Shown here in pieces: positions 1 to 64,000 of a DNA stretch of 64,000 bases. Location of the stretch: positions 62,001 through 126,000 of the forward strand of contig NZ_JARVSD010000018.1 in NCBI RefSeq assembly GCF_030209445.1, written 5' to 3'. The stretch is from Promicromonospora sp. MEB111. Its GTDB lineage: Bacteria; Actinomycetota; Actinomycetes; Actinomycetales; Cellulomonadaceae. Each line of letters begins with the position of its first letter. Within the stretch, counting starts at the first letter, position 1. Both the position numbers and the translations under genes were made by a program. The notes under the pieces are model-generated. The model searched no databases, had not been told where the DNA came from, and saw nothing but the letters and a program-made list of their open reading frames with translations.

Positions 1-2
1 TC

Positions 3-146
3 ATCTACTTCGCCATGGGTGACCGGGCCGCGGCGGTCCTCGACGAGCTGAAGACGTGGATGATCCACAACAACGCGGCGATCATGGCCGTCCTTCTGCT
101 GGTTATCGGTGCGAAGATGCTGGGTGACGGGATTTCCGTCCTATGA
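3..146 (+). CDS. GAP-family membrane protein, C-terminal fragment
   Basis: The open frame enters from the left edge and ends at TGA 144-146, giving the last 47 residues of a protein. The tail reads GDRAAAVLDELKTWM, then a hydrophobic helix (AAIMAVLLLVIGAKMLGDGI). This matches the C-terminal transmembrane helix of actinobacterial GAP (Sap-like) integral membrane proteins, which are linked to glycolipid or peptidolipid export. The family call rests on this short tail only. The N-terminal part and start lie outside the window. Confidence 0.6.
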   Translation: MYFAMGDRAAAVLDELKTWMIHNNAAIMAVLLLVIGAKMLGDGISVL

Positions 147-241
147 AATCCGCATTCTCTGAGGTGGTAGCCCGGGGAACCCATTCGTAGCGTCGGGCGC
201 ATCCGCTGACTCGTTCGACCTGAACTCCGAGGGGTCCTTGC

Positions 242-3200
242 ATGATCGGCAGGCGAGCATTCCTGGCAGCTCTGGCGGCTGTCTCCCTGGCGGGCGCGGT
301 CGTGGTGCCCGTCCTGGCCCCGGCGCGTGCCGTCGCCGCGACGCTGCAGCCGTCCGGCCTGCAGACCGGGATGGTGCTCGACGGCACCACCGCCCCGGCG
401 AGCCCGCCCGACACGTTCCGCTGGGGTGACTTCATCACCGACGTGCAGCCGGACAGCAGCTTCACGTTCGAGCCGACAGGGCCGTACGTCACCGCCCAGG
501 GGAACAGCTCGACGGGGATCGTCCAGGCCGGCTTCCGCTGGGACAACGGCTCCGCCACCAACGCGTGCGACGCCGATCCGGACGAGACCGGCGCGCCGCC
601 GAGCCAGAACCCGGCCACCAACCCGTGGAGTCCCGGGTCGGCCAACCCGAACGACAAGGGCGACCTGTGCTCGACCGGGTACGGCGTGGAGGTCGTCACC
701 GACCCGTCGGGCGCCCCGCACACGATCCTCTACGGGTACTGGACGCGCCACGTGGGCAACGGCGAGGTCAGCATCTTCCAGAACCTCGAGGGGCCGCAGC
801 CCGGCCGGTGCGACGACGTGCTCCTGGAGTTCGACTACGCGTCCGGGGGTACGACGGCCGTCGTCCGCCGGTGGACCCCGGCGGCCGGCGACGGCTGCGC
901 GAACGTCCTCGGTGCGGGGACCTGGACGGCCCAGCCCGGCACCGTCGACTTCGACTGGGCCGTCGGGGTGCGCAGCGAGGGTCCGCCGCTGACCAACCAG
1001 CCGTTGGAGACGTTCGGCGAGTTCGCGATCGACCTGAACACCGCCGGCCTGTTCTCGCCGGCGCAGTGCGCCAGCTTCGAGGTCTCCGAGATGTTCACGC
1101 GGACGGGCAACTCGCCCCAGGCGAACATCCAGGACTTCGCCGACCACGGCCCGGACCGCCTGAGCATCGCCAACTGCGGTTCCCTCACCGTCACCAAGGA
1201 GACCACCCCGGCGATCACCGGCAGCGACGACGAGTTCGGGTTCACCGTGGACAGCGACACCGGACCGGTGCTTCCCGGCCCGCCGGTGGTCGAGACCCTG
1301 ACCGGCACCGTCGCGAGCGGGGAGACCGCCACGTACACCGGGGTGCTGGCCGGGTCGGCCTTCTCGCTCGCGGAGACCGACATCCCGCCGCCCTGGACCC
1401 TGCAGTCGCTCGTGTGCACCGTGATCCCGGCGGCGGGCGGGCCACCCGAGCAGTACGTGCTCGACGACCCGTCGGACCGGTTCCCTGTCACCCCGGGGAA
1501 CACGACGGACTGCGTGATCAGCAACTCCGCCGCCGTCGTGACGGTCACCAAGCAGACCGAGCCCGACGGCGCCGCCGGAGACTTCTCGTTCGACGTCACC
1601 GGTCAGGACCCGGTGACGCTGAGCGACGGCGAGAGCGCCTCGTTCCCGGTGCCGACGGGCCAGCCCGTGACGCTGGCGGAGGCCGAGGCGGCGGGGTGGC
1701 TGCCGCCGGAGATCGACTGCACGTCCGCGTTCACCCAGGACGAGCGGTCGGCGACGGTCGTTCCCGTGGCCGGCGAGAACATCGAGTGCACGTTCACGAA
1801 CACGCAGCTCGGCACGGTGATCGTCTCCAAGGAGGCGCACGGCGTGGACGGGCGGACGTTCGACTTCACCAGCGACATCCCGGGCGGCGAGGAGTTCTCC
1901 ATCGACGTCGAGCAGGGGGACGGGACGCTGTACGAGGAGGTCATCACCGACGTCCCGGCGGGGACGTACACGATCGAGGAGCTGGCCGACGACGGCGACC
2001 CGGCGACGCTGCTGGCGGACCTCTCCTGCACCTACGGCGGCGCCGACCACTCAGGCGACCCGGCGACGCGCGCCATCGACCTCACGGTCCTGCCCGGCGA
2101 GACCGTACGGTGCTTCTTCACCAACACGCTGCCCGGCTCCGTCACGGTGATCAAACGGACCGTGCCCGTCGAGTTCGACCAGGAGTTCGACTTCGTCTTC
2201 ACGCCGCCCGACGGCGACCCCACAGCGTTCACCCTCAACGGGAACTCCGAGCCGCCGAACGTCGCGCTGCAGTCGTTCCAGGGGCTGACCGAGGGCGTCT
2301 ACACGGTCACCGAGCCCGCGGACGAACCCGGCTGGGCGCTGACGGACCTGGACTGCAACGACGAGTTCTGGACGCCCACGGACGACGGGCGCGGTGTCGA
2401 GATCGACCTGCCCGAGAGCGGCGTCATCGTCTGCTTCGTGACCAACACGGCCGCCCCGGCCTCGGTGTCGCTCACCAAGACGGTGGCCGGCGCGGGCACC
2501 GGCCTCGAGTGGTCCTTCGACTTCGAGCTGGTCGACGCCCAGGGCACCGTCGTGACCAGGTCGGCGACGGCGCAGGCGCCGACCGTCGACTGGGCGGACG
2601 TCGTGCCGGGCGCGGTGTACACGCTGCGGGAGGCAGGCGAGACGCCCGCCGGCTGGACCCGGGGCGAGATCGCCTGCGACGGGCTCACCGACCTCGACGG
2701 CGCGCCGGGGTTCCAGGTCCAGCTCACGCCAGGCCAGGCGCTGACGTGCGGGGCCGAGAACACCGTGACGCCGTCGTCCGTCAGCGTGGCCAAGGTGGCG
2801 ACGGCGATCGGGGGCGAGCTGCCGTGGGAGTTCGACCTCAGCATCGACCCGCTCCCCGAGGGCGGGACCTCGCCCCAGACGGTCTCGGGCACGGGGCAGT
2901 CCGGGGAGATCGTGACCTGGTCCGGGCTGCTGCCGGGGCAGACCTACTCCATCACCGAGGCGCAGGTCCCGGGATGGACGGCGCAGACCGACTGCGCCGG
3001 GATCACCGACATCGAGCCGGACAGTCCTGGCCTGCAGTTCGTCGCCCCGGTCGGCCAGGACCTGACGTGCACGTTCGTCAACAGCGCGGTGCAGGGGAGC
3101 GGAACGCTGACCAAGACCGCAGTGGGCGGCGACGGGTCGTTCGAGTACGTGCTCACGGACCTCGACGGCGCGGTCGACCTGGCGACGGTGCCGGTCACGA

Positions 3201-5200
3201 CGACCGACGGCACCGTGACGGTCGAGCTGCCCCAGATCGTCCCCGGGGTGCGGTACTCGCTGGTCGAGTCCGACGCCGACGGATGGATCGAGGGCGACCT
3301 GACCTGCACGATCACCCCGGCCGACGGCGGTGGTCCGGTCGTGATCGAGGACCTGAGCGAGTTCTCGGTGAACCCGGGAGACGTCGGGGACTGCCGCGGC
3401 GAGAACACCCGGACGGGCACGATCGTGGTGGCCAAGGCCGTCACGGACGGCGACGGCGAGTTCGACTTCACGGGCGACTGGCAGGACCCGCCGGAGTTCT
3501 CGATCGTGACCGAGGACGGAGTGGGCACGCAGACGTTCGCCGACGTGGACCCCGGCTCCTACACGGTGACCGAGGTGCCGCAGGACGGGTTCGAGACCAC
3601 CGACCTGACCTGTGTGGACGGTGACCCGGACGGCGTCGCCTCGGGCGCGGCCGGGCTGGTGGGTTCGATCGAGCTGGACCCGGGCGAGACGGTGACGTGC
3701 ACGTACACGAACGCGCCGTGGGGGATGCTCCTGGTCGACAAGCAGACGAGCCCGGCGGGTTCGCCGCAGGAGTTCGGCTTCACCTGGGGGCCGGCCGGGG
3801 ACGCCGGCGAGGCCTTCGCCCTCACCGACACGGACGAGCCGTTCGCGACCGGGCCGGTGGAGCCGGGGGCCTACCAGGTCGGCGAGGACCCTGTGCCCGG
3901 GTGGACGCTGACCGACATCACCTGCACGGGTTCGGGCGGGGACGTGGTGGTCGACGTCCCGGACGTCACGGTCGACGTGGGCCTGGGCGAGACCGTGCTG
4001 TGCACGTTCGCGAACACCGCCGTGCCCGGCAGCATCACCGTCGGCAAGACGGTCGCGGGCTGGGCCGAGGGCGCCCCGTGGGCGTTCGACCTGGTGCTGA
4101 CCGGTCCGGACGGGCCCGACACCGCGACGGTGAGCGACCAGGAGCCCACGGCGACCTGGGCGGACCTGGAGACGGGCGCGTCCTACAGCCTGGACGAACC
4201 CGGACCGGGCGCCGGCTGGACGGCGGAGCTGACGTGCTCCGGTACGGCCGACGAGGACCCCGGGACCGCCGGGTTCCAGTTCACGGTGACGCCGGGGCTG
4301 GTCGTGTCGTGCGAGGCGGTCAACACCGCGGCCCCGGCCGACGTGTCCGTGACCAAGACGGTCGAGGGCGCAGGTCCGCTCCTGGAGTGGTCGTTCGACC
4401 TGACGATCTCGCCGGACGACGCCGCCGAGCCCGCGACGCAGACCGTCTCGGGCAGCGGCACGGGACCGGGGTCGGTGTCGTGGTCGGAGCTGGTGCCCGG
4501 CACCGAGTACACGATCGCGGAGGTGGAACCGGGCGCCGGGTGGACGCCGGGCGCCGTGACCTGCACGGGTGCGGAGGACGCCGATCCCGACGCGGACGGG
4601 TTCCAGCTCGTGGCCCGGCCGGGGGCGTCAGCGGGGTGCGCGGTGACCAACACCGCCGACGCGGTGACCGGCATGCTGACCAAGACCACCGTCGGCGGTG
4701 ACGGCACGTTCGACCTCGTCGTGACCCCGCTGCCGGACGGCGATCCCGTGACGATCCCGGTGACCACGTCCGGCGGGACCGGCACCGTGGACCTCCCGGA
4801 GCTCGAGCCGGGCCGGTCGTACTCGATCACCGAGGTGCAGGCGGACGGCTGGCAGCTCACCGCCGCGGGGTGCACGGGTGCCGACGGGCAGGCGGACACC
4901 GACGGGGGCGTGACCGTGGACGTCGGCCTGACCAGTGTTCTGACCTGCGCGTTCGAGAACGGGGTGCCGGCCCCGACTCCGACGCCGACCCCCACCCCGA
5001 CGCCGGCGCCGACCCCGACGCCTGTTCCTCCGCCGGACGACGACCCGGCTGCTCCGCCGGCGGGTGCCCCGGGGGCGGGGCTCTCACCGACCGGGGCCGA
5101 CCTGGGCGGCGTGCTGTCGGCGATGGTGGTGTTCCTGACGCTGGGCGTCGCCCTCCTGCTCGGGGCGCGGGCGCGCCGGAGGTCCCAGCCCGGCTCGTGA
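242..5200 (+). CDS. large cell-wall-anchored adhesin-like protein with 12 prealbumin-like (DUF5979/SpaA-type) repeats
   Basis: A 1652-residue surface protein. A signal peptide (RR at residues 4-5, hydrophobic core, cleavage near ARAVAA, about residue 33) precedes a unique head of about 280 residues. Twelve repeats of roughly 100 residues follow. Each opens with a T-K pair (TVTKETTP, VTKQTEP, VSKEAHG, TKTVAG and so on), has a central Y-(S/T)-(I/V)-x-E strand and closes on T-C-x-F-x-N-T. The Lys/Glu/Asn pattern is that of Ig-like pilin and adhesin domains with isopeptide bonds; the paired Cys suggest a disulfide per repeat. A PT-rich spacer (about 1578-1590) leads to LSPTG at 1614-1618, a hydrophobic helix and RARRRS, i.e. 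a sortase-type sorting signal with S in place of P. No sortase gene is in the window. Ligand unknown. Frame and anchor are clear; isopeptide bonds are inferred. Confidence 0.85.
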   Translation: MIGRRAFLAALAAVSLAGAVVVPVLAPARAVAATLQPSGLQTGMVLDGTTAPASPPDTFRWGDFITDVQPDSSFTFEPTGPYVTAQGNSSTGIVQAGFRWDNGSATNACDADPDETGAPPSQNPATNPWSPGSANPNDKGDLCSTGYGVEVVTDPSGAPHTILYGYWTRHVGNGEVSIFQNLEGPQPGRCDDVLLEFDYASGGTTAVVRRWTPAAGDGCANVLGAGTWTAQPGTVDFDWAVGVRSEGPPLTNQPLETFGEFAIDLNTAGLFSPAQCASFEVSEMFTRTGNSPQANIQDFADHGPDRLSIANCGSLTVTKETTPAITGSDDEFGFTVDSDTGPVLPGPPVVETLTGTVASGETATYTGVLAGSAFSLAETDIPPPWTLQSLVCTVIPAAGGPPEQYVLDDPSDRFPVTPGNTTDCVISNSAAVVTVTKQTEPDGAAGDFSFDVTGQDPVTLSDGESASFPVPTGQPVTLAEAEAAGWLPPEIDCTSAFTQDERSATVVPVAGENIECTFTNTQLGTVIVSKEAHGVDGRTFDFTSDIPGGEEFSIDVEQGDGTLYEEVITDVPAGTYTIEELADDGDPATLLADLSCTYGGADHSGDPATRAIDLTVLPGETVRCFFTNTLPGSVTVIKRTVPVEFDQEFDFVFTPPDGDPTAFTLNGNSEPPNVALQSFQGLTEGVYTVTEPADEPGWALTDLDCNDEFWTPTDDGRGVEIDLPESGVIVCFVTNTAAPASVSLTKTVAGAGTGLEWSFDFELVDAQGTVVTRSATAQAPTVDWADVVPGAVYTLREAGETPAGWTRGEIACDGLTDLDGAPGFQVQLTPGQALTCGAENTVTPSSVSVAKVATAIGGELPWEFDLSIDPLPEGGTSPQTVSGTGQSGEIVTWSGLLPGQTYSITEAQVPGWTAQTDCAGITDIEPDSPGLQFVAPVGQDLTCTFVNSAVQGSGTLTKTAVGGDGSFEYVLTDLDGAVDLATVPVTTTDGTVTVELPQIVPGVRYSLVESDADGWIEGDLTCTITPADGGGPVVIEDLSEFSVNPGDVGDCRGENTRTGTIVVAKAVTDGDGEFDFTGDWQDPPEFSIVTEDGVGTQTFADVDPGSYTVTEVPQDGFETTDLTCVDGDPDGVASGAAGLVGSIELDPGETVTCTYTNAPWGMLLVDKQTSPAGSPQEFGFTWGPAGDAGEAFALTDTDEPFATGPVEPGAYQVGEDPVPGWTLTDITCTGSGGDVVVDVPDVTVDVGLGETVLCTFANTAVPGSITVGKTVAGWAEGAPWAFDLVLTGPDGPDTATVSDQEPTATWADLETGASYSLDEPGPGAGWTAELTCSGTADEDPGTAGFQFTVTPGLVVSCEAVNTAAPADVSVTKTVEGAGPLLEWSFDLTISPDDAAEPATQTVSGSGTGPGSVSWSELVPGTEYTIAEVEPGAGWTPGAVTCTGAEDADPDADGFQLVARPGASAGCAVTNTADAVTGMLTKTTVGGDGTFDLVVTPLPDGDPVTIPVTTSGGTGTVDLPELEPGRSYSITEVQADGWQLTAAGCTGADGQADTDGGVTVDVGLTSVLTCAFENGVPAPTPTPTPTPTPAPTPTPVPPPDDDPAAPPAGAPGAGLSPTGADLGGVLSAMVVFLTLGVALLLGARARRRSQPGS

Positions 5201-5290
5201 CGGCGTCGAACGGTGCACCGCGCGCTTCGCCGGACCGGTGTTCCCGTATGACACCCGACGCATGCGGAATGCGGCATCCCGGGTGAATAT

Positions 5291-6838
5291 GTGCCGGTGC
5301 CGAATGTGACTGTGGAGCAGGGTGGGGCAAAGGGCCTCGAAGTGGACGCTCGGGTGGTAGGCGTGGACATCGGCGGCACGGGTTCCCGCCTCCGGTTCAG
5401 CTCCGGGCGGGGCGGCGTGTCCTACGAGGTCACCGGGCCGCCCGCCACCGTCGTGGGCGGGCGGTCGACCGTGCCCGAGGTGGTGCGCGAGCTGTGCCGC
5501 GGCTTCGCCGCCCGGTTCGGCGGGCGTCCGCGGGTGTCGGCCGCCGCCGTCGGGATGCGCGGGTTCCGCTCCCAGACGCAGTCCGGGACCCTCGACCCCA
5601 ACCGGGTGCACGACATCCTGTCCGAGGAGCTGCGGACCAGCTCGACCGCCGTCTCGAGCGACGCGGTCACGGCGCACCTGGGCGCCATCGGCACCGGGTC
5701 GGGCGCCACGCTCGCCGTCGGCACGGGTGCGGTGGCCGTGGCGTGCGACGACGTCGGCCGCTGGCATCTCGCCGACGGGATGGGGCCGCACGTGGGCGAC
5801 AACGGCGGCGGCGCCTGGATCGGACGGCGTGGCCTGGACGCCGCGGCCCGGTCGATGGACGGCCGCCGCATGGGGGCGTCGCCGGGCCTGGTCCGGGCCG
5901 CCGAGGAGCACTTCGGACGACGGGAGCGGTGGGCGGCCGTCAACGACGTGTCGTTGTTCGCCGGGTTCGCGCCCCAGGTGATCACGGCGGCGGACTACGG
6001 CGACCTGGCGTGCCGCGAGATCCTCGACGAGGCCGCCCGGTCCCTGGCGGACGGGCTGTGTGCGGTACTGAGCCATCCCGGCGTCGTGCCGGTGGCGGTC
6101 ACCACGGGAAAGCTGCTGATGCACGCGCCGACGCTGCGGTCGATGGTGATCCAGCACCTCCTGGAGAAGCGGGACGACGTGCGCGTGCAGCCCAGCGCCG
6201 GCCTGCCGCTCGACGGCGCGCTCGCCCTGGCGCGCATGATGGCCGCGCACCCGAACGTCGTCCAGGAGCACGTGCCGCTGCTGGCGGTCCGGATCGGCGT
6301 CGCGCCCCGGCCGGACGACTCCGTTACGCTCCCGCGAGTGGTCCTCCCCGCCGTGCGGCCGCTGCGGGAGGCCAGTGAGCCCACCGCCTGGGCGGTCGAG
6401 GTCCGGTCGGACTACGAGTGGTCGGCCGAGCAGGCTCCGGAGGACGGCCTGACCCCGACCGCCCGGACGGCCCGGACGTCTCCGGCCTCGGCGGCCTCCG
6501 CCGTATCGGCCGCCTCCGTGACCGACGCCGTGGTGCCGCTCACGGGCGAACGGCTCGTGGTCGGCCGTGCCTCGCGCAGTCGTGGCGTGGTGCCGGACAT
6601 CGTGTGCGAGGACACCGGCGTCTCGCGCCGGCACTGCGAGATCGCCTGGTCGGAGGGCGGCTGGAGCGTCGTCGACCTCGGGTCGGCCAACGGGACCTAT
6701 GTCGCGGCGCGCGGTGACGCGCTGCCCACCGAACCCCTGCGTCCGGGGGAGCGCCGCTGGCTGGCCGACGGCGACCGCATCTACGTGGGCGGCTGGACCT
6801 GCCTCACGGCGCGCGCCGTGACCGCGAGCGTGCGCTGA
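5291..6838 (+). CDS. BadF/BadG/BcrA-type (N-acetylglucosamine kinase-like) ATPase fused to a C-terminal FHA domain
   Basis: 515 residues from the GTG used here. An internal GTG at 5342 (VDARVVGVDIGG) would remove 17 poorly conserved residues and is equally possible. The N-terminal two-thirds is an ASKHA sugar-kinase fold: phosphate-1 loop GVDIGGTGSRLRF, a second nucleotide loop GTGSGATLAVGTGAVAV, and the family-typical GDNGGGAWIGRRGL. An Ala/Thr/Ser-rich linker precedes an FHA domain (about residues 412-510) with its signature GRASRS, SRRHCEI and SANGTYV, the residues that bind phosphothreonine. The kinase half suggests phosphorylation of an amino sugar such as GlcNAc; the FHA half suggests docking to a Ser/Thr-kinase substrate. 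It stands alone, 90 bp after the adhesin. The fusion is unusual. Confidence 0.8.
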   Translation: MPVPNVTVEQGGAKGLEVDARVVGVDIGGTGSRLRFSSGRGGVSYEVTGPPATVVGGRSTVPEVVRELCRGFAARFGGRPRVSAAAVGMRGFRSQTQSGTLDPNRVHDILSEELRTSSTAVSSDAVTAHLGAIGTGSGATLAVGTGAVAVACDDVGRWHLADGMGPHVGDNGGGAWIGRRGLDAAARSMDGRRMGASPGLVRAAEEHFGRRERWAAVNDVSLFAGFAPQVITAADYGDLACREILDEAARSLADGLCAVLSHPGVVPVAVTTGKLLMHAPTLRSMVIQHLLEKRDDVRVQPSAGLPLDGALALARMMAAHPNVVQEHVPLLAVRIGVAPRPDDSVTLPRVVLPAVRPLREASEPTAWAVEVRSDYEWSAEQAPEDGLTPTARTARTSPASAASAVSAASVTDAVVPLTGERLVVGRASRSRGVVPDIVCEDTGVSRRHCEIAWSEGGWSVVDLGSANGTYVAARGDALPTEPLRPGERRWLADGDRIYVGGWTCLTARAVTASVR

Positions 6839-6943
6839 GCTCGTCGGCGCACTGCGGCGCCCGGCGGACGGTGGGTGGTTGCCGGCTCCGACGGTGGGTG
6901 TCGTCCCCGCGGGAATCACCTGGACCCGTCGTGTCGCGGCTCC

Positions 6944-6949
6944 TAGGTT
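6944..6949 (+). promoter_or_regulatory. -10 hexamer TAGGTT, leaderless start
   Basis: TAGGTT ends 6 nt before the ATG at 6956, so the transcript would begin at or next to the start codon. No Shine-Dalgarno sequence precedes the ATG. Confidence 0.5.
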
Positions 6950-6955
6950 GACCGC

Positions 6956-7981
6956 ATGTCCGGAACCGAGCTCGCCCGCGCGTACTGGGCCGACGTCGTC
7001 CGCCCGATCCTGGACCGGAAGCTGCCGGACGTTCCGCGTGCGGCCGCCCGGCTCGGCTCCGGCTCGGACGTGCTGGGCCTGGACGACGACACCTCGCGTG
7101 ACCACGACTGGGGCCTGCGGCTGACCCTGCTGGTCCCCGCCGGACGGGTCGGTGACGTCGACGAGGCCCTCGCGACGGCACTCCCGGCGTCGTACCGGGA
7201 CCTGCCCACGGCGTTCCCGGTCACCTGGGACCCGACCGTCCGGCACCGGGTCGAGGTGGCCGCGCCCGTCGACTTCGTCCGCTCGCGCACGGGGCTCGAC
7301 GTCGGCGACGACCTCGGGGTCACCGACTGGCTGTCGCTGACCGGGCAGGCCGCGCTGGAGGTGACGGCGGGGCCGGTGTTCGAGGACGTGCCGGGGGAGC
7401 TGACCGCGCTGCGCGAACGGCTCGCGTGGTACCCGCACGACGTCTGGCTGCACGTGCTGGCCGCCGAGTGGACGCGCGTCGAGCAGGAGCTGCCGTTCGT
7501 GGGGCGCACCGGGCAGCGCGGGGACGACCTCGGCTCCCGGATCGTCACCGGGCGTCTGGTGACGGCCCTGGTCCGGCTCGGGTTCCTCCTGGAGCGGCAC
7601 TGGCCGCCGTACCCCAAGTGGGCGGGCACGCTGTTCGGGCGGCTGCCCGTGGCGTCGTCGGTCGGCGGCGAGCTCGCCCGCGCGCTCGCGGCCGCGACCT
7701 GGCAGGAGCGGGACTCCGCCCTGCGCGCGGCGTGCGAGGCGCTGCACGCGCGACAGCGCACCCTCGGGCTGCCCGCGCTGGACGGCCCGGTGTGCGAGGA
7801 CTTCTACGACCGGCCCTTCACGGGCCTGCGCGGCGTGGCGGGCGCACTGCGCGCCGCCGTCACCGACCCGGAGGTACGGGCGCTGCCGCACCGCGGCGGC
7901 GTCGAGCAGTGGGTGGACGACGTCGGGACGCTCACCGACGCGGGTGCGCGCGGGCGCCTGGCCCGGGCCGCGCGGGCCTGA
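6956..7981 (+). CDS. DUF4037 nucleotidyltransferase-like protein
   Basis: 341 residues. The N-terminal half carries GSGSDVLGLDDDTSRDHDWG, the DUF4037 form of a nucleotidyltransferase metal site (G-S-D then D-H-D-W-G), followed by the helical C-terminal domain (W-P-P-Y-P-K-W-A-G and F-Y-D-R-P-F patterns). Family length is complete. The reaction and substrate are unknown; transfer of a nucleotide or phosphate is only inferred from the fold. It is preceded by a leaderless promoter and seems monocistronic, facing the convergent VanY-like gene 27 bp downstream. Confidence 0.75.
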   Translation: MSGTELARAYWADVVRPILDRKLPDVPRAAARLGSGSDVLGLDDDTSRDHDWGLRLTLLVPAGRVGDVDEALATALPASYRDLPTAFPVTWDPTVRHRVEVAAPVDFVRSRTGLDVGDDLGVTDWLSLTGQAALEVTAGPVFEDVPGELTALRERLAWYPHDVWLHVLAAEWTRVEQELPFVGRTGQRGDDLGSRIVTGRLVTALVRLGFLLERHWPPYPKWAGTLFGRLPVASSVGGELARALAAATWQERDSALRAACEALHARQRTLGLPALDGPVCEDFYDRPFTGLRGVAGALRAAVTDPEVRALPHRGGVEQWVDDVGTLTDAGARGRLARAARA

Positions 7982-8008
7982 GCGGCGCGGTCCCGCACGG
8001 GCCCGAAC

Positions 8009-8677
8009 TCATCCGCCGGCGTTCTCCTGCAGCGCGGGGCAGGCGCCGCCGGGCTCGGTCAGCAGCTCGAAGTGCCAGATCTCGTTGGAGTACACCTGGC
8101 ACAGCCCGTACTCGGTGCCGTGCTGGATGAGCCAGTAGGCCCCCTCGGTCGGGCCGATGTCGATGGCCTTGCCGCTCACGTGCTCGGACAGCTCGGGCGT
8201 GCTGACCCGCTCGCGAGCGGCCTCCAGGCTGCCGTACTCCCGGACCGCGTCGTCGAGCAGCTGCTGCTGGTAGGCGGGGCTGCGCCAGCCGCTCGTGACC
8301 CAGAAGTCGATGCCGTCGTCCGCGGCGTCGGCAGCGGCCTCGCGGACGGCGGCGGCGAGGTCGGCGTCGAGGTTGGTGACCGCCGGGAGGTCGTCGTCGA
8401 GCGTCGCCGCGCCGTCCGGGATGTCGCCGCCGGCCAGGCCGGTCGACCCGGCGCCGTCCGACCCGGGCCGGCCCCGGTCGAGCACCTGGTCGACGGCCTG
8501 CACGACCGGCGCGTCACCCCGGTCGAGCAGGGGATAGACGCCGAACACCGCGGTGAGCACCACGGCGGCGACCACGAGGGTGAACGCGATCGGGCGGCGG
8601 GTGCGCCGCGGCCGGGGGACGTGCCGGGGCGGGCCGCCGACGCGCGCCGGCGGGTGGGCCAGTTCGTATCGAGTCAT
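8009..8677 (-). CDS. M15-family D-alanyl-D-alanine carboxypeptidase (VanY-like), membrane-anchored
   Basis: 222 residues from the ATG at 8677 (MTRYELAH); the open frame extends further upstream but into the divergent regulator's promoter. A basic N-terminus and one transmembrane helix (IAFTLVVAAVVLTAVFGVYPLL) place the catalytic domain outside the membrane. The zinc site is complete: SEHVSGKAIDIG (S-x-H-x-x-G-x-A-x-D) and EIWHFE, with the upstream substrate-binding GWRSPAYQQQLLD. It would cleave the terminal D-Ala of muropeptides. It is divergent from a VanRS-like two-component pair with 88 bp between starts, so control by that pair is likely. No VanH, VanA or VanX gene is nearby, so a role in vancomycin resistance is not shown. 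Confidence 0.85.
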   Translation of the reverse strand: MTRYELAHPPARVGGPPRHVPRPRRTRRPIAFTLVVAAVVLTAVFGVYPLLDRGDAPVVQAVDQVLDRGRPGSDGAGSTGLAGGDIPDGAATLDDDLPAVTNLDADLAAAVREAAADAADDGIDFWVTSGWRSPAYQQQLLDDAVREYGSLEAARERVSTPELSEHVSGKAIDIGPTEGAYWLIQHGTEYGLCQVYSNEIWHFELLTEPGGACPALQENAGG

Positions 8678-8751
8678 GTGCCCAGCCCACCGGGGCCGAC
8701 GTTGCCAGGGCGTCTCCGCTTTTCGATACGCCCCGGATATGTGCCCGCCGG

Positions 8752-8757
8752 TAGCGT
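8752..8757 (+). promoter_or_regulatory. -10 hexamer TAGCGT, leaderless start of response regulator
   Basis: TAGCGT ends 8 nt before ATG 8766. The same hexamer and spacing occur before the DedA and metallopeptidase genes at 52240 and 54380. It lies in the 88-bp region shared with the divergent VanY-like gene. Confidence 0.5.
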
Positions 8758-8765
8758 GTGCTGAC

Positions 8766-9428
8766 ATGCGCGTCTTGGTGGTGGAGGACGAGCCCTATCT
8801 CGCCGAGGCGATCCGCGACGGGCTCCGGCTGGAGGCGATCGCCGCCGACGTCGCGAACGACGGCGCCGCCGCGCTCGACCTCGTGGCCGCCAACTCCTAC
8901 GACGCCGTGGTGCTCGACCGGGACGTCCCCGTGGTGCACGGGGACGAGGTGGCCCGCCGGGTCGTCGCGGAGCATCCCGTGGTCCGGATCATCATGCTGA
9001 CCGCGGCCGGCGAGCTGACCGACAAGGTGAGCGGCTTCGAGCTCGGCGCGGACGACTACCTGACCAAGCCGTTCGCGATGCGCGAGCTGGTGCTCCGGCT
9101 GCGCGCGCTGGCCCGGCGGCCGGAGGCGACCACCCCGCCCGTCGTCGAGCTCGGGCCGGTGCGGCTGGACCCCTACCGCCGCGAGGTCTACCGCGACGGC
9201 CGGTACGTCGCGCTCACCCGCAAGCAGTTCGCCGTGGTGCAGGTGCTCATCGACGCCGGCGGCGGCGTGGTGAGCGCCGAGGAGCTGCTCGAACGCGCCT
9301 GGGACGAGAACGCCGACCCGTTCACCAACGCCGTGCGCATCACCATCTCGACGCTGCGCAAGCGCCTGGGCGACCCCTGGCTGATCCACACGGTGCCCGG
9401 CGTCGGGTACCGGTTCGGGGAACAGTGA
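8766..9428 (+). CDS. OmpR/PhoB-family response regulator (VanR-like)
   Basis: 220 residues. The receiver domain has the acidic pair E7-D8, phosphoacceptor D51 (VVLD) and K in LTKPF. The C-terminal winged helix contains LTRKQFAVVQVL and the family end RKRLGDPWLIHTVPGVGYRFG. The ATG at 8766 is chosen because it begins the receiver (MRVLVVEDEP) and follows a leaderless -10. It overlaps the sensor kinase by 4 nt (GTGA), so both are co-translated. Its most likely target is the divergent carboxypeptidase. Confidence 0.9.
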   Translation: MRVLVVEDEPYLAEAIRDGLRLEAIAADVANDGAAALDLVAANSYDAVVLDRDVPVVHGDEVARRVVAEHPVVRIIMLTAAGELTDKVSGFELGADDYLTKPFAMRELVLRLRALARRPEATTPPVVELGPVRLDPYRREVYRDGRYVALTRKQFAVVQVLIDAGGGVVSAEELLERAWDENADPFTNAVRITISTLRKRLGDPWLIHTVPGVGYRFGEQ

Positions 9429-10528
9429 CCACGCCCGCCGTCGGGCAGCGACGCGCCGGGCTGTCGGTGCGCCTGCGGCTCACGTTGAGCTACGCGGGGT
9501 TCCTCGTCCTGGCGGGCGCGGCCCTGTTCGCCGCGCTCCTGCTGGTGCTGCGGTACGTGCCCGACGAGAACCTCATGGTCCAGGACGGCGGGGGGTTCGC
9601 ACCCAGCCGCTCCGACCTCCTCGACGTCGCCGTCCCGCTGTCGGTGGCGGCGGTCGGCTTCCTCGCGCTCGTCGGCCTGGTCGGCGGCTGGATCCTGGCG
9701 GGCCGGATGCTCCGGCCCCTCGACCGGATCAGCGAGGCCGCGGCGCTCGCGGCGGACGGTTCCCTCGCCCACCGGATCGTCCTGGAGGGGCCCGACGACG
9801 AGCTGCGCCGGCTCGCCGACACCTTCGACATGATGCTCGCCCGGCTGGAGCGCTCCTTCGAGGAGCAGTGGCGGTTCACCGCCAACGCGTCGCACGAGCT
9901 GCGCACGCCCAACACCGTGGTCAAGGCGCTGCTGGAGGTGGCGCAGGCGGATCCGGCGGGCCGGGACGTGGATCGCCTGCTGAGCCGGTTGCACGAGACC
10001 AACGAGCGCTCGATCGTGATGGTCGAGTCCCTGCTCCAGCTCGCCCGGCTCGATCACGAGAGCCTCCGGACCGAGCCCGTCGACCTGGCCGACGTCGTCC
10101 GCGAGGCCGTCCGGGCGTGGCCGGAGCTGGGCGCCGCGCCGGAGCTGGTCGTGACGCTCGACGACGCACCGGTCCACGGCAACCGGGTGCTGCTCGGGCA
10201 GCTCGCGGGCAACCTGCTGGGCAACGCCGTGCGGCACAACCTCGCCGCGGGCGGCCAGGCCTGGGTCGGCACCCGGCTCGACGACCGCCGTCGTCCGACG
10301 CTGGTGGTGGAGAACACCGGGGCGCCGCTCGACCCCGCGGTGGTCGCGACCCTGGCGGAGCCGTTCGTGCGCGCGGACGCCCGGACGCGCCGTCCGGACC
10401 GCGCCGGGGGCAGCGGGCTCGGGCTGTCGATCGTCGCGTCGATCGCCCGGGCCCACCACGCCGAGCTGACGCTCCGGGCCCGCCGGGACGGCGGTCTGGT
10501 CGCCACGGTCACCTTCCCGCCGACCTGA
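9425..10528 (+). CDS. HAMP-domain sensor histidine kinase (VanS-like)
   Basis: 367 residues, GTG start overlapping the regulator stop. Two transmembrane helices (about 20-45 and 62-92) flank a very short extracellular loop (about 25 residues), so a large soluble ligand is unlikely to be bound outside. A HAMP linker (MLRPLDRISEAAALA) leads to the H-box ASHELRTPN, then the N-box GNLLGNAVRHN and G-box GGSGLGLSIVASIA. Asn after HELRTP replaces the usual Leu/Ile. The gene ends 2 bp before a 50-bp palindrome that should stop transcription. Confidence 0.9.
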   Translation: MTTPAVGQRRAGLSVRLRLTLSYAGFLVLAGAALFAALLLVLRYVPDENLMVQDGGGFAPSRSDLLDVAVPLSVAAVGFLALVGLVGGWILAGRMLRPLDRISEAAALAADGSLAHRIVLEGPDDELRRLADTFDMMLARLERSFEEQWRFTANASHELRTPNTVVKALLEVAQADPAGRDVDRLLSRLHETNERSIVMVESLLQLARLDHESLRTEPVDLADVVREAVRAWPELGAAPELVVTLDDAPVHGNRVLLGQLAGNLLGNAVRHNLAAGGQAWVGTRLDDRRRPTLVVENTGAPLDPAVVATLAEPFVRADARTRRPDRAGGSGLGLSIVASIARAHHAELTLRARRDGGLVATVTFPPT

Positions 10529-10530
10529 AG

Positions 10531-10580
10531 CACGTGTCAGACGTACAGGTCACCCGGGTGACCTGTACGTCTGACACGTG
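10531..10580. terminator. perfect 50-bp palindrome (copy 1), bidirectional terminator
   Basis: Two 25-nt arms with no loop, starting CACGTGTCAGACGTACAGG and fully self-complementary. It lies between the stop codons of the convergent kinase and SDR genes, 2-3 bp from each, where a bidirectional terminator is expected. There is no T-tract, as is common in actinobacterial hairpin terminators. Almost the same sequence recurs at 14898-14947. Confidence 0.75.
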
Positions 10581-10583
10581 GCA

Positions 10584-11288
10584 CTACGCGCTCTGGAGCT
10601 GCGGGTAGAGGTCGCTCAGCGGGCCGGACAGGGCGGCCTTGACCCGGCGGCTGGTGTCGTCGGCGAGCACCTCGGGCTCGCCGGCCTCCAGCCCGTCGAA
10701 GATCGCGGCCACGATGTCGCGCGGGTCCTCCTTCGGCACGTCCAGCCGCTCGATCATGGGCGTGTCCGTGTACCCGAGGTGGGCACCGAGCAGGTGCGTC
10801 CCCTGGCCCAGCAGCTCCACCCGCAGCGCGTTGCTGAACGACCAGAAGGCGGCCTTGGTCGCCGAGTACGTGCCCATGGCGAGCCAGCTCAGCGCGGAGT
10901 GCATGTTGATGATCGCGCCGCCGCCGTTGCGGGCCAGTACCGGCGCGAACGCCTGGGTGACGCCGAGCTGGGCGAACACGTTGGTCTCGAACACCGCGCG
11001 GACGTCGTCGAGCGGCGTGGTCAGCGTGGGCCGTCCGCCGTCGGAGATCCCGGCGTTGTTGATCAGGACCGTCGTGTCGGCGGCGAGCTCGGCCGCGGCC
11101 GCGACCGACTCGGGGGAGTTGATGTCCAGCGGCAGCGGCACGACGCGTGGGTCGGTCCACTCCCGGGGCGTGCGGGCGCTGGCGTACACCGTGGTGGCGC
11201 CACGCAGGAGGGCCTCGGCGACGAACGCGCGGCCGAGGCCGCCGTTCGCGCCGGTGACCAGGACGACGGCGTTCTTCAGATCAGTCAT
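10584..11288 (-). CDS. short-chain dehydrogenase/reductase
   Basis: 234 residues. Classical SDR: cofactor loop TGANGGLGRAF (TGxxxGxG), NNAG at about residue 80, catalytic Ser in MHSALSW and Y-S-A-T-K (YxxxK). The start ATG shares one base with the stop of the upstream MFS gene (TGATG), so the two are translationally coupled. Substrate unknown. The pair is divergent from an HxlR regulator with tandem sites in the intergenic region, so it is likely induced by a small, perhaps redox-active or aromatic, compound. Confidence 0.85.
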   Translation of the reverse strand: MTDLKNAVVLVTGANGGLGRAFVAEALLRGATTVYASARTPREWTDPRVVPLPLDINSPESVAAAAELAADTTVLINNAGISDGGRPTLTTPLDDVRAVFETNVFAQLGVTQAFAPVLARNGGGAIINMHSALSWLAMGTYSATKAAFWSFSNALRVELLGQGTHLLGAHLGYTDTPMIERLDVPKEDPRDIVAAIFDGLEAGEPEVLADDTSRRVKAALSGPLSDLYPQLQSA

Positions 11289-12535
11289 CACGAGCTCGCT
11301 TTCATGAGGATGTTCGATGTGGTGCTGGTCGGGGCGGTGTCGAGCGGGGCGGGGAGCGGTTCGGGCGCCACGGCCCGTGCCCGCACGGTGAGGACGGCGG
11401 CCAGCGCGAGCGCGATGACGGTCGCGCTGCCCACGACGAGCGCGATCTGCAGCCCGTTCGCGGTGGCCAGGCGGCCGACGGCGAGGGCCGTGCCCGCCTG
11501 CACGAGGTAGGCGACCAGGTAGGCCGACGACGTCGTCGCGGCGCGGTGCTCCGCGGGCGCGCTGCGGGTGACCAGGGTGACGCCGCCGGAGAACAGGAGG
11601 CTGTAGCCGGCGCCGCCGATCAGGGAGTACAGGACCAGCGCGGTCATCGAGTGGGTGGCGCCCGCGACGATCATCAGGCTCTGTGCGGCCAGCGCGGCGA
11701 CGGCGCCGAGCCGCAGCGCCGTCGGGGCGCGCAGCCTCCCGGTGAGCAGTGCGACCACGCCGATGGCGGCGGCGGAGATCGCCAGGACCACGCCGTTGAC
11801 GAAGGCGTCGTCGGACCGCACGGTGTCCCGCGCGAACTGGGCGCCGATGCCGAGGAAGATCGCGCCGAGCGCGTAGGCGGCGCTGACGCCGAGCGCACCC
11901 GCCACGAACGGCAGCCGGTGGCGCGGTACGGCCAACGGCCGGGGACGCCAGCCGTGCGCGGCGGTGCGCAGCCGGCGCGGCAGGTACCACGCGGCCACCA
12001 CGGCGACGACGACGCCGGCGAGCAGCACCCCGTAGCCCGCGTGCAGCGGATTGGTGCTGAACTGCACGGTCGCGCCGCCCACGAGCAGCGCGGTGATGAG
12101 GCCCACCGAGGACGCGCCGGCGGTGATCGCGCCGGTGCGGTCGCGGGTGTCGTCCGCCCCGGCGGAGGCGATCACGCTCGTGGCCGGGCCGAGGCTCAGC
12201 CCCACCCCGACGCCCATGAGCGCGCGGCCCACGAGCAGCAGCGCCAGGTTCGGCGCGAGCAGGAACGTGAGCCCGCCGAGTCCGAGGAACCCGAGGCCGG
12301 CCAGGATCGCGCCCCGGTTGCCCACGGTCTCCGAGACGCCGCCGAGCAGGAGGAGCGTCGCGATCAGGGCGACGGGGTAGGCGGCGAACACGGTGGTGGT
12401 GACCGCCGTGGTCAGATGCCACTCGGCCGCGTAGACCGGGTAGATCAGCGTCGGTGCCGCCGACGCCCAGAGCGCGAGGGCCACTGCGGCCGCCGCCGCC
12501 CAGCGGCTGCCGCGTGACGCCCAGGTGAAAGTCAT
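11288..12535 (-). CDS. MFS transporter (12 TM, drug-efflux type)
   Basis: 415 residues with about 12 hydrophobic helices. It carries GRALMGVGVGLSLGPAT in TM4-5, close to motif C of drug/H+ antiporters, and a motif-A-like GGVSETVGNRGAI. It is the first gene of a two-gene operon with the SDR and starts within 20 bp of the HxlR-type repeats. Likely exports a toxic compound; substrate not predictable. Confidence 0.85.
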   Translation of the reverse strand: MTFTWASRGSRWAAAAAVALALWASAAPTLIYPVYAAEWHLTTAVTTTVFAAYPVALIATLLLLGGVSETVGNRGAILAGLGFLGLGGLTFLLAPNLALLLVGRALMGVGVGLSLGPATSVIASAGADDTRDRTGAITAGASSVGLITALLVGGATVQFSTNPLHAGYGVLLAGVVVAVVAAWYLPRRLRTAAHGWRPRPLAVPRHRLPFVAGALGVSAAYALGAIFLGIGAQFARDTVRSDDAFVNGVVLAISAAAIGVVALLTGRLRAPTALRLGAVAALAAQSLMIVAGATHSMTALVLYSLIGGAGYSLLFSGGVTLVTRSAPAEHRAATTSSAYLVAYLVQAGTALAVGRLATANGLQIALVVGSATVIALALAAVLTVRARAVAPEPLPAPLDTAPTSTTSNILMKASS

Positions 12536-12552
12536 CGAGGTTCCTATCTGAG

Positions 12553-12596
12553 TTGGGAATCACAACCTAGCACCTGGATTGGAAATGACAACCTAG
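12553..12596. promoter_or_regulatory. tandem 18-bp direct repeats, likely HxlR operator
   Basis: TTGGGAATCACAACCTAG (12553-12570) and TTGGAAATGACAACCTAG (12579-12596) differ at two positions and lie 26 bp start to start, i.e. on nearly the same face of the helix. They fill the region between the divergent MFS and HxlR starts and abut the TAGGAT -10 of the regulator at 12598, as expected for autoregulation plus control of the efflux operon. Confidence 0.6.
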
Positions 12597-12609
12597 ATAG
12601 GATGTGGGC

Positions 12610-13080
12610 ATGAGCACAACGCCCCGCGAACGCAACGCCCGCTGCTCCGTGGCCCGGAGCCTGGAGATCCTGGGGGAGAAGTGGACCCTGCTCGTGGTCC
12701 GCGAGGCCTTCTTCGGCTACACGCGGTTCGCCGACTTCCGCGCGCGGCTCGGCATCGCGCCCGACGTGCTCACGGCTCGCCTGGAGACCCTGGTCGAGGG
12801 CGGCGTGCTGGAGCGCCGGCCGTACCGAGACGCGGGTCAGCGGCAGCGCGACGAGTACGTGCTCACCGAGGCGGGGGCGGAGCTCAAGACCGTCCTGGCG
12901 GCGTTCGCGGCGTGGGGCGACGTGCACCGGCCCTCGGGCTTCGGGCCGTCGGTCGTGTACGTCGAGGAGGCCACGGAGCAGCCCGTCCGGGTCGCCTTCC
13001 TGACCGAGGACGGGCGGGAGCTCGCGCCCGACGCCGTCTCGGTGGTGCCGGGTCCGGGCTCGCTGACGACGGCGGCCTGA
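12610..13080 (+). CDS. HxlR-family winged-helix transcriptional regulator
   Basis: 156 residues from ATG 12610 (MSTTPRER). That start is preferred over the in-frame GTG at 12604 because TAGGAT (12598-12603) sits 6 nt upstream as a leaderless -10. Residues 8-100 hold the HxlR domain: a Cys near the N-terminus (NARCSVARSLEILGEKWTLL), the recognition helix region APDVLTARLETLVEGGVLERRPY and the wing. A C-terminal extension of about 50 residues may bind a ligand. Divergent from the MFS/SDR operon, which it probably represses. Confidence 0.85.
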   Translation: MSTTPRERNARCSVARSLEILGEKWTLLVVREAFFGYTRFADFRARLGIAPDVLTARLETLVEGGVLERRPYRDAGQRQRDEYVLTEAGAELKTVLAAFAAWGDVHRPSGFGPSVVYVEEATEQPVRVAFLTEDGRELAPDAVSVVPGPGSLTTAA

Positions 13081-13109
13081 CCGGCCGCCGCGTCAGGCTC
13101 CCGCCGGGG

Positions 13110-14879
13110 TCAGCCCGCCTGGGTCTCGTGCAGGGTCGCGTACCGCCCGCCGTGGGCGACCAGGTGGTCGTGCGTGCCCTGCTCGACGATCCGGCCGTGC
13201 TCCAGCACGATGATCCGGTCGGCCTGCCGGATCGTGGAGAGCCGGTGCGCGACGACCAGCGTCGTCCGCCCGCGCATGAGGCGGCCCAGCGCCTCCTTGA
13301 CCAGGGTCTCCGACTCGGTGTCCAGTGCGCTGGTGGCCTCGTCCAGCAGCAGCACGCGCGGGTCGCGGACCAGCGCGCGGGCGATCGCGATGCGCTGCCG
13401 CTGCCCGCCGGACAGCCGCGCCCCGCGTTCGCCCACCACGGTGTCCCAACCGTCGGGCTGCGCCTCCACGAACTCCAGCGCGTTGGCGTCCCGCAGCGCG
13501 GCGCGCACGACGTCGTCGGACGCGTCCGGCAGGCCGTAGGTGACGTTGTCGCGGATGGTGCCCTCGAAGAGCACCGACTCCTGCGGTACCACCGAGACGT
13601 GGCGGCGCACCGTGCGCAGGTCCAGCTCCTGCGCGTCGACGCCGTCCACGAGCACACGGCCCGACGTCGGCCGGATGAAGCCGAGCACGAGGTTGAGCAG
13701 CGTGGACTTGCCCGAGCCGGACGAGCCCACGAACGCCACCGTCTGGCCCGCGGGGATCGCGAGGGTCACGTCGTCCAGGGCGTCGTCGTCGGCGCCGGGG
13801 TAGCGGTGGTGCACGTGGTCGAGGGTCAGCTCGCCGCCGACGGCGTCCACGGTGCGGCGGCCCTCGTTCTCCTCCAGGTCGGGCTCCTCCAGCACCTCGG
13901 CGACGGAGCGCACCGACTCCATGCCGCGCGCCGTGACCGGGAGGAGCATGAGGAGCTGGGTGAGCCCCTGCGTCAGCAGCGTGAAGTAGCTGGAGAGCAG
14001 CACCACCTCGCCGGCCGTGATCGGCAGCAGCCCGGTGAGCGAGAAGACGGCGGCGAGCGCGAGGCACGTGACGCCGAGCAGCTGCATGGTCACCCAGGAC
14101 AGCGACGCGACGCGGCCGTTGAGCATGTCGAGGTGCAGGCCCGCGCGGCGCACGCCGTCGGCGCCGGCGGCCAGGCGCGTGACCGCCGTCTGCTCCAGGC
14201 CGTGGGCCCGGGTGATCGGGATGAGCGAGGCCATCTCGCCCACGCGCGAGGCGAAGCCCTCGACCTCCCGGCGGAACCGTTCGTTGCGGTCCCGCGAGCG
14301 CCGGGCCGTGAACCAGCGCAGCCCGAGCGCGAGCGGTACGGCCAGCAGGTAGACGGGCAGGAACTGCGGCACCTTGAGCGCCGTCATCGTCACGGCGCCC
14401 ACCAGCACCATCAGCGAGGAGAGCAGGGGATGGGTGACCTGCTGGAGCATCACCTCGATGTTCTCGACGTCGCGCACCACCTTGGACTGCACCACGGACG
14501 AGCTGGCGCGCGAGTGGTACCCGATCGACAGGCTCTGCAGGCGGGCGGCGAGCGCGTTGCGCAGCCCGGCGCCGGTGTCGCGCACCACCGTCATGAAGCT
14601 GCGCGTGTAGACCAGGTGGTTGGGGAAGTTCTGCAGCAGCAGGACGGCGGCCACGGCGAACCAGACCAGCACGTCGCGGACGTCGCCGCCCGTGGCCACG
14701 ATGTCGATGACGGCCGCCGTGACCACCGGCAGGAACCACATCGGGATCTCCTTGACGGTGAACGCCGCGACGGCCACGGTCATGCGGCCGGGACGCCGGG
14801 CGAGCAGCCGCAGGATCGACCGTGCGGGCTTGGTGCTGTCGATCAGGATCGGGGCGGTAAGCGCTTTCTCGGCAGCCAT
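13110..14879 (-). CDS. ABC exporter, fused permease and ATPase
   Basis: 589 residues from ATG 14879 (MAAEKALT); in-frame ATG 14888 and GTGs further up run into the palindrome. Six transmembrane helices (about 25-300) are followed by the ATPase: Walker A GSSGSGKST, signature LSGGQRQR, Walker B VLLLDEATSALD and switch His in VAHRLS. This half-transporter would act as a homodimer. It is monocistronic, facing HxlR 29 bp away, with the 50-bp hairpin directly upstream isolating it from the sugar dehydrogenase operon. Substrate unknown. Confidence 0.85.
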   Translation of the reverse strand: MAAEKALTAPILIDSTKPARSILRLLARRPGRMTVAVAAFTVKEIPMWFLPVVTAAVIDIVATGGDVRDVLVWFAVAAVLLLQNFPNHLVYTRSFMTVVRDTGAGLRNALAARLQSLSIGYHSRASSSVVQSKVVRDVENIEVMLQQVTHPLLSSLMVLVGAVTMTALKVPQFLPVYLLAVPLALGLRWFTARRSRDRNERFRREVEGFASRVGEMASLIPITRAHGLEQTAVTRLAAGADGVRRAGLHLDMLNGRVASLSWVTMQLLGVTCLALAAVFSLTGLLPITAGEVVLLSSYFTLLTQGLTQLLMLLPVTARGMESVRSVAEVLEEPDLEENEGRRTVDAVGGELTLDHVHHRYPGADDDALDDVTLAIPAGQTVAFVGSSGSGKSTLLNLVLGFIRPTSGRVLVDGVDAQELDLRTVRRHVSVVPQESVLFEGTIRDNVTYGLPDASDDVVRAALRDANALEFVEAQPDGWDTVVGERGARLSGGQRQRIAIARALVRDPRVLLLDEATSALDTESETLVKEALGRLMRGRTTLVVAHRLSTIRQADRIIVLEHGRIVEQGTHDHLVAHGGRYATLHETQAG

Positions 14880-14897
14880 GCCGCCCATGCTATCCAC

Positions 14898-14947
14898 CAC
14901 GTGTCAGACGTACAGGTCACTCCGGTGACCTGTACGTCTGACACGTG
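14898..14947. terminator. 50-bp palindrome (copy 2), terminator
   Basis: Arms of 23 nt around the loop TCCG. The arms are identical to those of 10531-10580; only the centre differs. It lies 5 bp after the stop of the PQQ-type dehydrogenase (minus strand) and directly upstream of the ABC exporter, so it should end the seven-gene operon. Any promoter of the exporter must sit within or very near the hairpin. Confidence 0.7.
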
Positions 14948-14952
14948 CGGGG

Positions 14953-17304
14953 TCAGCGGGTCATGAGGCGGTACTGCGCCGCCACCTCTCTCGACGTGAT
15001 GGCGCGGTCCAGGAGCTGGATCGTGTCCATGCGGCAGTTGCAGGGGTTCCGTTCCTGCGTGTCCTGCGGAAAGCTGCCGCCGATCTTGATGCCGCGGGGC
15101 GTCGTGGCCGACGTCCCGGTGCCGTCCACCTGCCACGGGTCGCCGTCCACCACGTAGAAGCCCGGCACCCGCTCACCGTTGCGGTACAGCGCCATCTTCC
15201 CGGTGGTGTAGTCGAACGTCGCGGCCAGGTGCACCCACTCGTCCTGCGGCAGCAGGGTGCGCCAGTCCTCGCTCGCGGCGAAGGTCTGCGACGCGCCGCC
15301 GTCGAGCCGCCGGCCCAGGGCGACCAGCCGCAGCTCGCCGTCCACCTGGATGATCTCCAGCAGCGCACGCACGCCGTGCCCGTCGGAGTCGCCGCTGAGC
15401 AGACCCGCCAGGCCCACGGCGTTGTAGTAGTCGTCCGGGTTGGCGGTGGTGGTGTTCGGGCTCGGGTTCTGGCCGGTCATCTTGACCCAGCCCGCCACGG
15501 TGATCCCGTCCACCCCGTTGAACGCCGACAGGGTGCTCACCCCGTTGGCGTTGAAGACGCCCGCCTTCCAGTCGTCGTTGCCCGCCGTCAGCGGGTTGAT
15601 CTGGCCGAGCTGGATCGAGTTGTTGCTGCCCGGGTAGGCGCCGTCCGCCACCCGCATGTCCTCCCCGCCGTTGATCAGGTTGAGGTAGGTGCGCGACAGG
15701 CCGCGGTCGATCTCCACGGCCCCGTCCTGCTGGAACGGGTGCTCGAAGTCGTAGAAGCTCACGGAGTTCTTCTCCAGCGAGCGCGGCACGTCCTGGGGCA
15801 CGGGCGCGTGCACGGTGTCCACGATCTTCCAGATCTTGCCGTTCGCCTTGGCCACCAGGTACAGGTCGCCCGACGCGTCGCGGCCCATCCGCAGGTCGGC
15901 GCGCTCGTCACCCGTGAAGTCGGGCATCCTCCTGCGGGTGCCGTCGGTGTCGTAGAGCGCGAGCTCGTACATCTGCGCCTCGGGGCGCCCGCGCCGCATC
16001 TGCGACTCCTTGGCGTAGAACACCCGCCCCTCGACCAGGTCGGTGAACAGGTACTTGCCGTTCAGCGCCGGCAGGTCGCGCCCGCGGTAGACGAACCCGC
16101 CGCTGATCGCGTACCCGCTGTCCGCCGTGCACGACCAGCCGGGCGGCGGGTCGTGGTCGTAGGCCACCACGGGATAGGTGAAGCCGAGCTCGTCGTCGTT
16201 CTCCGGCAGCGGGTAGAGGTTGCACCGGTCGGCGGCGTCGAACACGTACCTGCCCTCCCGGTCGCCCCAGCCGAAGTTGTCACCGGCCTCGACGTCGTAC
16301 ACGGCCTCGATCGCGTGCTCGCCGATGTGCCCCAGGAACATGCGGCCGGTCTTCGTGTCCCAGCTGAACCGGTGCGGGTCGCGCATGCCGATCGCGTAGA
16401 TCTCGCCGAGCGTGCCCGGCGTGTCCACGAACGGGTTCGACTCCGGGATGCCGTACGTGCCGCCCGGCCCGTTGGTCCCCGCCGGGTCGATGCGCAGGAT
16501 CTTGCCGGCCGGCGTGTCCCGCTCCTGCGGCACGCCCGTGCCGACGCCGATACCGCCGTCGCCCACCGCGAGGTAGAGCAGGCCGTAGTCCTCGTCCCCG
16601 GGTTCAGCGGTCGGGTTGAAGTCGATCTGCTGGATCGCGTGCACCTGACCCGCGAAGCCCAGGCGCATCACCTCCCGGCTCGTCCCGGAGAACACGTCGG
16701 CGTCCGGGTCGTCCGCCACCCACTCCGTGACCACCGCGTGCAGGAACGTCGGGGTCTGCGCCGGGTACGTGGTGGGGTCCGACGGCGGCCCGGCATTGCC
16801 GGGGCGCTCGCTGTGCACCGTGTAGAACGTGCCGTTGTGCTCGAAGTCCGGGTGGAACGCCGCGAACCCGAACCCGCTGCCCATGCCGCGTCCCGAGAAG
16901 AACTCCGGCGCGAACCGGGCCGCCACGTCCAGATAGACCCGCGGCTCGCCGTCCTCGACGAGGTACAGCGGGCCGTTCAGGTCCGGCACGTACAGGCGGC
17001 CCGAACCGTCCGGCAGCTCCCCGATGCCGTTGATGCGGGCGTGCCGCATCAGGCGCCGGTCGACAGGCGCCGGGATCGGCTCCGTCTTGGGGAACTGCGC
17101 GTACTCCTGGAGCACGAGGCCGATCGTCGACTGCTTCTCCTCGGGGGCCGGGTCCTCGATCGGGACGCCGACCGGGGCCGCCGCCGTGGCGTCAGCGGCG
17201 GGAGCCGCCGCCGTGGCCAGCGTCGCCGTGGTCAGGCCGGTCAGCGCGGTAGCGGTGATCGCCACCGCGGCGACCGCCGACCGCCATCGTTGTCTGGTGC
17301 GCAT
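14953..17304 (-). CDS. secreted PQQ-dependent sugar dehydrogenase-like protein with C-terminal LamG domain
   Basis: 783 residues. A signal peptide (RRSAVAAVAITATALTGL, cleavage near ATLATAAA) exports it. Residues about 85-520 form a GSDH/Hedgehog-interacting-type six-bladed propeller: GIGELPDGSGRLYV, LAVGDGGIG, GKILRIDP, NPFV, GMRDPHRFSWD. Residues about 535-783 form a LamG-like concanavalin domain (AGWVKMTG, WVHLAATFDYTTGKMALYRNG), common in carbohydrate-binding secreted proteins. A strong SD (GGAGG) lies 6 nt before the ATG. It is the last gene of the LacI-divergent operon. Oxidation of a sugar outside the cell is inferred; PQQ biosynthesis genes are not in the window and related proteins may not bind PQQ. 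Confidence 0.8.
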   Translation of the reverse strand: MRTRQRWRSAVAAVAITATALTGLTTATLATAAAPAADATAAAPVGVPIEDPAPEEKQSTIGLVLQEYAQFPKTEPIPAPVDRRLMRHARINGIGELPDGSGRLYVPDLNGPLYLVEDGEPRVYLDVAARFAPEFFSGRGMGSGFGFAAFHPDFEHNGTFYTVHSERPGNAGPPSDPTTYPAQTPTFLHAVVTEWVADDPDADVFSGTSREVMRLGFAGQVHAIQQIDFNPTAEPGDEDYGLLYLAVGDGGIGVGTGVPQERDTPAGKILRIDPAGTNGPGGTYGIPESNPFVDTPGTLGEIYAIGMRDPHRFSWDTKTGRMFLGHIGEHAIEAVYDVEAGDNFGWGDREGRYVFDAADRCNLYPLPENDDELGFTYPVVAYDHDPPPGWSCTADSGYAISGGFVYRGRDLPALNGKYLFTDLVEGRVFYAKESQMRRGRPEAQMYELALYDTDGTRRRMPDFTGDERADLRMGRDASGDLYLVAKANGKIWKIVDTVHAPVPQDVPRSLEKNSVSFYDFEHPFQQDGAVEIDRGLSRTYLNLINGGEDMRVADGAYPGSNNSIQLGQINPLTAGNDDWKAGVFNANGVSTLSAFNGVDGITVAGWVKMTGQNPSPNTTTANPDDYYNAVGLAGLLSGDSDGHGVRALLEIIQVDGELRLVALGRRLDGGASQTFAASEDWRTLLPQDEWVHLAATFDYTTGKMALYRNGERVPGFYVVDGDPWQVDGTGTSATTPRGIKIGGSFPQDTQERNPCNCRMDTIQLLDRAITSREVAAQYRLMTR

Positions 17305-17365
17305 GGTGCCTCCTGAATGTCGTCGTCGTCATTGCGGAGTGCTGTGCGTGACGTGGTGCGATGAC

Positions 17366-18394
17366 CTACCGGCAGAACGGCCGTTCGCCGGCCGCGCTGA
17401 GGATGCCGCCCACCACGTGGGTCTTGAACGAGTCGGCGCCCGGGAGCGTCGAGTCCTCGGTCCACGCGGCCGGGTCGTGGCCGAGCGAGGTGACCCACGC
17501 GCGACCGCCGTCGTAGTACTGGCACCACGAGACCGGGTGCTCGCCCGCGTGCCCGGGGTGCCCGTTGAAGCCGGTGCCGGAGCCGATCGTGCCGGTGTCG
17601 ACCTCGGCGAGGAACCGCACGCCCGTGGGGAACGGTTCGAGGTTGTACCACTCGTCCCGGAAGTCCCACCGGCGGGGCAGGTCCTTCGTGGAGGCGTCGC
17701 GGCGGTCCACGGTGAGCACCTGCCCGTCGCGGTGCGGCCCGTGGTCGTAGAAGTTGGCGCCGCCGAGCAGCCCCTGGAACCACGGCCAGTGGTACATCGC
17801 GCCGAGCGTGTTGTGCACGGCCACGAAGCCGCCGCCCGAGCGGACGTACTGCAGCAGGGCCGTCTGGGACGCGTCGTCGAGCATGGTGCGCGAGTTGCTG
17901 AGGAACACCACGGCGTCGTACGGCGCGAGCTTGGCCGGGGCGTCGAGCTGGCGCACGTCCTCGGTCCAGTCCACCTCGAACCCGTACTCCTGCCCCCAGC
18001 GGACCACGGCGTTCTGTGCGACGTGCGCCGAGGTGAGCGGCGGGTTCATCCCGGCGGGCAGCAGCGGTCCGAGGTGGGCGTGCCGCGAGACACCGGTCGC
18101 GGTGAACACCAGCACGCGCACCCGCCCGTCGCTGGTGCGGGGCAGGTCCCAGTCGTTGTAGCAGGCCGGGTCCGTGCCCCGGCAGACGCCGTAGTCGGCG
18201 ATCTTGTCCTGGTAGGGGTCCTGGCGGCCCGCGGACGACGGCGGCCCGCCGCCCGCCGCGCCGGACGACGCGGTCCCGCCGGACGTGGCCGGCGCGAGGT
18301 GCAGGCCGGCGAGCAGCGCGGCCAGGATCGCCAGGCCGAGCACGACCTGTCCCGCACCGCCGAGCGACTTTCCGAGCATGGTTCTGAGCGACAT
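17366..18394 (-). CDS. ThuA-domain protein, exported or membrane-anchored
   Basis: 342 residues. One N-terminal hydrophobic helix (VVLGLAILAALLAGLHLAP) and an Ala/Gly/Ser linker precede a ThuA class-I-amidotransferase-like domain: VRVLVFTATGVSRHAH, YDAVVFLSNSRTML, GGGFVAVHNTLGAMYHWPWF, and the end strand GRAWVTSLGHDPAAW. ThuA-like proteins occur in disaccharide use (trehalose utilisation in rhizobia) and often beside PQQ-type dehydrogenases, as here (61 bp upstream of one). The catalytic role is not settled for the family. It follows livF by 53 bp, so it is likely the same operon. Confidence 0.8.
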   Translation of the reverse strand: MSLRTMLGKSLGGAGQVVLGLAILAALLAGLHLAPATSGGTASSGAAGGGPPSSAGRQDPYQDKIADYGVCRGTDPACYNDWDLPRTSDGRVRVLVFTATGVSRHAHLGPLLPAGMNPPLTSAHVAQNAVVRWGQEYGFEVDWTEDVRQLDAPAKLAPYDAVVFLSNSRTMLDDASQTALLQYVRSGGGFVAVHNTLGAMYHWPWFQGLLGGANFYDHGPHRDGQVLTVDRRDASTKDLPRRWDFRDEWYNLEPFPTGVRFLAEVDTGTIGSGTGFNGHPGHAGEHPVSWCQYYDGGRAWVTSLGHDPAAWTEDSTLPGADSFKTHVVGGILSAAGERPFCR

Positions 18395-18447
18395 GACGGT
18401 TCTCCTTTGAACAGCCAGCAGTCAGTCCTCACGGGGAGGGGTGGGGC

Positions 18448-19254
18448 TTACGAGACCTCCTTCGGACGGCCGCCCAGGTAGAGCTGGGCCAGGCGGGGGT
18501 CCGCGAGGAGGTCGGGGGCGGGGCCCGTGATGTGCACGCGGCCCAGGTCGAGCACGCAGCCCACGTCGGCGGACTCCAGCGCCCGCCGCGCGTTCTGTTC
18601 CACGAGCAGCACGGCCGTGCCGGCGTCGCGCATGCGCCGCACCTGCTCGAACACCACCGCCGTCGCCTTGGGGTCCAGCCCCATCGACGGCTCGTCCAGC
18701 AGCACCACCTTGGGCCGCACCATGAGCGAGCGGGCGAACTCGACCTGCTTCTGCTGCCCGCCCGACAGTGCGCCCGCCAGGGCCGACCACCGCTCGCCGA
18801 CCAGCGGGAACAGCTCGGTCACGAAGTCCGTGCGGGCCTCGACCTCGGACCGGTCGCGCACGGTGTAGGCGCCGAGCAGCACGTTCTCGGCCACGGTCAT
18901 CTCGGGGAACACGCTGTGCCCCTGCGGCACGTGCGACAGCCCGGCGGCCAGGAGCTGCTGCGGCGAGCGCCCGGTGACGTCCACGCCGTCGACCACCACC
19001 TGCCCGGCGCGCGGCTTGAGCAGACCGCTGGCGACCTTGAGCACCGTCGACTTGCCGGCGCCGTTCGGCCCCACGAGGCAGACCACGCTGCCGGGCGCCA
19101 CCGTGACGGACAGCCCGCGCAGCACGAGGGCGGCGCGGCCGTAGCCGGCCTGCACGTCGGTCAGGCGCAGGAGGGGTTCGGCCGCGGGGCCGGGTTCGGC
19201 GGCCTGGCCTGCCGTCGCCTGGGGTGCGAGTTCGGACTCCAGCTCAGACTCCAA
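18448..19254 (-). CDS. livF: branched-chain-type ABC transporter ATP-binding protein LivF
   Basis: 268 residues. Walker A GPNGAGKST, signature LSGGQQKQ, Walker B VVLLDEPSMGLDP, then LVEQNARRAL, typical of LivF rather than LivG. An acidic N-terminal extension of about 28 residues (MESELESELAP) precedes the domain. It overlaps livG by 11 bp. The operon encodes all five parts of a HAAT-family importer. Confidence 0.9.
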   Translation of the reverse strand: MESELESELAPQATAGQAAEPGPAAEPLLRLTDVQAGYGRAALVLRGLSVTVAPGSVVCLVGPNGAGKSTVLKVASGLLKPRAGQVVVDGVDVTGRSPQQLLAAGLSHVPQGHSVFPEMTVAENVLLGAYTVRDRSEVEARTDFVTELFPLVGERWSALAGALSGGQQKQVEFARSLMVRPKVVLLDEPSMGLDPKATAVVFEQVRRMRDAGTAVLLVEQNARRALESADVGCVLDLGRVHITGPAPDLLADPRLAQLYLGGRPKEVS

Positions 19255-19996
19255 GGTAGGCCTCCAGCACCTGCGGGTCGTCCTGCACGACGGCGGGGGT
19301 GCCCTGCGCGATCGGGCGGCCCCGGTCGAAGACCACCACGTGGTCGCTCAGGCCCATGACCAGCTCCATGTTGTGCTCCACGATGATGAAGGTGCGGCCC
19401 TCGGCGTTGAGCTCGCGCACCAGGTCGGCGATGCGGTCCACGAGCGCCGGGTTCACGCCGCCGGCCGGCTCGTCGAGCATGATCGTGTGCGGGTCGCCCA
19501 TGAGCACCCCGGCCAGTTCCAGCAGCTTCTGCTGCCCGTAGGAGATGTCGCGGGCCTCGGCGTGCTCCAGGTGGTCGATGCCCACGCGGGCCAGCAGCTC
19601 GCGGGCCCGGGCGACGTCGTCCGGGTTGCGCATGCCGCGCAGCCGCTCCAGCAGGCCGTGCGGCTGCACCGCGACCAGCACGTTCTCCAGCACCGTGAGC
19701 CGCGGGAAGACGCGGCAGAGCTGGAAGCTGCGACCGATCCCGGACCGGGCGATCCGGTGCGGGGCGAGCCCGGTCACGTCGCGGTCCCGGTAGGTCACCG
19801 TCCCGGCGTCGGGCCGGATCATGCCGGTGACGCAGTTGAAGAACGTGGTCTTCCCGGAGCCGTTGGGCCCGATCAGGGCGTTGATCTCGCCGTCGTGGAA
19901 CGCCACGGAGGCGCCGTCGACGGCGCGGACGCCGCCGAACGACTTGGTCAGGCCCTCGGTGGTGACGGAGCCGATGGTCGGGGGGCTGGTGCTCAT
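19244..19996 (-). CDS. livG: branched-chain-type ABC transporter ATP-binding protein LivG
   Basis: 250 residues from ATG 19996, which overlaps the livM stop by 4 nt; the longer open frame upstream is antisense-type read-through. Walker A GPNGSGKTT, the LivG insertion with GIGRSFQLCRVFP, a relaxed signature ISYGQQKLLELAGVL (Y for the second S/G), Walker B IMLDEPAGGVNP and FIIVEHNMELVM. Energises import together with LivF. Confidence 0.9.
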   Translation of the reverse strand: MSTSPPTIGSVTTEGLTKSFGGVRAVDGASVAFHDGEINALIGPNGSGKTTFFNCVTGMIRPDAGTVTYRDRDVTGLAPHRIARSGIGRSFQLCRVFPRLTVLENVLVAVQPHGLLERLRGMRNPDDVARARELLARVGIDHLEHAEARDISYGQQKLLELAGVLMGDPHTIMLDEPAGGVNPALVDRIADLVRELNAEGRTFIIVEHNMELVMGLSDHVVVFDRGRPIAQGTPAVVQDDPQVLEAYLGV

Positions 19997-21051
19997 CGTG
20001 TTGCCTCCTCGCGCTGCCGGGCCAGCTCCTCGGCGCTCACCTCGCGGATCGACGCGGCGCGGCGCCGCCGGTTGAGGAACGAGGTCAGGGCCGGGATGAC
20101 GCCGTCGGGCATGAACAGGACGACCAGGCCCAGCAGGATGCCGGTGGCGACCAGGTGGAACTGCGTGTCGCCGTACTGCGACTTGAACACCTCGACCGCG
20201 TACCCGACGACCACGGCGCCGAGCAGCGGGCCGAACAGGCTGCGCACCCCGCCGAGCAGCGACATGAGCACCATGTAGGTGCCGACCAGGATCGAGAACT
20301 GGAAGATCGGGTCGAGGTAGCCGAACCACAGCGCGTACAGACCGCCGCCCAGGGCGGTGAAGAACGCGCTGGTCACCAGGGCGGTGAGCTTGTAGGCGAA
20401 GGTGGGCACGCCGAGGGCCTGCGCCTTGTCCTCGTCCTCGCGGATGGCCTTGAGCCCGGCGCCGAGCCGGGAGCGCTCGATGGCCCACCAGGTCAGCAGG
20501 GCCAGCGCCAGGAGCACGGCGTGCAGGTAGAAGAACCGCTCGTGCTGCTCGGGCCGCAGCACGTCCGGGCCGAACGGCCGGGGCACGCGCAGCCCGCCCG
20601 AGCCGCCGGTGAACGTGTGCCAGCTCTGGAACGTGAGCTGCAGGATGAGCACCAGGGCGATCGACACGATCACGAACGAGGCGCCGCGCACCCGTAGAGA
20701 GGCGATGCCGACCGGGATGGCGATCAGGGCCACGATCAGTGCCCCGACCACGAGCGCGAGCCACGGGTTCAGCCCGGACCGCAGGATCAGCAGCGCTGTG
20801 GCGTACCCGCCGAGGCCCGAGTAGGCGGCGTGGCCGAGCGAGATGTAGCCGGTGAACCCGCCCACCAGGTTCCAGGACGTGGCGAGCACGGCGTAGCTCA
20901 GGATCACCACGCCCACGGACAGGATGAACGGGTCGGGGGCCAGCGACGGGAACAGGAGCACGACCACCACGAGGGCGAGCAGGGCGGCGGTCCGGACCAC
21001 GCGCGCCGTCGTCGGGCCGGAGGCTCTGGTACCGCTAGAAGCGTTGGGCAA
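19993..21051 (-). CDS. livM: branched-chain-type ABC transporter permease LivM
   Basis: 352 residues with 8-10 transmembrane helices, NLVGGFTGYISLGHAAYSGLGGY near residue 65 and the cytoplasmic coupling helix AIREDEDKAQALGV that docks with the ATPase. The charged C-terminal tail (NRRRRAASIREV) is cytoplasmic. Overlaps livH by 17 bp. Confidence 0.9.
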   Translation of the reverse strand: MPNASSGTRASGPTTARVVRTAALLALVVVVLLFPSLAPDPFILSVGVVILSYAVLATSWNLVGGFTGYISLGHAAYSGLGGYATALLILRSGLNPWLALVVGALIVALIAIPVGIASLRVRGASFVIVSIALVLILQLTFQSWHTFTGGSGGLRVPRPFGPDVLRPEQHERFFYLHAVLLALALLTWWAIERSRLGAGLKAIREDEDKAQALGVPTFAYKLTALVTSAFFTALGGGLYALWFGYLDPIFQFSILVGTYMVLMSLLGGVRSLFGPLLGAVVVGYAVEVFKSQYGDTQFHLVATGILLGLVVLFMPDGVIPALTSFLNRRRRAASIREVSAEELARQREEATR

Positions 21052-21919
21052 GGCGACCTCCGAAGAATCCCTGCGGGCGGATCATGAGGGTCACGAACAG
21101 GGCCAGGTAGAACACGGTCTGCGCCCAGGTGGTGCCGAGCGGCACCTGCAGCAGGCTCGCGGCCACACCGAGCAGCAGGGCCGCGATGGCTGCCCCGGGG
21201 ATGCTGCCCAGCCCGCCCACGACGATGATCGCCATGAGCGGCCCGATCCAGTGCCAGTGCAGCGACGGGTAGATCGTGTAGTCCAGCGCGAGCGCCGTCC
21301 CGCCGACGGCGGCCGTGGCCAGCCCCAGCCCGAAGCCGAGCCCGGCCACGCGGTCGGTGTCGATGCCGATCAGGCGCGCGGCCTCCGGGTGCTGGGTGGT
21401 GGCCCGCAGCGCCCGGCCGAACGACGTCCGGCGCAGGATCAGGTACAGCGCGCCGAGCGACAGCGCCGCCAGGCCGAACGCGACGAGCTTGACCACGGCG
21501 ATGCTGACGCCCGCCACCTCGATGCTCGTGCCCGAGTAGCCGAGCTGGATGCGGCGCTGCGTGCCGGTCCAGACGAACCCGAGCAGGCCCTCGATCGTCA
21601 GCGCCACGGCGAACGTGAGGAGCACCGACATGGTGGTCAGCGTGATGGGCCGCAGCCGGGACACCAGGAACCGCTGCATCCCGTACCCGACCACGAAGAA
21701 CAGCGGCACGGTGACGACCAGGGACAGGAGCGGGTCGATGCCCGTGCGCTCGTGGAAGTACCAGGCGAGGTAGGCGGCCAGGATCAGGAACGCCGAGTGG
21801 GCGATCATGACCACCCGCATCACGCCGAAGTACAGGGTCAGGCCGGCGGCCAGGAGGGCGTAGAGCCCACCCAGGAGGACGCCGAGCACCAGGCTCTGCG
21901 CGAACAGGGCACCGGTCAT
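21035..21919 (-). CDS. livH: branched-chain-type ABC transporter permease LivH
   Basis: 294 residues, about 8 helices, with GLYALLAAGLTLYFGVMRVVMIAHSAFL at the N-terminus and the coupling motif ALRATTQHPEAARLIGIDT. Partner of LivM. It begins 4 bp after the binding-protein stop. Confidence 0.9.
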   Translation of the reverse strand: MTGALFAQSLVLGVLLGGLYALLAAGLTLYFGVMRVVMIAHSAFLILAAYLAWYFHERTGIDPLLSLVVTVPLFFVVGYGMQRFLVSRLRPITLTTMSVLLTFAVALTIEGLLGFVWTGTQRRIQLGYSGTSIEVAGVSIAVVKLVAFGLAALSLGALYLILRRTSFGRALRATTQHPEAARLIGIDTDRVAGLGFGLGLATAAVGGTALALDYTIYPSLHWHWIGPLMAIIVVGGLGSIPGAAIAALLLGVAASLLQVPLGTTWAQTVFYLALFVTLMIRPQGFFGGRLAQRF

Positions 21920-21923
21920 CGGG

Positions 21924-23153
21924 TCACCACGCGGGCTTCGGGTGCACGAGGTCGGCTTCCTTGACGTCGTCCGGCAGCACGATCTTGATCTCGCCGTCCA
22001 CGTACTGCTGGATCAGGTGGGCGCTCTGCGGCCGGCCCTGCGCGTCCCAGCTCAGCGGCCCGACGACGGTCTCGACCTCGTTCTCCTTGAGCCACCCGAT
22101 GAGCTGCTCCTGGCACTCGGGGCTCGGGTCGGCGCAGCCCACGGCCTCGACCGCCGCGGCGACGACCTGGCCCGTGGTCCAGGCGTTCGCCTCGTCCTCG
22201 GCGGGCGGGGCGTCGTGCTCGGCCGTGTAGAACTCCACGAACTCCTGGTTCGACGGGTAGGGCGCCGTGGGCGTGTACCCGGTGGGGGCGAGGATGCCCT
22301 CGGTCTTGTCGCCGATCGCCGCCGGGAACTCCGCGTTCGTCGGCGCGCCGGAGATCGCCGCCATCTGCGGCTGGTAGTCCTGCTGCTGGAGCGCGACCAC
22401 CAGGTTCACGCCGTCCTGGTACTGCGAACCCACGATCAGCAGGTCCGCCTTCGAGTCCGCGATCTTCGCGGCGATGCCGCTGAAGTCGGTGGTGTTCGGC
22501 GGGTACACCTCGTCGACCAGCACCTCGATCCCGGCCTCCGCGAGCTGGTCGCGCAGGCCGTACGCGGTGCCCTGGGCGAACGGGTCGTCCATCGAGGCCA
22601 CGGCGATCGTCTTCGGCCGCTCGTCCTCGGGCAGCGCCAGGATGTACTCGGCCAGGTGGTCGTAGTGGTCGTCGGCGATGGCCGGCGCCGCGTAGAACAG
22701 GTTGTCGAAGCCCTGCTCGAAGACCTCCGCGGCGGCGCCCGCCGGCTCCACGAACAGGAAGCCGTAGTCCTGGGCGACCTGCGCCGCGGGCACCACGAGC
22801 CGGGTCGAGAACGGCCCGAAGACCAGGTCCACGCCGTCCTGGTTGATGAGCCGCTCGTAGTCCGAGGCGACCCGGTCCGCGTTCGACTGGTCGTCGACGA
22901 TGACCAGCTCGACCTGGCGGCCCAGCAGGCCGCCGTTCTCGTTGACATGCTTGGCCCAGGCCTCGTAGCCGCGCTGCACCCCCTTGCCCGGCTCGGCGAA
23001 GTCGCCCGTCAGGGGGAGCGAGACGCCGACGACGATCGGGTCGTCGGGGCCGGCGGCCTCACCACCCTGCTCCGGGCTCGCCAGGCAGGCGGACAGGGAC
23101 AGTGCCGAGGCCGCGGCGATTGCCGCTACCGTCAGGCGTCGGGTTGCTCTCAT
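21924..23153 (-). CDS. Leu/Ile/Val-type (amide/urea-type) substrate-binding lipoprotein
   Basis: 409 residues. Lipoprotein signal with lipobox LSAC (Cys about 23). Periplasmic-binding type 1 fold: VVGVSLPLTGDFAEPGKGVQRGYEAWAKHVN, DDQSNADRV, GPFSTRLVVPAA, TTDFSGIAAKI. First gene of the operon, 142 bp from the divergent LacI gene, with two LacI-type operators between. The transporter class carries amino acids, amides, urea or other small molecules; the LacI, ThuA and sugar-dehydrogenase neighbours suggest a carbohydrate-related ligand, which would be atypical. Confidence 0.9.
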   Translation of the reverse strand: MRATRRLTVAAIAAASALSLSACLASPEQGGEAAGPDDPIVVGVSLPLTGDFAEPGKGVQRGYEAWAKHVNENGGLLGRQVELVIVDDQSNADRVASDYERLINQDGVDLVFGPFSTRLVVPAAQVAQDYGFLFVEPAGAAAEVFEQGFDNLFYAAPAIADDHYDHLAEYILALPEDERPKTIAVASMDDPFAQGTAYGLRDQLAEAGIEVLVDEVYPPNTTDFSGIAAKIADSKADLLIVGSQYQDGVNLVVALQQQDYQPQMAAISGAPTNAEFPAAIGDKTEGILAPTGYTPTAPYPSNQEFVEFYTAEHDAPPAEDEANAWTTGQVVAAAVEAVGCADPSPECQEQLIGWLKENEVETVVGPLSWDAQGRPQSAHLIQQYVDGEIKIVLPDDVKEADLVHPKPAW

Positions 23154-23188
23154 GGTCCACTCCCTTGTGGGTCCACATCATCGTGGGC

Positions 23189-23212
23189 AAGCGCTTCCGT
23201 AACCGCTTACGG
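23189..23212. promoter_or_regulatory. two adjacent LacI-family operators
   Basis: AAGCGCTT (23189-23196) is a perfect palindrome with the CG core typical of LacI/GalR sites. It abuts CCGTAACCGCTTACGG (23197-23212), arms CCGTAA/TTACGG. Both sit 36-59 bp upstream of the binding-protein start and about 85 bp upstream of the LacI start, so one regulator could repress both directions. Confidence 0.6.
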
Positions 23213-23294
23213 CACTCTAGGAACTGGGACGCTGTGTGACAAGGGTGTTGGCACCATCCATTACCTGTCGCTTTACCTGTGGCGAGGAGATTCG

Positions 23295-24329
23295 ATGCGC
23301 AAGCACACCGCCGGGCTCCGCCTGGTCGACGTCGCAGAGCACGCCGGCGTGTCCATCGCGACCGCCTCCCGGGCCCTGTCCGGGGCAGCCGGGGTGTCCG
23401 AGGCCCTCGCCGAACGGGTGCGCGCGGTCGCGGCCGAGCTGGGTTACGTCGCGAACGTGCACGCGCGCTCCCTGGCGAGCGGCGCCAGCCCGTCCGTGGG
23501 CCTCGTGGTCCACGAGATCGGCGACCCGTACTTCGCCGAGATCGCCAGCGGCGTGCTGGAGGTGGCCGGCGCCCACGGCCGCATGGTGCAGATCTGCCAC
23601 ACCGGACGCGACCCGCATGCCGAGGTGGCCCAGCTGCGGGCGCTCGCGGGCGCGGGCGTGGGGATCATCGTCGTGGCCGGCTCCGGGCACCTCGACCGCG
23701 ACGTCCAGGCGCAGATGAAGGCGCAGGTGCAGACCTTCGAGGCGTCCGGCGGGCGGGTCGCCGTCATCGGCCGGCACCCCCAGCTCGGCGTCGACGCGGT
23801 GGTGCCGGCCAACGTCGCGGGCGGCCGGGCCATCGCCGAGCACCTGCTCCAGCTCGGGCACCGGAACATCGCCGTGGCGGCCGGGTCGCGGCGGCTGGCC
23901 ACCATGGCGGACCGGCTCGCCGGCGTCGAGCAGGCGCTCGGCGCCCACGGCCTGCGGCTCGCGGACCTGCTCGTGGTCGAGGCCGCGTTCACGCTCGACG
24001 GCGGCAAGGACGCCGCCCGCCGCATCCTCGACACCCGCCCGGACGTCACGGCGATCCTCGCCCTCAACGACGACATGGCCGTCGGCGTGCTGTCGGTGCT
24101 GGGGGAGCGGGGTGTCGCGGTGCCGGGCGACGTCTCGGTGACCGGGTTCGACGACGTGTCCGTGGCCGGCCATTTGTCGCCCGCCCTGACGACGGTGCAC
24201 CTGCCGATGAAGGAGATGGGGCGGCAGGCGCTGGAGCTCGCCCTCCTGCCGCGGGCCGCCCGCGCCCGCCGTCGCACGGCGGAGCAGCGGCTGATGGTCC
24301 GGGCGTCGACGGCGCCGGTGCGGGGCTGA
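23295..24329 (+). CDS. LacI-family transcriptional regulator
   Basis: 344 residues from ATG 23295, which has an SD (GAGGAG) 5 nt upstream; the far longer open frame upstream is antisense to the transporter genes. N-terminal helix-turn-helix LVDVAEHAGVSIATASRALSG, hinge RARSLASG, then a sugar-binding-type domain (VVHEIGDPYFAEIASGV, AILALNDDMAVGVLSVLGERGVAVPGDVSVTGFDDV). Likely the repressor of the divergent seven-gene operon. The effector would be a sugar or derivative. Confidence 0.9.
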   Translation: MRKHTAGLRLVDVAEHAGVSIATASRALSGAAGVSEALAERVRAVAAELGYVANVHARSLASGASPSVGLVVHEIGDPYFAEIASGVLEVAGAHGRMVQICHTGRDPHAEVAQLRALAGAGVGIIVVAGSGHLDRDVQAQMKAQVQTFEASGGRVAVIGRHPQLGVDAVVPANVAGGRAIAEHLLQLGHRNIAVAAGSRRLATMADRLAGVEQALGAHGLRLADLLVVEAAFTLDGGKDAARRILDTRPDVTAILALNDDMAVGVLSVLGERGVAVPGDVSVTGFDDVSVAGHLSPALTTVHLPMKEMGRQALELALLPRAARARRRTAEQRLMVRASTAPVRG

Positions 24330-24381
24330 GGCGTGCTGCCGCACCTCGGGAGCCGACGTCCCTTCTTGGGGAGTGCATGAT

Positions 24382-24440
24382 GCGGACGGAGGGGTAACGG
24401 AGAGGTAGCACTGTTCCCTCCCCGTTACCCCTCCGTCCGC
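24382..24440. terminator. hairpin terminator between convergent genes
   Basis: 19-nt perfect arms (GCGGACGGAGGGGTAACGG and its complement) separated by 21 nt, itself partly paired (GAGG/CCTC). Located between the LacI stop (24329) and the sialidase stop (24508), which converge. Confidence 0.7.
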
Positions 24441-24507
24441 GTGTTGCTTCACCGACGCCGGCGAACGGCCGGACTGCGGTCCGTCAGGCCGGGCGCCGGC
24501 CGGCCGG

Positions 24508-25764
24508 TCAGGTGGCCGGGACGAGCCAGCTCGGATCGAACCGGCGGAGCACCACGGCGCACGGCGAGTCGTTCAGCTGGGCGATCGTCGGGTTGGCGGT
24601 CTGCACCCGGCGTGCCTCGACGAGCGCGAGGACGATGCCGCTACCCGTCGAGGTCAGCGCGGAGTAGCCACCCTCGCGCAGGTCGCCGACCTGGTTTCCC
24701 TCGCTCGCCAGAGGGTCGGTGCTCAGGAACCGCTCGTAGGCGTTGGGCCACGTCTCGCCGTTGTCGGCGCTCGCCCGGAGCTTCATCTGGTAACGGTTGC
24801 CCACCGTCTGGCTGGCGGAGTTGAGGTGGATGAGGAAGTGGTTGCCGTTGATCGTGTGCGAGATCTGGGCCGCGTGGGCTCCGGGGTCGATGATCTGGGC
24901 ACGCCAGTACTCGCTGCCGAACTGCTGCCAGCTTCCCGGGTTGCCGATCGCGATCCGGCGCGTGTGGGGGAACGTGCCGCCGTCCGTGATCTCCGAGTCC
25001 AGGGCCCGGTAGTTCAGGATCAGCTGTCCGTCCGAGCGCTCCGCCACCGTTCCCTCGCCGTACGGGAGGTTGGCCAGCCCCTGGGGGAGGCCGCTGCTCG
25101 CCCAGTCACCGCCCGGAGCCTTGATGAGCAGGCGTCCGCGGGCCGGGACCACGAGGGTGCCGTCCGGGCGCTGGATCCCCTTGCCGGGGCCGATGAAGTC
25201 GTTGCCGCCCGCGGTGCGGTTCAGGTCCGCCCGCAGGACCGGGCTGGTCCAGGTTGCGCCGTCGTCGTTCGACGTCGCGATGTAGACGTCGGGGTCGACC
25301 TGGTAGTCCGCGCCGTCCTGCCGCCGCAGCATGAAGCACGTCAGCTGCCCCGTCGTCCGGTCGTGGACCAGGGTCGGGTTGGTCCAGCTGCGCGACCCCG
25401 CGCCCGCCAGCGCCGTCGCGACGCTCCAGCTCACACCCGAGTCCGTGGACCGCCGCAGCAGCAGGTTGAAGTTACCGCTGGCGTCGAGGTTCCCGTCCGG
25501 GCGACCCTCCACGATCGCGATCACCACGCTCGTCCCCGGGACCGCGAAGATCGCGGGGATCCGGCACGAGTGGTAGTTGCCGTTGCCGCTCTCCTTGGGG
25601 ATCGACGCGGCTCCGGCCTCCGCGTCCCCGAAGAGCATCTTGCTCTCCATGCCGTCCGGGTCCAGGGCGAACGCCCGCTGTGGGGACGCCACCCCCACTC
25701 CCGTGAGTCCGAGCGCGGCCACACCGGCCGCTCCACCGAGAAACATCCGACGCGAAAGCGTCAT
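24508..25764 (-). CDS. Tat-exported exo-alpha-sialidase (BNR repeats)
   Basis: 418 residues from ATG 25764 (MTLSRRMFLGG); upstream in-frame sequence is not conserved. SRRMFLGGAAG is a Tat signal. The catalytic domain has the arginine-triad start in C-R-I-P-A-I and at least three Asp boxes (RSTDSGVSW, TSNDDGATW, ASADNGETW), plus the catalytic Asp region in R-R-Q-D-G-A-D and an acidic E-G cluster. It would release terminal sialic acid from glycans or related substrates outside the cell. No sialic acid uptake genes are adjacent. Monocistronic. Confidence 0.85.
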   Translation of the reverse strand: MTLSRRMFLGGAAGVAALGLTGVGVASPQRAFALDPDGMESKMLFGDAEAGAASIPKESGNGNYHSCRIPAIFAVPGTSVVIAIVEGRPDGNLDASGNFNLLLRRSTDSGVSWSVATALAGAGSRSWTNPTLVHDRTTGQLTCFMLRRQDGADYQVDPDVYIATSNDDGATWTSPVLRADLNRTAGGNDFIGPGKGIQRPDGTLVVPARGRLLIKAPGGDWASSGLPQGLANLPYGEGTVAERSDGQLILNYRALDSEITDGGTFPHTRRIAIGNPGSWQQFGSEYWRAQIIDPGAHAAQISHTINGNHFLIHLNSASQTVGNRYQMKLRASADNGETWPNAYERFLSTDPLASEGNQVGDLREGGYSALTSTGSGIVLALVEARRVQTANPTIAQLNDSPCAVVLRRFDPSWLVPAT

Positions 25765-25907
25765 GCCCCATCCCTCACAGACCTCGTTGGAAGACGCCGG
25801 CCGGGCAGATCGTGCTCGGCCGACCGGGCACAACGTTGCATTCCGAACCAACGGGGCGTCAAGGAAAGGTGCAGAACGATGAAAGCACCATCCAGGTGGC
25901 GCAGGTC

Positions 25908-25935
25908 TTGACGCATGCCGATATGGGTATATGTT
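25908..25935 (+). promoter_or_regulatory. sigma-70-type promoter of the ArsR/SRPBCC operon
   Basis: TTGACG (25908-25913), 16-bp spacer, TATGTT (25930-25935). The repeat ATATgggtATAT (25921-25932) overlaps the -10 and could be the ArsR site. The ATG follows 6 nt after the -10, so the mRNA may be leaderless. Confidence 0.5.
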
Positions 25936-25941
25936 TGAGCC

Positions 25942-26301
25942 ATGGCACGAGCAGCGACCACGACCGACGCGTTCAACGCGGTGGCCGAGCCGCGCCGCCG
26001 CGAGATCCTCGACGCCCTGGCCGGCGGCGAGCTCGCGGTGGGCGACCTGGTCGAACTGCTCGGGCTCGCCCAGCCGCAGGTGTCCAAGCACCTGCGGGTG
26101 CTGCGGGAGGTGGGGCTGGTGGACGTGCGCGACGACGGGCGCCGCCGGCTGTACCGGGTCAACGGCGCGCCGTTGCAGGCCGTCCACGACTGGGTCGCCC
26201 GGTACGAGCGGCTCTGGAACGAGCGCTTCGACCTGGTCGACGACGTGCTGGGCGAGCTCGAGGACGCAGCTGACGAAGCAGGAACCGGACAAGGAGACTG
26301 A
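25942..26301 (+). CDS. ArsR-family transcriptional regulator
   Basis: 119 residues. Winged helix with EPRRREILDALAGGELAVGDLVELLGLAQPQVSKHLRVLREVGLVDVRDDGRRRLYR. It lacks the CxC metal-binding motif, placing it in the ArsR branch paired with SRPBCC (AHSA1) proteins. One base separates its stop from the next start. Probably autoregulates the pair. Confidence 0.9.
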   Translation: MARAATTTDAFNAVAEPRRREILDALAGGELAVGDLVELLGLAQPQVSKHLRVLREVGLVDVRDDGRRRLYRVNGAPLQAVHDWVARYERLWNERFDLVDDVLGELEDAADEAGTGQGD

Positions 26302-26302
26302 C

Positions 26303-26803
26303 ATGACCACCACGACCAAGGGCAGCGCCGTCCTGACGCTCCCGACCGATACCGAGATCCTGGTCACCCGGGAGTTCAACGCACCGCGTCACCAGGTGTG
26401 GCGGGTGCTCACCGAGCCGGAGCTGATCAGGCGCTGGTGGGCCGGACAGCGCGGCACGGTGACCGAGGCGACTGTCGACCTGCGGGTCGGCGGGTCGTGG
26501 CGGTACGTGATGACCGCGAACGAGGGCTTCGAGGTCGCGTTCCACGGCGAGTACCGCGAGATCGAGGCCCCGGAGCGCATGACGCACACGGAGGTGTTCG
26601 AGGGGATGCCCGACGGAGACTCCGAGCCCAGCCTGAACCACTACACGCTCACCGAGCACGACGGACGGACCACCCTGACCGTCCGCACGATCGTCTCCAG
26701 CAAGGAGGTCCGCGACATGATCATCGCCACGGGCATGGAGGGCGGCATGCAGGAGGGCTACGACCTGGTCGAGGAGCTCGCCGTCGAGCTCGCGGCCGCC
26801 TGA
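26303..26803 (+). CDS. SRPBCC (AHSA1/ActR-like) domain protein
   Basis: 166 residues. Starts VTREFNAPRHQVWRVLTEPELIRRWW, typical of the AHSA1 subgroup, and ends with the long helix GMEGGMQEGYDLVEELAVEL that closes the hydrophobic pocket. The ligand is unknown. Co-transcribed with ArsR (SD AAGGAG 7 nt before ATG). The operon ends at the 68-bp hairpin at 26856. Confidence 0.85.
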   Translation: MTTTTKGSAVLTLPTDTEILVTREFNAPRHQVWRVLTEPELIRRWWAGQRGTVTEATVDLRVGGSWRYVMTANEGFEVAFHGEYREIEAPERMTHTEVFEGMPDGDSEPSLNHYTLTEHDGRTTLTVRTIVSSKEVRDMIIATGMEGGMQEGYDLVEELAVELAAA

Positions 26804-26855
26804 CCGCGCCGCTGACCCACGCCGTCGGCCGGGCGCTCGCCGTCCGCGACCGCAT

Positions 26856-26923
26856 CACCTTCGAGGCCCGAGTTTCTTCGCTTTGACCGGTGTCAAAGCG
26901 AAGAAACTCGGGCCTCGAAGGTG
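26856..26923. terminator. 68-bp hairpin with perfect 32-nt arms
   Basis: Left arm 26856-26887 (starts CACCTTCGAGGCCCGAG), loop CGGT, right arm 26892-26923, with no mismatch. It lies between the stops of the convergent SRPBCC and MFS genes. The inner part (AGTTTCTTCGCTTTGAC) is far more A+T-rich than its surroundings. Confidence 0.7.
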
Positions 26924-26930
26924 AGCAGGC

Positions 26931-28235
26931 CTACGCCGGACGCCGGCCCGAGCGCAGCAGGGCCGACGCCGCGGCGAGCAGCACGAGCATCAGCACCCCG
27001 AAGGCGAGCACGGCGGCCGACGTCGGGACCATGCGCAGGAGGACCGCGAGCAGCACGACCGGCAGCGACATGCCGGCGTAGGCCGCGAGGAAGAGCCCGG
27101 CGAGGGCCTCGGCGCGCGACCCGCCGGCCGCGACCGAGACCACCGTGCCGACCCCCGCCTTGAACAGCGTGCCCGCACCGGCCCCGGTGACGATCCCGCC
27201 GACCACGAGCACCGGGAAGGTCGCCGTGAGCATCGCCCCGACGATGAGCACGAGACCCGCGGCCAGCAGCGTCACCCCGAGCGTGTGCTGCGCCCGGGTG
27301 CTGCGCCGGCCCGTCGCGATCTGGGCGAGGGCGGCGGAGCCGAACACGGCGAACGCGACGAGCCCCGCCACGGTGTGGGACGTGACGTGCAGGTCGTGGG
27401 CGAGGAACGACGGCGCCAGCGAGGTGAACAGCCCGAACATCGCGAAGCTGACGAAGCCGGCCATGAGGGCGCCCGCGTACAGGCCGCGGGACTCGGCCGG
27501 CACCGTCACGCGCTGCGGCCGGTAGTGCCAGGGCTCGCCCACGGCGTCGACGGTCTCGGGGACGAGTGTCATCAGCAGCAGCCCGACGACCAGCGCGAAC
27601 AGCAGGACGAGGTACGGGGTGCGCAGGGGAGCGGGGGCGACGTCGGCCAGGAGGCCGGCGACGAGCGGACCGAGGCCGATGCCGCCCAGGTTGGCCGCCG
27701 TCGAGATCATCTCGGCGTGCCGGCCGGCGGGCCTGCCCGCCGCGGCGCGCGAGGCGGCGTGCAGCTCCGTCATGTGGGCCGTCGCGGTGGCGGTCAGGAG
27801 GCCGATGCCGAAGCCCGAGACGAGGCGGGCGAGCAGGAGCGGCGTGAGGTCCGTCGACGTCAGGAAGACCAGCCCGGCGAGCACGTTCAGCAGCACCGCG
27901 GGGGCGATCAGGCGCAGGCGTCCGAACCGGTCGGACAGGTGGCCCGCGAGGAACAGCGCGGCGATGACGCCGACCGCGTACGCGGCGAAGACGAACGTGA
28001 CCGCCAGCGGACCGAAGCCTTCCCGCTCCTGATAGATCACGTACAGCGGGGCCGGGGCGCCGGCGAAGGCCATCGTCACGGCGAAGACGTAGGCGATGAT
28101 CCAGAACCCGCGGGCGTGGTGCCGGCGCGGGCGGGTGTCACCCGCGGGGAGCGAGGACTGGGTGCGGGCCGCCCGTGCCGGCTCAGGCCGGGCCTGCGTG
28201 CCGGACGGTGGTGTGGTGCTGGTCGAGAGTGTCAC
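26931..28235 (-). CDS. MFS transporter
   Basis: 434 residues from GTG 28235, chosen because the frame upstream reads through the divergent LysR promoter. A 40-residue polar N-terminus precedes 12 helices; motif A is GHLSDRFGRLRL and TM4-5 reads ARLVSGFGIGLLTATATAHMTEL. Divergent from a LysR regulator 81 bp away, its likely activator. Substrate unknown. Confidence 0.85.
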   Translation of the reverse strand: MTLSTSTTPPSGTQARPEPARAARTQSSLPAGDTRPRRHHARGFWIIAYVFAVTMAFAGAPAPLYVIYQEREGFGPLAVTFVFAAYAVGVIAALFLAGHLSDRFGRLRLIAPAVLLNVLAGLVFLTSTDLTPLLLARLVSGFGIGLLTATATAHMTELHAASRAAAGRPAGRHAEMISTAANLGGIGLGPLVAGLLADVAPAPLRTPYLVLLFALVVGLLLMTLVPETVDAVGEPWHYRPQRVTVPAESRGLYAGALMAGFVSFAMFGLFTSLAPSFLAHDLHVTSHTVAGLVAFAVFGSAALAQIATGRRSTRAQHTLGVTLLAAGLVLIVGAMLTATFPVLVVGGIVTGAGAGTLFKAGVGTVVSVAAGGSRAEALAGLFLAAYAGMSLPVVLLAVLLRMVPTSAAVLAFGVLMLVLLAAASALLRSGRRPA

Positions 28236-28291
28236 GCCTCGATCGTGCCGAGCCCGACTGATCGTGTCCAACGAATCTTTGCGAAGCAAGT

Positions 28292-28308
28292 TATCGCGAT
28301 CTGCGATA
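28292..28308. promoter_or_regulatory. LysR-type binding site (T-N11-A)
   Basis: TATCGC-GATCT-GCGATA, a perfect 6-bp inverted repeat that contains ATC-N9-GAT, i.e. the T-N11-A LysR consensus. It ends 8 bp before the LysR start and lies 57 bp from the MFS start. Confidence 0.6.
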
Positions 28309-28316
28309 GTGGGTCG

Positions 28317-29213
28317 GTGCAGCCTCATCAGCTCCGGTACTTCGTGGCGATCGCCGAGACGGGCGGCTTCACCGCCGGTGCGCAGCGCGCCCGGGTGGTG
28401 CAGTCCGCGGCGTCCACCGCTGTCAGACAGCTCGAGCGCGAGCTGGGCTGTGCCCTGTTCACCCGGGGCCGCCGCATCGCGCTCACCCCCGAGGGCGAGG
28501 CGCTGCTGCCCCGGGCACGGGACGTGCTTGCGGCGCTGGACGCCGCCCGGGCCGCCGTCGCCGCCACGCGCGGGCAGGTCGCCGGGACGGTGAGCCTCGG
28601 CATGATGAACCACCTCGCCGGCTTCGACCTGGCGAGCCTGCTGGCCGCCTTCGGGCGCGCGCACCCCGCCGTGGTGGTGCACGCCCGGCAGACGGCGACC
28701 GGCTCCCGGGGCAGCCTCGACGCCGTGCGCAGCGGCGACCTCGACCTCGCGCTCGTCTCCACGGCCGGCGAGACCGTCCCCGGGATGCGCCTGCGCTACC
28801 TGGACAGCGAGCCGATCCGGTTCGTCTGCCACCGTTCCCACCCGCTGGCGGGAGCGGGTTCGGTGCGGCTCGCGCAGATCGCGGACGAGGCCTACATCGA
28901 CTCGCCCGTGGGCTGGGGCAACCGCGCGGTGGTCGACGGCGCCTTCGCGGCCGCCGGCCTGCGCCGCACGATCCAGACCGAGGCGACCGACTTCGAGCTC
29001 GGCCAGGCGCTGGTGCGCGAACGGCTCGGCGTCATGTTCGTCCCGGCGTCCGCCGTGTCGCCGGACCCGCAGCTCGTCGCGCTCGACGTCGAGCCGGCGC
29101 TGACGTGGACGGTGCGCCTGGCCCACTCGGCGAGCCGTCCGCTGTCGGCGGCCGCGGCGGCGCTCGCCGCCGAGCTGGAGCGCGGTGGGCGCGGCGAGCC
29201 GGCTGCCGGCTAG
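28317..29213 (+). CDS. LysR-family transcriptional regulator
   Basis: 298 residues from GTG 28317 (VQPHQLRYFVAIAETGGF). Helix-turn-helix at 18-40 (FTAGAQRARVVQSAASTAVRQLERELG), then the effector-binding domain (about 90-290). Divergent from the MFS gene. Its stop overlaps the convergent VOC gene by 4 bp. Confidence 0.9.
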   Translation: MQPHQLRYFVAIAETGGFTAGAQRARVVQSAASTAVRQLERELGCALFTRGRRIALTPEGEALLPRARDVLAALDAARAAVAATRGQVAGTVSLGMMNHLAGFDLASLLAAFGRAHPAVVVHARQTATGSRGSLDAVRSGDLDLALVSTAGETVPGMRLRYLDSEPIRFVCHRSHPLAGAGSVRLAQIADEAYIDSPVGWGNRAVVDGAFAAAGLRRTIQTEATDFELGQALVRERLGVMFVPASAVSPDPQLVALDVEPALTWTVRLAHSASRPLSAAAAALAAELERGGRGEPAAG

Positions 29214-29734
29214 CGCACGGGAGCGCTGCTGCGGCCCTGCTCGCGGCCGCTCAGCTCGGCGTCGAGCGTGGCCTGGGCCACGCGCATGCCCTCGGCGTAG
29301 ACCGGGTCCTGCAACCGCTGCCACATCACGTCCTCCGGGACGTCCTCGACGTGGCTGACCACCCACCAGATGTTGCCGAAGGGGTCCCTGACCCGTCCGC
29401 CGCGCTGGCCGAAGGCGTTGTCGCCCAGCGCGGTGACGACGGCGGCGCCCGCGGTGACCGCGCGGCCGAACGCCGCGTCGGCGTCCGGCACGAACACGCG
29501 CAGCAGGCTCGGCATGACGGGCCACTCGGGGCGCCGGTCGAACGCCAACACAACCGTGTCGCCGACCCTGATCTCGCCGTGGCCGATCAGCCCGTCCTCG
29601 GTCGCGACGCGCGCCAGCTCCTCGCCGTCGAACGCCTGCGTGACGAAGTCGAGGAACGCGCCGGTGTCGTCGGTGACGACCCACGGGGCGACGGACGTGT
29701 ATCCGGCGGGGGCGGCGCTGGTCTGCTCGGGCAT
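29210..29734 (-). CDS. VOC (glyoxalase/PhnB-like) family protein
   Basis: 174 residues. Two beta-alpha-beta-beta-beta modules; PWVVTDDTGAFLDFVTQAFDGEEL and VRDPFGNIWWVVSHVEDV are characteristic of PhnB-like VOC proteins. An extra helical tail (VMWQRLQDPVYAEGM) is present. Metal ligands are not certain. Function unknown; members include resistance proteins and dioxygenase-like enzymes. Confidence 0.75.
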   Translation of the reverse strand: MPEQTSAAPAGYTSVAPWVVTDDTGAFLDFVTQAFDGEELARVATEDGLIGHGEIRVGDTVVLAFDRRPEWPVMPSLLRVFVPDADAAFGRAVTAGAAVVTALGDNAFGQRGGRVRDPFGNIWWVVSHVEDVPEDVMWQRLQDPVYAEGMRVAQATLDAELSGREQGRSSAPVR

Positions 29735-29949
29735 GACTGGTCCTCTCGGGGCGGTTTGCTTGATACGACGACGGTAGGCCGGGAAGAGGTCAGTTCCTGT
29801 CCTGCACCGGAGACGAAGCGCCGGACCGCGTGGTTCGCGCGGGCAACTATGTAAGGTGCAGGTATCCCCCTCGCGCCGCGCGGAGCCCGTGCTGCGGGCT
29901 ACCCACGCGCGCCGAGCACGTCCCCTCGTCGAAGGATCGTCTGCCCCAC

Positions 29950-31404
29950 ATGAGATTCCGCTTTCCCCCGGGCGACCGCTCCCGGCTCACCCGCATGCCG
30001 AGGCCGGGTGTGGTCATCGCGGTGCTCGCGTTCGCCGGCATGGGGGCGTCGTTCATGCAGACGATCCTGCTGCCGATCCAGGCGGAGCTGCCGGTGCTCC
30101 TGGGCGTCTCGCGTGACGTCACCGCCTGGGTGATCACCGTGACCCTGCTGGTGGCGGCCATCTGCACGCCCATCTCGGGGCGGCTCGGTGACATGTACGG
30201 CAAGAAGACGGTCGCGCTCGCGCTGCTCGGCCTGCTGGCGCTGGGCTCGGTGGTCGCGGCGCTGTCGCCGTCCGTGGTGCTGCTGATCGTCGGGCGAGCA
30301 CTGCAGGGCATGGGCATGGGCGTGGTGCCGCTCGGCATCTCGATCCTGCGCGACGTGCTGCACCGCGACCGGCTCGGGTCGGGGATCGCGCTGGTCAGCG
30401 CGACGCTGGGCGTCGGCGGCGCGCTCGGCCTGCCGATCAGCGCGTTCGTCACCGAGCGCTACGACTGGCACGTGGTGTTCTGGGTGGCGGCCGGCATCGG
30501 CCTGCTCGCGCTGGTGCTGGTCGCGTGGGTCGTGCCCGTCAGCACGCTGCGCACGGGCGGCAGGCTCGACGTCGTCGGCGTGCTCGGCCTCGCCGTGGGC
30601 TTGACCGGGGTGCTGCTGGCGGTCTCGCGCGGCAACGACTGGGGCTGGGGATCGCCGCGCACGCTCGGGCTCCTGCTCGGCGGTCTCGTGGTCCTGCTGG
30701 TGTGGGGCTGGTACGAGCTGCGCATCGAGGAGCCGCTCGTGGACCTGCGGGTGACGGCGCGCGGCACGGTGCTGTTCACCAACCTGGCCTCGATCGCGAT
30801 GGGCTTCGCGCTGTTCGCCTCCAACGTGGTGTTCCCGCAGCTCCTGGAGCTGCCGACGGCGGCGGGCGGCCTGGGGCTGACCCTGATGCAGGCCAGCCTG
30901 ATCCTCATGCCGTCCGGCCTGGTGATGCTCGCGATGTCGCCGGTCTCGGGGCGGCTCGCGCACCGCTTCGGGGCCAAGCCGCTGCTCGCGTCCGGGGCCG
31001 CCGTCATCGCGGTCTCCTACGTGATCGCCGTCGTGGTCGACCTCGACGTGTGGCACGTGCTGGTGGTCAACATCGTGGTCGGCGTCGGCATCGGCCTGGG
31101 GTTCGCGGCGATGCCCGCCCTGATCATGCAGGTCGTGCCGTCGCACGAGACCGGCGCCGCGAACGGGCTGAACACCCTGATGCGATCCCTGGGCACGACG
31201 TCGGCCGCCGCCGTCGTGGGCGGGGTGCTCGCCGCGGGCGGCGCGCAGTACGACGGCGTCCCGGTGCCGTCCGGCGACGCGTTCCGCACGGCCCTGCTGC
31301 TCGGCCTCCTCGCGGCGCTCGTGTGCACGGTCCTGGCGCTGCTGATTCCGCGGCCGAAGCCGCCCGTCGACGAGCACCCGGCCCTGCCGGACGGGGTGCT
31401 GTAG
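29950..31404 (+). CDS. MFS transporter, DHA2-like (14 TM)
   Basis: 484 residues from ATG 29950; an alternative ATG at 29995 would drop 15 basic residues. About 14 helices, motif A GRLGDMYGKKTVAL, motif C-like GRALQGMGMGVVPLGISILRD and GVGGALGLPISAFV typical of drug/H+ antiporters. The ATP-grasp gene follows 119 bp downstream, so the exporter may carry its product, but a candidate metal-responsive box in between suggests the latter has its own promoter. Confidence 0.85.
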   Translation: MRFRFPPGDRSRLTRMPRPGVVIAVLAFAGMGASFMQTILLPIQAELPVLLGVSRDVTAWVITVTLLVAAICTPISGRLGDMYGKKTVALALLGLLALGSVVAALSPSVVLLIVGRALQGMGMGVVPLGISILRDVLHRDRLGSGIALVSATLGVGGALGLPISAFVTERYDWHVVFWVAAGIGLLALVLVAWVVPVSTLRTGGRLDVVGVLGLAVGLTGVLLAVSRGNDWGWGSPRTLGLLLGGLVVLLVWGWYELRIEEPLVDLRVTARGTVLFTNLASIAMGFALFASNVVFPQLLELPTAAGGLGLTLMQASLILMPSGLVMLAMSPVSGRLAHRFGAKPLLASGAAVIAVSYVIAVVVDLDVWHVLVVNIVVGVGIGLGFAAMPALIMQVVPSHETGAANGLNTLMRSLGTTSAAAVVGGVLAAGGAQYDGVPVPSGDAFRTALLLGLLAALVCTVLALLIPRPKPPVDEHPALPDGVL

Positions 31405-31478
31405 CGGGGCAACGCCCTGCGGATCAGCGCTCTCCGGCAGGCCGCCGCGTCGTCGGCATGGCAGGCTGTGCGCCATGT

Positions 31479-31493
31479 TGAGAACGACTCTCG
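31479..31493 (+). promoter_or_regulatory. candidate degenerate Zur-type box
   Basis: TGAGAACGACTCTCG. The left half is identical to the two boxes at 34329 and 34368; three positions differ in the right half. It lies 30 bp upstream of the ATP-grasp start. Three mismatches make this tentative. Confidence 0.3.
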
Positions 31494-31523
31494 TTCGCGT
31501 TCGCACGCACGGGGCGTGCTGAC

Positions 31524-32795
31524 GTGGCGAACCTGTTGATGATCGAGAGCTGGCTCCAGTCGACCGGCCTGATGCTCCCGCCCCTCCTGCGCGACGCCGG
31601 CCACGTGTACGTGCTGATCACCCGCGACCCCGGCCTCTACCGGCTGCCCGACGGCGCACCCCACCCGGTCCTGGCGCTCGCGGCCGAGGTGGTCGTCGCC
31701 GAGACCAACGACGAGGACGCCCTGCTCGCTGCGGCGCGCGAGCTCGCCGCGCGCCGGCCGGTCGACGGCGTGCTGACGACCTGCGACTACTACCTGCCCG
31801 CCGTCGCCCACGTCGCGGAGGGCCTGGGCCTGCCCGGGGCGCCCGCCGACGTGCTGCGCACCGTGACGCGCAAGCACCTGGTGCGGCACGCGCTCGCGGC
31901 CGGGGGAGTGCCCGACGTCCCGTTCGCCGTGGCGGCCACGTGGGACCAGGCGCGCAAGGAGGCCGCGAGCCTCGGCTACCCGCTCGTGGTCAAGCCGGTC
32001 GACATGAACTCCGGCACGTCGGTGCGCAAGGTGGTCGACGAGGCCGGGCTGGCCGTGGCCTTCGCCGAGGCGACCGGTCCCGAGCGCAACACCCGGGACC
32101 AGCCGCTGGAGCGGCTGGCGCTGCTCGAACGGGTCCTCGAGGGCCCGGAGTACAGCGTCGAGTCGGTGACCCGCGACGGCGTGACGCGGGTGCTCGGCAT
32201 CACCGCCAAGTCCGTCGCCGAACCCGGCGTCGAGGCGGGTTCGGGCTTCGTCGAGTCGGGGCACCTGTTCCCCGCCCCGCTGGCGCCCGGCGAGCAGCAG
32301 GCGATCGAGGCGCACGTCGTCGCGGTGCTCGACGCCGTCGGGCTGACGCACGGCATCAGCCACACCGAGGTGCGGCTCACCGCGGCCGGACCCCGGCTGA
32401 TCGAGCTCAACCCGCGCCAGGGCGGCGGGTACATCTTCGAGCTGGTGCGCCTCGTGACGGGATTAAACCCGCTGCGGGTGCTGGTGGACCTGGCGCTCGG
32501 GCGCGAGCCGGTACCCGGCCCGTCGGCCGCGACCAGCGCGGCGGTGACGTTCCTGCTCGCGCCGGCGGACGGCGTCGTGCGCGAGGTCCGGGGCGCCCAG
32601 CGGCTGGCGGACGACGAGCGCGTGCTCGGCCACGAGACGCCGGCACCCGGCCGCGAGGTGCGGCCGGGCGACAACAACGAGCGGATCGGGCACGTGCTGG
32701 TCGCGGACCCGACCGGGCACGCGGCCAAGGACTGGGCCGACGAGCTCGCGGCCGGGGTCGACGTCCGGGTCGAGGCGGGCGCGCTCGCGCGCTGA
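31524..32795 (+). CDS. ATP-grasp carboxylate-amine ligase
   Basis: 423 residues from GTG 31524. ATP-grasp fold: GYPLVVKPVDMNSGTSVRKV (ATP-binding Lys and Gly-rich loop), ERVLEGPEYSVESV, and the metal site HTEVRLTAAGPRLIELNPRQGGGYI. It resembles ligases that join amino acids to carboxylates in dipeptide, carnosine or siderophore synthesis. Product unknown. Its neighbours are an exporter on one side and the Zur regulon on the other. Confidence 0.8.
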   Translation: MANLLMIESWLQSTGLMLPPLLRDAGHVYVLITRDPGLYRLPDGAPHPVLALAAEVVVAETNDEDALLAAARELAARRPVDGVLTTCDYYLPAVAHVAEGLGLPGAPADVLRTVTRKHLVRHALAAGGVPDVPFAVAATWDQARKEAASLGYPLVVKPVDMNSGTSVRKVVDEAGLAVAFAEATGPERNTRDQPLERLALLERVLEGPEYSVESVTRDGVTRVLGITAKSVAEPGVEAGSGFVESGHLFPAPLAPGEQQAIEAHVVAVLDAVGLTHGISHTEVRLTAAGPRLIELNPRQGGGYIFELVRLVTGLNPLRVLVDLALGREPVPGPSAATSAAVTFLLAPADGVVREVRGAQRLADDERVLGHETPAPGREVRPGDNNERIGHVLVADPTGHAAKDWADELAAGVDVRVEAGALAR

Positions 32796-32822
32796 CCCGC
32801 GGCCGTGCCGCCCCCATGTACG

Positions 32823-32860
32823 ACGAACGCCCCGGCGCCGGGAGGCGCTGGGGCGTTCGT
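32823..32860. terminator. hairpin terminator
   Basis: ACGAACGCCCCGGCGC (32823-32838) pairs with GCGCTGGGGCGTTCGT (32845-32860) with one G-U pair. Between the convergent ATP-grasp and rpmF genes. Confidence 0.65.
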
Positions 32861-32912
32861 GGTTCCGCGGGATGCGGACCGTGATCAGTCGTGGGTGGTC
32901 AGTCGTGCGCGA

Positions 32913-33080
32913 TCAGTCGGGGGCGACCAGGCCGCGCCGGACCGCGGGCACCAGCCGCGCGGGGATGCGCACCTGGCGCCCGTCCACGGTCACCGCGACC
33001 AGGTCGGGTACCTGGGCCGTCCACTGCGCCCGCCGCGACCGGGTCCGCGACCGGGACATCTTCCGCTTGGGGACCGCCAT
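32913..33080 (-). CDS. rpmF: 50S ribosomal protein L32, zinc-free paralogue
   Basis: 55 residues: [20 protein letters not shown]. The N-terminal MAVPKRK(M/T)S is the L32 signature. It has no Cys, so it lacks the zinc ribbon of the usual form. Last gene of the Zur-controlled ribosomal protein operon, 3 bp after rpmG. Confidence 0.9.
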
Positions 33081-33083
33081 CGA

Positions 33084-33251
33084 TCAGCGCTCCTCGCGGA
33101 AGTCCACGTGCTGCCGCGCGACGGGGTCGAACTTGCGCAGCACGAGCCGGTCGGGGTCGTTGCGCCGGTTCTTGCGGGTCACGTAGGTGAACCCGGTGCC
33201 CGCCGTCGAGCGGAGCTTGATCACGGGTCGCAGGTCGGTACGCGAAGCCAT
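33084..33251 (-). CDS. rpmG: 50S ribosomal protein L33, zinc-free paralogue
   Basis: 55 residues: [20 protein letters not shown] then [14 protein letters not shown]. The zinc-binding CxxC pairs of C+ L33 are absent. Its ATG overlaps the L31 stop (TGATG). Confidence 0.92.
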
Positions 33252-33553
33252 CAGTTACCACCCTTGCTGTCGTTGCTCTTGTTGTGCTTGGCGTAGCGCT
33301 GCCGGAACTTCTCGACGCGTCCGGCGGTGTCGACCACGCGGGCCGAACCGGTCCAGAACGGGTGGCTGGCGCTGCTGATCTCGACGTCGACCACGGGGTA
33401 GGTCTGGCCGTCGGACCACTCGATGGTCGCCGTGGGGCGGCCCGGACCGGAGTCCGTGCTGCCGGCGAGCGTCGAACGGGTCAGGAACGTGAAACCGGCG
33501 CTCGCGTCCCGGAAGACCACGGGGCCGTAGGTGGGGTGAAGGTTCTGCTTCAT
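33251..33553 (-). CDS. rpmE2: 50S ribosomal protein L31 type B (zinc-free)
   Basis: 100 residues from ATG 33553. [16 protein letters not shown] and [28 protein letters not shown] are diagnostic of type B L31; no Cys is present. A 30-residue insertion-like segment ([14 protein letters not shown]) is typical of actinobacterial type B proteins. Confidence 0.93.
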
Positions 33554-33570
33554 GGCTTGTCTCCTTGTCC

Positions 33571-33693
33571 TCAGCCCTGGCGCGCCTTCCAGCGCGGGTT
33601 GAGCTTGTTGATCACGAACGTCTTGCCGTGCCGGCGCACGACCTTGGCGCCGGGCTTGTCCTTCAGGGACCGCAGTGATGCGCGAACCTTCAT
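33571..33693 (-). CDS. rpmJ: 50S ribosomal protein L36, zinc-free paralogue
   Basis: 40 residues: [20 protein letters not shown] then [18 protein letters not shown]. This is the Cys-less (YkgO-like) L36. The gene is too short for most ORF thresholds. It lies 17 bp before rpmE2 on the minus strand, same operon. Confidence 0.93.
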
Positions 33694-33751
33694 GTGTCAC
33701 TCCTTCGTAGCGGGTGGGCGACGGCGGGGCCGTCGGGGGTGCCGGCCGGTC

Positions 33752-34057
33752 TCACCAGCTCGACTTGGTCACCCCGGGCAGCTCGCCCCGGTGGGCCATC
33801 TCGCGCAGGCGGATCCGGGACAGCCCGAACTTCCGCGAGTACGCGCGGGGCCGTCCGTCGACGGCGTCGCGGTTGCGCAGCCGGGTCGGGCTGGCGTCGC
33901 GCGGCTGACCCGACAACTCCGCGGCGGCGGCCTGGCGCTCCTCGGCCGGCAGGTCCAGCCTGCGGAGGGTGCGGCGCAGCTCCGCGCGGCGCTCGGCGTA
34001 CCGGGCGACGAGCTCGCGCCGCCGTTCGTCGGCGGCGATCTTCGACTTCTTGGCCAT
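33752..34057 (-). CDS. rpsN: 30S ribosomal protein S14, zinc-free long form
   Basis: 101 residues: [20 protein letters not shown] to [34 protein letters not shown]. The long form lacks the CxxC...CxxC zinc site of short S14. Its ATG overlaps the L28 stop (TGATG-type). Confidence 0.93.
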
Positions 34058-34293
34058 CAGACCTTCTCCCCTCTGGCCAGGATCTGGGCGACGACGACGT
34101 CGATGCCCTTGCGATCGATGGTCTTGATGCCCTTGGTGCTCACCCGCAGCGTGACGTTGCGGCCGAGCGACGGGACCCAGTAGCGCTTCTTCTGGATGTT
34201 GGGGTCGAACCGCCGCTTGGTCCGCACGTGGGAGTGCGAAATCGAGTGGCCGAACCCCGGCACGGTGCCCAGCACCTGGCATCTGGCTGACAC
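34057..34293 (-). CDS. rpmB: 50S ribosomal protein L28, zinc-free paralogue
   Basis: 78 residues from GTG 34293 ([20 protein letters not shown]). Further upstream the frame runs into the Zur box, so this start is preferred. A single Cys remains where zinc-binding L28 has CxxC, so it should not bind zinc. First gene of the six-gene operon; the Zur box at 34329 lies 35 bp upstream. Confidence 0.92.
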
Positions 34294-34328
34294 ATGACCT
34301 CCTGTCGCGACGGACTGGCCGCCGCTGG

Positions 34329-34343
34329 TGAGAACCGTTCTCA
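34329..34343. promoter_or_regulatory. Zur box, perfect 15-bp palindrome
   Basis: TGAGAACCGTTCTCA, a perfect inverted repeat about a central base, proximal to rpmB. With the second copy at 34368 it lies between the divergent zinc-free ribosomal protein operon and the CobW-like gene, the classic Zur targets. Zn-Zur would repress both in zinc-replete cells. Confidence 0.8.
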
Positions 34344-34367
34344 TATCGCGCTACAGTGAACCAGAAC

Positions 34368-34382
34368 TGAGAACGGTTATCA
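34368..34382. promoter_or_regulatory. Zur box, second copy
   Basis: TGAGAACGGTTATCA, one mismatch to a perfect palindrome, 38 bp upstream of the CobW-like start. It is 39 bp start to start from the first box (close to four helical turns). Confidence 0.75.
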
Positions 34383-34419
34383 ATTATTCCGGGGGCAGCC
34401 CCCCGGGCGAGGAGGCAGC

Positions 34420-35574
34420 ATGTACCGAACCGGAGACGGCCGCGGAATCATCCCGGTGAGCGTCCTGGCCACCATCGACCCCGTGCTGCGCGACTCCGCG
34501 CTGTTCGGGTTGCTCACCGACACACCCGGCGTCGTCGCCGCCCGGCACGACATCTACGAGGACCACCTGCGGCGCGTCGTCCTCGACGCCACCGGCGTCA
34601 TCGAGGACGTGCTGGTGCCGCTGGAGCACGCCTGCCTGTCCTGCGCCGTCCGCGAGGACGCCGTCCCCACCATCGCACGCCTCGCCCGCGACGGCCGCTG
34701 GTCCCACGTGCTGCTCGCGCTCCCCATCAGCGCCGAACCCCTGCCCGCGGCCCGCTCGCTGGCGGCCGAGACCGCACCCGGTGGCGCGCTCGACCACACG
34801 CGCATCGCCACGTCCTTCACCGTGGTCGACGCCGACACCCTCCAGCGCGACCTGCTCGGCGACGACACCCTGCTCGAATGCGGCATCGGCCTCACCAGCG
34901 GTGACGAGCGCTCGGTGGGGGAGGCGCTCGCGGCCCAGATCGAGCAGGCGGACCTCGTGGTGGCCCACGGTTCGCCGGCCGGGCCCGCCGGCGTCTCGCT
35001 GCCGCCCACGGCGTCGGGCCTGCTGGACCGGCTGCGCGGCGCCGGGACGCGCCGCGTGAACGGGCTGCACGCCCTCTCGGCCGCCGGGCTCGCCGCCGCC
35101 ACGCACTCGCCGGCTCGCGCAGAGCACCGGGCGCATCCGCTCGGGGCGGTCGTCGTCACCGGTCCGGGCGGCGTGCCCGACGACCGGAGCTGGACGCTGG
35201 AGCTGCGCTCACCCCTGCCGTTCCACCCGGAGCGGCTGCTGGAGCACATCGAGTCGCTCGGCGCGGGCGGACTGCGGGCCCGCGGTGTCTTCCACGTGGC
35301 CGACCGGCCCGGGCTCGCCTGCCTGTGGGACGGCGCGGGCGGTCAGCTCGCGGTCGGCGACCTGGGCCCGTGGTCGGAGGTCTGCGCGGGTGCGCCGCCG
35401 CACACCCGGATCGTGGTGGTCGGGGTCGCTGACTCCGGGCCGGACGACGAGCGGCGCCGCCTGCGGGAGGCGTTCCACGCGGCGCTGTGCACGCCCGAGG
35501 AGGCCGCTGCCGGCGTCGAGTGGCTGTGGCGCGAGGACCACCTGGCCCCCTGGCTGGGCGCCCGCTCCGCCTGA
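34420..35574 (+). CDS. CobW/COG0523-related protein without a P-loop, Mrf-like ribosome hibernation factor candidate
   Basis: 384 residues, SD GGAGG 5 nt before ATG. The N-terminus reads [22 protein letters not shown] where COG0523 GTPases have GxxGxGKT; no Walker A exists, so GTP hydrolysis is unlikely. CLSC (72-75, in [13 protein letters not shown]) corresponds to the metal-binding CxCC region. The C-terminal CobW_C-type domain contains [16 protein letters not shown]. Both features and the position beside zinc-free L28 match mycobacterial Mrf (Rv0106 and its M. smegmatis counterpart), which recruits the hibernation factor Mpy to zinc-free ribosomes. That function is transferred by resemblance from memory, not by alignment. 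Controlled by the Zur box at 34368. Confidence 0.75.
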
Positions 35575-35594
35575 CCTGCCCGCCCCCCGCCCGC

Positions 35595-35661
35595 CCCGTT
35601 GAGTGCTGGATACTCGCCCTTCCGGAGGCGCTGGAGGGGCGAATACCCAGCACTCAACGGG
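35595..35661. terminator. hairpin terminator between convergent genes
   Basis: 25-nt arms (left 35595-35619 CCCGTTGAGTGCTGGATAC...; right 35637-35661) with two mismatches or wobbles and a 17-nt loop. Between the stops of the CobW-like gene and the GNAT gene. Confidence 0.7.
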
Positions 35662-35678
35662 TCTGTGCGGGGCGGTGG

Positions 35679-36194
35679 TCAGCGGGGGCAGAGGTAGGCG
35701 GCCGTCCGCGGGCGGACGCCGTCGGGGCCGGTCCAGGCGGCCGGACCCGACGCGACCCGCACCCAGCCGAGGCGTTCGTACAGGCGGACGGCCGGCCCGC
35801 AGTCGTCCACGACGTCGAGCACGAGCCGCCGTCCGCGCCGCGTGGGCGTGTCCTCGACGCGCTCCAGCAGGGCAGAGGCGATACGGGAGCCGCGCGCCTT
35901 CGGCGTCACGAACAGGCGGCTCACGCCGGCGAGCCCGGTCACGGACGTCCGCGCGGCGGCCGCGAGCTCCTCGACGTGCTCGACGCCGTCCGCGGCGACG
36001 AGCATGACGTGGCCGACCACGACGCCGTCGGCCAGCGCGACCCATGCCCCGATCCACCCCGCCGGAGTGAGCCACGCGACCGGGTCGTCGGGCCAGACCA
36101 TGGGGTAGCCGTCGCTCTCGTGCACCTGCCGCAGCGCCTCGACGACCCGGTCGAGATGAGCCGAGTGGCGCTGGGCGATCAGGAGGTCGGGCAC
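35679..36194 (-). CDS. GNAT-family N-acetyltransferase
   Basis: 171 residues. Acetyl-CoA site LFVTPKARGSRIASALLERV (R/Q-x-x-G-x-A, here R-G-S-R-I-A), followed by LVLDVVDDCGPAVRLYERLGWVRV, the C-terminal GNAT strand and helix. Substrate unknown. Separate from the NUDIX gene upstream by 63 bp on the same strand, so perhaps co-transcribed. Confidence 0.85.
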   Translation of the reverse strand: MPDLLIAQRHSAHLDRVVEALRQVHESDGYPMVWPDDPVAWLTPAGWIGAWVALADGVVVGHVMLVAADGVEHVEELAAAARTSVTGLAGVSRLFVTPKARGSRIASALLERVEDTPTRRGRRLVLDVVDDCGPAVRLYERLGWVRVASGPAAWTGPDGVRPRTAAYLCPR

Positions 36195-36257
36195 GGGCTC
36201 AAGGTATCCGACGCCCGGTGGGACCGGCGCCCGGGCGTCGGACCGCGGCCGCCGTCC

Positions 36258-36722
36258 TCACCGGAGGTGTCCCCGCTCGACGGCCAGCCGGATCGCCGTT
36301 CGGTAGCCGGAGGGCAGGTTCAGGGCGTCGGCCTCGCCGGGCGTGACGAGGACCAGCTCCTTGTGCTCGTCGCTGAAGGTGGGCGCGGCGTCGCCGTCGT
36401 ACTCGGCGAGGAACGTCAGGACGAAGACGTGGCGGTGCGGGAACACGCGGTAGACCCAGCTGTGGACGGGGTCGCCGACCATGACGTCCCAGGCGAGCTC
36501 CTCCTGGATCTCGCGGGCGAGGCACTGCGCCGGATCCTCGCCGAGGTCGAGCTTGCCGCCGGGCAGCTCCCACTCGTCGCGCTCGTTGCGCTCGTTGCGC
36601 AGGAGGGGGAGCCGACCACGCCAGCCGATCACCGCCTTGACCGAGACCGGGAGCTGGTACTCGAAGTACCCCGGATTGCGTTCGACCAGGTAGGGCTCCT
36701 CGGGGGAGCGGGTGTTGAGCAT
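36258..36722 (-). CDS. NUDIX hydrolase
   Basis: 154 residues. Complete NUDIX box: GGKLDLGEDPAQCLAREIQEELAWDV (G-x5-E-x7-REUxEE), with Ala-Trp in place of the final Gly-U. It hydrolyses a nucleoside diphosphate linked to another group; substrate unknown. Two 14-bp direct repeats lie 76-110 bp upstream and could regulate it. Confidence 0.88.
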   Translation of the reverse strand: MLNTRSPEEPYLVERNPGYFEYQLPVSVKAVIGWRGRLPLLRNERNERDEWELPGGKLDLGEDPAQCLAREIQEELAWDVMVGDPVHSWVYRVFPHRHVFVLTFLAEYDGDAAPTFSDEHKELVLVTPGEADALNLPSGYRTAIRLAVERGHLR

Positions 36723-36797
36723 GAGACCGTCCTACCGCACCGGCCGCTCACGCACGATCTCGGCGCGTCCGTCCGGCGCGCCGGCGGATGCTTCTCC

Positions 36798-36832
36798 GGA
36801 CGATTGTTCAACCTTTCTGGACGATTGTTCAA
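36798..36832. repeat. two 14-bp direct repeats, 21-bp period
   Basis: GGACGATTGTTCAA at 36798-36811 and again at 36819-36832. The spacing is two helical turns, as for tandem regulator sites. They sit upstream of the NUDIX gene and just past the terminator of the VDAPVPD-repeat gene. Confidence 0.55.
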
Positions 36833-36836
36833 AATG

Positions 36837-36878
36837 CGGTGAGGCCCTTTCCCGGAACTCCGGAAAAGGGCCTCACCG
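36837..36878 (-). terminator. hairpin terminator of the VDAPVPD-repeat gene
   Basis: Arms of 19 nt (36837-36855 and 36860-36878, CGGTGAGGCCCTTT...) with one wobble and loop AACT. On the minus strand it follows the stop codon at 36922 by 43 bp and is followed by CATTTTG, a weak T-tract. Confidence 0.7.
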
Positions 36879-36921
36879 TGTATCTCAGTCGTTTCTCACG
36901 GCGCTGGCGTCAGCGTCATGT

Positions 36922-37599
36922 TCATCCGGCCGGGAGCGGGACGGGGAGCGGGACGGGCAGCCCGCCGCCGAGGGCGCCCAGCAGGGTGCTGAGCAGGCCG
37001 CCGACCGCGTCCAGCAGCGAGCTCAGGAGGCCGCCGGTCGGCAGGGGGACCGGGAGCTCCGGGATCGGGAGGTCGTCGACCGGAAGGTCCGGCACGGGGA
37101 GGTCGTCGACCGGGAGGTCCGGAACCGGGAGGTCGTCGATCGGGGCGTCGACCGGGAGGTCGGGCACCGGTGCGTCGACGGGCAGATCCGGCACGGGTGC
37201 GTCGACCGGCAGGTCAGGCACCGGAGCATCGACGGGAAGGTCGGGGACGGGCGCGTCCACGGGAACGTCGGGCACCGGTGCGTCGACCGGTACGTCAGGG
37301 ACCGGTGCGTCCACAGGAACGTCCGGTACGGGTGCGTCGGCCGGCACGTCCGGCACGGGTGCGTCGACGGGAACGTCGGGCACCGGTGCGTCGACCGGGG
37401 TGTCGGCTGCTGGGGCGTCGACGGGAGCGTCGGCTGCCGGGGCGTCGACCGGATCGGTCGCGCCGATGAGGTGGGCCGCGGGCAGGTAGGCCCCCGGCTG
37501 CACCATCGCGCTCGCACCTGTTGCTGCCGTGCAGACCAGGCCGGCCGAGATGGCCAGCACCGTTCCCGCCCGACTGATGACACGGAATCCTCGGATCAT
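36922..37599 (-). CDS. secreted low-complexity protein with VDAPVPDxP tandem repeats
   Basis: 225 residues from ATG 37599 (MIRGFRVIS). Signal peptide with core AGTVLAISAGLVCTAATGASA. The mature protein has about 12 tandem copies of a 9-residue unit, VDAPVPDVP or VDAPVPDLP (27-bp DNA period), then variants VDDLPVPDLP, and a hydrophobic amphipathic tail GGLLSSLLDAVGGLLSTLLGALGGG. The repeats are acidic and proline-rich, probably an extended stalk; the tail could self-assemble or insert in a membrane. No family recognised. There is no sortase motif or transmembrane anchor. Confidence 0.75.
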   Translation of the reverse strand: MIRGFRVISRAGTVLAISAGLVCTAATGASAMVQPGAYLPAAHLIGATDPVDAPAADAPVDAPAADTPVDAPVPDVPVDAPVPDVPADAPVPDVPVDAPVPDVPVDAPVPDVPVDAPVPDLPVDAPVPDLPVDAPVPDLPVDAPVPDLPVDAPIDDLPVPDLPVDDLPVPDLPVDDLPIPELPVPLPTGGLLSSLLDAVGGLLSTLLGALGGGLPVPLPVPLPAG

Positions 37600-37891
37600 T
37601 GTGTTTCCCCTCGAATCGCTCCGCCGGAACAATGGTGTTGCACGCAGGCGTGGGTTCACCGCGAAATAGCGTCAGACGGGGTTTTCATCCTGTCAATCGG
37701 AACGTGACCTGGAACACCCGGAATGAAACAAGACATTCCAGGACCGAACTCTGCGACAGGTCGTCATTAATAGCCGTAACCCCGACATCACAACGGTGAT
37801 ATCTCGTGGTTGCCTGGAAGCCGCCCGGGTGGTTCCGGGGCAGGACAATTGCCTTGGCTCGACGCCGCCCGGGTGCGTACCGTCGCCGCCG
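37600..37891. promoter_or_regulatory. 292-bp A+T-richer intergenic region with two inverted repeats
   Basis: Between the divergent repeat-protein and DUF4291 genes. It holds GGAATG-8 nt-CATTCC (37720-37739), nested in CCTGGAA...TTCCAGG (37708-37742), and ATCACaacgGTGAT (37787-37800). These look like operator sites of unknown regulators; the composition is clearly lower in G+C than the flanking genes. No coding frame is supported. Near the DUF4291 start, TACCGT lies 8 nt before the ATG. Confidence 0.45.
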
Positions 37892-38479
37892 ATGAGCACT
37901 CCGAAGCGACAGGTGCGGGCCGTCCACGACGCCGACACGATCACGGTCTACCAGGCCTACCCGTCCGCGATCGCCGACGCCGCCCTGCGGGCCGGCCTGT
38001 TCGTGCCGCCGTTCAAGCGCGAGCGGATGACCTGGGTCAAGCCGTCGTTCTGCTGGATGATGTACCGCTGCGGCTGGGCGACGAAGCCCGGCCAGGAGCG
38101 GGTCCTCGCGGTGCGCATGTCGCGCACCGGCTTCGAGCAGGCTCTCCGCACGGCCGCCCTGAGCCACTTCGACCGCTCGCTGCACGACGACGCCGCGGCC
38201 TGGGCCGCGCAGAAGGCGTCCAGCCCGGTGCGGGTGCAGTGGGACCCGGAGCGGACGCCGTCGGGCCGTGCGCTGGAGCACCGGTCCCTGCAGGTCGGGA
38301 TCGGCGGCGTGGCCGTGGACGCCTACGTGGACGAGTGGGTGGTCGGCCTGGAGGACGTCACCGACCAGGTCCGCGCCTGGCGCGCCGAGCTGACGGCGGG
38401 CGGCTCGCCCGCGTTGCCGCAGGAGACGCCGTACACGTTGCCGGCGGACATGGCGGCACGGATCGGGGCGGACGGATAA
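37892..38479 (+). CDS. DUF4291 family protein
   Basis: 195 residues. RAVHDADTITVYQAYPSAIADAALRAGLFVPPFKRERMTWVKPSFCWMMYRCGWATKPGQERVLAV is the diagnostic DUF4291 core, and the protein ends near residue 185 as in other members. The family has no established function. Followed after 42 bp by the deaminase-ASCH gene, which has its own leaderless-type promoter (CAGGAT). Confidence 0.88.
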   Translation: MSTPKRQVRAVHDADTITVYQAYPSAIADAALRAGLFVPPFKRERMTWVKPSFCWMMYRCGWATKPGQERVLAVRMSRTGFEQALRTAALSHFDRSLHDDAAAWAAQKASSPVRVQWDPERTPSGRALEHRSLQVGIGGVAVDAYVDEWVVGLEDVTDQVRAWRAELTAGGSPALPQETPYTLPADMAARIGADG

Positions 38480-38521
38480 AGCCCTCGGTACGCAGGGGCC
38501 GGCCGTGCCAGGATCCCGACC

Positions 38522-39262
38522 ATGACGACGGCGACCGACCCCGTGCTGACCCTGGCCGAGCAGCGGCTGATCGACGCGGCCCTCGAGGTCGTCTCCCGGC
38601 TCCCCGAGGACGGGACCTACCTGAACACCGTGGCATCGGCGGTGATGGACGTCCACGGTGACATCCACACCGGCGCCAACGTCGGCCACTTCACGGGCGG
38701 GCCCTGCGCCGAGCTCGTGGCGCTCGGTACGGCGGCCGCTGCCGGTTCAGGTCCGATCGCGCTGATCGTCGCGGTCGGCGATGAGGGCCGCGGTGTCATG
38801 CCCCCGTGCGGGCGGTGCCGACAGGTGCTGCTCGACCAGCAGCCCGACTGTCGCGTCATCGTGCCCGGCGCCGGCGAGCCGTACTCGGTGCCTGCTCGTG
38901 ACCTGCTCCCGCACCCGTCCCAGCACCCGGACGCGGACCCGCCGCGCGTGCTGCGGTTCAGTCCGCAGCACTGGACGAGCGTGGTCGACGGCGGCAAGAC
39001 CGCCACCACCCGGTTCGACGATCCGGCGTTGCCAGGCCCTGTCACGCTGATGTTCGAGTTCGACGACCGGTACCGGGCGCTGCCCGGGGTGGTCGAATCC
39101 GTGGAGCACGTCCGGTTCGCGGACATCACCGATGCCCAGGCGGCGCTGGAGGGGTGCACCGCCGACGAGCTGAGGACGGCCCTGCGGACGTACTACTACC
39201 CCGACGCCGCGGACGACGACGTGGTCGACTTCGTGCGCTTCCGGGCCGTCGACCCGGGCTGA
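38522..39262 (+). CDS. cytidine deaminase fused to an ASCH domain
   Basis: 246 residues. Residues 10-130 are a CDA-type deaminase: zinc ligands C62 (P-C-A-E, catalytic E64) and C96, C99 (PPCGRC), as in tetrameric cytidine or blasticidin-S deaminases. Residues 144-243 are an ASCH domain (LRFSPQHWTSVVDGGKTATTR). K159, T162 and E210 have almost the spacing of the Lys-Thr-Glu catalytic triad of E. coli YqfB, an ASCH amidohydrolase for N4-acetylcytidine. A dual role, removing an N4 group then deaminating cytidine, is an inference. SD is absent; CAGGAT sits 7 nt before the ATG. Confidence 0.85.
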   Translation: MTTATDPVLTLAEQRLIDAALEVVSRLPEDGTYLNTVASAVMDVHGDIHTGANVGHFTGGPCAELVALGTAAAAGSGPIALIVAVGDEGRGVMPPCGRCRQVLLDQQPDCRVIVPGAGEPYSVPARDLLPHPSQHPDADPPRVLRFSPQHWTSVVDGGKTATTRFDDPALPGPVTLMFEFDDRYRALPGVVESVEHVRFADITDAQAALEGCTADELRTALRTYYYPDAADDDVVDFVRFRAVDPG

Positions 39263-39316
39263 CCCCGGCTGATAAGGCCTCGATCCGTCGACGCCCGCCG
39301 TGCCACGATCCCGCCC

Positions 39317-39445
39317 ATGACGACGACGACCTTGTGGCGACCGACCGGGCCGCGTGAGCTGGCCCTGGTCGAGGAGTCGGGCTGGCGCGCCTGGCCGCCG
39401 CGGCTCGGCGTGCGGTGGCGTGCGGTGCCAGGCGTGCGGCGCTAG
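39317..39445 (+). pseudogene. remnant of an ADP-ribosylation/crystallin J1-type gene N-terminus
   Basis: ATG 39317 opens a 42-residue frame, MTTTTLWRPTGPRELALVEE then SGWRAWPPRL. The first 30 residues look like the N-terminus of proteins annotated ADP-ribosylation/crystallin J1 (LWRPVG-x-x-EL-x-LI-x-x-SG-x-RAFPPRLP, recalled from the family). The homology stops after PPRL and a stop follows 12 residues later, against the convergent TetR gene. The upstream 20 bp closely resemble those of the deaminase gene (CCGTGCCA-C/G-GATCCCG). Probably a 3'-truncated gene. Confidence 0.45.
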
Positions 39446-40062
39446 ACCTGCGGGCGGAGCGTCGCGAAGCTTCGTTCGAGCAGCTCGCTCGCGGTGGTGC
39501 CGTCGTCGGCGTTCGCCCAGGTGGTGAGGGCGACGTCGAAGCAGGCGAGCGCCGACTGGACGATGATCTCGGCGCGGAACGCGGCGTCGTCGTTGGGCAG
39601 GCGGGCCGCGACGAGCGGCGTGAGCATGCGCGCCCACAGGAGGTGTTTCTCCAGGCTGCGGGCGCGCAGCGACGCTGCGCTGACGAGCACGCGCATGGCG
39701 AGCTTGCCGCGGTCGTCGTCCCCGCCCCGGCGGGGCGCCTGGCTGACCAGCGCCTCGAAGGCGATGCGGAGCGAGTCCCAGACGGGCTCGTCCTGGGGGC
39801 GGCCGGCCAGGACGTCGCGCACGAACTCGCCGCCGCGCGCCGGGTCGCCGATGACGACGTCCTCCTTGGCGGGGAAGTAGCGGTGGAAGGTGCGCGCGGA
39901 CATGCCCGCCGCAGCGGCGATCTGCTCGACGGTCACCTGCTCGAAGCCGCGCTCGGCGAACAGCTCGAGCGCGATCTCGGTGATGCGCGCGCGCACGGCG
40001 TCGCGGCTGATCTCGCGCAGGCTCTGGCCGCTGCTCGGTCTGCTGCTCGTCGTGCTCGACAT
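39442..40062 (-). CDS. TetR-family transcriptional regulator
   Basis: 206 residues. N-terminal helix-turn-helix: ITEIALELFAERGFEQVTVEQIAAAAGMSARTFHRYFPAKEDVV. The C-terminal ligand domain is unassigned. Divergent from the aldo-keto reductase; the inverted repeat at 40091 lies between. Its stop overlaps the remnant frame. Confidence 0.9.
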   Translation of the reverse strand: MSSTTSSRPSSGQSLREISRDAVRARITEIALELFAERGFEQVTVEQIAAAAGMSARTFHRYFPAKEDVVIGDPARGGEFVRDVLAGRPQDEPVWDSLRIAFEALVSQAPRRGGDDDRGKLAMRVLVSAASLRARSLEKHLLWARMLTPLVAARLPNDDAAFRAEIIVQSALACFDVALTTWANADDGTTASELLERSFATLRPQV

Positions 40063-40090
40063 GCCCTCAGAGTAGCGCTGATGTCACTTG

Positions 40091-40105
40091 TGTCAGGCTC
40101 TGACA
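40091..40105. promoter_or_regulatory. likely TetR operator
   Basis: TGTCAG-GCT-CTGACA, perfect 6-bp arms. A further TGTCA half-site lies at 40082. It sits 29 bp from the TetR start and 73 bp from the aldo-keto reductase start. Confidence 0.55.
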
Positions 40106-40177
40106 GAAGCGGCGTATGCCGACACTCGGGTTCGAGCCGGCTTCTCGGACCCGAGCCTCGACCAAGGAGTGGGAACC

Positions 40178-41116
40178 ATGGAGCAACGCACGCTGGGCAC
40201 GCAGGGTCTGACTGTCTCCGCACTGGGCTACGGCGCGATGGGGACGGCGATGGCCTACGGGCCGACGGACGACACCGAGTCGATCGCGGCGATCCGTCGC
40301 GCCCACGACGAGGGTGTGACCTTCTTCGACACCGCGGAGCTGTACGGCTGGGGGGTGGGGGAGAAGCTGCTCGGCCACGCGCTCGCGCCGATCCGGGACG
40401 AGGTGGTGATCGCGACGAAGTTCGGCTTCACGTCGACGTACGGCTCCGACTCGCGTCCCGAGCACATCCGCGAGGTGGTCGACAACAGCCTGAAGAACCT
40501 CGGCGTCGACACGATCGACGTGCTCTACCAGCACGTTCCCGACCCGGCCGTTCCGATCGAGGACGTCGTGGGCGTGATGCAGGAGTACGTGGAGGCCGGC
40601 AAGGTCAAGTACCTCGGGCTCTCGAACGCCGACGAGGACACGATCCGCCGGGCGCACGCCGTGCACCCGATCTCGGTGCTGCAGAACGAGTACTCGATCT
40701 TCGCCCGCGACTCGGAGCCGCTGCTGCCGGTGCTGGAGGAGCTCGGCATCGGGTTCGTCGCCTTCTCGCCGCTGGCCCGCGGCTTCCTCAGTGGCGCTGT
40801 CCGGCCCCGGAACGAGCTCGACGCGAGCGACGTGCGTCAGATGATCGGCTGGTGGGCGCCGGAGAACTTCGGCACCAACGTGGAGATCGCACGCCAGCTG
40901 ACCGAGGTCGCGGCGGACAAGGGGACCACGCTCTCGCAGCTCGCGCTCGGCTGGCTGCTGGCGCAGCGGGACTACGTGGTGCCGATCCCGGGCTCCCGCG
41001 ATGCCGGCCGGGTCAGCCAGAACAACGCCTCCGCGCAGGTGCGGCTCACCGCTGAGGACCTCGCGCGCATCGCGGAGATCGCGCCCGACGGCGGGGCGGG
41101 CAGCCGGGGGCGCTGA
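40178..41116 (+). CDS. aldo/keto reductase
   Basis: 312 residues, SD AAGGAG. Catalytic tetrad visible: D in FFDTAELYG, Y in ELYG, K in IATKFGF, H in LYQHVPD. C-terminal cofactor segment VPIPGSRDAGRVSQN binds NADP. Similar to the AKR11/13-type reductases of aldehydes. Likely derepressed by the divergent TetR when its ligand is present. Confidence 0.9.
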   Translation: MEQRTLGTQGLTVSALGYGAMGTAMAYGPTDDTESIAAIRRAHDEGVTFFDTAELYGWGVGEKLLGHALAPIRDEVVIATKFGFTSTYGSDSRPEHIREVVDNSLKNLGVDTIDVLYQHVPDPAVPIEDVVGVMQEYVEAGKVKYLGLSNADEDTIRRAHAVHPISVLQNEYSIFARDSEPLLPVLEELGIGFVAFSPLARGFLSGAVRPRNELDASDVRQMIGWWAPENFGTNVEIARQLTEVAADKGTTLSQLALGWLLAQRDYVVPIPGSRDAGRVSQNNASAQVRLTAEDLARIAEIAPDGGAGSRGR

Positions 41117-41191
41117 TCTCGTGCTGGCGCCTGCGGCGGGCGGCGCCTCGTGGTGCCCGCCCCGACCCGTGGTGGGACGGGGCGGGCGCCG

Positions 41192-42976
41192 TCACATCCG
41201 GTCGGGCGCGGCGAGACCCAGCAGGTCGAGCCCGGTCGCCAGGGTGCGGCCCGTCAGCTCGCACAGGGCCAGACGGCCTGCGCGGACGGCGTCGTCGTCG
41301 GCCCGGAGGACCGGGCACCGGTCGTAGAACTCGGTGTACGCGCGGGCCAGGTCGAACAGGTAGCCGGCGAGGCGGTGCGGTTCGAGCGTGACGGCGACGT
41401 CGTCGAGCGTCGCCGCGAGCTCGTCCAGCGTGAGGGCCAGCGCCCGTTCGGCCGGGTGCAGGGGGAGGGTCGGGTCGACCGGCCGGCCGAGCCTGACCCC
41501 GGCATCGGCCGCCTTGCGCAGGATCGAGCGGACGCGCGCGTACGCGTACTGGAGGTAGACGCCGGTGTTGCCGTTCAGCGCCACCATGCGGTCGACGTCG
41601 AAGACGTAGTCCTTGGTGCGCGTGTTCGACAGGTCGGCGTACTTCACCGCGCCGATGCCCGCCGCCTGCGCCACACGCTCGAATTCCTCCGGCGTGAGCC
41701 CGTGGTCCTTCTCGGCCAGCTCCGCGCGGGCCCGCTCGACGGCCTGGTCCAGCAGGTCGTCGAGGCGCACCGTCCCGCCGTCGCGCGTCTTGAACGGCTT
41801 GCCGTCAGCGCCCAGCACGGTGCCGAACGGGACGTGGGTCGCGGCGACGTCGTCGGGCAGCCAGCCGGCGCGGCGTGCGACGTCGAAGACCATCCGGAAG
41901 TGCAGCGCCTGCCGCGCGTCGACGACGTAGAGGATGCGGGTGGCGTGGTACTCCTCGACGCGCAGGCGCACCGTGGCGAGGTCGGTGGCGGCGTAGCCGA
42001 ATCCGCCGTCCTTCTTGCGCACGATGAGCGGGACGGGATCGCCGTCGGGTCCGACGACGCCGTCGGTGAAGGCGCACAGGGCGCCGTCGGAGTCGACGGC
42101 GATGCCCTGGGCCACGAGCTCGTCGACGACGCCCGGGAGGTCGGCGTTGTAGCGGGACTCGCCGTCGGCGTCGGCCGGGGTGAGCAGGATGCCGAGGCGG
42201 TCGTAGACGGCCTGGAAGGCGGCCTCGGACTCGGCGACGAGCTCGCGCCAGGTCGAGAGCGTGGCTTCGTCACCGGACTGGAGCAGGACGACACGGGCCC
42301 GGGCGCGGTCGGCGAAGCCAGGGTCTGTGTCGAACGCGGCCCGGGCCGCGCGGTAGAGCGCGTCCAGGGCGGACATGGAGGCCTCACCCTGCCAGGTCTG
42401 CTCCGGGTGCTCGTCGATGAACTGGATGAGCATGCCGAACTGGGTGCCCCAGTCGCCCACGTGGTTCTGGCGGATCACGGTCGCGCCGAGGTGCGCCAGG
42501 ACGCGGGCCAGGGTGTCGCCGATGATCGTGGAGCGCAGGTGGCCCACGTGCATCTCCTTGGCCACGTTGGGCGCGGAGTAGTCGATGACGGTGCGCTCGC
42601 CGTCGTGCGTCGTGGCGATGCCCAGACTCTCGTCGGCGAGGCGCGCGGCGACCTGCCGCCAGAGGGTGGCGGCCGGGACGGTGAGGTTGAGGAAGCCGGG
42701 GCCGGAGACCTCGGCGGTGACGGCGGCGTTGGCGACGCCCTCGGCCTTGGCCTCGGCGACGGAGCCGCCGAGGCGGTCGGCCGTGGCCGTGGCGAGGTCG
42801 CGCGGGGCGCGTCCCACGCGCTTGGCGACGGCGAGCGGTCCGTTCGCCTGGAAGTCGGCGCGGTCGGATCGTCGGACCACCGGGTCGGTGCCGGCCAGCT
42901 CGGCCGGGAGCACCTCGGTCAGGGCGGCCCGGACGGCCGCCTCCACCTGGTCCTTGATCGCGACGACGTGGGACAC
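41192..42976 (-). CDS. argS: arginyl-tRNA synthetase
   Basis: 594 residues from GTG 42976 (VSHVVAIKDQVEAAV). N-terminal Add1 domain, class I signature NVAKEMHVGHLRSTIIGD (HVGH for HIGH), catalytic Arg-binding region and C-terminal DALR anticodon domain (YAYARVRSILRKA, EFYDRCPVL). The KMSKS loop is degenerate (GKPFKTRDGG), as usual for ArgRS. Monocistronic; no lysA or hom follows, unlike many actinobacteria. Confidence 0.95.
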   Translation of the reverse strand: MSHVVAIKDQVEAAVRAALTEVLPAELAGTDPVVRRSDRADFQANGPLAVAKRVGRAPRDLATATADRLGGSVAEAKAEGVANAAVTAEVSGPGFLNLTVPAATLWRQVAARLADESLGIATTHDGERTVIDYSAPNVAKEMHVGHLRSTIIGDTLARVLAHLGATVIRQNHVGDWGTQFGMLIQFIDEHPEQTWQGEASMSALDALYRAARAAFDTDPGFADRARARVVLLQSGDEATLSTWRELVAESEAAFQAVYDRLGILLTPADADGESRYNADLPGVVDELVAQGIAVDSDGALCAFTDGVVGPDGDPVPLIVRKKDGGFGYAATDLATVRLRVEEYHATRILYVVDARQALHFRMVFDVARRAGWLPDDVAATHVPFGTVLGADGKPFKTRDGGTVRLDDLLDQAVERARAELAEKDHGLTPEEFERVAQAAGIGAVKYADLSNTRTKDYVFDVDRMVALNGNTGVYLQYAYARVRSILRKAADAGVRLGRPVDPTLPLHPAERALALTLDELAATLDDVAVTLEPHRLAGYLFDLARAYTEFYDRCPVLRADDDAVRAGRLALCELTGRTLATGLDLLGLAAPDRM

Positions 42977-43081
42977 GCGGGGCTTCTCCTCGTGGGGTGT
43001 GTGGGGTGGTGGGCCCGGCCCTGGGGTGGGCGGGTCGGGTCAGTCTAGGGATCGCCGACGGCGTCGTCCCGATGTATTACG

Positions 43082-43459
43082 CGGGCCGGATGGCGGGGGT
43101 GCGACCTGGTGTGGGCGACGGCATGGATGGACGCCGCGAACGACGTGATCTCGCCCCTGCCCGGCCTGCCGCGTCTACCGGTCGCCGAACTGCCCGCCTA
43201 CTCCGGTGACATCGGGGACGACAGCTTGCAGTGGAAGACGAGGGCGCTGGTCCGGAGCGCGGCCGGGCGGCCGTTCGTGTGGGTGGATGACGTGATCGGG
43301 GACGCCGACCGTTCGTTCGTCAAGGCGGAGCATGCCGGGGAGGCACTGCTGCACGAGGTGTGGTGCTCGGGAACGGACATTTCGGGTAAGTTCAGCCCGT
43401 GGTCGAACTCTCACGGGAGATCCTCCCCGCCATGTTGGCGCGCCTTGCGCGTGCGTTGA
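43082..43459 (+). pseudogene. remnant of a HAD-like (SAK-type) hydrolase gene, truncated at both ends
   Basis: In frame from 43103: GCDLVWATAWMDAANDVISP, then GLPRLPVAELPAYSGD, TRALVRSAAGRPFVWVDDVI, DADRSFVKAEHAGEALLHEV, matching the central and C-terminal part of small HAD-domain proteins (HAD domain of Swiss-army-knife RNA-repair type, from memory). The N-terminal DVDGVLNP nucleophile segment is missing upstream, and homology stops at codon 43358-43360, where the sequence becomes low in G+C. The break marks the left edge of the island. A GTG at 43109 could still start a 116-residue product, but without the catalytic Asp. Confidence 0.55.
43387..43392 (+). promoter_or_regulatory. -10 hexamer TAAGTT, leaderless start of the NUDIX gene
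   Basis: TAAGTT ends 6 nt before GTG 43399; no SD precedes the start. Confidence 0.4.
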
Positions 43460-44082
43460 GCAAGATGTCAGAGTTGCTTGGGCCCGATGAAATCCCCTTA
43501 CCGCTTTTCGCGCTGAAGGCAAGATCACGGGCCCGGTTGCGAGTGCATGGACCGAGCGCAACATTGGCCCGTGTGGAAGACCACGCTTGCGATGAATACA
43601 TCAAGACATTGCCCCGCAAGCGAGTGGCGGCAGGTGTCCTTCTGCGTGATGCAAATCGTCGGGTCGTGCTCATCGAACCGAGCTACAAGGTGAACTGGGA
43701 GATCCCTGGCGGAGTGGTGGAGGCGGACGAATCGCCTTGGTCGGCCGCCGAGCGTGAGCTGGAGGAGGAATTGGGGCTCGTCCGGCGAAATATGCCGGTT
43801 CTCGTTGTCGATTACGTTCCAGGTGCACCTGACGGAATGCCGGAAGGGTTGCTCTGGATCTTTGACGGAGGAGTACTCAGCGCCGCCGAGTGCGATGCGC
43901 TTCGCGGGCATGACGACGAGGTCAAGTCCGTGCAGATACTGTCGATGGCTGATGCCGTGCAGAAGACGAAAGAATCTTTGGCGCTCAGATTGCAGGTCGC
44001 GCTCGATGCCGCGCTGGCCGCGGAGACGTTCTACTGCGAGCGGGGCGTCCGGAGACCCTTGACGGAGCCGTTGTCCGTGTGA
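43399..44082 (+). CDS. NUDIX hydrolase of the accessory island
   Basis: 227 residues from GTG 43399. An alternative ATG at 43432 is in frame. The NUDIX box is complete: GGVVEADESPWSAAERELEEELGL (G-x5-E-x7-RELxEELG). About 75 residues precede the domain and 60 follow it, with no recognised motif. Codon use has many A/T third positions, unlike the neighbours (for example GATGAAATCCCCTTACC), suggesting acquisition. It lies directly after the broken HAD gene and 51 bp before the PP2C gene on the same strand. Substrate unknown; a nucleotide signal or modified nucleotide is possible. Confidence 0.85.
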   Translation: MVELSREILPAMLARLARALSKMSELLGPDEIPLPLFALKARSRARLRVHGPSATLARVEDHACDEYIKTLPRKRVAAGVLLRDANRRVVLIEPSYKVNWEIPGGVVEADESPWSAAERELEEELGLVRRNMPVLVVDYVPGAPDGMPEGLLWIFDGGVLSAAECDALRGHDDEVKSVQILSMADAVQKTKESLALRLQVALDAALAAETFYCERGVRRPLTEPLSV

Positions 44083-44120
44083 GCGCCGGACGAGGCGAAA
44101 GGGCCGCCGTAGTCGTGCTC

Positions 44121-44126
44121 TAGGGT
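44121..44126 (+). promoter_or_regulatory. -10 hexamer TAGGGT, leaderless start of the PP2C gene
   Basis: TAGGGT ends 7 nt before GTG 44134, so the phosphatase gene can be expressed separately from the NUDIX gene. Confidence 0.45.
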
Positions 44127-44133
44127 CTGCTGC

Positions 44134-44934
44134 GTGACCTCGCTTGCAGCAACCCGTGCCGGTGACCACAACAATCAGGACCGCCACATCGTGGGGGAAG
44201 GCTTCACGGTCGTGCTCGACGGCGCCACGTCGGTGGCGGGGGACCGCTCGCACGATCCGGGGTGGTTCGCAGGTCGGCTCGGCGAGGTCCTGGCTCGCGC
44301 ACTTCCTGGCGGCCCGTCGATCCCCGATGTCGTTGCCGCGGCGATCGAGGAGGTGCGTGACGTCGAGCGTCTCGTACCCGAGACGAGTCCGACCTCCACG
44401 GTTGCGATCGCCCGGTGGTCAGCCGACATCGTCGAGACCTATGTGCTGTGCGACAGCATCGTTGCCGTGCTCCACGAGGACGGGTCCGAGATGGTCCACA
44501 CCGATGACGACCTGGGCGACGTCCTCGGCGAGAAGCGACTGGAGTACCGTTCCCGGCTCGCGGCAGGCCACGGCTACGACGAAGGCCATCGCGCGCTGCT
44601 CATCGAGCTCCAACGGGAGCAGGCACGGTTGCGCAACGTCCCCGGGGGCTACTACGTGGCCGGAACGGATCCGGCGGCCGCTTACCACGGTGTTCAGAGC
44701 ACGACCGACCGGACCGGCGTGTCCGGGCTGCTGCTCGCGACGGACGGTGTCGACCCCGCCCGGCACCCCCGAGCCAGGTCGTGGCGGGATCTGTACGCGG
44801 AGGCGTTGGAGCATGGTCCGGATCGAGTCCTGCGTGATCTGCACGTTGCCGAGGCCGCCGACCCCGACGGACGTCGTTGGGTTCGCTCGAAGCGGCACGA
44901 CGACAAGACGCTTGTCGTCGTGCGGCTCGCCTGA
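44134..44934 (+). CDS. PP2C-like Ser/Thr protein phosphatase
   Basis: 266 residues. PP2C fold motifs: N-Q-D-R near residue 14, FTVVLDGATS (D-G metal ligand), SPTSTVAIARW, LLLATDGVD (metal-binding D-G) and the end motif KRHDDKTLVVV (D-D-x-T). All metal-binding Asp positions appear present, so it may be active on phosphoserine/threonine. Such stand-alone PP2C proteins regulate partner proteins or kinases. Convergent with the STAND NTPase (31 bp between stops). Confidence 0.75.
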   Translation: MTSLAATRAGDHNNQDRHIVGEGFTVVLDGATSVAGDRSHDPGWFAGRLGEVLARALPGGPSIPDVVAAAIEEVRDVERLVPETSPTSTVAIARWSADIVETYVLCDSIVAVLHEDGSEMVHTDDDLGDVLGEKRLEYRSRLAAGHGYDEGHRALLIELQREQARLRNVPGGYYVAGTDPAAAYHGVQSTTDRTGVSGLLLATDGVDPARHPRARSWRDLYAEALEHGPDRVLRDLHVAEAADPDGRRWVRSKRHDDKTLVVVRLA

Positions 44935-44964
44935 GCCGGCCGGGCGGGGCGTCGGCGGCGTCGG

Positions 44965-47865
44965 TCACAAGTCGGTGAGGAACTGGTCCAGCGGCTCCAT
45001 CTCGGTCCGCAGCCCTCGGGCAGCGTCGTCCTTTCCGGCTCGTTCCAGCACGGTCGCATACCCGTCCAGCGCCGATCGATACGTCGTCACGAACTGCACT
45101 GACTGTGTACCGCCCTGGTACCGGCGTCGGTAGAGGCCGAGCGCTTCGGCGAATCGCTCCCGCGCGAGCTCGTCGAGCCCGGCACGAGCCAGGGAGGACG
45201 CGGAGACGCCGAGGCTCCAGGCGAGGTTCTGCTCGCGCCGGTTCGGGTATCTGTTCGAGAGGTCCCGATAGATGGCGATGGCCTCGTCGTGGGCCCGGAC
45301 CGAGCTCTGGAGTCTGCCGAGGGTCGCATAGGCGCTGCCGAGGTCGGTGAGGGACCGGGCGCGCCCGGGCTCGAAGCGGACCGGGTTCCGGGCCGTGAGG
45401 CGTTCCCAGATCCGATGAGCTTCCTGATGCAGTGCCAGGCCTTTTTCGGCGCGATCGAGCAGCCCGTGGGTATTGCCGAGGTCGCCGAGGGCGAGGGCCA
45501 GGTCCGGTTCGTAGCGCGTCGGGGTCTCCGCCTCCAGGTGCCGCCAATGCTCCAGCGCCTCGAGGAAGTCGGAGTGCGCCAGATCGGTATCGCTGAGGTC
45601 GGTGTGGCACCGTCCGATGGAGCTGAGGGATCGCGCGAGCGAGGCGCGATGGCGGTCGTGCCGCGCAGCGAGGTGTCGACGTGCGGCCAGCGCCTCGCGG
45701 TGCGTTGTAAGGGATTCGCGGGGAAGCCCGAGGTCCCGGTACGAGACACCGAGGTTGTGCAGCGACTTGGCCAGGTCTGGCAGGAACCGCTCGGCGTCGA
45801 CGTGCGCATTCTGCTGCCACGTCCGTACGGCCTCGCGCCGCGCCTCCAGCGCCTCGGTGTACCGACCGAGCACGGCGAACGAGTCACCGAGGTTGTCGAG
45901 CGACTGGGCCAGGTTCGGCCAGTAGCGGCCGGCACGCCACCTTCCGAGCCGGCGGTACAGACGCGTCGCTTCCTCTCGCGCCCTGAGCGAGTCGTCGTAG
46001 CGGCCGAGCGTGTAGGTCCAGTTCCCGAGAACGTGCTGCGCGTGAGCGGTCCGGTAGGTGTGCGCGGACGGCCGGTCGTTGTTGATTGCAAGGACGAGGA
46101 GCTCGGCGACCCGGTGTCCGACCTCGTGGAGCGCGCTCGGCGGGTCCGGCCAGGGGAGCTGCTCGTGCACCGCACTGACCGTGCGCCATCGTGCGTCGAT
46201 GCCGTGCACGAGATCCAGCGCGAGCTGGGCCACGTCGTCTCCTCGGCGTGGGTCGAGGCGATCGGTGTCGGTTTCGTGAGTGCGGCCCGGGCGCCGAAAA
46301 CCGGAGGCGCTCGCGTGCTTGCGATCCTCGCTGCGCGACGGATCGGACGCGGCCCGCGTCAAGACGATCATGGCCCGGATTGCCTGGCTCTCGCTCAGGC
46401 CGTGCAAGAGGACCGCCCGCCGTTCGGAACTCACCAGGGCGCGACTCGCGTCTGTGGAGTCCGCGGCCGTGAGCACGGAGACGACCAGGTGCTCGGCCAA
46501 CCGGTCCGGGTGGAGGCTCCCGATCCATCCGGGGTCCCCGACGAGTGCCGGGTCACCGGAGCTCTCCGGGAATCCGTCGCCCGGCGGATACTGCTCGCGC
46601 AGCCAGCGGGCGGCCGACCGGGGATCGAGCCGAGAGCCCGGCGGACACAGCGACGCAGCACGACGGACCAGTGACTCGGCCTCGGCCTGGCTGTCCGCGC
46701 CGAGGAGGCACGCGGCGCCCACAAGGATCCGGAGTGTCTGGCCGTCGGTGGGGATCCCGGCCTCGTGGGCCGACCTCACCCAGCTGCGTGCCTCGTGCCG
46801 GAGCAGCTCGTCGAACACGGCGTGCATCGACACGTCCGCGTGGGTCCGCCGTGGTGCGCCCACGTCGGTCGGATGCTCCTCGGTCCGCAGCACCTGGATG
46901 AGTCCGATGGACAGCAGGTCGAGCATCCGCGCGCCGGGGACGACGTCGGGCAATGTCACCTGCACCGGGTTCCGGTCGAGGAACGCGGCGAAGTCCTGCA
47001 CCGCGACGTCGACGATCCTCTGCTGCTCGGCGAGGTGCCCGTCGTCGGCGTCGTGCGGGACGACCCGGTCGGACAGCTCGATGGGGTCGTATCTGCCGAC
47101 GACGGCGCCGACGTCGGACTGCTGGCACAGGTCCGACCACCACTCGCCGCCCCGGCGGGCGAGGAGGAGGACACGCACCGCCCCGGGATCGCTGTTCGCC
47201 TGGCGCAGCAGCTCGGCGACGCCGTCGCTCCTGTTCTCCGCGTAGTCGACGACGAACAGCACGGGCGCCTCGCGATGCGCGCGGCGCAACACCTGCATGG
47301 CCTCCGCCTCGACGCCGGCGCGAAGGTTGCGGCACTCCCATCCGCGCTTCCTCCGCATCGCGGTCTGCAGCTCGTGTGCGAGTCTCGTCTTGCCCACGCC
47401 GCCGGAACCAGTCACGAGCTGCACCCGCAGGGAACGTCTGCCGGTGTCATGGCCGTCGACGCACCAGTCGATCAGCTGCTGGAGCACGTCTTCACGGCCG
47501 ACGAACCTCACGATCTGGTCGTCACCCTCACGAACGGGGGAGAGCAGGCGGCCGGGGGCATCCTCGTCTCCCGGCGGCCGGACGCCGAGCTGCTGCGAGG
47601 CGAGGCGATCGTGGGCCTCACGGTCAGCCGCCTCCTGGTGCCGGTCGTGCAGGGTGAACCAGCGTTCGAGGAGCGTCGCACCGACGACCCCGCCGACGAC
47701 GGCGCCGGCGACCATGGTCTGCCGCACCCAGGGCGGTACGGACTCCGGGAGGACCGCTGCCGCGATGCCGACAAGGACGGCAAGAGTCGATGCGAAGCCA
47801 TACACCCAGAGCCGGCGCCCGCCCCCGCTGCTGACGTCCCCCGGCCCCACCTCCGCCACAGGCAC
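44965..47865 (-). CDS. membrane-anchored STAND NTPase with C-terminal TPR repeats
   Basis: 966 residues from GTG 47865; the in-frame GTG at 47859 is 7 nt after a TACGCT hexamer and may be the real leaderless start. Two transmembrane helices (about 20-40 and 49-67) are followed by FVGREDVLQQL (121-131), Walker A TGSGGVGKT (152-160), Walker B VLFVVDYAE (202-210), sensor region VRVLLLARRGGEWW and a helical winged/arm region, then about 8 TPR units from residue 630 (LGRYDDSLRAREEATRLYRRLG, LGRYTEALEARREAVRTW). This is the STAND plan: TPRs sense, the NTPase oligomerises. No separate effector domain is seen; the membrane helices may act as effector or anchor. Confidence 0.8.
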   Translation of the reverse strand: MPVAEVGPGDVSSGGGRRLWVYGFASTLAVLVGIAAAVLPESVPPWVRQTMVAGAVVGGVVGATLLERWFTLHDRHQEAADREAHDRLASQQLGVRPPGDEDAPGRLLSPVREGDDQIVRFVGREDVLQQLIDWCVDGHDTGRRSLRVQLVTGSGGVGKTRLAHELQTAMRRKRGWECRNLRAGVEAEAMQVLRRAHREAPVLFVVDYAENRSDGVAELLRQANSDPGAVRVLLLARRGGEWWSDLCQQSDVGAVVGRYDPIELSDRVVPHDADDGHLAEQQRIVDVAVQDFAAFLDRNPVQVTLPDVVPGARMLDLLSIGLIQVLRTEEHPTDVGAPRRTHADVSMHAVFDELLRHEARSWVRSAHEAGIPTDGQTLRILVGAACLLGADSQAEAESLVRRAASLCPPGSRLDPRSAARWLREQYPPGDGFPESSGDPALVGDPGWIGSLHPDRLAEHLVVSVLTAADSTDASRALVSSERRAVLLHGLSESQAIRAMIVLTRAASDPSRSEDRKHASASGFRRPGRTHETDTDRLDPRRGDDVAQLALDLVHGIDARWRTVSAVHEQLPWPDPPSALHEVGHRVAELLVLAINNDRPSAHTYRTAHAQHVLGNWTYTLGRYDDSLRAREEATRLYRRLGRWRAGRYWPNLAQSLDNLGDSFAVLGRYTEALEARREAVRTWQQNAHVDAERFLPDLAKSLHNLGVSYRDLGLPRESLTTHREALAARRHLAARHDRHRASLARSLSSIGRCHTDLSDTDLAHSDFLEALEHWRHLEAETPTRYEPDLALALGDLGNTHGLLDRAEKGLALHQEAHRIWERLTARNPVRFEPGRARSLTDLGSAYATLGRLQSSVRAHDEAIAIYRDLSNRYPNRREQNLAWSLGVSASSLARAGLDELARERFAEALGLYRRRYQGGTQSVQFVTTYRSALDGYATVLERAGKDDAARGLRTEMEPLDQFLTDL

Positions 47866-47993
47866 GAGCGTACGAGGAAGCGGACAATTCGGGAAGGTTT
47901 GTCGGCGGAGGCAAGGTTTCGCGATGAGGTTGAGCGGAACTGTGTCTGTTCTTCACCTGCACCCGGTCAGCCGGTGGCGCGACATCGTTCATG

Positions 47994-48578
47994 TCAGTGC
48001 ACGGGATCCGCCAGCACCACGACCCCCGGCTCCACGCTCAGCAGCGGCACCGTCAGCCGCGCGGCGTCGTCCACGTGGATCCGCGGGTGCGCGGGCTCCT
48101 CCGTCTCGTGGTATGTGCCCGGGCCGTAGAGCTGGCCGTACCGCACCACGACCCCGCCCGCGTCCAGGACGGCGGCCTCGTGCCAGGCCACGGCGTCGCC
48201 CCGGCCGGGCGGCGTCCAGGCGATGGACTGCGCGAGCACCCGGGGTGCGCCCGCGGCCTGTGCCGCCGCGAGCAGGTTCGCCGTGCCCTCGGTGCGGATC
48301 CGCGAGTTCGCGGCAGCGCGGGCCGGGATCGCCGCGACGTCGTCGGGCAGGTCGGTGAGCTGGTGCATCACCACGTCGGGCCGGTACGCGACGACGGCGG
48401 CCGTGAGCGCTTCGACGTCGTAGACGTCCACGACGACCGGGCTGCCCCCGAGCCGCTCGATGGCGCCCGCGCGTTCGGGCGAGCGCGTGGTGCCTGCGAC
48501 CTCATGGCCGGCCGCGACGAGCAGCGGCAGCAACCGGGACCCGATCACGCCGGTCGCGCCGGCGAGGAAGATGCGCAC
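47994..48578 (-). CDS. NAD(P)-binding epimerase/dehydratase-like protein
   Basis: 194 residues. Rossmann start MRIFLAGATGVIGSRLLPLL (G-x-x-G-x-x-G), DVYDVEAL, DVVMHQLTDLP, VVVRYGQLYGPGTYHE and HVDDAA. The YxxxK site is replaced (WHEAAVL), as in the atypical short SDRs of this type, which end near 195 residues, so it seems complete. Function unknown. It flanks the right edge of the island. Confidence 0.75.
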   Translation of the reverse strand: MRIFLAGATGVIGSRLLPLLVAAGHEVAGTTRSPERAGAIERLGGSPVVVDVYDVEALTAAVVAYRPDVVMHQLTDLPDDVAAIPARAAANSRIRTEGTANLLAAAQAAGAPRVLAQSIAWTPPGRGDAVAWHEAAVLDAGGVVVRYGQLYGPGTYHETEEPAHPRIHVDDAARLTVPLLSVEPGVVVLADPVH

Positions 48579-48730
48579 CGGCGCAGCCTAGGGAGGGGTA
48601 CTGCACGGTGCAAAGCGCGGACCGGATGGCCGGCTGTGGCCTCGTCACGCTCGTCCTGACCGGCAGCACGCTGAGGACCTCCGCACCCTCCCGTACGGCT
48701 TTCCGCAGTCTCCGCGCGGTCTCGGTTTCC

Positions 48731-48736
48731 TAGGTT
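48731..48736 (+). promoter_or_regulatory. -10 hexamer TAGGTT, leaderless start
   Basis: TAGGTT ends 7 nt before ATG 48744 and rules for that start over the TTG at 48735. Confidence 0.45.
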
Positions 48737-48743
48737 GAACAGC

Positions 48744-49859
48744 ATGTCCACAACGCCCAGACCTCACCGCATCCGCCGAGCGATCGCAGTACTTCTCATC
48801 GGCGCCGTCACCATGATCGGCGCGGTCGCGCTCGCCCTGGTACTCGGGCGCAACCAGGTACTCACCTCGGTGATCGCCGGCACTGCGCCTTCGACCTCGG
48901 CCACTCTTCTGAGAGTCACGGAACCTGGACCAGCGGGCACCTGGACGTCCGGCTCCTCGACCAGCGGCGGGGCGAGGTCGCCCTCCGGAGACGAGCGCTT
49001 TCGGATCGGCAGCATCACCAAGACCTTCGTGGCCACGGTGATCCTGCAGCTCGTGGACGAGGGCAAGGTGGACCTCGACGCACCCATCGAGACCTACCTG
49101 CCGGGCGTCGTGCCGAACGGCGCCGACATCACCGTGCGGCAGATCCTCAACCACACCAGTGGGCTGTACGACTACATGAAGGGAGAAGGCTGGTCCACCA
49201 ACCGGTGGCGGGGCGACGCCCGCTTCGCGGGCTATCTGCCCGACCAGTTGCTGGATGCCGCCGTCGAGCACCAGCCGTACTTCGCAGCCGGTACGGACTT
49301 CCGCTACTCCAACACCAACTACATCGTGGCGGGCAGGCTCGTCGAGGTCGTCACCGGCCGTCCGTACAGCGAGGTGATCGAGCACCGGATCCTCGGTCCG
49401 CTGAACCTGACCGGGACCTCGTTCCCGGGTGCTGACCCCACCATTCCGGAGCCGGCGATCCACGCAGCCACCACACTTGAGGACGGGCAGAGCGTCGACG
49501 TCACCGAGCAGAACGTCTCTCTCGACTGGGCCGCAGGAGAGATGGTCTCCACGACCCGTGATCTACAGGCCTTCTTCGAGGCACTCCTGGGCGGTGACCT
49601 GATCAGCGAGGAGTCCCTGGTGCAGATGCGGACGACCGTCCCGATGGGCATGGGTTTCCACTACGGGCTGGGTCTGGAGCGGTTCGACCTGCCCTGCGGC
49701 GGCACGCTGTGGGGACACGGCGGACAACTGCTCGGCTACGTGACCTATGCCTACCGGCGCGACGACGGCCGGAGCCTCACGATGCTGCTCGCCTCCGGCG
49801 AGAACGACGGTTTCATCTCGTTCGCGGCCGCCACGGGCGCGGCGTACTGCCTGACATGA
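48744..49859 (+). CDS. serine hydrolase, beta-lactamase/D-Ala-D-Ala peptidase class C-like
   Basis: 371 residues. N-terminal transmembrane or signal segment (RRAIAVLLIGAVTMIGAVALALVLG). Catalytic motifs SITK (Ser-x-x-Lys), Y-S-N (RYSNTNY) and H-G-G (WGHGGQ) identify the penicillin-binding-protein-like esterase family. The catalytic domain is extracytoplasmic. Substrate may be cell-wall peptides or esters. G+C is somewhat lower than neighbours. Confidence 0.88.
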   Translation: MSTTPRPHRIRRAIAVLLIGAVTMIGAVALALVLGRNQVLTSVIAGTAPSTSATLLRVTEPGPAGTWTSGSSTSGGARSPSGDERFRIGSITKTFVATVILQLVDEGKVDLDAPIETYLPGVVPNGADITVRQILNHTSGLYDYMKGEGWSTNRWRGDARFAGYLPDQLLDAAVEHQPYFAAGTDFRYSNTNYIVAGRLVEVVTGRPYSEVIEHRILGPLNLTGTSFPGADPTIPEPAIHAATTLEDGQSVDVTEQNVSLDWAAGEMVSTTRDLQAFFEALLGGDLISEESLVQMRTTVPMGMGFHYGLGLERFDLPCGGTLWGHGGQLLGYVTYAYRRDDGRSLTMLLASGENDGFISFAAATGAAYCLT

Positions 49860-49960
49860 TCAACTCAGGGGGTACTGCTGCCCCACGACAGTGCGGCACG
49901 TGCCGGTCAGACACGAGAATTGTTCGGCGTGGCACGTCGGGAACGGACCTGGCTGCGCTC

Positions 49961-50230
49961 CTAGGCGTCCAGACGCTCCTGAAGGACGACGGTCACGGTG
50001 TCGCCCTCCTCCTTGCCGATCGCCTTGCGCACGTCCGCCTTGACGGGCAGCTTGTGAGTGCCGTCTCCCAGGGCCATGAACGAACTCTGGAACGGGTGAC
50101 CGTCGATCGTTCCGCGGACCTTGACCAGGCCGCGAGTGCCGTAGTACATGACGGACTCGGGCCATACGACGTAGGTCCAGCCGCCCTCGTTCGGGCTCTT
50201 CTGCAGGGTCGCGGTGAACCGTTCGTCCAT
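49961..50230 (-). CDS. DUF1905 protein
   Basis: 89 residues. [40 protein letters not shown] and [24 protein letters not shown] are the DUF1905 beta-barrel consensus. Often a stand-alone single domain. No known biochemical role. Confidence 0.88.
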
Positions 50231-50319
50231 GGTGGATTCCGTCCGCTCAGGAGTCGTCGTCGAGCCAACACCATGACACGGGCGCTGGAGCGGCGCCTAC
50301 CGTCAGAGGCAGCTCACCG

Positions 50320-50958
50320 TCACGACTCCAGCCACCGCAGGATCGCCAGCACCCGCCGGTTGTACCCGTCCGCCGCCACCAGCTCGAGCTTGTCGAAGAT
50401 AGCGTTCGAGTGCTTCTCCACCGCCGACGTCGAGATGAACAGCGCCCGGGCGATCCCTGCGTTGGTCCGCCCCTCGGCCATCAGTGCCAGCACCTCCCGC
50501 TCTCGCTCGCTCAGCATCCCGAGCCGGTGCGACGTGTCCCGGAACAGCTGCCCCACCACCTCGGGGTCCAGCACCAGGCCCCCGGACCGCACCCGGTCGA
50601 GGGCCTCCAGGAAGTCGTCCACGCCCATCACGCGGTCCTTGAGCAGGTAGCCGACGGCGCGTGCGTCCTCGCCCAGCAGCACCTGCGTGAACTGCCGCTC
50701 GACATACTGCGAGAGCACGAGGATGCCGACGTCCGGCCAGCGCTCCCGGATCGTGGCCGCCGCTCGCACGCCCTCGTCGGTGTGGGTCGGCGGCATGCGG
50801 ACGTCCAGCACGACGACGTCGGGTCGCTCGGCCGCCAGCCGGTTCAGCAGGCCCTCCGCGGAGCCGTAGGCAGCGACGACGTCGTGGCCCTCGTCCGCCA
50901 GGAGGCTGCGGATACCTTCCCGCAGCAGGGTGGAGTCCTCGGCCAGCATCACGCGCAC
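50320..50958 (-). CDS. NarL/FixJ-family response regulator
   Basis: 212 residues from GTG 50958 (VRVMLAEDSTLLREGIRSLL), overlapping the kinase stop by 10 bp. Receiver with D8, phosphoacceptor D52 (VVVLD) and K in LLKDRV. LuxR-type helix-turn-helix at the C-terminus: LSEREREVLALMAEGRTNAGIARALFISTSAVEKHSNAIFDKL. Target genes are not evident; the divergent DedA gene is the nearest other transcription unit. Confidence 0.92.
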   Translation of the reverse strand: MRVMLAEDSTLLREGIRSLLADEGHDVVAAYGSAEGLLNRLAAERPDVVVLDVRMPPTHTDEGVRAAATIRERWPDVGILVLSQYVERQFTQVLLGEDARAVGYLLKDRVMGVDDFLEALDRVRSGGLVLDPEVVGQLFRDTSHRLGMLSEREREVLALMAEGRTNAGIARALFISTSAVEKHSNAIFDKLELVAADGYNRRVLAILRWLES

Positions 50959-52124
50959 GGCAGCGTCACCTCGATCCGTGTGGGGCCGCCGACCGGGCTT
51001 TCGATGGTCAGTGCGCCACCCGCGGCGGCCGCACGGCCGGCCAGCCCGGCGAGCCCGTGGCCAGGGCGGGGTGCTGCGCCGCCCCCGCCGTCGTCGCTGA
51101 TCACCACGCGCATGATGTCGGCCTCCGGGTTCGTGTCGTCGGCGAGGCGCACCGCCACCCGTGCCCCCGCGGCCCCCGAGTGCCTCGCCACGTTCGTCAG
51201 CGCCTCCGCCACCACGTAGTACACCGTCGTCTCCACCGCGGCCGGCAGCCGCACCGGGACCGCCCAGTCCAACGCCGTCGGCACCGCGGTGTGCGACACG
51301 AGCTGTCGCAGCACCGGCTCCAGCCCGTGCGTGTCCAGCGTGGTGGGTCGTACCCGCCAGGCGACGTCGCGCAGGTCGGTCACCAGCTGCTCCGCCTCCC
51401 GCCCCGCCTGCTCCAGCAGCAGGGAGCCCGCCGAACCGGGCCCGGCCAGCCGCCGTGCCCGGTTGACCAGCAGCCCGAGGGCCACGGCGCGCTGCTGCAC
51501 GCCGTCGTGCAGGTCCCGCTCGATACGGCCGCGTTCCGCGTCGAGCGCCGACAGCAGGTCCGCGCGACTGACCGTCAGCTCCTCGACCTGCGCCGCCAGG
51601 CGTTCGCTGCGGCTCGGCGACAACCACCGGGCGGCGGTCCACCGGTCCAGCAGGCCCACCCCGAACAGTCCCATGAGGTCCAGGTACAGCAGGATCGCGC
51701 CGATGGGCACCAGGACGATCACGTCCCACGTGGAGAGACCGTCGCCCTGGACCGCCGCGTCCACGGTGAGGCGCACGTCGAACAGCCAGGACGCCAGGCT
51801 CACGACCACACCGAACACGCCGTACGCCAGCAGCCCCAGCACCAGCAGGCTCAGCGAGCTCATGCCGACGCGCAGCGCGAGGTACGCGGAGGCGCGCCAG
51901 GAGGTGAGCGGGGCGCCGTCGTCGGACCAGTCGAAGAACCGGACCGCGCGCCGGCGGTGCCACGCGACCACGGCACGAACCGGCCCGGGCGGCGCCGGGC
52001 GGCCCGCCGTCACGAGCGCCAGCACCGCGCAGAACAGGTCGGCCGGCCAGGTGACGGCGCCGAGGGCAGCACCCCACATCACCCGTGCGGGGGTGCTGTG
52101 CGGAGCGGCGGGGGCTGGGTTCAC
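50949..52124 (-). CDS. NarL-type sensor histidine kinase (HisKA_3)
   Basis: 391 residues from GTG 52124, chosen because TATCCT lies 6 nt upstream on the minus strand (leaderless). Three to four transmembrane helices (about 20-170) in a PspC/sensor-like N-terminal domain, dimerisation motif ERGRIERDLHDGVQQRAVAL with the phospho-His, and a HATPase domain (EALTNVARHSGAAG, SDDGGGG). Partner of the response regulator. Confidence 0.9.
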   Translation of the reverse strand: MNPAPAAPHSTPARVMWGAALGAVTWPADLFCAVLALVTAGRPAPPGPVRAVVAWHRRRAVRFFDWSDDGAPLTSWRASAYLALRVGMSSLSLLVLGLLAYGVFGVVVSLASWLFDVRLTVDAAVQGDGLSTWDVIVLVPIGAILLYLDLMGLFGVGLLDRWTAARWLSPSRSERLAAQVEELTVSRADLLSALDAERGRIERDLHDGVQQRAVALGLLVNRARRLAGPGSAGSLLLEQAGREAEQLVTDLRDVAWRVRPTTLDTHGLEPVLRQLVSHTAVPTALDWAVPVRLPAAVETTVYYVVAEALTNVARHSGAAGARVAVRLADDTNPEADIMRVVISDDGGGGAAPRPGHGLAGLAGRAAAAGGALTIESPVGGPTRIEVTLPCA

Positions 52125-52130
52125 CTCGCC

Positions 52131-52136
52131 AGGATA
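52131..52136 (-). promoter_or_regulatory. -10 hexamer TATCCT, leaderless start of the kinase operon
   Basis: On the minus strand TATCCT ends 6 nt before GTG 52124. Confidence 0.4.
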
Positions 52137-52239
52137 GGGACGGCGGCGGCCGGGCGGACTGCGGAAAACCACACGTCACCTGCGGCATACCCCCACGCTG
52201 TGACGGACTACCACAGTCCGCCGACCCTCCGCGGCCGAA

Positions 52240-52245
52240 TAGCGT
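52240..52245 (+). promoter_or_regulatory. -10 hexamer TAGCGT, leaderless start of DedA gene
   Basis: TAGCGT ends 6 nt before ATG 52252. Confidence 0.45.
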
Positions 52246-52251
52246 AGGGGC

Positions 52252-52896
52252 ATGACGACACAAAGCTTCGCCACGACCGTCGCCGACTGGGCCGTCGGGC
52301 TCATGGAGACCCTCGGCGCACCGGGCGCAGGCGTAGCGATCGCCCTCGAGAACCTCTTCCCGCCCCTTCCGAGCGAGGTGATCCTGCCGCTGGCAGGCTT
52401 TACAGCGGCGCAGGGCACCCTCGTGCTGTGGCACGTGCTCGTCTGGACCACGGCGGGGTCGGTGGTCGGTGCGCTCCTCCTGTACGGGCTCGGCGCGTGG
52501 CTCGGGCGGGACCGCCTGCGCAGCATCGTCGACCGGATGCCGCTCGTGAAGCTGGAGGACGTCGACAAGGCGGAGACCTGGTTCAACCGGCACGGCGACT
52601 GGGCGGTGCTCATCGGCCGCGTCATCCCGATCGTGCGCAGCCTCATCTCCATCCCGGCCGGTGTGGAGCGCATGCCGTTGTCACGCTTCCTGCTGTTCAC
52701 GACGCTCGGCTCGTGCGTGTGGAACACCCTGCTGGTCGGCGCCGGCTACCTGCTGGGGGACCAGTGGCACATCGTCGAGGAGAGCGTCGGCGTGTTCCAG
52801 AAGGTCGTCATCGTCGTGGCCGTCCTGCTGATCGTGTGGTGGCTGGTCAAGACGCTGCGCAACCCGGACCGGCCGCGCCATGCCCGCCAGCGCTGA
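52252..52896 (+). CDS. DedA-family membrane protein
   Basis: 214 residues. Re-entrant-loop motifs ALENLFPPLPSEVILPLAG and GRVIPIVRSLISIPAGVERMP, with conserved E, two Arg and Pro, define the DedA/VTT fold. Four to five transmembrane helices. Members flip lipid carriers such as undecaprenyl phosphate or phospholipids and need the proton motive force. A basic C-terminus faces the cytoplasm. Specific lipid unknown. Confidence 0.9.
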   Translation: MTTQSFATTVADWAVGLMETLGAPGAGVAIALENLFPPLPSEVILPLAGFTAAQGTLVLWHVLVWTTAGSVVGALLLYGLGAWLGRDRLRSIVDRMPLVKLEDVDKAETWFNRHGDWAVLIGRVIPIVRSLISIPAGVERMPLSRFLLFTTLGSCVWNTLLVGAGYLLGDQWHIVEESVGVFQKVVIVVAVLLIVWWLVKTLRNPDRPRHARQR

Positions 52897-52913
52897 TCGG
52901 GCATGATGCAACC

Positions 52914-54344
52914 GTGACTGACGACCGCACCGCCCAGACCCTCCGCTCCATCGCCCCCTACCTCGCCGACTGGGCCTCGTTCCAGGCCGCGTACCACGGC
53001 ATCCCCGGCCTGCAGCTCGCCGTCGGACGCCGCGGCGAGGTGTTCGTCGACCTCGCCTGGGGCAAGGCCGACGTCGAGACGGGGGAGGACCTCACCAGCG
53101 ACCACCTGTTCCGTGTCGCGTCGCACTCCAAGACGTTCACCGGCGTCATGGTGATGCAGCTCGTGGAGCGCGGCGAGCTGCGGCTCGACGACCGGGTGGG
53201 CGACCTCGTGCCGGAGCTGGACGGCTCGCGCGCCGCCGGCGTCACCGTCCGGGAGCTGCTCGGCCACCAGGCCGGGATCATCCGCGACTCCTCCGACGGC
53301 GACTTCTGGCAGCACCACCGGCCCTTCCTCGACCGCGCCGAGGTGCTGGAGTGCGTGCGCGCCGAGGGCGTCGTGTTCGAGCCGAACGAGCACTTCAAGT
53401 ACACGAACATCGGGTACAGCCTGCTCGGGATCATCATCGAGCAGGTCACCGGCAAGACGTACGACGAGGTGGCACGGGTCGCCGTCGTCGAGCCGCTGGG
53501 CCTGACGCGGACCGGGACCGAGCTGGACCCCGCCCGCGCCGCCGAGTACGCCGCCGGCCACACCGGGCGGATCGCCCACGGCGACGCACGCCGGGTCATC
53601 CCTCACGTCGACACCCGTGCGATGGCCGCGGCGACCGGCTGGTACTCCACCGCGACGGAGATGGTCCGCTACGGCGCCGCGCACGTGTACGGCGACACGA
53701 CCCTGATCAGCGACGCCAGCAAGCGCATCATGCAGCGCGACGAGTCCCGGGTCGCGGTGCGCGGCAAGGAGCTCGGCCGCTACGGCGTCGGCATCGAGGT
53801 CGGCAAGGTCGGGGACCGCGAGGTCGTCGGCCACTCCGGCGGCTACCCCGGGCACATCACCCGCACCTGGATCGACCCCGTGGACGGGATCGTGGTCTCC
53901 GCCCTGACCAACGCCGTCGACGGCACCGCCGGGCAGATCGCCAACGGCGTGATCCAGCTGATCAACCTGGCGCTCGCGGCGGCGGACGAGGTGGCGGCCG
54001 GCGGGGTCGTCGCGGGTGCCTCCGGCAAGGGCGGCGACCCGGCGCCGGGAGTCCCTGCGGACGCGCCCGTCGGGCGGTTCGCCAACCTGTGGGGCGTGGC
54101 CGACGTCGTGGTCCTCGGCGGGATCCTGCACACGATCAACGTGCGCGCCGCCGAGCCCGCCGAGGTCGCGCAGCGGCTGGTCGTGTCCGACGGCCGGCTG
54201 GTGCAGGAGCCGGTCGCCGGGTTCGGCACGGTGGGCGAGCCGGTCCAGACGGACCGCGACGCCGACGGAGAGATCGTCTCGGTCCGCATCGGCGCGATGA
54301 CGTCCTGGCCGATCGAGCAGTACCGGAGCCGCACGGCCGGGTAG
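52914..54344 (+). CDS. serine hydrolase (beta-lactamase-related, cytoplasmic)
   Basis: 476 residues from GTG 52914 (CATGAT lies 6 nt upstream). Motifs S-H-S-K (VASHSKTF), Y-T-N (KYTNIGY) and H-S-G-G place it in the class C beta-lactamase/esterase EstB group. No signal peptide is seen. A C-terminal domain of about 100 residues (from PVGRFANLWGVADVVVLGG) is a beta-rich extension of the kind seen in some esterases. 17 bp after DedA, so perhaps partly co-transcribed. Confidence 0.85.
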   Translation: MTDDRTAQTLRSIAPYLADWASFQAAYHGIPGLQLAVGRRGEVFVDLAWGKADVETGEDLTSDHLFRVASHSKTFTGVMVMQLVERGELRLDDRVGDLVPELDGSRAAGVTVRELLGHQAGIIRDSSDGDFWQHHRPFLDRAEVLECVRAEGVVFEPNEHFKYTNIGYSLLGIIIEQVTGKTYDEVARVAVVEPLGLTRTGTELDPARAAEYAAGHTGRIAHGDARRVIPHVDTRAMAAATGWYSTATEMVRYGAAHVYGDTTLISDASKRIMQRDESRVAVRGKELGRYGVGIEVGKVGDREVVGHSGGYPGHITRTWIDPVDGIVVSALTNAVDGTAGQIANGVIQLINLALAAADEVAAGGVVAGASGKGGDPAPGVPADAPVGRFANLWGVADVVVLGGILHTINVRAAEPAEVAQRLVVSDGRLVQEPVAGFGTVGEPVQTDRDADGEIVSVRIGAMTSWPIEQYRSRTAG

Positions 54345-54379
54345 CGCCGGACGACGGGGTGGTGACCCCCGCCTCGCGG

Positions 54380-54385
54380 TAGCGT
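54380..54385 (+). promoter_or_regulatory. -10 hexamer TAGCGT, leaderless start of metallopeptidase gene
   Basis: TAGCGT ends 6 nt before GTG 54392. Confidence 0.45.
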
Positions 54386-54391
54386 TGTCAG

Positions 54392-55279
54392 GTGACTTTC
54401 AGCGAGGGCGGGCAGTTCGAGGGCGGCCGGGTCCGCAAGGGCGGCGGGCGCCGGGGCGCCGTCGGCGCGGGTGTCGGCGGCGGTGCGGCGCTTGTCATCG
54501 CGCTCCTGTACATGGTGCTGACCGGCAACAGTCCGGCCGACATCCTCGGGACCACCACCGACAGCGGGGGCGGCGGCGAGCAGGGCTACATCGGCGCGTG
54601 CACCGCCGAGCAGGCGAACGCCGACCCCGAGTGCCGGCTCAATGCCGCCGTGGACTCGCTGGACGTCTACTGGGCCGAGACGCTCCCGGAGCAGGGCGGC
54701 GTGGAGTACGAGCTGCCCGAGGTCGTCAGCTTCACCGGTGCGGTCGACACCGGCTGCGGTTCCGCGACGTCGGCCACGGGGCCGTTCTACTGCCCGGCCG
54801 ACACGACCGTGTACGAGGACCTCTCGTTCTACGACCAGCTCTCCAGCCAGTTCGGCGCCGAGGGCGGGCCGCTGGCTGAGATGTACGTGACGGCGCACGA
54901 GTTCGGGCACCACATCGAGAACCAGCTCGGGCTGTTCGAGCGGGCCGACCGGTCGGGCACCGGCCCCGAGTCGGACTCCGTGCGCATCGAGCTCATGGCG
55001 GACTGCCTCGCCGGGATGTGGGCCGGCAACGCCGCGACCACCGAGGACCCGGACACGGGCGTTCCGTTCCTTCAGCCCATCTCGCAGGCGGAGCTGGAGC
55101 AGGCGCTGTCCGCCGCCGCGGCCGTGGGCGACGACAACATCCAGCGCCGCTCCGGCGGCGACGTGAACCCCGAGGCGTTCTCGCACGGCTCCAGCGAGCA
55201 GCGCGTGCGGTGGTTCTCGATCGGCTACGACGGCGGCACGATCCAGGACTGCAACGCCCTGGACGCGCGCACCCTCTGA
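54392..55279 (+). CDS. neutral zinc metallopeptidase (YpfJ family), membrane-anchored
   Basis: 295 residues. Cytoplasmic Gly/Arg-rich start, one helix (GGGAALVIALLYMVLTG), then a domain beginning CTAEQANADPECRLNAAVDSL. Zinc motif HEFGHHIENQLG, third ligand in IELMADCLAGMWAG, and the RxRWFSIGYDGG end are characteristic of the family. GSATSATGPFYCPADTTVYED is the family substrate-edge strand. Substrate proteins unknown. Confidence 0.9.
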   Translation: MTFSEGGQFEGGRVRKGGGRRGAVGAGVGGGAALVIALLYMVLTGNSPADILGTTTDSGGGGEQGYIGACTAEQANADPECRLNAAVDSLDVYWAETLPEQGGVEYELPEVVSFTGAVDTGCGSATSATGPFYCPADTTVYEDLSFYDQLSSQFGAEGGPLAEMYVTAHEFGHHIENQLGLFERADRSGTGPESDSVRIELMADCLAGMWAGNAATTEDPDTGVPFLQPISQAELEQALSAAAAVGDDNIQRRSGGDVNPEAFSHGSSEQRVRWFSIGYDGGTIQDCNALDARTL

Positions 55280-55282
55280 CGT

Positions 55283-55288
55283 TACGGT
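55283..55288 (+). promoter_or_regulatory. -10 hexamer TACGGT for the thrS leader transcript
   Basis: TACGGT ends 7 nt before the leader-peptide ATG at 55296, matching the other leaderless promoters here, so transcription probably begins at the leader peptide. Confidence 0.45.
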
Positions 55289-55295
55289 GGGCGGC

Positions 55296-55346
55296 ATGCA
55301 CCTCAGCGCACGCACGACGACGCCGGACCCCTCCGGCGCGCGCTGA
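55296..55346 (+). CDS. threonine-rich leader peptide of the short thrS gene
   Basis: 16 codons, MHLSARTTTPDPSGAR, stop TGA 55344-55346. Three consecutive ACG (Thr) codons at 55314-55322. It precedes a threonyl-tRNA synthetase gene and an attenuator hairpin, the arrangement of ribosome-mediated attenuation. A ribosome stalled at the Thr codons would leave CTCCGG (55331-55336) free to pair with CCGGAG (55368-55373), part of the terminator stem. A ribosome that reaches the stop codon would cover it. The mechanism is inferred; leader codons, hairpin and alternative pairing are seen directly. Confidence 0.65.
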   Translation: MHLSARTTTPDPSGAR

Positions 55347-55363
55347 CCTGCTTTCAGCACCCA

Positions 55364-55390
55364 GGCCCCGGAGCTCGCTCCGGGGCCTTT
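55364..55390 (+). terminator. attenuator hairpin upstream of thrS
   Basis: GGCCCCGGAGC (55364-55374), loop TC, GCTCCGGGGCC (55377-55387), then TTT. Perfect 11-bp G+C stem, 53 bp before the thrS ATG and 17 bp after the leader stop. Competing stem: CTCCGG 55331-55336 with CCGGAG 55368-55373; a small CCGGA/TCCGG hairpin (55323-55336) could sequester that strand. Confidence 0.65.
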
Positions 55391-55442
55391 GCCGTGCACG
55401 ACGACGGCACCGGGGCGGCTCCACCATCGAAGGAGCACCGTC

Positions 55443-56768
55443 ATGAACGCCCCCGCACCGAACCAGCGGTCTCAGGCACCCGCCGTCCTCGACCACCGTG
55501 CCCTCGGCCGCGACATGCGGATCTTCGACACCAGCCCGCTGGTCGGGCCCGGCCTGCCGCTGTGGCTGCCCGCCGGCGCGGCGATCCGGTACGAGCTGGA
55601 GCAGTACGCGCGCGAGGTCGCGCTGCGCACCGGCTGCGAGCCGGTGTACTCGCCGGTGCTCGGCAAGCGGTCGCTGTACGAGCGCTCGGGCCACTGGGCC
55701 AAGTTCGCGGACGACATGTTCCCGCCGATGTACCTGGGCGGGAACGCTGACAGCTCGGGCTCGGCTCCCGACCTCGACGGCAGCCCGGACGCGGACGCCG
55801 ACCCCCTCGTGCTGCGCCCCGCCAACTGCCCGCACCACGCGCAGATCTATGCGTCCGAGCCGCGCTCGTACCGCGACCTGCCCGTGCGGTACTCGGAGCT
55901 CGCGTCGATGTTCCGCGCCGAGCGGTCGGGGGTGCTGTCGGGGCTGAGCCGGGTACGGCAGATCAACCTGGACGACGCACACGTCTTCTGCCGTCCCGAC
56001 CAGGTCGGGGCCGAGGTGCGCACCGCGCTGGCCGCCGTCCTGGAGGTGCTCGACACCCTGGGCATCGAGGTGGCGTACCTGCGCCTGTCCGGCCGGGACG
56101 CCTCCGAGCGGTGGCTCGGCGCGCCCGAGCGGTGGGCCGCGGCAGAGGAGGCGCTGCGCGCGGTGCTCGACGACGTCGCCTCGCCCGCCGGCCTGCCGTG
56201 GCACGCCGAGGCCGGTGAGGCGGCGTTCTACGGCCCCAAGATCGACGTCCAGGTGCTCGACGCGCGCGGCCACGAGGAGACCCTCGCCACCGTCCAGCTC
56301 GACTTCAACCAGCCCGAGCGGTTCGACCTGACCTACGTCGCGGCGTCCGGCGAGCGCGAGCGGGTCGTGATGATCCACCGCGGCACCGTCGGCGCGATGG
56401 AGCGGATGGTCGCGTTCCTCCTGGAACGGCACGGCGGACGGCTCCCGTTCTGGCTCGCGCCCGTGCAGGTCTGCCTGCTGCCGCTGCCGGACGCCCCCGA
56501 CCAGCTCGTCGACGATCTCGCCGCGGACCTGAGGGCCCGCGGCCTGCGGGTCCGGGTGGAGCGGGAGGGGTCGCTGGGCAGCCGGATCCGCAAGGCCCGG
56601 CAGCGGCGGGACGCGCTGCTCGGCGTGCTGGGCGCGCGCGAGGTGGCGGCGGGTGCGCTGGCGGTGACCGATCCGGCGTCGGGCGCCAGGGCCTCGGTGC
56701 CGCTCGCCGAGCTGGGCGACCGCCTGGCCGAGGCGGCCCGCAGGCGCGTGCCGCGGGTCAGCCTGTGA
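55443..56768 (+). CDS. thrS: short threonyl-tRNA synthetase lacking the TGS and editing domains
   Basis: 441 residues from ATG 55443 with SD GGAG. It starts at the catalytic core; the N-terminal TGS and editing (N2) domains, about 240 residues in normal ThrRS, are absent. Class II motifs: RYSELASMFRAERSG (motif 2), GTVGAMERMVAFLLE (motif 3). The zinc ligands correspond to C in RPANCPHH, H in DDAHVF and H in VMIHRG. The anticodon-binding domain ends the protein (LAPVQVCLLPLPDAPDQLVDDL, REGSLGSRIRKARQRRDALLGVLG). Likely a second, inducible ThrRS, expressed on threonine starvation or inhibition; similar short forms act as self-resistance or backup enzymes. Confidence 0.88.
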   Translation: MNAPAPNQRSQAPAVLDHRALGRDMRIFDTSPLVGPGLPLWLPAGAAIRYELEQYAREVALRTGCEPVYSPVLGKRSLYERSGHWAKFADDMFPPMYLGGNADSSGSAPDLDGSPDADADPLVLRPANCPHHAQIYASEPRSYRDLPVRYSELASMFRAERSGVLSGLSRVRQINLDDAHVFCRPDQVGAEVRTALAAVLEVLDTLGIEVAYLRLSGRDASERWLGAPERWAAAEEALRAVLDDVASPAGLPWHAEAGEAAFYGPKIDVQVLDARGHEETLATVQLDFNQPERFDLTYVAASGERERVVMIHRGTVGAMERMVAFLLERHGGRLPFWLAPVQVCLLPLPDAPDQLVDDLAADLRARGLRVRVEREGSLGSRIRKARQRRDALLGVLGAREVAAGALAVTDPASGARASVPLAELGDRLAEAARRRVPRVSL

Positions 56769-56810
56769 GCGTCGCCGGGCCTGCGGTCCCGACGGCGCGT
56801 CGCCGGCCTG

Positions 56811-57467
56811 TCACCGCGCCCAGGTCCGCCGGTCGCGTGCCGCCAGGTGGACGATCTCCAGCTCGCGGTCGGTGAGCACCGGCCGGTGCTTCTCGAGCCA
56901 GGGCACGAGCTCCCGGGCCGTCAGCACCTCGACGCCCTCGCGCGAGCCCTCGACACGGGGTTCCTTGGTGCGCACGAACACGATGACCGGCTGCACGGTG
57001 ATCGGCACGCGCGTGGCCCAGCGCAGGATCTCCTGGGCGCGGCGCGCCTCGTTCCAGGCGGCCTCGGCGGTGACCTCGTGCGCGGGCCGGTAGATCGTGT
57101 GGATGGTGAAGACGCCCCCGGGCCCGATGACGAGCTGGTCGAGCTCCAGGGCGCCGCCGTCGGACTGGACGGACTGCAGCACCCGCCAGACCGGGCGCCG
57201 GGCCACGAGCTTCCAGAGCTCGTCCGCGGCGGCGCGGGCCCCGGTGATCCGGTGCCGCATCTCGCGGTGGTGGGCGTCGGGGTTGCGGGTCAGCCGGCCT
57301 CGCAGCACGGCCACGGCGTGCTGCCGGAAGTACGTGCGGCGCCGCGCGATCAGGTGCTTCGCCGGCCGGTTGGCCGTGAGGTCGTCACCGCCCGTCAGAC
57401 GGCCCGCGCGCAGGTGCGGCAGAGCGTCGGCGACGGTGACTGGAACGCTGGAGGTCTCAGTGCCCAT
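56811..57467 (-). CDS. NERD-domain protein, catalytic Lys apparently lost
   Basis: 218 residues. The central part (GGALELDQLVIGPGGVFTI, then VTVQPVIVFV-type strand) matches the nuclease-related NERD domain (ExDxLVIGPxGVFxI-x-T-K). Where the family has the catalytic Lys after the last strand, this protein has H-T-I-Y-R. The long N-terminal helical region with ARRRTYFRQHAVAVLRGRL is typical of NERD proteins of unknown role. May be an inactive homologue. Monocistronic, convergent with thrS. Confidence 0.7.
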   Translation of the reverse strand: MGTETSSVPVTVADALPHLRAGRLTGGDDLTANRPAKHLIARRRTYFRQHAVAVLRGRLTRNPDAHHREMRHRITGARAAADELWKLVARRPVWRVLQSVQSDGGALELDQLVIGPGGVFTIHTIYRPAHEVTAEAAWNEARRAQEILRWATRVPITVQPVIVFVRTKEPRVEGSREGVEVLTARELVPWLEKHRPVLTDRELEIVHLAARDRRTWAR

Positions 57468-57521
57468 GGGGCGGACGTTACGTCCGCGTTGCCGTACGCG
57501 CGCGTCCTGGCGGTGAAGCGA

Positions 57522-58778
57522 TCACTCGTCCTTGGTCTCGCCCCTGCTCCCGTGCCGGGCGTCCTCGGCGTCGGCCGCCGCACCTCCCGGGAACGCCTTG
57601 CGCGCCACCAGCACCACGACCAGCGCGGCGACCACGAGCACCGCACCGGTGTAGGGGACGGCGGCGACGCCGGCGCCGTCGAGCACGAGCGCGCCGAGCG
57701 CCGCGCCGCCGCCGATGCCGATGTTCGCCGTCGCGTTCACCAGCGCCCCGACGACGTCGGGCGAGGCCCCGCGCGTCCGGATCGCCGCGGTCTGGAAGAC
57801 GGCGGCGACGGCGCCGAAGCCGATGCTCCACACGGCCGCGGCGACGAGCGTGCCCACCGTCGCCGGGAACACGATCCCGAGGGCGAGCACACCGCACGCG
57901 ACGACGGACAGGGTGATCACCGTGGTCTGCCGGGGCCGGACGTCGAGCCGCGTGGCGGCGAACGCGGCCCCGATGAGCCCGAGCGCCCCGATCAGCAGCA
58001 GCGCGGGGCCGAGCGCCGCCGTGGCGAGCCCGGCGGCCAGGAGCAGTACGGACACGTAGGTGTAGACGGTGAAGTGGCCGAGGTAGGCCAGCACGTTGGC
58101 CGTGGTGACCTGGGCGAGCGCGGTACGCCGGGCGCCGCGGGCGGCGTCATCCGGGGGAGCGCCGCCGCCTGGGACGGAGGGCAGCAGGAGGGCCGTGAGC
58201 ACGCCCGCGACGGCGCACACGCCCGTCAGGACGAGGAACGCCTCGCGCCAGCCGACGGCGGTGCCCAGCGACGTCGACAGCGGGACGCCCAGGATGAACC
58301 CGGCCGACGCGCCCAGGGTGACGAGCGCCAGGGCTCGTCCCGCGAGGTGCGGCCGCACCAGGCGCGACGCGTACCCGATGCTCACCGAGAAGAAGACGGC
58401 GTGCGCCGCCCCGCCGAGCGCCCGGGCCGCGGCGACGACCGCGAAGGTGGGGGCGAGCGCGACGATCACGTTGCTCGCCGTGTAGACGGCGAGGGTGCCG
58501 AGCAGCACGGTCTTGCGCGGCAGCCGGCGCGTCGCCGACGTCAGCGGCAGGGCGAGCGCCGCGACCATGAACGCGTACGCGGTGACCAGGAGGCCCGCCA
58601 CCGACTCGGAGACGGCGAGGTCGTCGCTGATCAGGGGGAGCAGGCCTACCGGGACCAGCTCGGTGGTGACGGCGACGAACGTGGCGAGGGCCAGCGCGAA
58701 CAGGCCGCCGGCCGCGTCGCGGACGTCGCCGGGCTGCCAGGCGGCGGGCCGGGAGCTGGGTGCGGGCATGGGCTCCAT
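57522..58778 (-). CDS. MFS transporter, DHA1/AraJ-like
   Basis: 418 residues from ATG 58778 (MEPMPAPSS); a further ATG at 58769 is possible. Twelve helices; FVAVTTELVPVGLLPLISDDLAVSESVAGLLVTAYA and motif B/C-like ARALGGAAHAVFFSVSIGYASRLV are typical of the AraJ/YdhP (sugar or drug efflux) subgroup. Substrate unknown. Divergent from the ABC-F gene. Confidence 0.85.
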   Translation of the reverse strand: MEPMPAPSSRPAAWQPGDVRDAAGGLFALALATFVAVTTELVPVGLLPLISDDLAVSESVAGLLVTAYAFMVAALALPLTSATRRLPRKTVLLGTLAVYTASNVIVALAPTFAVVAAARALGGAAHAVFFSVSIGYASRLVRPHLAGRALALVTLGASAGFILGVPLSTSLGTAVGWREAFLVLTGVCAVAGVLTALLLPSVPGGGAPPDDAARGARRTALAQVTTANVLAYLGHFTVYTYVSVLLLAAGLATAALGPALLLIGALGLIGAAFAATRLDVRPRQTTVITLSVVACGVLALGIVFPATVGTLVAAAVWSIGFGAVAAVFQTAAIRTRGASPDVVGALVNATANIGIGGGAALGALVLDGAGVAAVPYTGAVLVVAALVVVLVARKAFPGGAAADAEDARHGSRGETKDE

Positions 58779-58896
58779 GGTGACATTCGTCGCGACCTGC
58801 CCGTTGCCGGACCCGCACCCCCTAGACTGGTCCGGCCCCCGCCGCCGTGGGCCGATCCACCCTGCCACCATCCCCCTGACCGTGAGGAACACCTGC

Positions 58897-60495
58897 GTGA
58901 TCACTGCCCATGGCGTCGAGCTGCGCGTCGGCGCGCGCGTGCTGCTGAGCGAGGCCACCTTCCGGGTCGCCTCGGGCGACCGGATCGGCCTGGTCGGCCG
59001 CAACGGCGCCGGCAAGACCACGCTGACCAAGACCCTCGCGGGCGAGACCCAGCCCACGGGCGGGCAGATCGTGCGCGGCACCGACATCGGCTACCTGCCC
59101 CAGGACCCGCGCACGGGCGACCTCGAGGTCCTCGCGATGAACCGCGTGCTCTCGGCGCGCAACCTCGACCGGGTCATCACGCAGATGCGCGAGACCGAGG
59201 GCGAGATGGCGTCGGCCGACCCGGACACGCAGGCGGCAGCGCTGGAGCGGTACCCCAAGCTGGAGGCGCGGTTCCTCGCGGCCGGCGGGTACGCCGCCGA
59301 GTCCGAGGCGCAGATCATCACGGCCAACCTCGGCCTGGACGAGCGCGTGCTGGGCCAGCCCCTGAGCACCCTCTCCGGCGGTCAGCGCCGCCGGATCGAG
59401 CTGGCGCGCATCCTGTTCAGCGGCGTCGAGACGCTGCTGCTGGACGAGCCCACCAACCACCTCGACGCCGACTCGATCATCTGGCTGCGCGACTACCTCA
59501 GGGCGTACAACGGCGGGTTCATCGTGATCAGCCACGACGTCGACCTGCTGCGCGCCACGGTGAACAAGGTGTTCCACCTGGACGCCAACCGGGGTGAGCT
59601 CGACCAGTACAACATGGGCTGGGACACCTACCTGGAGCAGCGCGAGACGGACGAGCGGCGTCGTCGGCGCGAGCGGGCCAACGCCGAGAAGAAGGCGGGC
59701 ACGCTGCTCGCCCAGGCCGAGAAGATGCGCGCCAAGGCGACCAAGGCGACCGCCGCGCAGAACATGATCAAGCGCGCCGAGAAGATGCTCGGCGGCCTGG
59801 AGAACGAGCGCGCCGCCGACCGCGTGGCCAAGCTCCGGTTCCCGACGCCGGCGCCCTGCGGGCGCACGCCGCTCACCGCGAGCGGGCTGTCCAAGGCGTA
59901 CGGCTCCCAGGAGGTGTTCGCGGGCGTGGACCTGGCGATCGACCGTGGGTCGCGCGTCGTGGTGCTCGGTTTCAACGGTGCCGGCAAGACGACGCTGCTG
60001 CGCATCCTCGCGGGCGTCGAGGCCCCGGACACCGGCGAGGTCGAGCCCGGGCACGGGCTCAAGCTCGGCTACTACGCCCAGGAGCACGACACGCTCGACA
60101 TGGACGCGACCGTCGTCGAGAACCTGCGGCACGCCGCGCCCGACCTGACGGACACGCAGGTGCGCTCGGTGCTCGGCTCGTTCCTGTTCAGCGGGGACGA
60201 CGCCGAGAAGCCCGCCCACGTGCTCTCCGGCGGCGAGAAGACGCGTCTGGCGCTGGCGACGATCGTGGTCTCCGGCGCGAACGTCCTGCTGCTCGACGAG
60301 CCGACGAACAACCTCGACCCCGCCTCCCGGGCCGAGATCCTCGGGGCACTCAAGACGTACGAGGGCGCGGTCGTGATGGTGACCCACGACGACGGCGCCG
60401 TCGAGGCCCTGGAGCCCGAGCGCGTGCTGCTGCTGCCCGACGGCGACGAGGACCTCTGGAACGACAGCTACCAGGAGCTCGTCTCCCTGGCCTGA
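58897..60495 (+). CDS. ABC-F family ATPase (ribosome-associated)
   Basis: 532 residues from GTG 58897. Two ATPase domains without transmembrane helices: Walker A GRNGAGKTT and GFNGAGKTT, signatures LSGGQRRR and LSGGEKTRLA, Walker B LLLDEPTNHLD and LLLDEPTNNLD. The interdomain P-site tRNA interaction linker is rich in Arg/Lys (ETDERRRRRERANAEKKAG, KMRAKATKATAAQNM). ABC-F proteins act on the ribosome as translation factors or give antibiotic protection. No resistance subgroup can be assigned from motifs. Confidence 0.9.
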   Translation: MITAHGVELRVGARVLLSEATFRVASGDRIGLVGRNGAGKTTLTKTLAGETQPTGGQIVRGTDIGYLPQDPRTGDLEVLAMNRVLSARNLDRVITQMRETEGEMASADPDTQAAALERYPKLEARFLAAGGYAAESEAQIITANLGLDERVLGQPLSTLSGGQRRRIELARILFSGVETLLLDEPTNHLDADSIIWLRDYLRAYNGGFIVISHDVDLLRATVNKVFHLDANRGELDQYNMGWDTYLEQRETDERRRRRERANAEKKAGTLLAQAEKMRAKATKATAAQNMIKRAEKMLGGLENERAADRVAKLRFPTPAPCGRTPLTASGLSKAYGSQEVFAGVDLAIDRGSRVVVLGFNGAGKTTLLRILAGVEAPDTGEVEPGHGLKLGYYAQEHDTLDMDATVVENLRHAAPDLTDTQVRSVLGSFLFSGDDAEKPAHVLSGGEKTRLALATIVVSGANVLLLDEPTNNLDPASRAEILGALKTYEGAVVMVTHDDGAVEALEPERVLLLPDGDEDLWNDSYQELVSLA

Positions 60496-60558
60496 CGCTG
60501 CCCCCGGAGGGCTCCGGCGCACGGGACGGCGTCCGCCGTCGCGCCTCGTCGACCGCCC

Positions 60559-61506
60559 TCAGCGCAGCTGTGACTCGATCAGCGCGTCTTCCTCGTCCTC
60601 GGCGGTCGGACGGCGCTCGCGGGCCGGCCTGCGCGCCCGCACGCCCTCGCCGTCGGACGCCTCGCCGGAGGCCAGCAGCAGGTCGCCCGCGGACACGTTC
60701 TCGCCGCGCAGCGCCCCGCGCTCACGGCGCCACAGCACCACGTACCCACCCACGGCGCCGAGCGCGAAGATGGCCCACTGGAACGCGTACGAGAGGTGCG
60801 ACCCCGGGTCGGTGTCCGGCTTGGGCAGGCTCGCCAGCGCCACGTCGGCAGCGGGTTGCTCCGACCGGAGCGCGCCGTACGCCCCGACGGTGCGGCCCTC
60901 GGCCCAGCCGGGTCCGGCGGGCCCGGCGTCGAGCACCTGGGCCGTCGAGATCGCCTGCACCTGGCCCGGCTGCGCGCCACGGTCCGACGGCGGCTCGTCG
61001 GCGCGCAGGGACACCACGACGGTCACCGTGCCCGAGGGCGGGTCGGGGACGGCGTCCGGGCCTCTCGCGTCACGGCCGAGCGGCACCGTGCCGCGGTTGA
61101 CGACCATCACTATGTCCTGGCCGTTCGGCAGGCGCGCCTCGAACGGCACCAGCACGTGATACCCGTTGCGGCCCGCGACCGGCCGGTTGCGCAGCAGCAC
61201 GGTCGCGTCCGTGACGTAGTGGCCCTCGAGCTCGACCGGGCGCCAGACGTCGGAGTCCGGCACCACCGCACCCGGTCCGGGCAGGATCTCGTCCGCGGGC
61301 ACCGCGGGCGCCGACCAGTTGTTCTCGATGAGGTCGATCTCGGCCTCGCGGGACTCGTAGCGGTTCCATTGCCAGCGTCCGGCGACCAGGCACAGTGCAG
61401 CCAGCACCACGGCGGCCACCGCCAGGATCACCCACTGGCGGGTCGTGCGCGGTCCGCGCGGGTCGTCGGGCGACTGGGGGCGCTCGGCCACGGACGCCTG
61501 GCTCAC
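60559..61506 (-). CDS. SURF1-family cytochrome oxidase assembly protein
   Basis: 315 residues from GTG 61506 (VSQASVAERP). Two transmembrane helices (about 25-45; HLSYAFQWAIFALGAVGGYVVLW near 255) flank the external domain, with GRWQWNRYESREAEID after the first and VPLGRD, PVAGRNGYHVLVPF inside, all SURF1 features. It assists heme-copper oxidase assembly. Overlaps the next gene upstream by 4 bp. Confidence 0.9.
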   Translation of the reverse strand: MSQASVAERPQSPDDPRGPRTTRQWVILAVAAVVLAALCLVAGRWQWNRYESREAEIDLIENNWSAPAVPADEILPGPGAVVPDSDVWRPVELEGHYVTDATVLLRNRPVAGRNGYHVLVPFEARLPNGQDIVMVVNRGTVPLGRDARGPDAVPDPPSGTVTVVVSLRADEPPSDRGAQPGQVQAISTAQVLDAGPAGPGWAEGRTVGAYGALRSEQPAADVALASLPKPDTDPGSHLSYAFQWAIFALGAVGGYVVLWRRERGALRGENVSAGDLLLASGEASDGEGVRARRPARERRPTAEDEEDALIESQLR

Positions 61507-61754
61507 GAGGCCCGGTCCAGTTCCGTCACCGGAACGGTCTGCTTCCAGAAGGACCGCGCCCCCAGGAACTGCTCGAGGTGCTCCCGGTGCTCGTCGCACG
61601 CGAGCCACACCTTGCGCCGCTGCGGCGTGTGCAGCTTCGGGTTGTTCCAGAGCAGGCCCCACACGGCCTCGTCGCGGCAGCCCTTGGCGCTGCAGATCAG
61701 CTCGCCGTCGGGAACGGCGTCGGGCGTCGCGCCCGTCAGTCCCAGCACGTCCAT
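61503..61754 (-). CDS. small putative zinc-ribbon protein
   Basis: 83 residues. ICSAKGCRDEAVWGLLW, then WLACDEHREHLEQFL: C-x4-C and C-x2-H-x3-H could bind zinc. The family sits between SURF1 and DUF3099 in many actinobacteria and is sometimes labelled acetone carboxylase, a name this sequence does not support. It overlaps both neighbours (TGATG with DUF3099), so it is translated as part of the operon. Function unknown. Confidence 0.7.
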   Translation of the reverse strand: MDVLGLTGATPDAVPDGELICSAKGCRDEAVWGLLWNNPKLHTPQRRKVWLACDEHREHLEQFLGARSFWKQTVPVTELDRAS

Positions 61755-62167
61755 CAGTCGTCCACGTGGTTGATCACGCGGCCCGAGCCGTAGCTCAGCC
61801 GTCCGGTCCCGTCGTCGGTGCCCTTGTCGTCGGGACGGTCGTCCGCCGGGCCGCCCTGCCCGCCCTGGCGTGCGGCCGGGGGCGCGTCCTCGGGCAGCTC
61901 CTCGAGCATCGGGGCCGCCTGCGGCGTGACGGGGGAGGTGTCGTGCGTCGTGTGGTCCCGCCCGGCGTTGGCGATCAGCACCGCGGAGTACGGAAGCACC
62001 ACCGCGGCGGCCACCAGGGCCCAGCGGATCCAGCCGTCGACCAGCACGGCGCCGATGATGCAGACCACACGGATGGACATCTGGATGAGGTAGCTGCGCG
62101 TGCGGCGCGCCTGGTCCACCGCCAGCGGCTCGGGGGCCGAGGTGATGGAGGGAACCGGCTCGCTCAT
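61754..62167 (-). CDS. DUF3099 membrane protein
   Basis: 137 residues. Two helices (SIRVVCIIGAVLVDG, IRWALVAAAVVLPYSAVLIANAG) after the DUF3099 signature ITSAPEPLAVDQARRTRSYLIQMSIR, and a long acidic, disordered tail. Found with SURF1 in actinobacteria; function unknown. Divergent from fabG. Confidence 0.88.
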   Translation of the reverse strand: MSEPVPSITSAPEPLAVDQARRTRSYLIQMSIRVVCIIGAVLVDGWIRWALVAAAVVLPYSAVLIANAGRDHTTHDTSPVTPQAAPMLEELPEDAPPAARQGGQGGPADDRPDDKGTDDGTGRLSYGSGRVINHVDD

Positions 62168-62255
62168 CCTTCCAGTCTACGTGCGTCGGACGCCGTCGGA
62201 CACGATGCCGACGCACCTCACACGACCCGGCTCGCGCCGGATACGCTCGGAGTTG

Positions 62256-62272
62256 TTGTAGAAAACCGACAA
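62256..62272. promoter_or_regulatory. inverted repeat upstream of fabG
   Basis: TTGTAGAAAACCGACAA, arms TTGTAG/CGACAA with one mismatch and a 5-nt centre, in the 254-bp region between DUF3099 and fabG. The rest of that region shows no coding sequence. A fatty-acid-responsive regulator site is possible but unproven. Confidence 0.35.
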
Positions 62273-62421
62273 GGTCCGGTCCATCCCTGTGGCCCGGCGC
62301 GCGCGGCGCCCGTGCGACGCGCGGGGTAGCGTCGCAGCGGACCCGGATCGACCCAGGTACCGGCCGCGGCCCCAGCCTCGCGCGGCCCTTTTGCGCAAAG
62401 CCCAGCATCGAGGAGCTTCAG

Positions 62422-63168
62422 GTGACCACCATGCCCGCCACTCAGAGCATTGCCGCAGGTCCGACCGGCCGTGTCGTCGTCGTGACGGGTGCCGCACGCG
62501 GCATCGGCCGCGCCATCGCGGAGCGGTTCGTCGCCGACGGCGACCGCGTCGCCACGATCTACCGCGGCGGCGAGCTGCCCAAGGGCGTGGAGCCCTACGT
62601 GGCGGACGTCACCGACACCGCGGCCGTCGACGCCGCGTTCGCCGCCATCGAGGCCGACATGGGCCCGGTCGAGGTGCTCGTGGCCAACGCCGGCGTGACC
62701 AAGGACCAGCTCCTCATGCGCATGAGCGACGAGGAGTTCGAGACCGTCATCGACGTGAACCTCAAGGGCACGTTCCGCTGCGTGCGCCGCGCGTCGAAGG
62801 GCATGATCCGGGCCCGGAAGGGCCGCATCGTGCTGCTCGGCTCGATCGTGGGCCTGTCCGGCGGCCCCGGCCAGGTCAACTACTCGTCGTCGAAGGCGGC
62901 CCTGGTCGGCATGGCCCGCTCGATCACCCGCGAGCTCGGGACGCGCGGCATCACCGCGAACGTCGTCGCCCCCGGGTACGTCGAGACCGACATGACGGCC
63001 GCGCTGTCCGAGGACGTGCGCAACGGCTACCTGAAGTCGATCCCGGCCGGCCGGTTCGCCACGCCGGACGAGGTGGCCTCCGTGGTCTCCTTCGTCGCGT
63101 CCGACTCCGCCGGCTACGTCACGGGTGCCGTCATCCCCGTCGACGGTGGCCTCGGCATGGGGCACTGA
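62422..63168 (+). CDS. fabG: 3-oxoacyl-[acyl-carrier-protein] reductase
   Basis: 248 residues from GTG 62422 (SD AGGAG, 6 nt); ATG 62431 is in frame. SDR: TGAARGIGRAI cofactor loop, NAGVTKD, S-x12-Y-S-S-S-K catalytic site (GSIVGLSGGPGQVNYSSSKAA), PGYVETDM. It reduces 3-oxoacyl-ACP in fatty acid synthesis II. fabI follows 160 bp downstream, the usual actinobacterial order. Confidence 0.92.
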   Translation: MTTMPATQSIAAGPTGRVVVVTGAARGIGRAIAERFVADGDRVATIYRGGELPKGVEPYVADVTDTAAVDAAFAAIEADMGPVEVLVANAGVTKDQLLMRMSDEEFETVIDVNLKGTFRCVRRASKGMIRARKGRIVLLGSIVGLSGGPGQVNYSSSKAALVGMARSITRELGTRGITANVVAPGYVETDMTAALSEDVRNGYLKSIPAGRFATPDEVASVVSFVASDSAGYVTGAVIPVDGGLGMGH

Positions 63169-63328
63169 CCCGTAGTCTGACGCCGCTGCCTGCGGTTTCG
63201 CCCGTACATATCCAACACTCTCGGCATCGAGAACGGCGCGGAGTTTCGTCCCGCGCAGCAATCCGCATTACGCTCGCACCCAGCACAGGGGTTGCTCCGG
63301 CACGCCTGCGCCTGATCGGAAGGACAAC

Positions 63329-64000
63329 ATGGGTCTCCTCGAAGGTAAGAAGCTGCTCGTCACGGGCGTGCTGACGGACTCGTCGATCGCATTCCACGCC
63401 GCCCGGCTCGCCCAGGAGGAGGGCGCGGAGGTCGTGCTCTCGTCCTTCGGACGGCAGATGAAGCTGACCCAGGCCTTCTCCAAGCGTCTCCCCGTCGAGG
63501 CGCCGGTCGTGGAGCTGGACGCCACCAGCCAGGAGAACCTCGACGCGCTCGCGGACGCCGTGCGCGCGGAGGGCTTCGAGCGGCTCGACGGCGTGGTGCA
63601 CTCGATCGGGTTCGCGCCACAGTCCGTCATGGGCGGCAACTTCCTGTCGGGCACCTGGGAGGACGTCGCCACCGCGCTGCATGTCTCCACGTTCTCGTAC
63701 AAGTCGATCGCGGTGGCCGCCAAGCCGCTGATGACCGACGGCGGCGCCGTCGTCGGCCTGACGTTCGACGCGCAGTTCGCCTGGCCCGTCTACGACTGGA
63801 TGGGCGTGGCCAAGGCCGGTCTGGAGTCCGCGAACCGCTACCTGGCGCGCGACCTCGGCCCTGAGGGAATCCGCTGCAACCTCGTCTCGGCTGGGCCCAT
63901 CCGGACCACCGCCGCCAAGTCCATCCCGGGCTTCGCGACGATGGAGGACGCCTGGCCGACGCGAGCCCCGCTCGGCTGGGACCAGACCACCGCAGAGCCG
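63329..64000 (+). CDS. fabI: enoyl-[acyl-carrier-protein] reductase, 5' part
   Basis: First 224 codons; the gene continues past the right edge. SD AGGACAACAT region before ATG 63329. Enoyl-reductase SDR: VTGVLTDSSIAFHAARLAQEEGAEVVLSSFGR, SIGFAP, Tyr and Lys of the FabI/InhA site in VYDWMGVAKAGLES, and NLVSAGPIRTTAAKSIPGF. The shift of the loop (GVLTDSSIA) is closer to InhA than to E. coli FabI. Reduces trans-2-enoyl-ACP; a triclosan/isoniazid-type target. Confidence 0.92.
   Translation, partial: MGLLEGKKLLVTGVLTDSSIAFHAARLAQEEGAEVVLSSFGRQMKLTQAFSKRLPVEAPVVELDATSQENLDALADAVRAEGFERLDGVVHSIGFAPQSVMGGNFLSGTWEDVATALHVSTFSYKSIAVAAKPLMTDGGAVVGLTFDAQFAWPVYDWMGVAKAGLESANRYLARDLGPEGIRCNLVSAGPIRTTAAKSIPGFATMEDAWPTRAPLGWDQTTAEP

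Follow-up and report, generated by a model that had tools for sequence, protein, structure and literature searches.

An auxiliary, antibiotic-resistant tryptophanyl-tRNA synthetase (TrpRS) gene of Streptomyces coelicolor is reportedly controlled by ribosome-mediated attenuation, in work attributed to Vecchione and Sello in 2010, and the drug resistance of the enzyme is said to have been established by experiment. In its logic this appears to be the closest known system to the locus described here, where an extra actinobacterial synthetase gene likewise follows a leader with cognate codons and an attenuator. Since tryptophan has a single codon, the division of codons between leader and gene reported below is impossible in the TrpRS system. 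A threonine leader before thrS is known from Streptomyces lividans TK24, in which thrL, encoding MKRVRPFLETTPGFVPAR, lies upstream of SLIV_19410 and is leaderless according to RNA-seq (PMC8079986). Its TTP...VPAR part resembles one of the leaders of our class survey (MKRAQPFLTTTPDSVPAR, L139). In contrast to the element described here, thrL is a single case with two Thr codons, and termination was called unclear; a short paralog, an antiterminator, conservation of thrL and a codon split are not mentioned in the available part of that paper (PMC8079986). SLIV_19410 presumably encodes the short form of the enzyme.

Attenuators before synthetase genes are not new to actinobacteria. Seliverstov et al. 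(2005) predicted attenuators for trp operons as well as for trpS and leuS, the latter two with leader peptide, terminator and antiterminator before the synthetase gene as at the present locus; the accessible part of that survey reports no conserved RNA structure upstream of threonine operons and does not name thrS (PMC1262725). In Anabaena, the available text describes a pair of threonyl-tRNA synthetases (ThrRS), T1 and T2, the second of which is defective in editing and induced upon failure of the main enzyme, which edits in trans (PMC4787780). A second, editing-deficient ThrRS is thus common to both cases, but the Anabaena gene is under Zur and zinc control and not attenuation (PMC4787780). 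The E. coli thr operon leader shares the Thr codons, but serves another gene with another codon, as it contains eight ACC codons; the choice of regulatory codon is explained by charging sensitivity in the part of the source available (PMC1183508). Among the open-access matches listed, no title or start of an abstract named a conserved attenuator of a second thrS (thrS2) or an ACG-free thrS2 (subscription papers lay mostly outside this search), and the available part of PMC2965389 names neither. The element described here is very probably a widespread attenuator of this known, ribosome-mediated type.

The window, i.e. the whole stretch of 64,000 nucleotides of Promicromonospora sp. MEB111 that was analysed, contains the features summarized in Table 1.

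Table 1. Features of the thrS leader region in the window and residues of interest in the protein
Feature	Position	Strand	Remark
-35-like element TGGACG	55260-55265	+	read from the sequence
-10-like element TACGGT	55283-55288	+	17 bp after TGGACG, 7 bp before the leader ATG
Promoter, whole	55260-55288	+	predicted start at the leader ATG, giving a leaderless transcript
Leader peptide ORF, MHLSARTTTPDPSGAR	55296-55346	+	16 codons plus TGA at 55344-55346
Three ACG Thr codons, sensing run	55314-55322	+	in frame within the leader
Segment 1, CGCCGGA	55321-55327	+	would lie under a ribosome that stalls at any Thr codon (footprint assumed)
Segment 2, CTCCGGCG	55331-55338	+	partner of segment 1 or, as antiterminator, of segment 3
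Segment 3, AGGCCCCGGAG	55363-55373	+	hairpin 5' arm; CCGGAG is the antiterminator partner
Segment 4, CTCCGGGGCCT	55378-55388	+	hairpin 3' arm; short T run to 55390
AAGGAG	55430-55435	+	likely thrS ribosome binding site
Short threonyl-tRNA synthetase, 441 aa	55443-56768	+	ATG at 55443; catalytic and anticodon-binding domains only
P0001, residues aligned to borrelidin contacts	residues 127, 176, 314		Ala/Ser, Leu, Gly/Ser versus ordinary Met, Gln, Ala

The anatomy given in the original prediction proved right: the leaderless-type promoter, the 16-codon leader with three consecutive ACG codons, and a sequence able to disrupt the hairpin (CTCCGG at 55331-55336, complementary to CCGGAG at 55368-55373) were all found again. 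The terminator-like hairpin (55363-55388) has a perfect 11-bp stem, as claimed, and the loop CTCG, but is followed by TT and not by TTT, the third T being the last base of the stem. Sixteen bases separate the leader from the hairpin, and 54 bases, AAGGAG among them, the hairpin from thrS. A 7-bp hairpin pairing CGCCGGA (55321-55327) with TCCGGCG (55332-55338) forms stem 1:2; it was absent from the earlier description and completes the classical attenuator set. The folding of the RNA is more stable than expected from shuffled sequences (z = -4.86; 0/200 shuffles equally stable). No match was obtained with a sigma-70 promoter scan of the TTGACA/TATAAT type between 55100 and 55500. No Rfam model reached the gathering level in the window, hence no T-box or other Rfam leader was recognized, and the lowest E-value between 55250 and 55460 was 0.27, far under the gathering score of the respective family. 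From its sequence, the region is very likely a classical ribosome-mediated transcription attenuator that would couple an auxiliary, editing-less ThrRS to the charging of Thr-tRNA, and the mechanism originally proposed is very probably right.

Conservation of the arrangement was explored with loci chosen by protein alone. In a protein scan of named genomes, the best 80 of 405 related stretches were examined, and 61 of these (L036-L095 and L097) carried short forms; together with the window they make up 62 protein-first loci, for the selection of which the leader was not used. The remaining stretches were full length (L096, L098-L114) or cut by the contig end (L115, left out of the short set). 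The closest short-thrS relatives of the window among the matches listed belong to Promicromonospora, and the genera among these matches further include Antribacter, Isoptericola, Microlunatus, Planosporangium, Rhodococcus, Saccharopolyspora, Nocardioides, Geodermatophilus, Kribbella, and Micromonospora.

All 62 loci turned out to have a leader, with three consecutive in-frame Thr codons in 59 and two in the other three (L069, L073, and L083). Thr occupies the first position of the run in 59/62 loci and the second and third in 62/62, and the codon behind the run is CCG in 61/62; the residues flanking the run vary and Thr is kept. A hairpin stem of 7-16 bp follows the leader in every locus, with a different layout in L082 (the same as L186, and the one leader common to the protein-first and the class set) and L094. 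One CCGG core is missing in L079, L088, and L180. An automatic, strict scan for three Thr codons, TAnnnT and an 8-bp hairpin recovered 51/62 short loci and 0/3100 shuffles. Applied to full-length thrS, the same scan found 3/39, these three having been picked with the covariance model R1 introduced below, and 0/36 of the others, some of which are non-actinobacterial. The arrangement of leader and hairpin is far beyond chance, and the Thr run, both CCGG segments and the following hairpin, whose conservation the prediction had made decisive, recur in many actinobacterial genera.

The promoter box recurs as well. When the nearest in-frame start (ATG preferred) was taken as start codon, independently of the box, TAnnnT lay 5-9 nt upstream of it in 57/62 loci, compared to 52/3100 random positions, and a Shine-Dalgarno-like motif precedes the leader in 3/62. 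In the window, a gene for a YpfJ-type zinc metallopeptidase (54392-55279), read from the same strand, stops 16 bp short of the leader start. This proximity would suit a different reading, in which the hairpin is the terminator of the peptidase gene, the thrS promoter lies after the hairpin and the leader ORF has arisen by chance. Relatives of the metallopeptidase, however, were found in the upstream flank of ten other Promicromonospora loci and in none of the remaining 51. Leader and hairpin accompany thrS instead, and the hairpin is therefore not just a terminator for this neighbour. Moreover, TAnnnT is present between hairpin and thrS in 1/62 loci and not in the window, which gives little reason to expect transcription to begin after 55390, the second outcome that the prediction had named against itself. 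A three-Thr ORF alone is found in 59/62 loci versus 21/3100 shuffles. We regard the terminator of a neighbouring gene as a highly improbable explanation.

An attenuator additionally demands alternative folds in the right places. With the first Thr codon as origin, a simple motif rule places the median end of segment 1 at base 13, the start of segment 2 at base 19 and the stop codon at base 30. If the ribosome footprint is assumed to reach about +15, a ribosome held at Thr1 or Thr2 occupies segment 1 but not segment 2, and one at the leader stop occupies segment 2. The 2:3 fold is worth -18.7 kcal/mol before segment 4 is made; a ribosome stalled at Thr3 would cost segment 2 one base and reduce the fold to -14.6 kcal/mol. 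The 1:2 motif was found in 120/122 leaders (L188, which is not a leader, being left out), and median energies over 123 rows, which include L188, were -11.2 for 1:2, -16.4 for 2:3 and -23.9 kcal/mol for 3:4. By sequence and folding, 1:2 and 2:3 are mutually exclusive and so placed that a stall frees segment 2. Once segment 4 is present, hairpin 3:4 belongs to the minimum-free-energy fold at every stall position. As 3:4 is more stable than 2:3, antitermination must be kinetic, with 2:3 forming first, as in classical attenuators.

The prediction had also expected compensatory changes in the stems. A change from U-A to C-G does occur in the antiterminator, but the independent events amount to one or two on the protein tree, with two changes in segment 2 and one in segment 3. 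Own 2:3 partners paired better than swapped ones (-16.75 versus -15.35, p = 2e-4, 94 distinct pairs, in a test that ignores relatedness). The pair adjoining CCGG is U-A, C-G or U-G in 50/55 distinct combinations, again ignoring relatedness and with 7/123 rows that had no clear core dropped. Phylogenetic proof of covariation failed for the small number of independent changes on the tree; the strongest support for the attenuator consequently comes from conservation and codon use, not from covariation.

The leader might also act via translation, RNA stability or Rho, with the position of the ribosome being decisive and the hairpin an inefficient terminator. The short T runs of many members point in this direction: the eight bases after the stem contain at most three T in 25/62 protein-first loci and in 56/60 loci of the class set, and a terminator scan requiring 5 T in 8 gave no match between 55100 and 55500. 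Against it stand the 7-16 bp hairpin of all 62 loci, which 2:3 excludes in the standard layout, the at least five T in eight bases in 21/62, and the position of the thrS ribosome binding site, which is found about 40 nt past the hairpin and outside it. Control other than by intrinsic termination is, in our view, quite improbable.

Under transcription attenuation, RNA polymerase would initiate at the leader ATG, and the leaderless transcript would be engaged by a ribosome. With Thr-tRNA(CGU) charged, this ribosome would reach the stop codon and cover segment 2, 3:4 would form and transcription would end before thrS. A shortage of Thr-tRNA would instead stall the ribosome on the ACG run, where it would cover segment 1; 2:3 would pair and pre-empt the hairpin, and thrS would be transcribed. 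Starvation or a ThrRS inhibitor, both named in the original prediction, may be the natural trigger of such switching, and its benefit may lie in a supply of ThrRS when charging fails. If true, the circuit would explain how a synthetase without proofreading can be kept largely silent in many actinobacteria until Thr-tRNA falls, and its inducible, Thr-specific element could serve as a reporter of ThrRS inhibition in these bacteria.

The codon split between leader and gene is unusually clear and is the surprising part of the system. In the Thr run of the 62 protein-first leaders, 163/186 codons are ACG; the first codon of the run is ACG in 43 loci, ACC in 12, ACT in 3, ACA in 1 and another codon in 3. 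The corresponding count in 122 leaders (340/366) leans upward because the class finder required Thr-Thr-ACG-CCG, which all class loci with thrS behind an R1 match passed, and the count from the 62 loci is preferred. The short thrS genes behind these leaders show the opposite usage, with 15/577 Thr codons being ACG versus 35% (0.351) in neighbouring ORFs, corresponding to odds of 0.049; L044, in which the match starts before an in-frame stop, was dropped from this comparison, and the flank of the window was taken as 50-62 kb. The ACG share was below that of the flanking ORFs in 54/55 loci, and as the loci are related, p-values for codon use are overstated. The window gene has no ACG among its nine Thr codons, and of the 493 Thr codons in 56 class-set short genes, which were picked by R1, two are ACG. 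Genes for tRNA-Thr with the anticodons CGU, GGU, and UGU are all present in the genome of the window.

Avoidance of ACG might alternatively result from codon optimisation, from foreign origin, or from the short enzyme charging the CGU isoacceptor poorly. Small shifts of NNG codons relative to the flanks are indeed seen in Ser (odds 0.77), Leu (0.84), and Gly (1.31), but Ala, Pro, Val, and Arg remain at 0.98-1.04, and none of these seven families (0.77-1.31) comes near the value for Thr. Likewise, in the same aligned region of 13 genomes with both paralogs (12 of them from the genus of the window), ACG makes up 2/124 Thr codons in the short and 94/218 in the full-length gene; Ala, Pro, Ser, Leu, Gly, and Arg shift in NNG use between these paralogs too, far less than Thr. 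Full-length thrS genes that carry the leader are also low in ACG over their first 235 residues (10/227 versus 75/259 in 18 ordinary genes from other families), with Ser TCG falling as well, and thrC of the window genome uses ACG for 12/22 Thr codons. Taken together, such other causes are an unlikely source of the split.

According to selective-charging theory, leader codons are expected to be those read by the most charge-sensitive tRNA (available part of PMC1183508). Avoidance of the leader's codon by the controlled gene would follow from the same logic, and a leader sensing ACG before an ACG-poor gene is independent support for the attenuator, as selective tRNA charging would predict it. The thrS message, being almost free of ACG, should be translatable when the ACG-reading tRNA is uncharged. 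We therefore find it reasonably probable that a codon-partitioned alarm circuit has spread across Actinobacteria, with ACG as the alarm codon of the leader and a rescue thrS that is nearly ACG-free, in which loss of charge on tRNA-Thr-CGU would both open thrS and be unable to block its translation. Such a circuit would offer selective-charging theory a natural test beyond E. coli, as the alarm codon and the codons of the rescue gene differ in the sequences of many genera.

Thr makes up 2.3% of the codons of short ThrRS genes versus 6.2% in flanking ORFs, and the number of Thr residues is about half that of the homologous part of the full-length enzyme (8.96 versus 17.4). The low Thr content fits the codon-partitioned circuit. 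Lys, Asn, and Phe are also low in short ThrRS.

The window protein scored 393.4 bits with TIGR00418 (thrS equivalog; cut-off 383.65). Pfam gave tRNA-synt_2b and HGTP_anticodon and found no TGS or editing domain, in agreement with the ThrRS lacking these domains that had been described from the DNA. No N-terminal-domain match at E = 1e-8 was found in the frames of 133 short loci, the contig-cut L115 included. At the positions that we take to be the zinc ligands of the ThrRS catalytic core, Cys, His, and His are conserved in 129/129 short sequences, among which the same gene occurs twice in some cases. A zinc-sparing paralog was considered, and the active site with its intact ligands speaks against it. 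The genome of the window also encodes a standard ThrRS on another contig (C22), with no Thr-Thr-Thr-Pro run in the stretch examined upstream of its gene. In the congener G001 (L274), no short thrS was found, and the stretch examined upstream of its full-length gene contains no TTTP.

Fourteen positions of the alignment distinguish short from full-length ThrRS (129 short and 38 full-length sequences, including duplicates, and non-actinobacterial proteins in the full-length set). In the short enzymes, Met332 is replaced by Ala or Ser, Gln381 by Leu, and Ala513 by Gly or Ser, in E. coli numbering taken in part from the alignment. These positions align with the borrelidin contacts Met411, Gln460, and Ala592 of human ThrRS. 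According to the available part of PMC4389257, the latter three are among the contacts altered in borrelidin-resistant archaeal ThrRS. Staphylococcus aureus ThrRS, a standard enzyme, has Leu at 381 and Gly at 513 and thus two of the three short-type states, which weakens the idea of borrelidin resistance and leaves it as a lead. It is rather doubtful, judging from these residues, whether the short ThrRS might also tolerate natural ThrRS inhibitors; the auxiliary TrpRS of S. coelicolor is drug-resistant by experiment, whereas the short ThrRS is known by substitutions of contact residues only. Resistance of the borrelidin type via Leu489 was dismissed: Gln is found at this position in 123/129 short but also in 21/38 full-length sequences, so the position does not separate the two groups.

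To survey the class, a local profile of short proteins was used, with which held-out short sequences scored at least 565 bits (437 for the contig-cut L115) and full-length ones at most 473; class counts relied on a similar alignment (A2), and the covariance model R1 was built on 52 leaders. Short thrS was present in 62/394 class genomes (A2). In 59 of these 62, an R1 match ends 29-264 nt upstream of the protein match on the same strand, and with one leader recognized by eye (G227) the total is 60/62; in the other two (G206 and G341), contig ends leave too little upstream sequence. At E < 1e-6, R1 matched away from short thrS in five genomes, namely G285 (contig end), G320 (chance), G425, G292, and G403. 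The matches in the latter three lead into full-length thrS, and no short copy was found in these genomes at the cut-off used. With E up to 0.01, R1 matched 139/394 class genomes, which indicates that weak matches are mostly not this element. Ten weak matches, from nine class loci and from L117 of the window's own genome (E = 0.002), were inspected by eye as possible Thr attenuators of other genes and none fitted; they were hairpins of tRNAs or of gene ends, or coding DNA, and lacked a suitable leader and gene.

The family of G403 was surveyed separately. Among its 150 genomes, 80 have one R1 match each at E up to 1e-5. Short thrS was found by the profile in 49/150, with R1 within 400 nt upstream in 49/49, and of the other 31 matches, 22 lead into full-length thrS (L133, L160, L172, L248-L252, L254-L261, and L263-L268; in L250 the Thr run has decayed). 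At the cut-off used, these 22 genomes gave no short thrS. Five further matches are short-type leaders with a gene that is broken as read or contig-cut (G472, G484, G499, G521, and G539), two are orphan leaders (G469 and G482), and those in G536 and G554 were put down to chance. The original prediction that the leader controls a backup synthetase thus stands insofar as the leader precedes a short, spare thrS, but the tie to a backup enzyme does not, because 22 genomes of one family carry the leader on full-length thrS. We accordingly see the element as an attenuator of thrS, placed before the spare gene where this is present and otherwise, in part of the G403 family, before the full-length gene.

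A FastTree phylogeny of 130 catalytic domains placed 115 short sequences on one side of a supported branch and 15 full-length ones on the other, with the warning that long branches meet between the two groups. If this split holds, the element has sat before two different lines of thrS.

Some remnants were observed in passing. L262 (about 500-620) retains an intact TTTP leader and hairpin, and L253 (about 500-600) a decayed leader (TTAP) and hairpin, with no thrS found behind either. In G499, the short thrS matches in two pieces (L241, 1644-2749) whose frames disagree, possibly due to a frameshift or an assembly error.
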